Source: a bacterium
GTDB lineage: Bacteria; JAJRZV01
Length of the DNA: 6,489 bases
Assembly: GCA_024275095.1 (NCBI GenBank)
Contig: JAJRZV010000124.1
Span: forward strand, 1 to 6,489
Direction: 5' to 3'
The translations under genes and the position numbers were made by a program. A model generated the notes under the pieces. That model was not told the DNA's origin. It did no database searches and saw nothing but the letters and a program-made list of their open reading frames with translations. Positions 1-6,489 of this stretch are shown here, one piece after another. Positions within the stretch are counted from its first letter, which is position 1; every line of letters begins with the position of its first letter.

Positions 1-331
1 TGATCCGGAAAAAGTCCAAAAAGCTGTGGAAGAAGAAATGGCTTACCGACGGTCCACACAGCCTCTGGGCCGCCGTACTGCAGGGTGTGCATTTCTCAAT
101 CCGCGAAAGGGTAGAGTGTCTGCAGGAAAGATTGTTGAAGAGGTCGGTCTTAAAGGATTACGTGTGAGGGGAGCCCGTATTTCGGAAGTCCACGCGAATT
201 TCATAGAAAACGTGGGCAATGCTGAAGCACGGGATATTCTCGCCCTCATACAGGCGGTCAAGGACACTGTGCGCACCAGAAAAAACATTACCCTTGACCT
301 TGAAATCGTTGTTGTGGGGGAGGAAGGGTGA
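1..331 (+). CDS. murB: UDP-N-acetylenolpyruvoylglucosamine reductase (MurB), C-terminal part, 5' truncated by window edge
   Basis: MurB is a cytoplasmic flavoenzyme that uses NADPH to reduce UDP-GlcNAc-enolpyruvate to UDP-MurNAc, the second committed step of peptidoglycan precursor synthesis. The reading frame is open from base 2, giving 109 visible residues; the FAD-binding N-terminal part lies outside the window, so the GTG at 26 and ATG at 38 are internal codons and not starts. Seen directly are the family signatures STQP, then TAGCAFLNP, AGKIVEEVGLKGLRVRGARISE, HANFIENVGNA and the terminal LEIVVVGEE. In known MurB enzymes the residue at the Cys of GCAFLNP (codon 86-88) is Ser or Cys and acts as the general acid, and a Glu near the C-terminus is catalytic; here the Glu of LEIVVVG is the likely one. 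The stop TGA (329-331) overlaps the GTG start of ddl. Confidence 0.95.
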   Translation, partial: DPEKVQKAVEEEMAYRRSTQPLGRRTAGCAFLNPRKGRVSAGKIVEEVGLKGLRVRGARISEVHANFIENVGNAEARDILALIQAVKDTVRTRKNITLDLEIVVVGEEG

Positions 332-1224
332 AGGTGGCTGTTCTTTACGGTGGCCTGTCGCCGGAAAGAGAGATTTCTCTGAAGTCAGGACTTGCGGTGG
401 CAGGTGCGCTTCGCCGCCGGGGGTTTGACGTTATAGAAATAGATGTTGATCGAAACCTGCCCGCGGCTCTTATGGATGTTCAGCCAGATTGCGTTTTTGT
501 GGCACTTCACGGGCCCATGGGTGAAGACGGAACGGTTCAGGGTTTGCTGGAGGTGCTGGGTATTCCATATACGGGCAGTGGTGTGCTGGGATCCGCACTG
601 GCGATGGACAAGCTGCGTTCGAAATTGATTTTCTCTGCAACAGGCATACCCACACCGGAATGGACGGTGGTACACCCTGAGGAAAATGCCCTGCCTTCAT
701 TTTCATCCCCCTGGGTGGTGAAGCCTTCGGGAAGCGGCTCCTCCATCGGAGTAAGCATTGTTTCTACTGCTGAAGAACTGAAAAAAGCCGTGCGCAGAGC
801 AGCGGCTTTTTCACATGAGATTATTGTTGAAAAATACTGTGGAACAAAGGAGCTCACTGTTGCCGTACTGGAAGGTGAGGCGCTGGGGGTTCTGGAGATA
901 CATCCGAAGAAGGGTTTTTACAACTTCGATGCAAAATATACTGCAGGTGCAACTGAATATCTGATTCCCCCCCGCGTGTCACAGAAAATCCAGCGAATGG
1001 CGATGAAAGTGGCCGAACAGGTTTTCAATGCTCTTGCCCTGGCAGGGGCTGCACGAATTGACATGAGAGCTGATGATTCGAACGTTTACGTGCTGGAGGC
1101 CAATACAATCCCCGGCATGACCGAGACAAGTCTGCTTCCCAAGATAGCCGCTCACGCGGGCATGGATTTTGACACGCTGTGTGAAGTCATGGTTCGCAAG
1201 GCGCGGACGCATGTGAGGGTGTGA
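328..1224 (+). CDS. ddl: D-alanine--D-alanine ligase
   Basis: Ddl is a cytoplasmic ATP-grasp enzyme that joins two D-alanines; MurF then adds the dipeptide to the peptidoglycan precursor. The protein has 298 residues, normal for the DdlB type. It starts with GTG 328, which overlaps the murB stop and is preceded by a GGGGGAGGAAGG purine run. The N-terminal motif GGLSPEREIS (8-17) contains Glu13, matching catalytic Glu15 of E. coli DdlB. HGPMGEDGTVQG is at 61-72 and YTGSGVLGSALAMDK at 81-95. The ATP-lid motif KPSGSGSSIG is at 132-141 (Ser138 matching Ser150) and AKY at 202-204 (Tyr204 matching Tyr216). Asp245, Glu257 and Asn259 of RID...LEANTIPGM are the magnesium ligands, with Arg243 next to them, and Ser268 follows. 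All key residues are present, so the enzyme should be active. Tyr204 predicts a D-Ala-D-Ala rather than a D-Ala-D-Lac ligase. Confidence 0.97.
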   Translation: MKVAVLYGGLSPEREISLKSGLAVAGALRRRGFDVIEIDVDRNLPAALMDVQPDCVFVALHGPMGEDGTVQGLLEVLGIPYTGSGVLGSALAMDKLRSKLIFSATGIPTPEWTVVHPEENALPSFSSPWVVKPSGSGSSIGVSIVSTAEELKKAVRRAAAFSHEIIVEKYCGTKELTVAVLEGEALGVLEIHPKKGFYNFDAKYTAGATEYLIPPRVSQKIQRMAMKVAEQVFNALALAGAARIDMRADDSNVYVLEANTIPGMTETSLLPKIAAHAGMDFDTLCEVMVRKARTHVRV

Positions 1225-1958
1225 TGACCAAACAAAGGAAAAAGAAAAAAAGTGCACGCAGAAAAAAAAGAGAACTGGTTACTTCAGTCCGTAAAATTAT
1301 GACAGGTCTGGCAGCTGCTGGAGTGATGGTGTATTTGCTTTACGTGATTCTCACCAGTCAGTTTCTGCAGGTGAAGCAAATTATAGTGCAGGGTTGCAAT
1401 CATTTGAAACCCGAAACAATTGTAAAAATTGCAGGTATTGAAAAAGGCTCAAGCATGCTTTTCCTCTCGTATGAGAACATCCGTAAAGCCATCCTCAAGA
1501 ATCCCTGGGTAATGGATGCGGAGGTCATGGGCAAACTTCCCTCAACTGTTGTCATCACGGTTCGGGAAGAGACCCCTGTGGCCAATTATAAATACACCGG
1601 CAAATGGTACCTGGTGGATGAGCGGGGCTCGGTTTTTGTAGAAGGTAAAATGGCAAACCTGCCGGTTATCGGGGCTTCTACTTCTACTGATGATCTTTCC
1701 GTGGCTACAGCTTTGATTCTTTTCCTTCATGCTCGTGGGTGGTCTCCAGGGGTGGTTAACGTGGAATACAGGCGTGTGGCTTTTTCTCTTCCATCTCACA
1801 ATCTGGATCGAGTGGTTTTTCCACTTTCACCGGGGAAATGGGAGCAGGCTCTTTCACGGTTCAACACTGTACTGCGCATCGCCCGCGAGAGGAATTTAAA
1901 ACTCAGGGAAGTGTATCTGAACTTTGAAAAAACAGGTCTTTTAAAAATAAGGGGGTGA
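1224..1958 (+). CDS. ftsQ: Cell division protein FtsQ/DivIB (POTRA-domain divisome protein)
   Basis: FtsQ is a single-pass membrane protein that links early and late divisome proteins, together with FtsB and FtsL. The frame gives 244 residues from ATG 1224. GTG 1221 is also in frame, but the GAGGG at 1215-1219 sits only 1 nt from it and 4 nt from the ATG, so ATG is preferred. Seen: a strongly basic cytoplasmic tail (runs of KKKK and RRKKR within residues 3-16), one hydrophobic segment about 26-43 (GLAAAGVMVYLLYVIL), and a POTRA-like region about 48-116 (FLQVKQIIVQGCNHL to VVITVREETPVA). The C-terminal FtsQ domain contains the family-typical WYLVDERGSVF near 128-138. The size is typical and the short tail resembles FtsQ more than long DivIB proteins. 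The start overlaps the ddl stop by one base (TGATG), and the stop lies inside the ftsA ribosome binding site. Confidence 0.93.
   Translation: MTKQRKKKKSARRKKRELVTSVRKIMTGLAAAGVMVYLLYVILTSQFLQVKQIIVQGCNHLKPETIVKIAGIEKGSSMLFLSYENIRKAILKNPWVMDAEVMGKLPSTVVITVREETPVANYKYTGKWYLVDERGSVFVEGKMANLPVIGASTSTDDLSVATALILFLHARGWSPGVVNVEYRRVAFSLPSHNLDRVVFPLSPGKWEQALSRFNTVLRIARERNLKLREVYLNFEKTGLLKIRG
1950..1958 (+). promoter_or_regulatory. ftsA ribosome binding site containing the ftsQ stop codon
   Basis: AGGGGGTGA matches the ideal Shine-Dalgarno AGGAGGTGA at 8 of 9 positions and lies 5 nt before ATG 1964. It decides the ftsA start: GTG 1955, also in frame, falls within this site and has almost no spacing. 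The TGA at its 3' end is the ftsQ stop codon, so ribosomes finishing ftsQ end on the ftsA initiation site. Confidence 0.8.
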
Positions 1959-1963
1959 AAGAG

Positions 1964-3193
1964 ATGAGTAAAAACGGAATCGTTGCTGCGCTGGATGTGG
2001 GCACTTCAAAGATTACCGTACTCGTTGGCCAGCCCACCGAAGAAGGACTGAGCATCATCGGCGTGGGCGTTCATCCATCCAAAGGAGTCAAAGACGGGGT
2101 GGTTCTCAACATTGAGGAGACGGCCGGGTCTATTCGTAAAGCGGTGGAGGATGCAGAACTCATGGCGGATGTGGAAGTCGAATCGGTATTTGTGGGTATA
2201 TCGGGTACACACATCCAGTGCACGCCGGCCAAAGGGGAGGTCTCGCTGTCCGATGGTGTTGTGAAACGCCAGGACGTGTCCCAGGCAGTTGACGTGGCCA
2301 CAGCTATTACAGTGCATTCTGACAGGGAAATCATCCATATCCTGCCGGTGGAATTCGCCATAGACGGCCACCGCGGCATCAAGGAACCCATCGGCATGTC
2401 CGGCCGCAAGCTGGAGGTGCGCGTGCTCATCATTACCGCCATGCAAACGCACATCAAAAACCTCATCAGCAGCTGCCGTCGTGCGGGTCTGCGGGTCTCA
2501 GAAGCTGTGCTCAGCTCCCTGGCCTCTTCTGATGCTGTGCTCACGCCGGATGAAAAGGAGCTGGGGGTGTGTCTCGTGGATATCGGTGGTGGAACCACCA
2601 ATGTGGCTGTATTTCACGGGGGGGCGGTGGAAGGAACGTTCGAGATCCCGCTTGGCGGACGTCACATCACACGTGACCTGGCCGCAGGACTCCGCACGAC
2701 CCTGGCCGAGGCCGAACGTGTCAAAAAAGAATTTGGTTCTGCGGTGCTTTCGAACACCCGTAAAGACGAAGAAGTGGAAATTGCTCCGCTTTACTCCACG
2801 GGAACAGTGCAGCGTGTCTCGCGCAGGCACATTGCCGAAATTATCATCCCGCGCACGGAGGAAATCCTCGAATTCGTGGACGAGCATCTTGAAAAAAACG
2901 GCCTGCGGTCTCTTCTTGGTGCAGGTGTGGTGCTGACCGGTGGTTCTTCGCAGCTTCCCGGGCTTCCGGAGCTTGCCGAGGAAATGCTCGGGTTGCCCGT
3001 GAGGATAGGTTCACCTTCGGGCCTTTCCGGACTTATGGATGTGGTTGACAGCCCCTCACATTCCACATCGGTTGGTTTGCTACTCGCAGCTTACCGTCAA
3101 AGTGCCCTTGGAGACTTCCAGGACGTAAAGGTTGCAAGGAGTGGTGCGGGGGTAGTGAAGAAAATCAAGCGCTTTTTTGAACAAATTTTGTAA
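1964..3193 (+). CDS. ftsA: Cell division protein FtsA
   Basis: FtsA is an actin-fold ATPase that tethers FtsZ filaments to the inner face of the membrane and recruits later divisome proteins. The protein has 409 residues from ATG 1964, typical length. Seen in order (numbered from this ATG): the phosphate-1 motif LDVGTSK about 10-16; the FtsA-specific 1C region around 80-160, with GISGTH at 78-83; the phosphate-2 motif VDIGGGTTN at 205-213; and the adenosine-binding motif GAGVVLTGGSSQLPG at 319-333. The last 14 residues (GVVKKIKRFFEQIL) form an amphipathic basic and hydrophobic helix of the kind that is the FtsA membrane-targeting sequence. A linker of about 10 residues precedes this helix. 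The gene is intact, and it is followed 14 nt later by ftsZ, the usual pairing. Confidence 0.97.
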   Translation: MSKNGIVAALDVGTSKITVLVGQPTEEGLSIIGVGVHPSKGVKDGVVLNIEETAGSIRKAVEDAELMADVEVESVFVGISGTHIQCTPAKGEVSLSDGVVKRQDVSQAVDVATAITVHSDREIIHILPVEFAIDGHRGIKEPIGMSGRKLEVRVLIITAMQTHIKNLISSCRRAGLRVSEAVLSSLASSDAVLTPDEKELGVCLVDIGGGTTNVAVFHGGAVEGTFEIPLGGRHITRDLAAGLRTTLAEAERVKKEFGSAVLSNTRKDEEVEIAPLYSTGTVQRVSRRHIAEIIIPRTEEILEFVDEHLEKNGLRSLLGAGVVLTGGSSQLPGLPELAEEMLGLPVRIGSPSGLSGLMDVVDSPSHSTSVGLLLAAYRQSALGDFQDVKVARSGAGVVKKIKRFFEQIL

Positions 3194-3195
3194 AA

Positions 3196-3203
3196 AGGAG
3201 GTG
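3196..3203 (+). promoter_or_regulatory. ftsZ ribosome binding site
   Basis: AGGAGGTG is a perfect Shine-Dalgarno 4 nt before ATG 3208, stronger than the sites of ddl and ftsQ. This fits the high FtsZ level that cells need relative to the other division proteins. It lies just after the ftsA TAA. Confidence 0.85.
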
Positions 3204-3207
3204 CAGC

Positions 3208-4365
3208 ATGATCGAACTCATCAGGGAGGAACAATTCAAGGCGAGAATCCGGGTCATAGGCATAGGCGGATGCGGTAACAATGCAGTGAACACGATGGTT
3301 GAAGAGCGCATCCGCGGTGTGGAATTCATTGCCATGAACACGGATATCCAGGTGCTTAAGCAATGCCGTGCAGAGGAAGTCATTCAGATTGGCGAGAAGC
3401 TCACCCGCGGCCTTGGTGCAGGTGGAAATCCTGAAGTTGGTCGTGAAGCCGCGATAGAGAGCATGGAGAAAATCCGCGAGACAGTAAGTGGTGCCGACAT
3501 GATCTTCATTGCAGCGGGCATGGGTGGTGGAACAGGAACCGGGGCGGCACCAGTGGTTGCAGAACTGGCAAAGGAAGAGGGCACGCTGGTCGTGGGCGTG
3601 GTGACAAAGCCCTTTGCTGGCGAGGGAACTCACCGCAATGAAATCGCACAGCGTGGAATAGAAGAACTCAAGCGCTACGTGGATGCCCTTATTGTCATTA
3701 ACAACGATCGCCTCATTTCCATGAACAAGACCCAGACTGCAAAAGAGAGCCTGCTTCTGGGCACCCAGCCCCTGGCCCAGGCTGTAAAAGGCATTGCTGA
3801 AATTATCACTGTTCCCGGCCTTATCAATGTGGACTTTGCGGACGTACGCGAGGTTATGAAGGAGACGGGAATGGCTGTTATGGGCAGTGCAGAAGCCTCG
3901 GGAGAAGACCGCGCCATGACCGCCCGTAACAATGCCATCAACAATCCGCTGCTGGAGTACAGTGGCATCAGCGGTGCCCGGGGTGTCCTTGTCAACGTAA
4001 CGGGAAATGACGTGACCCTGCCAGAATTCAACGACATTGTTGCCAGCATCCAGGAGGAAGCCGACCCCGAGGCCCGCATCATATCTGGACTTGTAATTGA
4101 TGAGACCTTGGACAATCGTGTGAGAGTGACCGTGATTGCTACAGGCTTTGGCCGCAAGAAGAGGACTGCATCGCGATCCGTAAGAAGTGAAATAAAAGAA
4201 ATTCTGAATAATGATACTGGCGCAACGGACAGCCTGGAAATACCCGCTTTTCAGCGCCGCAGCATTCTCAACCACAAAATCCGTCACCACCGTGCTCCTG
4301 TACACAATGACGTTGACCCGATGGCCATTGCCATGCGCGTGTTCAAAAACGAGCCGGAATCATAA
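3208..4365 (+). CDS. ftsZ: Cell division GTPase FtsZ, with a C-terminal extension past the conserved tail peptide
   Basis: FtsZ is the tubulin-like GTPase that polymerises into the Z ring and positions septal wall synthesis. It has 385 residues. Seen: GIGGCGNNAVN at 18-28 (a Cys within the usual glycine run), NTDIQVL at 44-50, the tubulin signature GGGTGTG at 106-112, TKPFAGEG at 133-140, and the T7 synergy loop NVDFAD at 207-212 with Asn207, Asp209 and Asp212. The motif set predicts an active GTPase. The core ends near ATGF (311-314). A short linker of about 28 residues leads to EIPAFQRR (344-351), which matches the conserved C-terminal peptide that binds FtsA and other partners. Unusually, 34 more residues follow, rich in His and Arg and ending KNEPES. 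The start ATG has a perfect ribosome binding site. Confidence 0.98.
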   Translation: MIELIREEQFKARIRVIGIGGCGNNAVNTMVEERIRGVEFIAMNTDIQVLKQCRAEEVIQIGEKLTRGLGAGGNPEVGREAAIESMEKIRETVSGADMIFIAAGMGGGTGTGAAPVVAELAKEEGTLVVGVVTKPFAGEGTHRNEIAQRGIEELKRYVDALIVINNDRLISMNKTQTAKESLLLGTQPLAQAVKGIAEIITVPGLINVDFADVREVMKETGMAVMGSAEASGEDRAMTARNNAINNPLLEYSGISGARGVLVNVTGNDVTLPEFNDIVASIQEEADPEARIISGLVIDETLDNRVRVTVIATGFGRKKRTASRSVRSEIKEILNNDTGATDSLEIPAFQRRSILNHKIRHHRAPVHNDVDPMAIAMRVFKNEPES

Positions 4366-4370
4366 ACCGG

Positions 4371-4380
4371 ACGAGGTGAT
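4371..4380 (+). promoter_or_regulatory. Ribosome binding site supporting a CTG start for the radical SAM gene
   Basis: ACGAGGTGAT matches the extended Shine-Dalgarno AGGAGGTGAT at 9 of 10 positions, including 8 contiguous bases. From the last G of GAGG to CTG 4383 there are 6 nt, exactly the spacing found between the ftsZ Shine-Dalgarno and its ATG. No ATG, GTG or TTG lies in the correct frame near this site. Confidence 0.7.
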
Positions 4381-4382
4381 TT

Positions 4383-5831
4383 CTGCTCAGGGCGGCATTT
4401 ATATACCCCAATCTCAAGAAGGCAGCGTACAGCAACCTGGGATTTGTCCGCATTGTCGCCCTGTTTGAGCGGTTTACACCCTTTCACGTCCAGGCCTTTG
4501 CACTGGATGAAATTACCCCCCGCGTTTACAGGTATCTGGAGCAGTGTGAACTCATTGCATTTTCCGTTGCCTTTGAAAACGACTTCGTCAACATAGCCCG
4601 TATTCTTTCCAGTATTTCACCTGGCAAAAGGCGCATGACCATTGCGGGTGGCGTGGCTGCATCCGCCAATCCAGAGGTATGTACAGGGCTTTTCGATGCG
4701 GTGATTGTAGGCGAAGCCGACACCGCGGTTGAAGAGATTACTGATGCAATCATACCCTATCTAACATCCCGCGCGGACAGAGAAACAGCCCTGGAGCGCC
4801 TTGCTGCTACGGGTTACGTGTACGTTCCAGAAGGCTACGAATTTCGCTTTGGAGAACAATTTCGTATTGCAAAAGCTGATCCCCGTCCTGGCTATCCAGC
4901 GAAAGTTGCCTGGAGAAGGGAAATGCACTCATGGCAGCCTGCATTTCGTGAGGCCGTGGGCAGAGGGGTCGAATTTGGCGAGCACTTCCTCATTGAAATT
5001 TCACGTGGCTGTCCCTTTCGGTGTCGGTTTTGCCTTCCCGGAAATGTGTGTGGTGCCCAGCGTGACGTGCCTCTCGATGTGATTCTTCAGAACATCGAAA
5101 AGAGTCGGTCCCGCTCTGCAGCACTCGTAGCCCCACTTCCATCAGCCCACCGCGCTTTCAGGGAGTTGTTGCATCGGCTTGTCGAAAAAGGCGTATCCGT
5201 CACCGTTTCATCACTGCGCGTGGAGGATGCACGGGAGGACATTCTTGCTCTCCTTGCAAAGAGCGGGATGCGTACACTCACGCTTGCTCCAGAAACAGGA
5301 AATGAAATCCTTCGCAGAAAACTCGGCAAACTCTTCAAAAATGAAGAAGTAATAGAGGCTGCTGTCAGAGCAGAGAAGGCAGGGTTCAGGAACGTTAAAC
5401 TCTACTTCATGGTGGGCTTTCCCGGGGAGACCCCGGACCATGTGAAGGAATCTGTTGAATTTGTTGTGGAGATCAAGTCCCGGCTCAAACGTGCGCGTCT
5501 TTCGGTCGGCATTGCGCCTTTTGTACCCAAGCCTCACACACCGTTGGAAAGGCAGCCCATGAAAAGAGTGGAAGAACTGCAGGCGGCATACCGCCTCTGG
5601 AAGAAAGTGGAAGCGAAAGGCATCCGCCTTAGCAGCGAATCCATTAAATCTTCCCTTGTTCAGGCACTGCTTTCAACAGGCGGCAGGTGGGTTGCTGAAT
5701 TCGTCACTGCTGCTGCACGTGAGAATCCTTCCAGGGCATTGAAAAAGCACTCCGTCATGCTGGAACAGTGGGTTTACCGCCCCAAGGAAGAGCACGAAAT
5801 CCTGCCCTGGCACTTTATACGCGCCCGGTGA
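4383..5831 (+). CDS. Radical SAM enzyme with N-terminal B12-binding-like domain, function unknown
   Basis: The protein has 482 residues if it starts at CTG 4383. The first in-frame ATG (4635) would remove 84 residues that look genuine: FIYPNLKKAAYSNLG near the start, LIAFSVAFENDFVNIARIL about 57-76, and IAGGVAASANP about 87-97. Together with FDAVIVGEAD (about 104-113) they resemble the Rossmann-like N-terminal domain of B12-binding-type radical SAM proteins. The radical SAM core follows: ISRGCPFRCRFC carries the CxxxCxxC cluster ligands Cys210, Cys214 and Cys217, then LAPETGNE (301-308) and YFMVGFPGET (341-350). An LPW motif near the end (474-476) recalls a family of uncharacterised radical SAM proteins (TIGR03960-like, from memory). 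It should bind a 4Fe-4S cluster and cleave S-adenosylmethionine, but the substrate is unknown. The gene follows ftsZ by 17 nt, so it is probably in the operon. Confidence 0.9.
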   Translation: MLRAAFIYPNLKKAAYSNLGFVRIVALFERFTPFHVQAFALDEITPRVYRYLEQCELIAFSVAFENDFVNIARILSSISPGKRRMTIAGGVAASANPEVCTGLFDAVIVGEADTAVEEITDAIIPYLTSRADRETALERLAATGYVYVPEGYEFRFGEQFRIAKADPRPGYPAKVAWRREMHSWQPAFREAVGRGVEFGEHFLIEISRGCPFRCRFCLPGNVCGAQRDVPLDVILQNIEKSRSRSAALVAPLPSAHRAFRELLHRLVEKGVSVTVSSLRVEDAREDILALLAKSGMRTLTLAPETGNEILRRKLGKLFKNEEVIEAAVRAEKAGFRNVKLYFMVGFPGETPDHVKESVEFVVEIKSRLKRARLSVGIAPFVPKPHTPLERQPMKRVEELQAAYRLWKKVEAKGIRLSSESIKSSLVQALLSTGGRWVAEFVTAAARENPSRALKKHSVMLEQWVYRPKEEHEILPWHFIRAR

Positions 5832-5928
5832 ATCGGACGATTGTTGCGCGAACATTCACAGGAAGAACCGGGAAGTTTTGAAGGGAGGAGGAAAAGAAAC
5901 TGAAAATGTGTAATATCAAATGTCGAGG

Positions 5929-5987
5929 CCTGCTCCCGGTTCAATAGCCAGGGAAAATTTACTTGTCCCGACGGTGGAACGAGCAGG
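5929..5987 (+). repeat. Nested imperfect inverted repeat, possible structured RNA
   Basis: CCTGCTC (5929-5935) pairs with GAGCAGG (5981-5987). After a 3-nt bulge, GTTC (5939-5942) pairs with GAAC (5977-5980), which abuts the outer arm. Further in, GGGA (5951-5954) pairs with TCCC (5966-5969) around an 11-nt loop. This gives a hairpin of three stacked short stems with an internal loop. It could be a small RNA or leader structure, but its stems are short and it matches no RNA family that I recognise. Confidence 0.3.
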
Positions 5988-6078
5988 TGCAGAAACGAAT
6001 GGTATGGTTACACCCGGGACTATCTTGTTCTTATTCTGGATGGATTTTAGGTGGTGGTCAGGCAGGAGCCGGTTCACC

Positions 6079-6108
6079 TTGACCCGTACAACCCCCGAAA
6101 AATAAAAT
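6079..6108 (+). promoter_or_regulatory. Sigma70-type promoter for tRNA-Arg
   Basis: TTGACC (6079-6084, 5 of 6 matches to the -35 consensus) and TAAAAT (6103-6108, 5 of 6 matches to the -10 consensus) are separated by 18 bp. Transcription would begin near 6115, about 10 nt before the tRNA 5' end, a typical arrangement. The -35 box overlaps the right arm of a short inverted repeat, GGTCA (6057-6061) with TGACC (6080-6084); I cannot say whether that matters. Confidence 0.65.
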
Positions 6109-6124
6109 GAATGCAATCACACAC

Positions 6125-6198
6125 GTGCCCGTAGCTCAGCAGGACAGAGCGCAGGACTCCGGATCCTGAGGTCGCGGGTTCAAATCCCGCCGGGCACG
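6125..6198 (+). tRNA. tRNA-Arg, anticodon CCG
   Basis: The cloverleaf closes fully. The acceptor stem GTGCCCG (6125-6131) pairs with CGGGCAC (6191-6197), with discriminator G at 6198. The D stem is GCTC/GAGC. The anticodon stem CAGGA/TCCTG (6152-6156 and 6164-6168) encloses loop CTCCGGA with anticodon CCG at 6159-6161, which reads the arginine codon CGG. The T arm is GCGGG-TTCAAAT-CCCGC (6174-6190). CCA is not encoded, since G198 is followed by GTAAG, so a CCA-adding enzyme is needed. The last part of this gene is repeated 221 bp downstream, as expected of a tRNA used as an integration site. Confidence 0.95.
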
Positions 6199-6200
6199 GT
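6177..6200 (+). repeat. att-like direct repeat, copy 1 (3' end of tRNA-Arg)
   Basis: These 24 bases run from the T stem through the acceptor stem to two bases past the discriminator. They recur identically at 6398-6421. With one mismatch the match extends 3 bases further left (6174-6200 against 6395-6421). Tyrosine integrases commonly target this part of tRNA genes and leave such a duplication. Confidence 0.75.
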
Positions 6201-6255
6201 AAGTGCGTATTTGGGTATGTGTGGGGGGTGGTATATACGTGCGAGAACCCGCGAC

Positions 6256-6293
6256 AGCCGGAGGCTCGTATTGGGAGTTCCGCGTAGCGGAAC
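6256..6293 (+). repeat. Two adjacent short perfect hairpins
   Basis: AGCC-GGA-GGCT (6256-6266) is followed ten bases later by GTTCCGC-GTA-GCGGAAC (6277-6293), a 7-bp perfect stem with a 3-nt loop. Neither is followed by a T run, so they are not obvious terminators. They resemble the palindromic units found in intergenic repeats or recombinase-folded single-strand sites. Confidence 0.5.
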
Positions 6294-6304
6294 GCCATAT
6301 AAAT

Positions 6305-6390
6305 TGAGCGAGCGGTGGTATCAAGGCACCTCTGTGGCATTTGATTTATTTGAAGCATCAATAAGTGAGCGAGCTTGCGCGTGAGCGAGC
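6305..6390 (+). repeat. Three TGAGCGAGC direct repeats
   Basis: TGAGCGAGC occurs at 6305-6313, 6366-6374 and 6382-6390. The last two share GTGAGCGAGC and are spaced 16 bp apart, just left of the second tRNA-end copy. Their closeness to an att-like core is what arm-type integrase or excisionase sites would look like, but that role is inferred. Confidence 0.45.
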
Positions 6391-6397
6391 GTGTGCT

Positions 6398-6421
6398 GGT
6401 TCAAATCCCGCCGGGCACGGT
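6398..6421 (+). repeat. att-like direct repeat, copy 2
   Basis: This is an exact 24-bp copy of 6177-6200. The D arm, anticodon arm and 5' acceptor strand of a tRNA are absent before it, so it is only a tRNA 3' fragment and not a second tRNA gene. Confidence 0.75.
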
Positions 6422-6430
6422 TTATTTTTT
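6421..6430 (+). terminator. T-rich tract after the second tRNA-end copy, possible original tRNA terminator
   Basis: TTTATTTTTT directly follows the second copy, while no T tract follows the real tRNA gene. If the 221-bp segment was inserted, this tract once sat immediately after the tRNA and may have ended its transcript. The hairpin before it is weak, so the terminator call itself is tentative. Confidence 0.25.
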
Positions 6431-6456
6431 AAGGAGTTACGGCAATTAAGGGCTGA

Positions 6457-6489
6457 GGCTCATAAGAATGAGCTACCAATAAGCTACCA
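6457..6489 (+). repeat. Inverted repeat and partial direct repeats at window end
   Basis: GCTCAT-AAGA-ATGAGC (6458-6473) is a perfect 6-bp hairpin, extendable by a G-T pair. AGCTACCA then occurs at 6471-6478 and 6482-6489 with an 11-bp period, the second copy ending exactly at the window edge. A longer tandem array beyond the edge is possible but cannot be seen. Confidence 0.4.

Follow-up and report, generated by a model that had tools for sequence, protein, structure and literature searches.

The tRNA-Arg(CCG) Locus

The window, i.e., the whole stretch of 6,489 nucleotides that was analyzed, is an entire contig (C97) of a bacterial genome bin, which consists of 136 contigs (2.45 Mb) and is 97% complete. 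At 4383-5831 it carries a frame for a radical SAM protein that resembles TIGR03960, far below the cut-off. This frame is open from a CTG behind a GAGGTGA motif and may therefore start at that CTG. Only distant homologs of this neighbor were found (at most 33% identical), and no close relative of the host was reached through them. Near the right end of the window lies an intact tRNA-Arg(CCG) gene (Rfam match at 6125-6198), followed by the features listed in Table 1.

The 3′ end of this tRNA gene is duplicated. As pointed out in a preliminary description of the window, a 24-mer at the end of the gene has an exact second copy downstream, and the match extends to 27 nt with one mismatch (6174-6200 and 6395-6421) at a spacing of 221. 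An exact match of 24 nt inside 300 nt is far beyond chance. Further copies of the 24-mer, for which a search had been proposed, were sought with 3 mismatches allowed, and the 2.45-Mb assembly holds these 2 sites only. The enclosed segment (6201-6397) contains no convincing ORF, in agreement with its earlier portrayal as non-coding; a search for other genomic copies of it, which had been proposed, found none in the assembly. In addition, no Rfam family was found in the insert, a stable RNA fold was not supported (z-scores of -1.1 and -0.5), and searches of phage, plasmid, and viral collections returned nothing useful. A weak Rfam match to Plastid-ycf2, below the cut-off, is the antisense of the tRNA and was rejected.

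Table 1. Features at the tRNA-Arg(CCG) locus (window positions).
Feature	Position	Strand	Basis
tRNA-Arg(CCG), intact, without encoded CCA	6124..6199	+	ARAGORN; Rfam RF00005, 70.9 bits
Direct repeat 1, T-loop to 1 nt beyond the tRNA gene	6177..6200	+	Repeat search
Spacer from the tRNA to the inverted T-arm	6201..6244	+	Sequence; homologous spacers at three Ser loci
Inverted T-arm copy GAACCCGCGAC, complement of GTCGCGGGTTC at 6171-6181	6245..6255	-	Sequence comparison
Hairpin 1, AGCC-GGA-GGCT	6256..6266	+	Sequence; same position at other loci
Hairpin 2, GTTCCGC-GTA-GCGGAAC	6277..6293	+	Sequence; predicted folds
ATATAAA, counterpart of the left-module ATATAAT	6297..6303	+	By eye at the window locus
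Body with three direct TGAGCGAGC boxes (6305-6313, 6366-6374, 6382-6390)	6305..6390	+	Repeat search
Right boundary box AGCGAGCGTGTGC (consensus AGCGMGCnnGTGC), adjoining repeat 2	6384..6396	+	Comparison of units
Direct repeat 2, displaced tRNA 3′ end	6398..6421	+	Repeat search
T-rich tract after repeat 2	6421..6430	+	Sequence

The preliminary description mentions neither the inverted T-arm copy nor the two hairpins and the three TGAGCGAGC boxes. Several of these parts could be given a tentative role. The inverted T-arm of the window is short (11 nt), and some other tRNAs match it equally well or slightly better than tRNA-Arg(CCG). Hairpin 2 is probably the counterpart of the GC-GGA-GC structure found at other loci, and the three TGAGCGAGC boxes are possible protein-binding repeats. 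Downstream of the displaced copy comes TTTATTTTTT; an unoccupied site would read tRNA-Arg and then TTTATTTTTTAAGG. The T-rich tract, in which a terminator scan called no transcription terminator, would represent the original downstream DNA of tRNA-Arg(CCG).

Displaced 3′ Ends at Six tRNA Genes

The genome was searched by queries and by targeted stretches, and the downstream flanks of all 43 tRNA genes were read. Six of the 43 have their own 3′ end repeated 208-237 bp downstream in direct orientation, namely (offset in bp, repeat length in nt) Arg-CCG (221, 24), Arg-TCT (211, 23), Ser-GCT (237, 26), His-GTG (208, 76), Leu-CAA (237, 20), and Leu-GAG (234, 26). The repeat starts at the T-loop GTTC or at adjacent G's, or 3 nt later in the case of Leu-CAA. 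At five loci its end lies anywhere from 1 nt short of the gene end to 4 nt beyond it, whereas at His it extends 54 nt beyond the gene. When all tRNA 3′ ends were used as queries, with the identical Gln copies entered once, the assembly yielded the six displaced direct copies plus a single inverted one (Leu-CAA); beyond these six, no tRNA 3′ fragment was found displaced in direct orientation. Since these six short displaced copies are the only ones, the assembly is devoid of long tRNA islands of the ordinary type whose ends are intact. Among 80 distinct control tRNA genes from other genomes, none has a repeat of at least 17 nt within 400 nt, and neither a displaced 3′ end nor the left module described below was present. 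Three tail matches of 14-16 nt in other genomes look like neighboring tRNA genes and were discarded. It was also observed that tRNA genes seem enriched close to contig ends, at distances of up to a few hundred bases (C113, C59, C53, C88, C89, C97, C98, C100, C77, and C131), perhaps because these loci vary between strains.

The preliminary description had proposed an attachment-site scar or a miniature element, with the enclosed DNA as a remnant, a non-autonomous satellite, or the inner boundary of a tandem integration. The anatomy of an attachment site is borne out by the repeat from T-loop to gene end, by the T-rich tract after the displaced copy, and by the same layout at six tRNA genes. With regard to the three options, a miniature non-autonomous element fits best and a random deletion remnant is unlikely, because the spacing is uniform, the intervals have internal parts in common, and no longer tRNA-bounded interval is present in the assembly. 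A related explanation, in which each interval is the scar of a longer tRNA-integrated island that was shrunk by deletion, agrees with the flanking repeat, which is the normal signature of an island (PMC4383910). However, all six scars would have to fall within the same narrow range of lengths and to retain common interior parts, and no intact or half-decayed long island was detected by the same criterion, which makes this explanation very unlikely. The window locus may be the inner boundary of a larger tandem element, with the contig ending 68 nt after repeat 2. The main element that had been placed to the right of the window was not recovered; the contig end matches no other contig, and since the contig stops at 6489, sequence farther right is unreadable. 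No phage-type integrase that could belong to such an element was detected in the bin.

The Left Module and the Right Boundary Box

The left module consists of an inverted copy of the T-arm, a small hairpin, GAGCGGAGCGA (with a GGA triloop), and ATATAAT, in this order; the GAGCGGAGCGA hairpin has a longer stem, of 7 bp, at Leu-GAG and in the window. The inverted T-arm is found in all six intervals and at about ten further tRNA loci, and the left module is present at about 16 tRNA genes and absent from 26 others. The GAAC of the inverted T-arm lies 32-88 nt past the tRNA gene, usually at about 70 nt. At 12 of 16 loci, the best or tied-best match of the inverted T-arm is the tRNA beside it, e.g., at Trp (28 nt with one mismatch) and Tyr (21 nt, exact), and at several loci the match extends to both sides of the loop. 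A sequence model of the left module has 13 strong matches in the genome (one locus is common to C59 and C129, which overlap by 76 nt), and all 13 are beside tRNA genes. The module was not found in 386 other genomes, none of which is related to the host below the level of domain, where two partial matches cover the T-arm half of the model only.

At the other end of the unit, a box with the consensus AGCGMGCnnGTGC directly precedes the T-loop GTTC of repeat 2 in most of seven units, the seventh being a decayed right end at Gln-TTG. A search pattern written for the right boundary recovers only 2 of the 7 units and is thus not permissive enough to serve as a census. Repeat 2 is confined to loci that have an inverted T-arm (P about 6e-4 to 2e-3). 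About ten left modules are without a repeat 2, and the left module can therefore persist alone.

Modules of this kind, standing without a second repeat, would be expected if the left module were a tRNA trailer or regulatory structure of the host, and the direct repeats came from occasional tandem duplication or gene conversion. The stem of hairpin 1 varies in sequence while its pairing is usually kept (combined P = 0.008 against shuffles), and the 76-nt His repeat resembles a local duplication. On the other hand, the units have no common RNA fold (RNAalifold gave no pair on the left-module alignment), and a transcribed complement of the T-arm would disturb the tRNA. The repeats begin at the T-loop in six different genes, 26 other tRNA genes do without the module, and its distance from the gene is variable. 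A host trailer is thus an unlikely explanation. An artifact of assembly or amplification is suggested by the draft state of the assembly, by the position of several tRNA loci near contig ends, and by the ability of chimeric amplification to create inverted repeats, but diverged copies of one module occur at more than 12 loci with different flanks, and several of these loci are inside long contigs (C86 and C39). We give this explanation almost no credence.

Extent of the Unit and Tandem Occupation

The left limit of the unit can be estimated from the Ser loci. A spacer of 57-59 nt is homologous among Ser-GGA, Ser-TGA, and the second unit of Ser-GCT; the score of the Ser-GGA spacer against either of the other Ser spacers was reached by 0 of 200 shuffles, whereas the DNA upstream of these Ser tRNA genes has little or no similarity. 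Since the spacers are homologous and the upstream DNA is not, the spacer seems to travel with the unit, as would be expected if insertion involved the complete segment between the T-loop crossover and the boundary box. The Ser loci suggest that the spacer in the window likewise belongs to the inserted unit. By eye, the non-conserved spacers and bodies (e.g., L057, L086, L087, and L070) are strongly strand-biased, some being rich in G/T and poor in C and others rich in A/C and poor in G, as if from a replication-strand mutation bias.

To the right, the displaced copy at Leu-GAG is followed by a small hairpin and a T-rich tract. The DNA after repeat 2, in the window as well as at Leu-GAG, is as expected for original downstream DNA of the tRNA gene. 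At Ser-GCT, another spacer and a second left module come after the displaced copy, with no gene-bearing island. This second module reads as an older unit that would have been displaced by a newer one. At tRNA-Gln(TTG), two contigs (C24, L086; C121, L087) have exactly 141 nt in common, a stretch that covers the tRNA and the inverted T-arm and beyond which one contig enters a unit and the other does not. This fork in the assembly graph may represent strain variation or two copies of the gene.

Proposed Mechanism and Candidate Enzymes

The interval in the window is, on balance, probably a member of a family of non-coding integrative units of ~210-240 bp, which insert into tRNA genes by site-specific recombination at the T-loop. 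The data show the repeat anatomy, the common parts, the tRNA association, and the uniform length, and the assembly yielded neither longer tRNA-bounded intervals nor a phage-type integrase; past or present movement of the units, the chemistry of the crossover, the roles of the inverted T-arm and the hairpins, and the enzyme are inferred. A unit would start with a copy of the T-loop-to-3′-end sequence of the tRNA. Integration at the T-loop would split the tRNA gene, and the unit would restore a complete tRNA while the original 3′ end is pushed ~0.2 kb downstream, where it would appear as repeat 2. The unit itself would be a near-bare attachment site, composed of an inverted T-arm core, two hairpins, ATATAA, GAGCGAGC boxes, and the AGCGMGCnnGTGC box at the crossover. 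The GAGCGAGC boxes are candidate recombinase arm sites or accessory-protein sites, and the inverted T-arm is a candidate second core site. Mobilization would occur in trans, through host Xer proteins or through an integrase encoded outside the bin.

The repeats of tRNA-gene integration usually start in the T-loop, and those described here run from the T-loop GTTC in six tRNA genes of differing identity. A regenerated gene with a displaced fragment is the signature of tyrosine-recombinase integration into a tRNA gene (Islander, PMC4383910). However, several observations argue against integrative units. The bin yielded no phage-type integrase, about ten left modules stand without a repeat 2, an inverted T-arm that fits both sides of the loop is not produced by one T-loop crossover, the His repeat that ends 54 nt past the gene fits a duplication equally well, and the inverted T-arm in the window is not specific to tRNA-Arg(CCG).

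The tyrosine recombinases of the bin are two PF00589 proteins, a XerC-like and a XerD-like one (the names rest on sequence and context rather than on a curated model), and both are encoded outside the interval. The XerC-like gene precedes an HslV-like ORF, which is the usual XerC neighborhood. The host thus has a XerC-like and a XerD-like protein, as a Xer-dependent element would need. No phage-type integrase was found in the bin, and the genome has no PF00078 match; a retroelement was rejected for want of a reverse transcriptase. Because the only tyrosine recombinases are Xer-like and a reverse transcriptase is absent, the mobilizer would be Xer or something missing from the bin. The ATATAAT-GCGCG part was compared by eye with a dif-like site, a reading that was abandoned, and no dif-like or attC consensus was recognized by eye in the units. 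The XerD-like gene overlaps an ORF that, judged from its sequence, reads like a CCA-adding enzyme (L053, 273-2478; C129); despite this ORF, tRNA-Arg encodes no CCA.

Relation to Known Elements

Like the tRNA-gene islands of Islander (PMC4383910), the units combine a complete, regenerated tRNA gene with a displaced 3′ fragment pointing in the same direction; a T-loop-to-end repeat and tandem occupation are also common to both. Islander islands are multigene and carry an integrase gene, and their lengths peak at 13.6 and 39.9 kbp (PMC4383910). In contrast, the units are ~0.2 kb at 6 of 6 loci and gene-free, with neither an integrase gene nor any ORF of note in 6201-6397, contain a conserved inverted T-arm and hairpins, and occupy many different tRNA genes as a single family. 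The units resemble miniature inverted-repeat transposable elements (MITEs) in that they are short, non-coding, multicopy, and presumably mobilized in trans. MITEs, however, have terminal inverted repeats of their own and short target duplications, whereas the ends of a unit are 20-76 nt of its own tRNA sequence, and the boxes at its two boundaries do not form an inverted pair.

Alternatively, the units could be non-autonomous transposon copies, which would find the tRNA through a T-arm-matching guide RNA, as CRISPR-associated transposons (CASTs) do, or through a HUH transposase acting at GTTC beside hairpins. CASTs home near tRNA genes with delocalized crRNAs and, like the units, have a tRNA-matching stretch inside the element beside a hairpin (PMC11656645). 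Such a T-arm-matching stretch is present in each unit, its position is most often similar, and the right end of the unit adjoins GTTC. CASTs nevertheless differ from the units in carrying Tns and Cas genes and in inserting with a constant spacing relative to the target match, whereas the inverted T-arm here ranges from 32 to 88 nt past the gene. Moreover, the units duplicate the tRNA 3′ end, unlike CAST and HUH systems, and have neither paired terminal repeats nor a short target duplication. The transposon explanation is therefore quite unlikely.

Elements that use XerC/XerD and the attC sites of integrons are gene-poor and have inverted core sequences. The units share both properties and could likewise act in trans with host enzymes. 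Xer-using elements and integron sites recombine at dif or at attI/attC, and not at T-loops.

Integration into tRNA genes usually involves multi-kilobase islands that bring their own integrase, and no description of such short tRNA-bound units was found in the open-access literature searched. The units are rated as a new variation on tRNA-gene integration, so far from one deep-branching bacterium. If the integrative reading is true, a gene-free unit of ~0.2 kb shows how little DNA tRNA-gene integration needs, makes the responsible enzyme testable, and represents a minimal attachment site of natural origin. A further question would then be how the sequence of an element is fitted to each tRNA gene in both orientations. 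A bolder version, possible though rather doubtful, is that the units form a ~0.2-kb class of mobile DNA, i.e., a near-bare attachment site with the T-arm in both orientations, which is re-templated for each tRNA gene by a Xer or single-strand route and in a single lineage has entered more than one third of the tRNA genes.

Other Repeats in the Genome

A dispersed repeat with the core GGGGTCTGGTCTCAACATTTGACATTCGGGG is present on contig C77 (L092, L125, and L126) and in about 20 other places. C77 carries the same 141 nt at both ends, in inverted orientation, and the repeat also lies downstream of several tRNA-Leu genes and of tRNA-His. Two more dispersed repeat families, with about ten copies each, reach the contig ends of C131 (L129) and C81 (L124).
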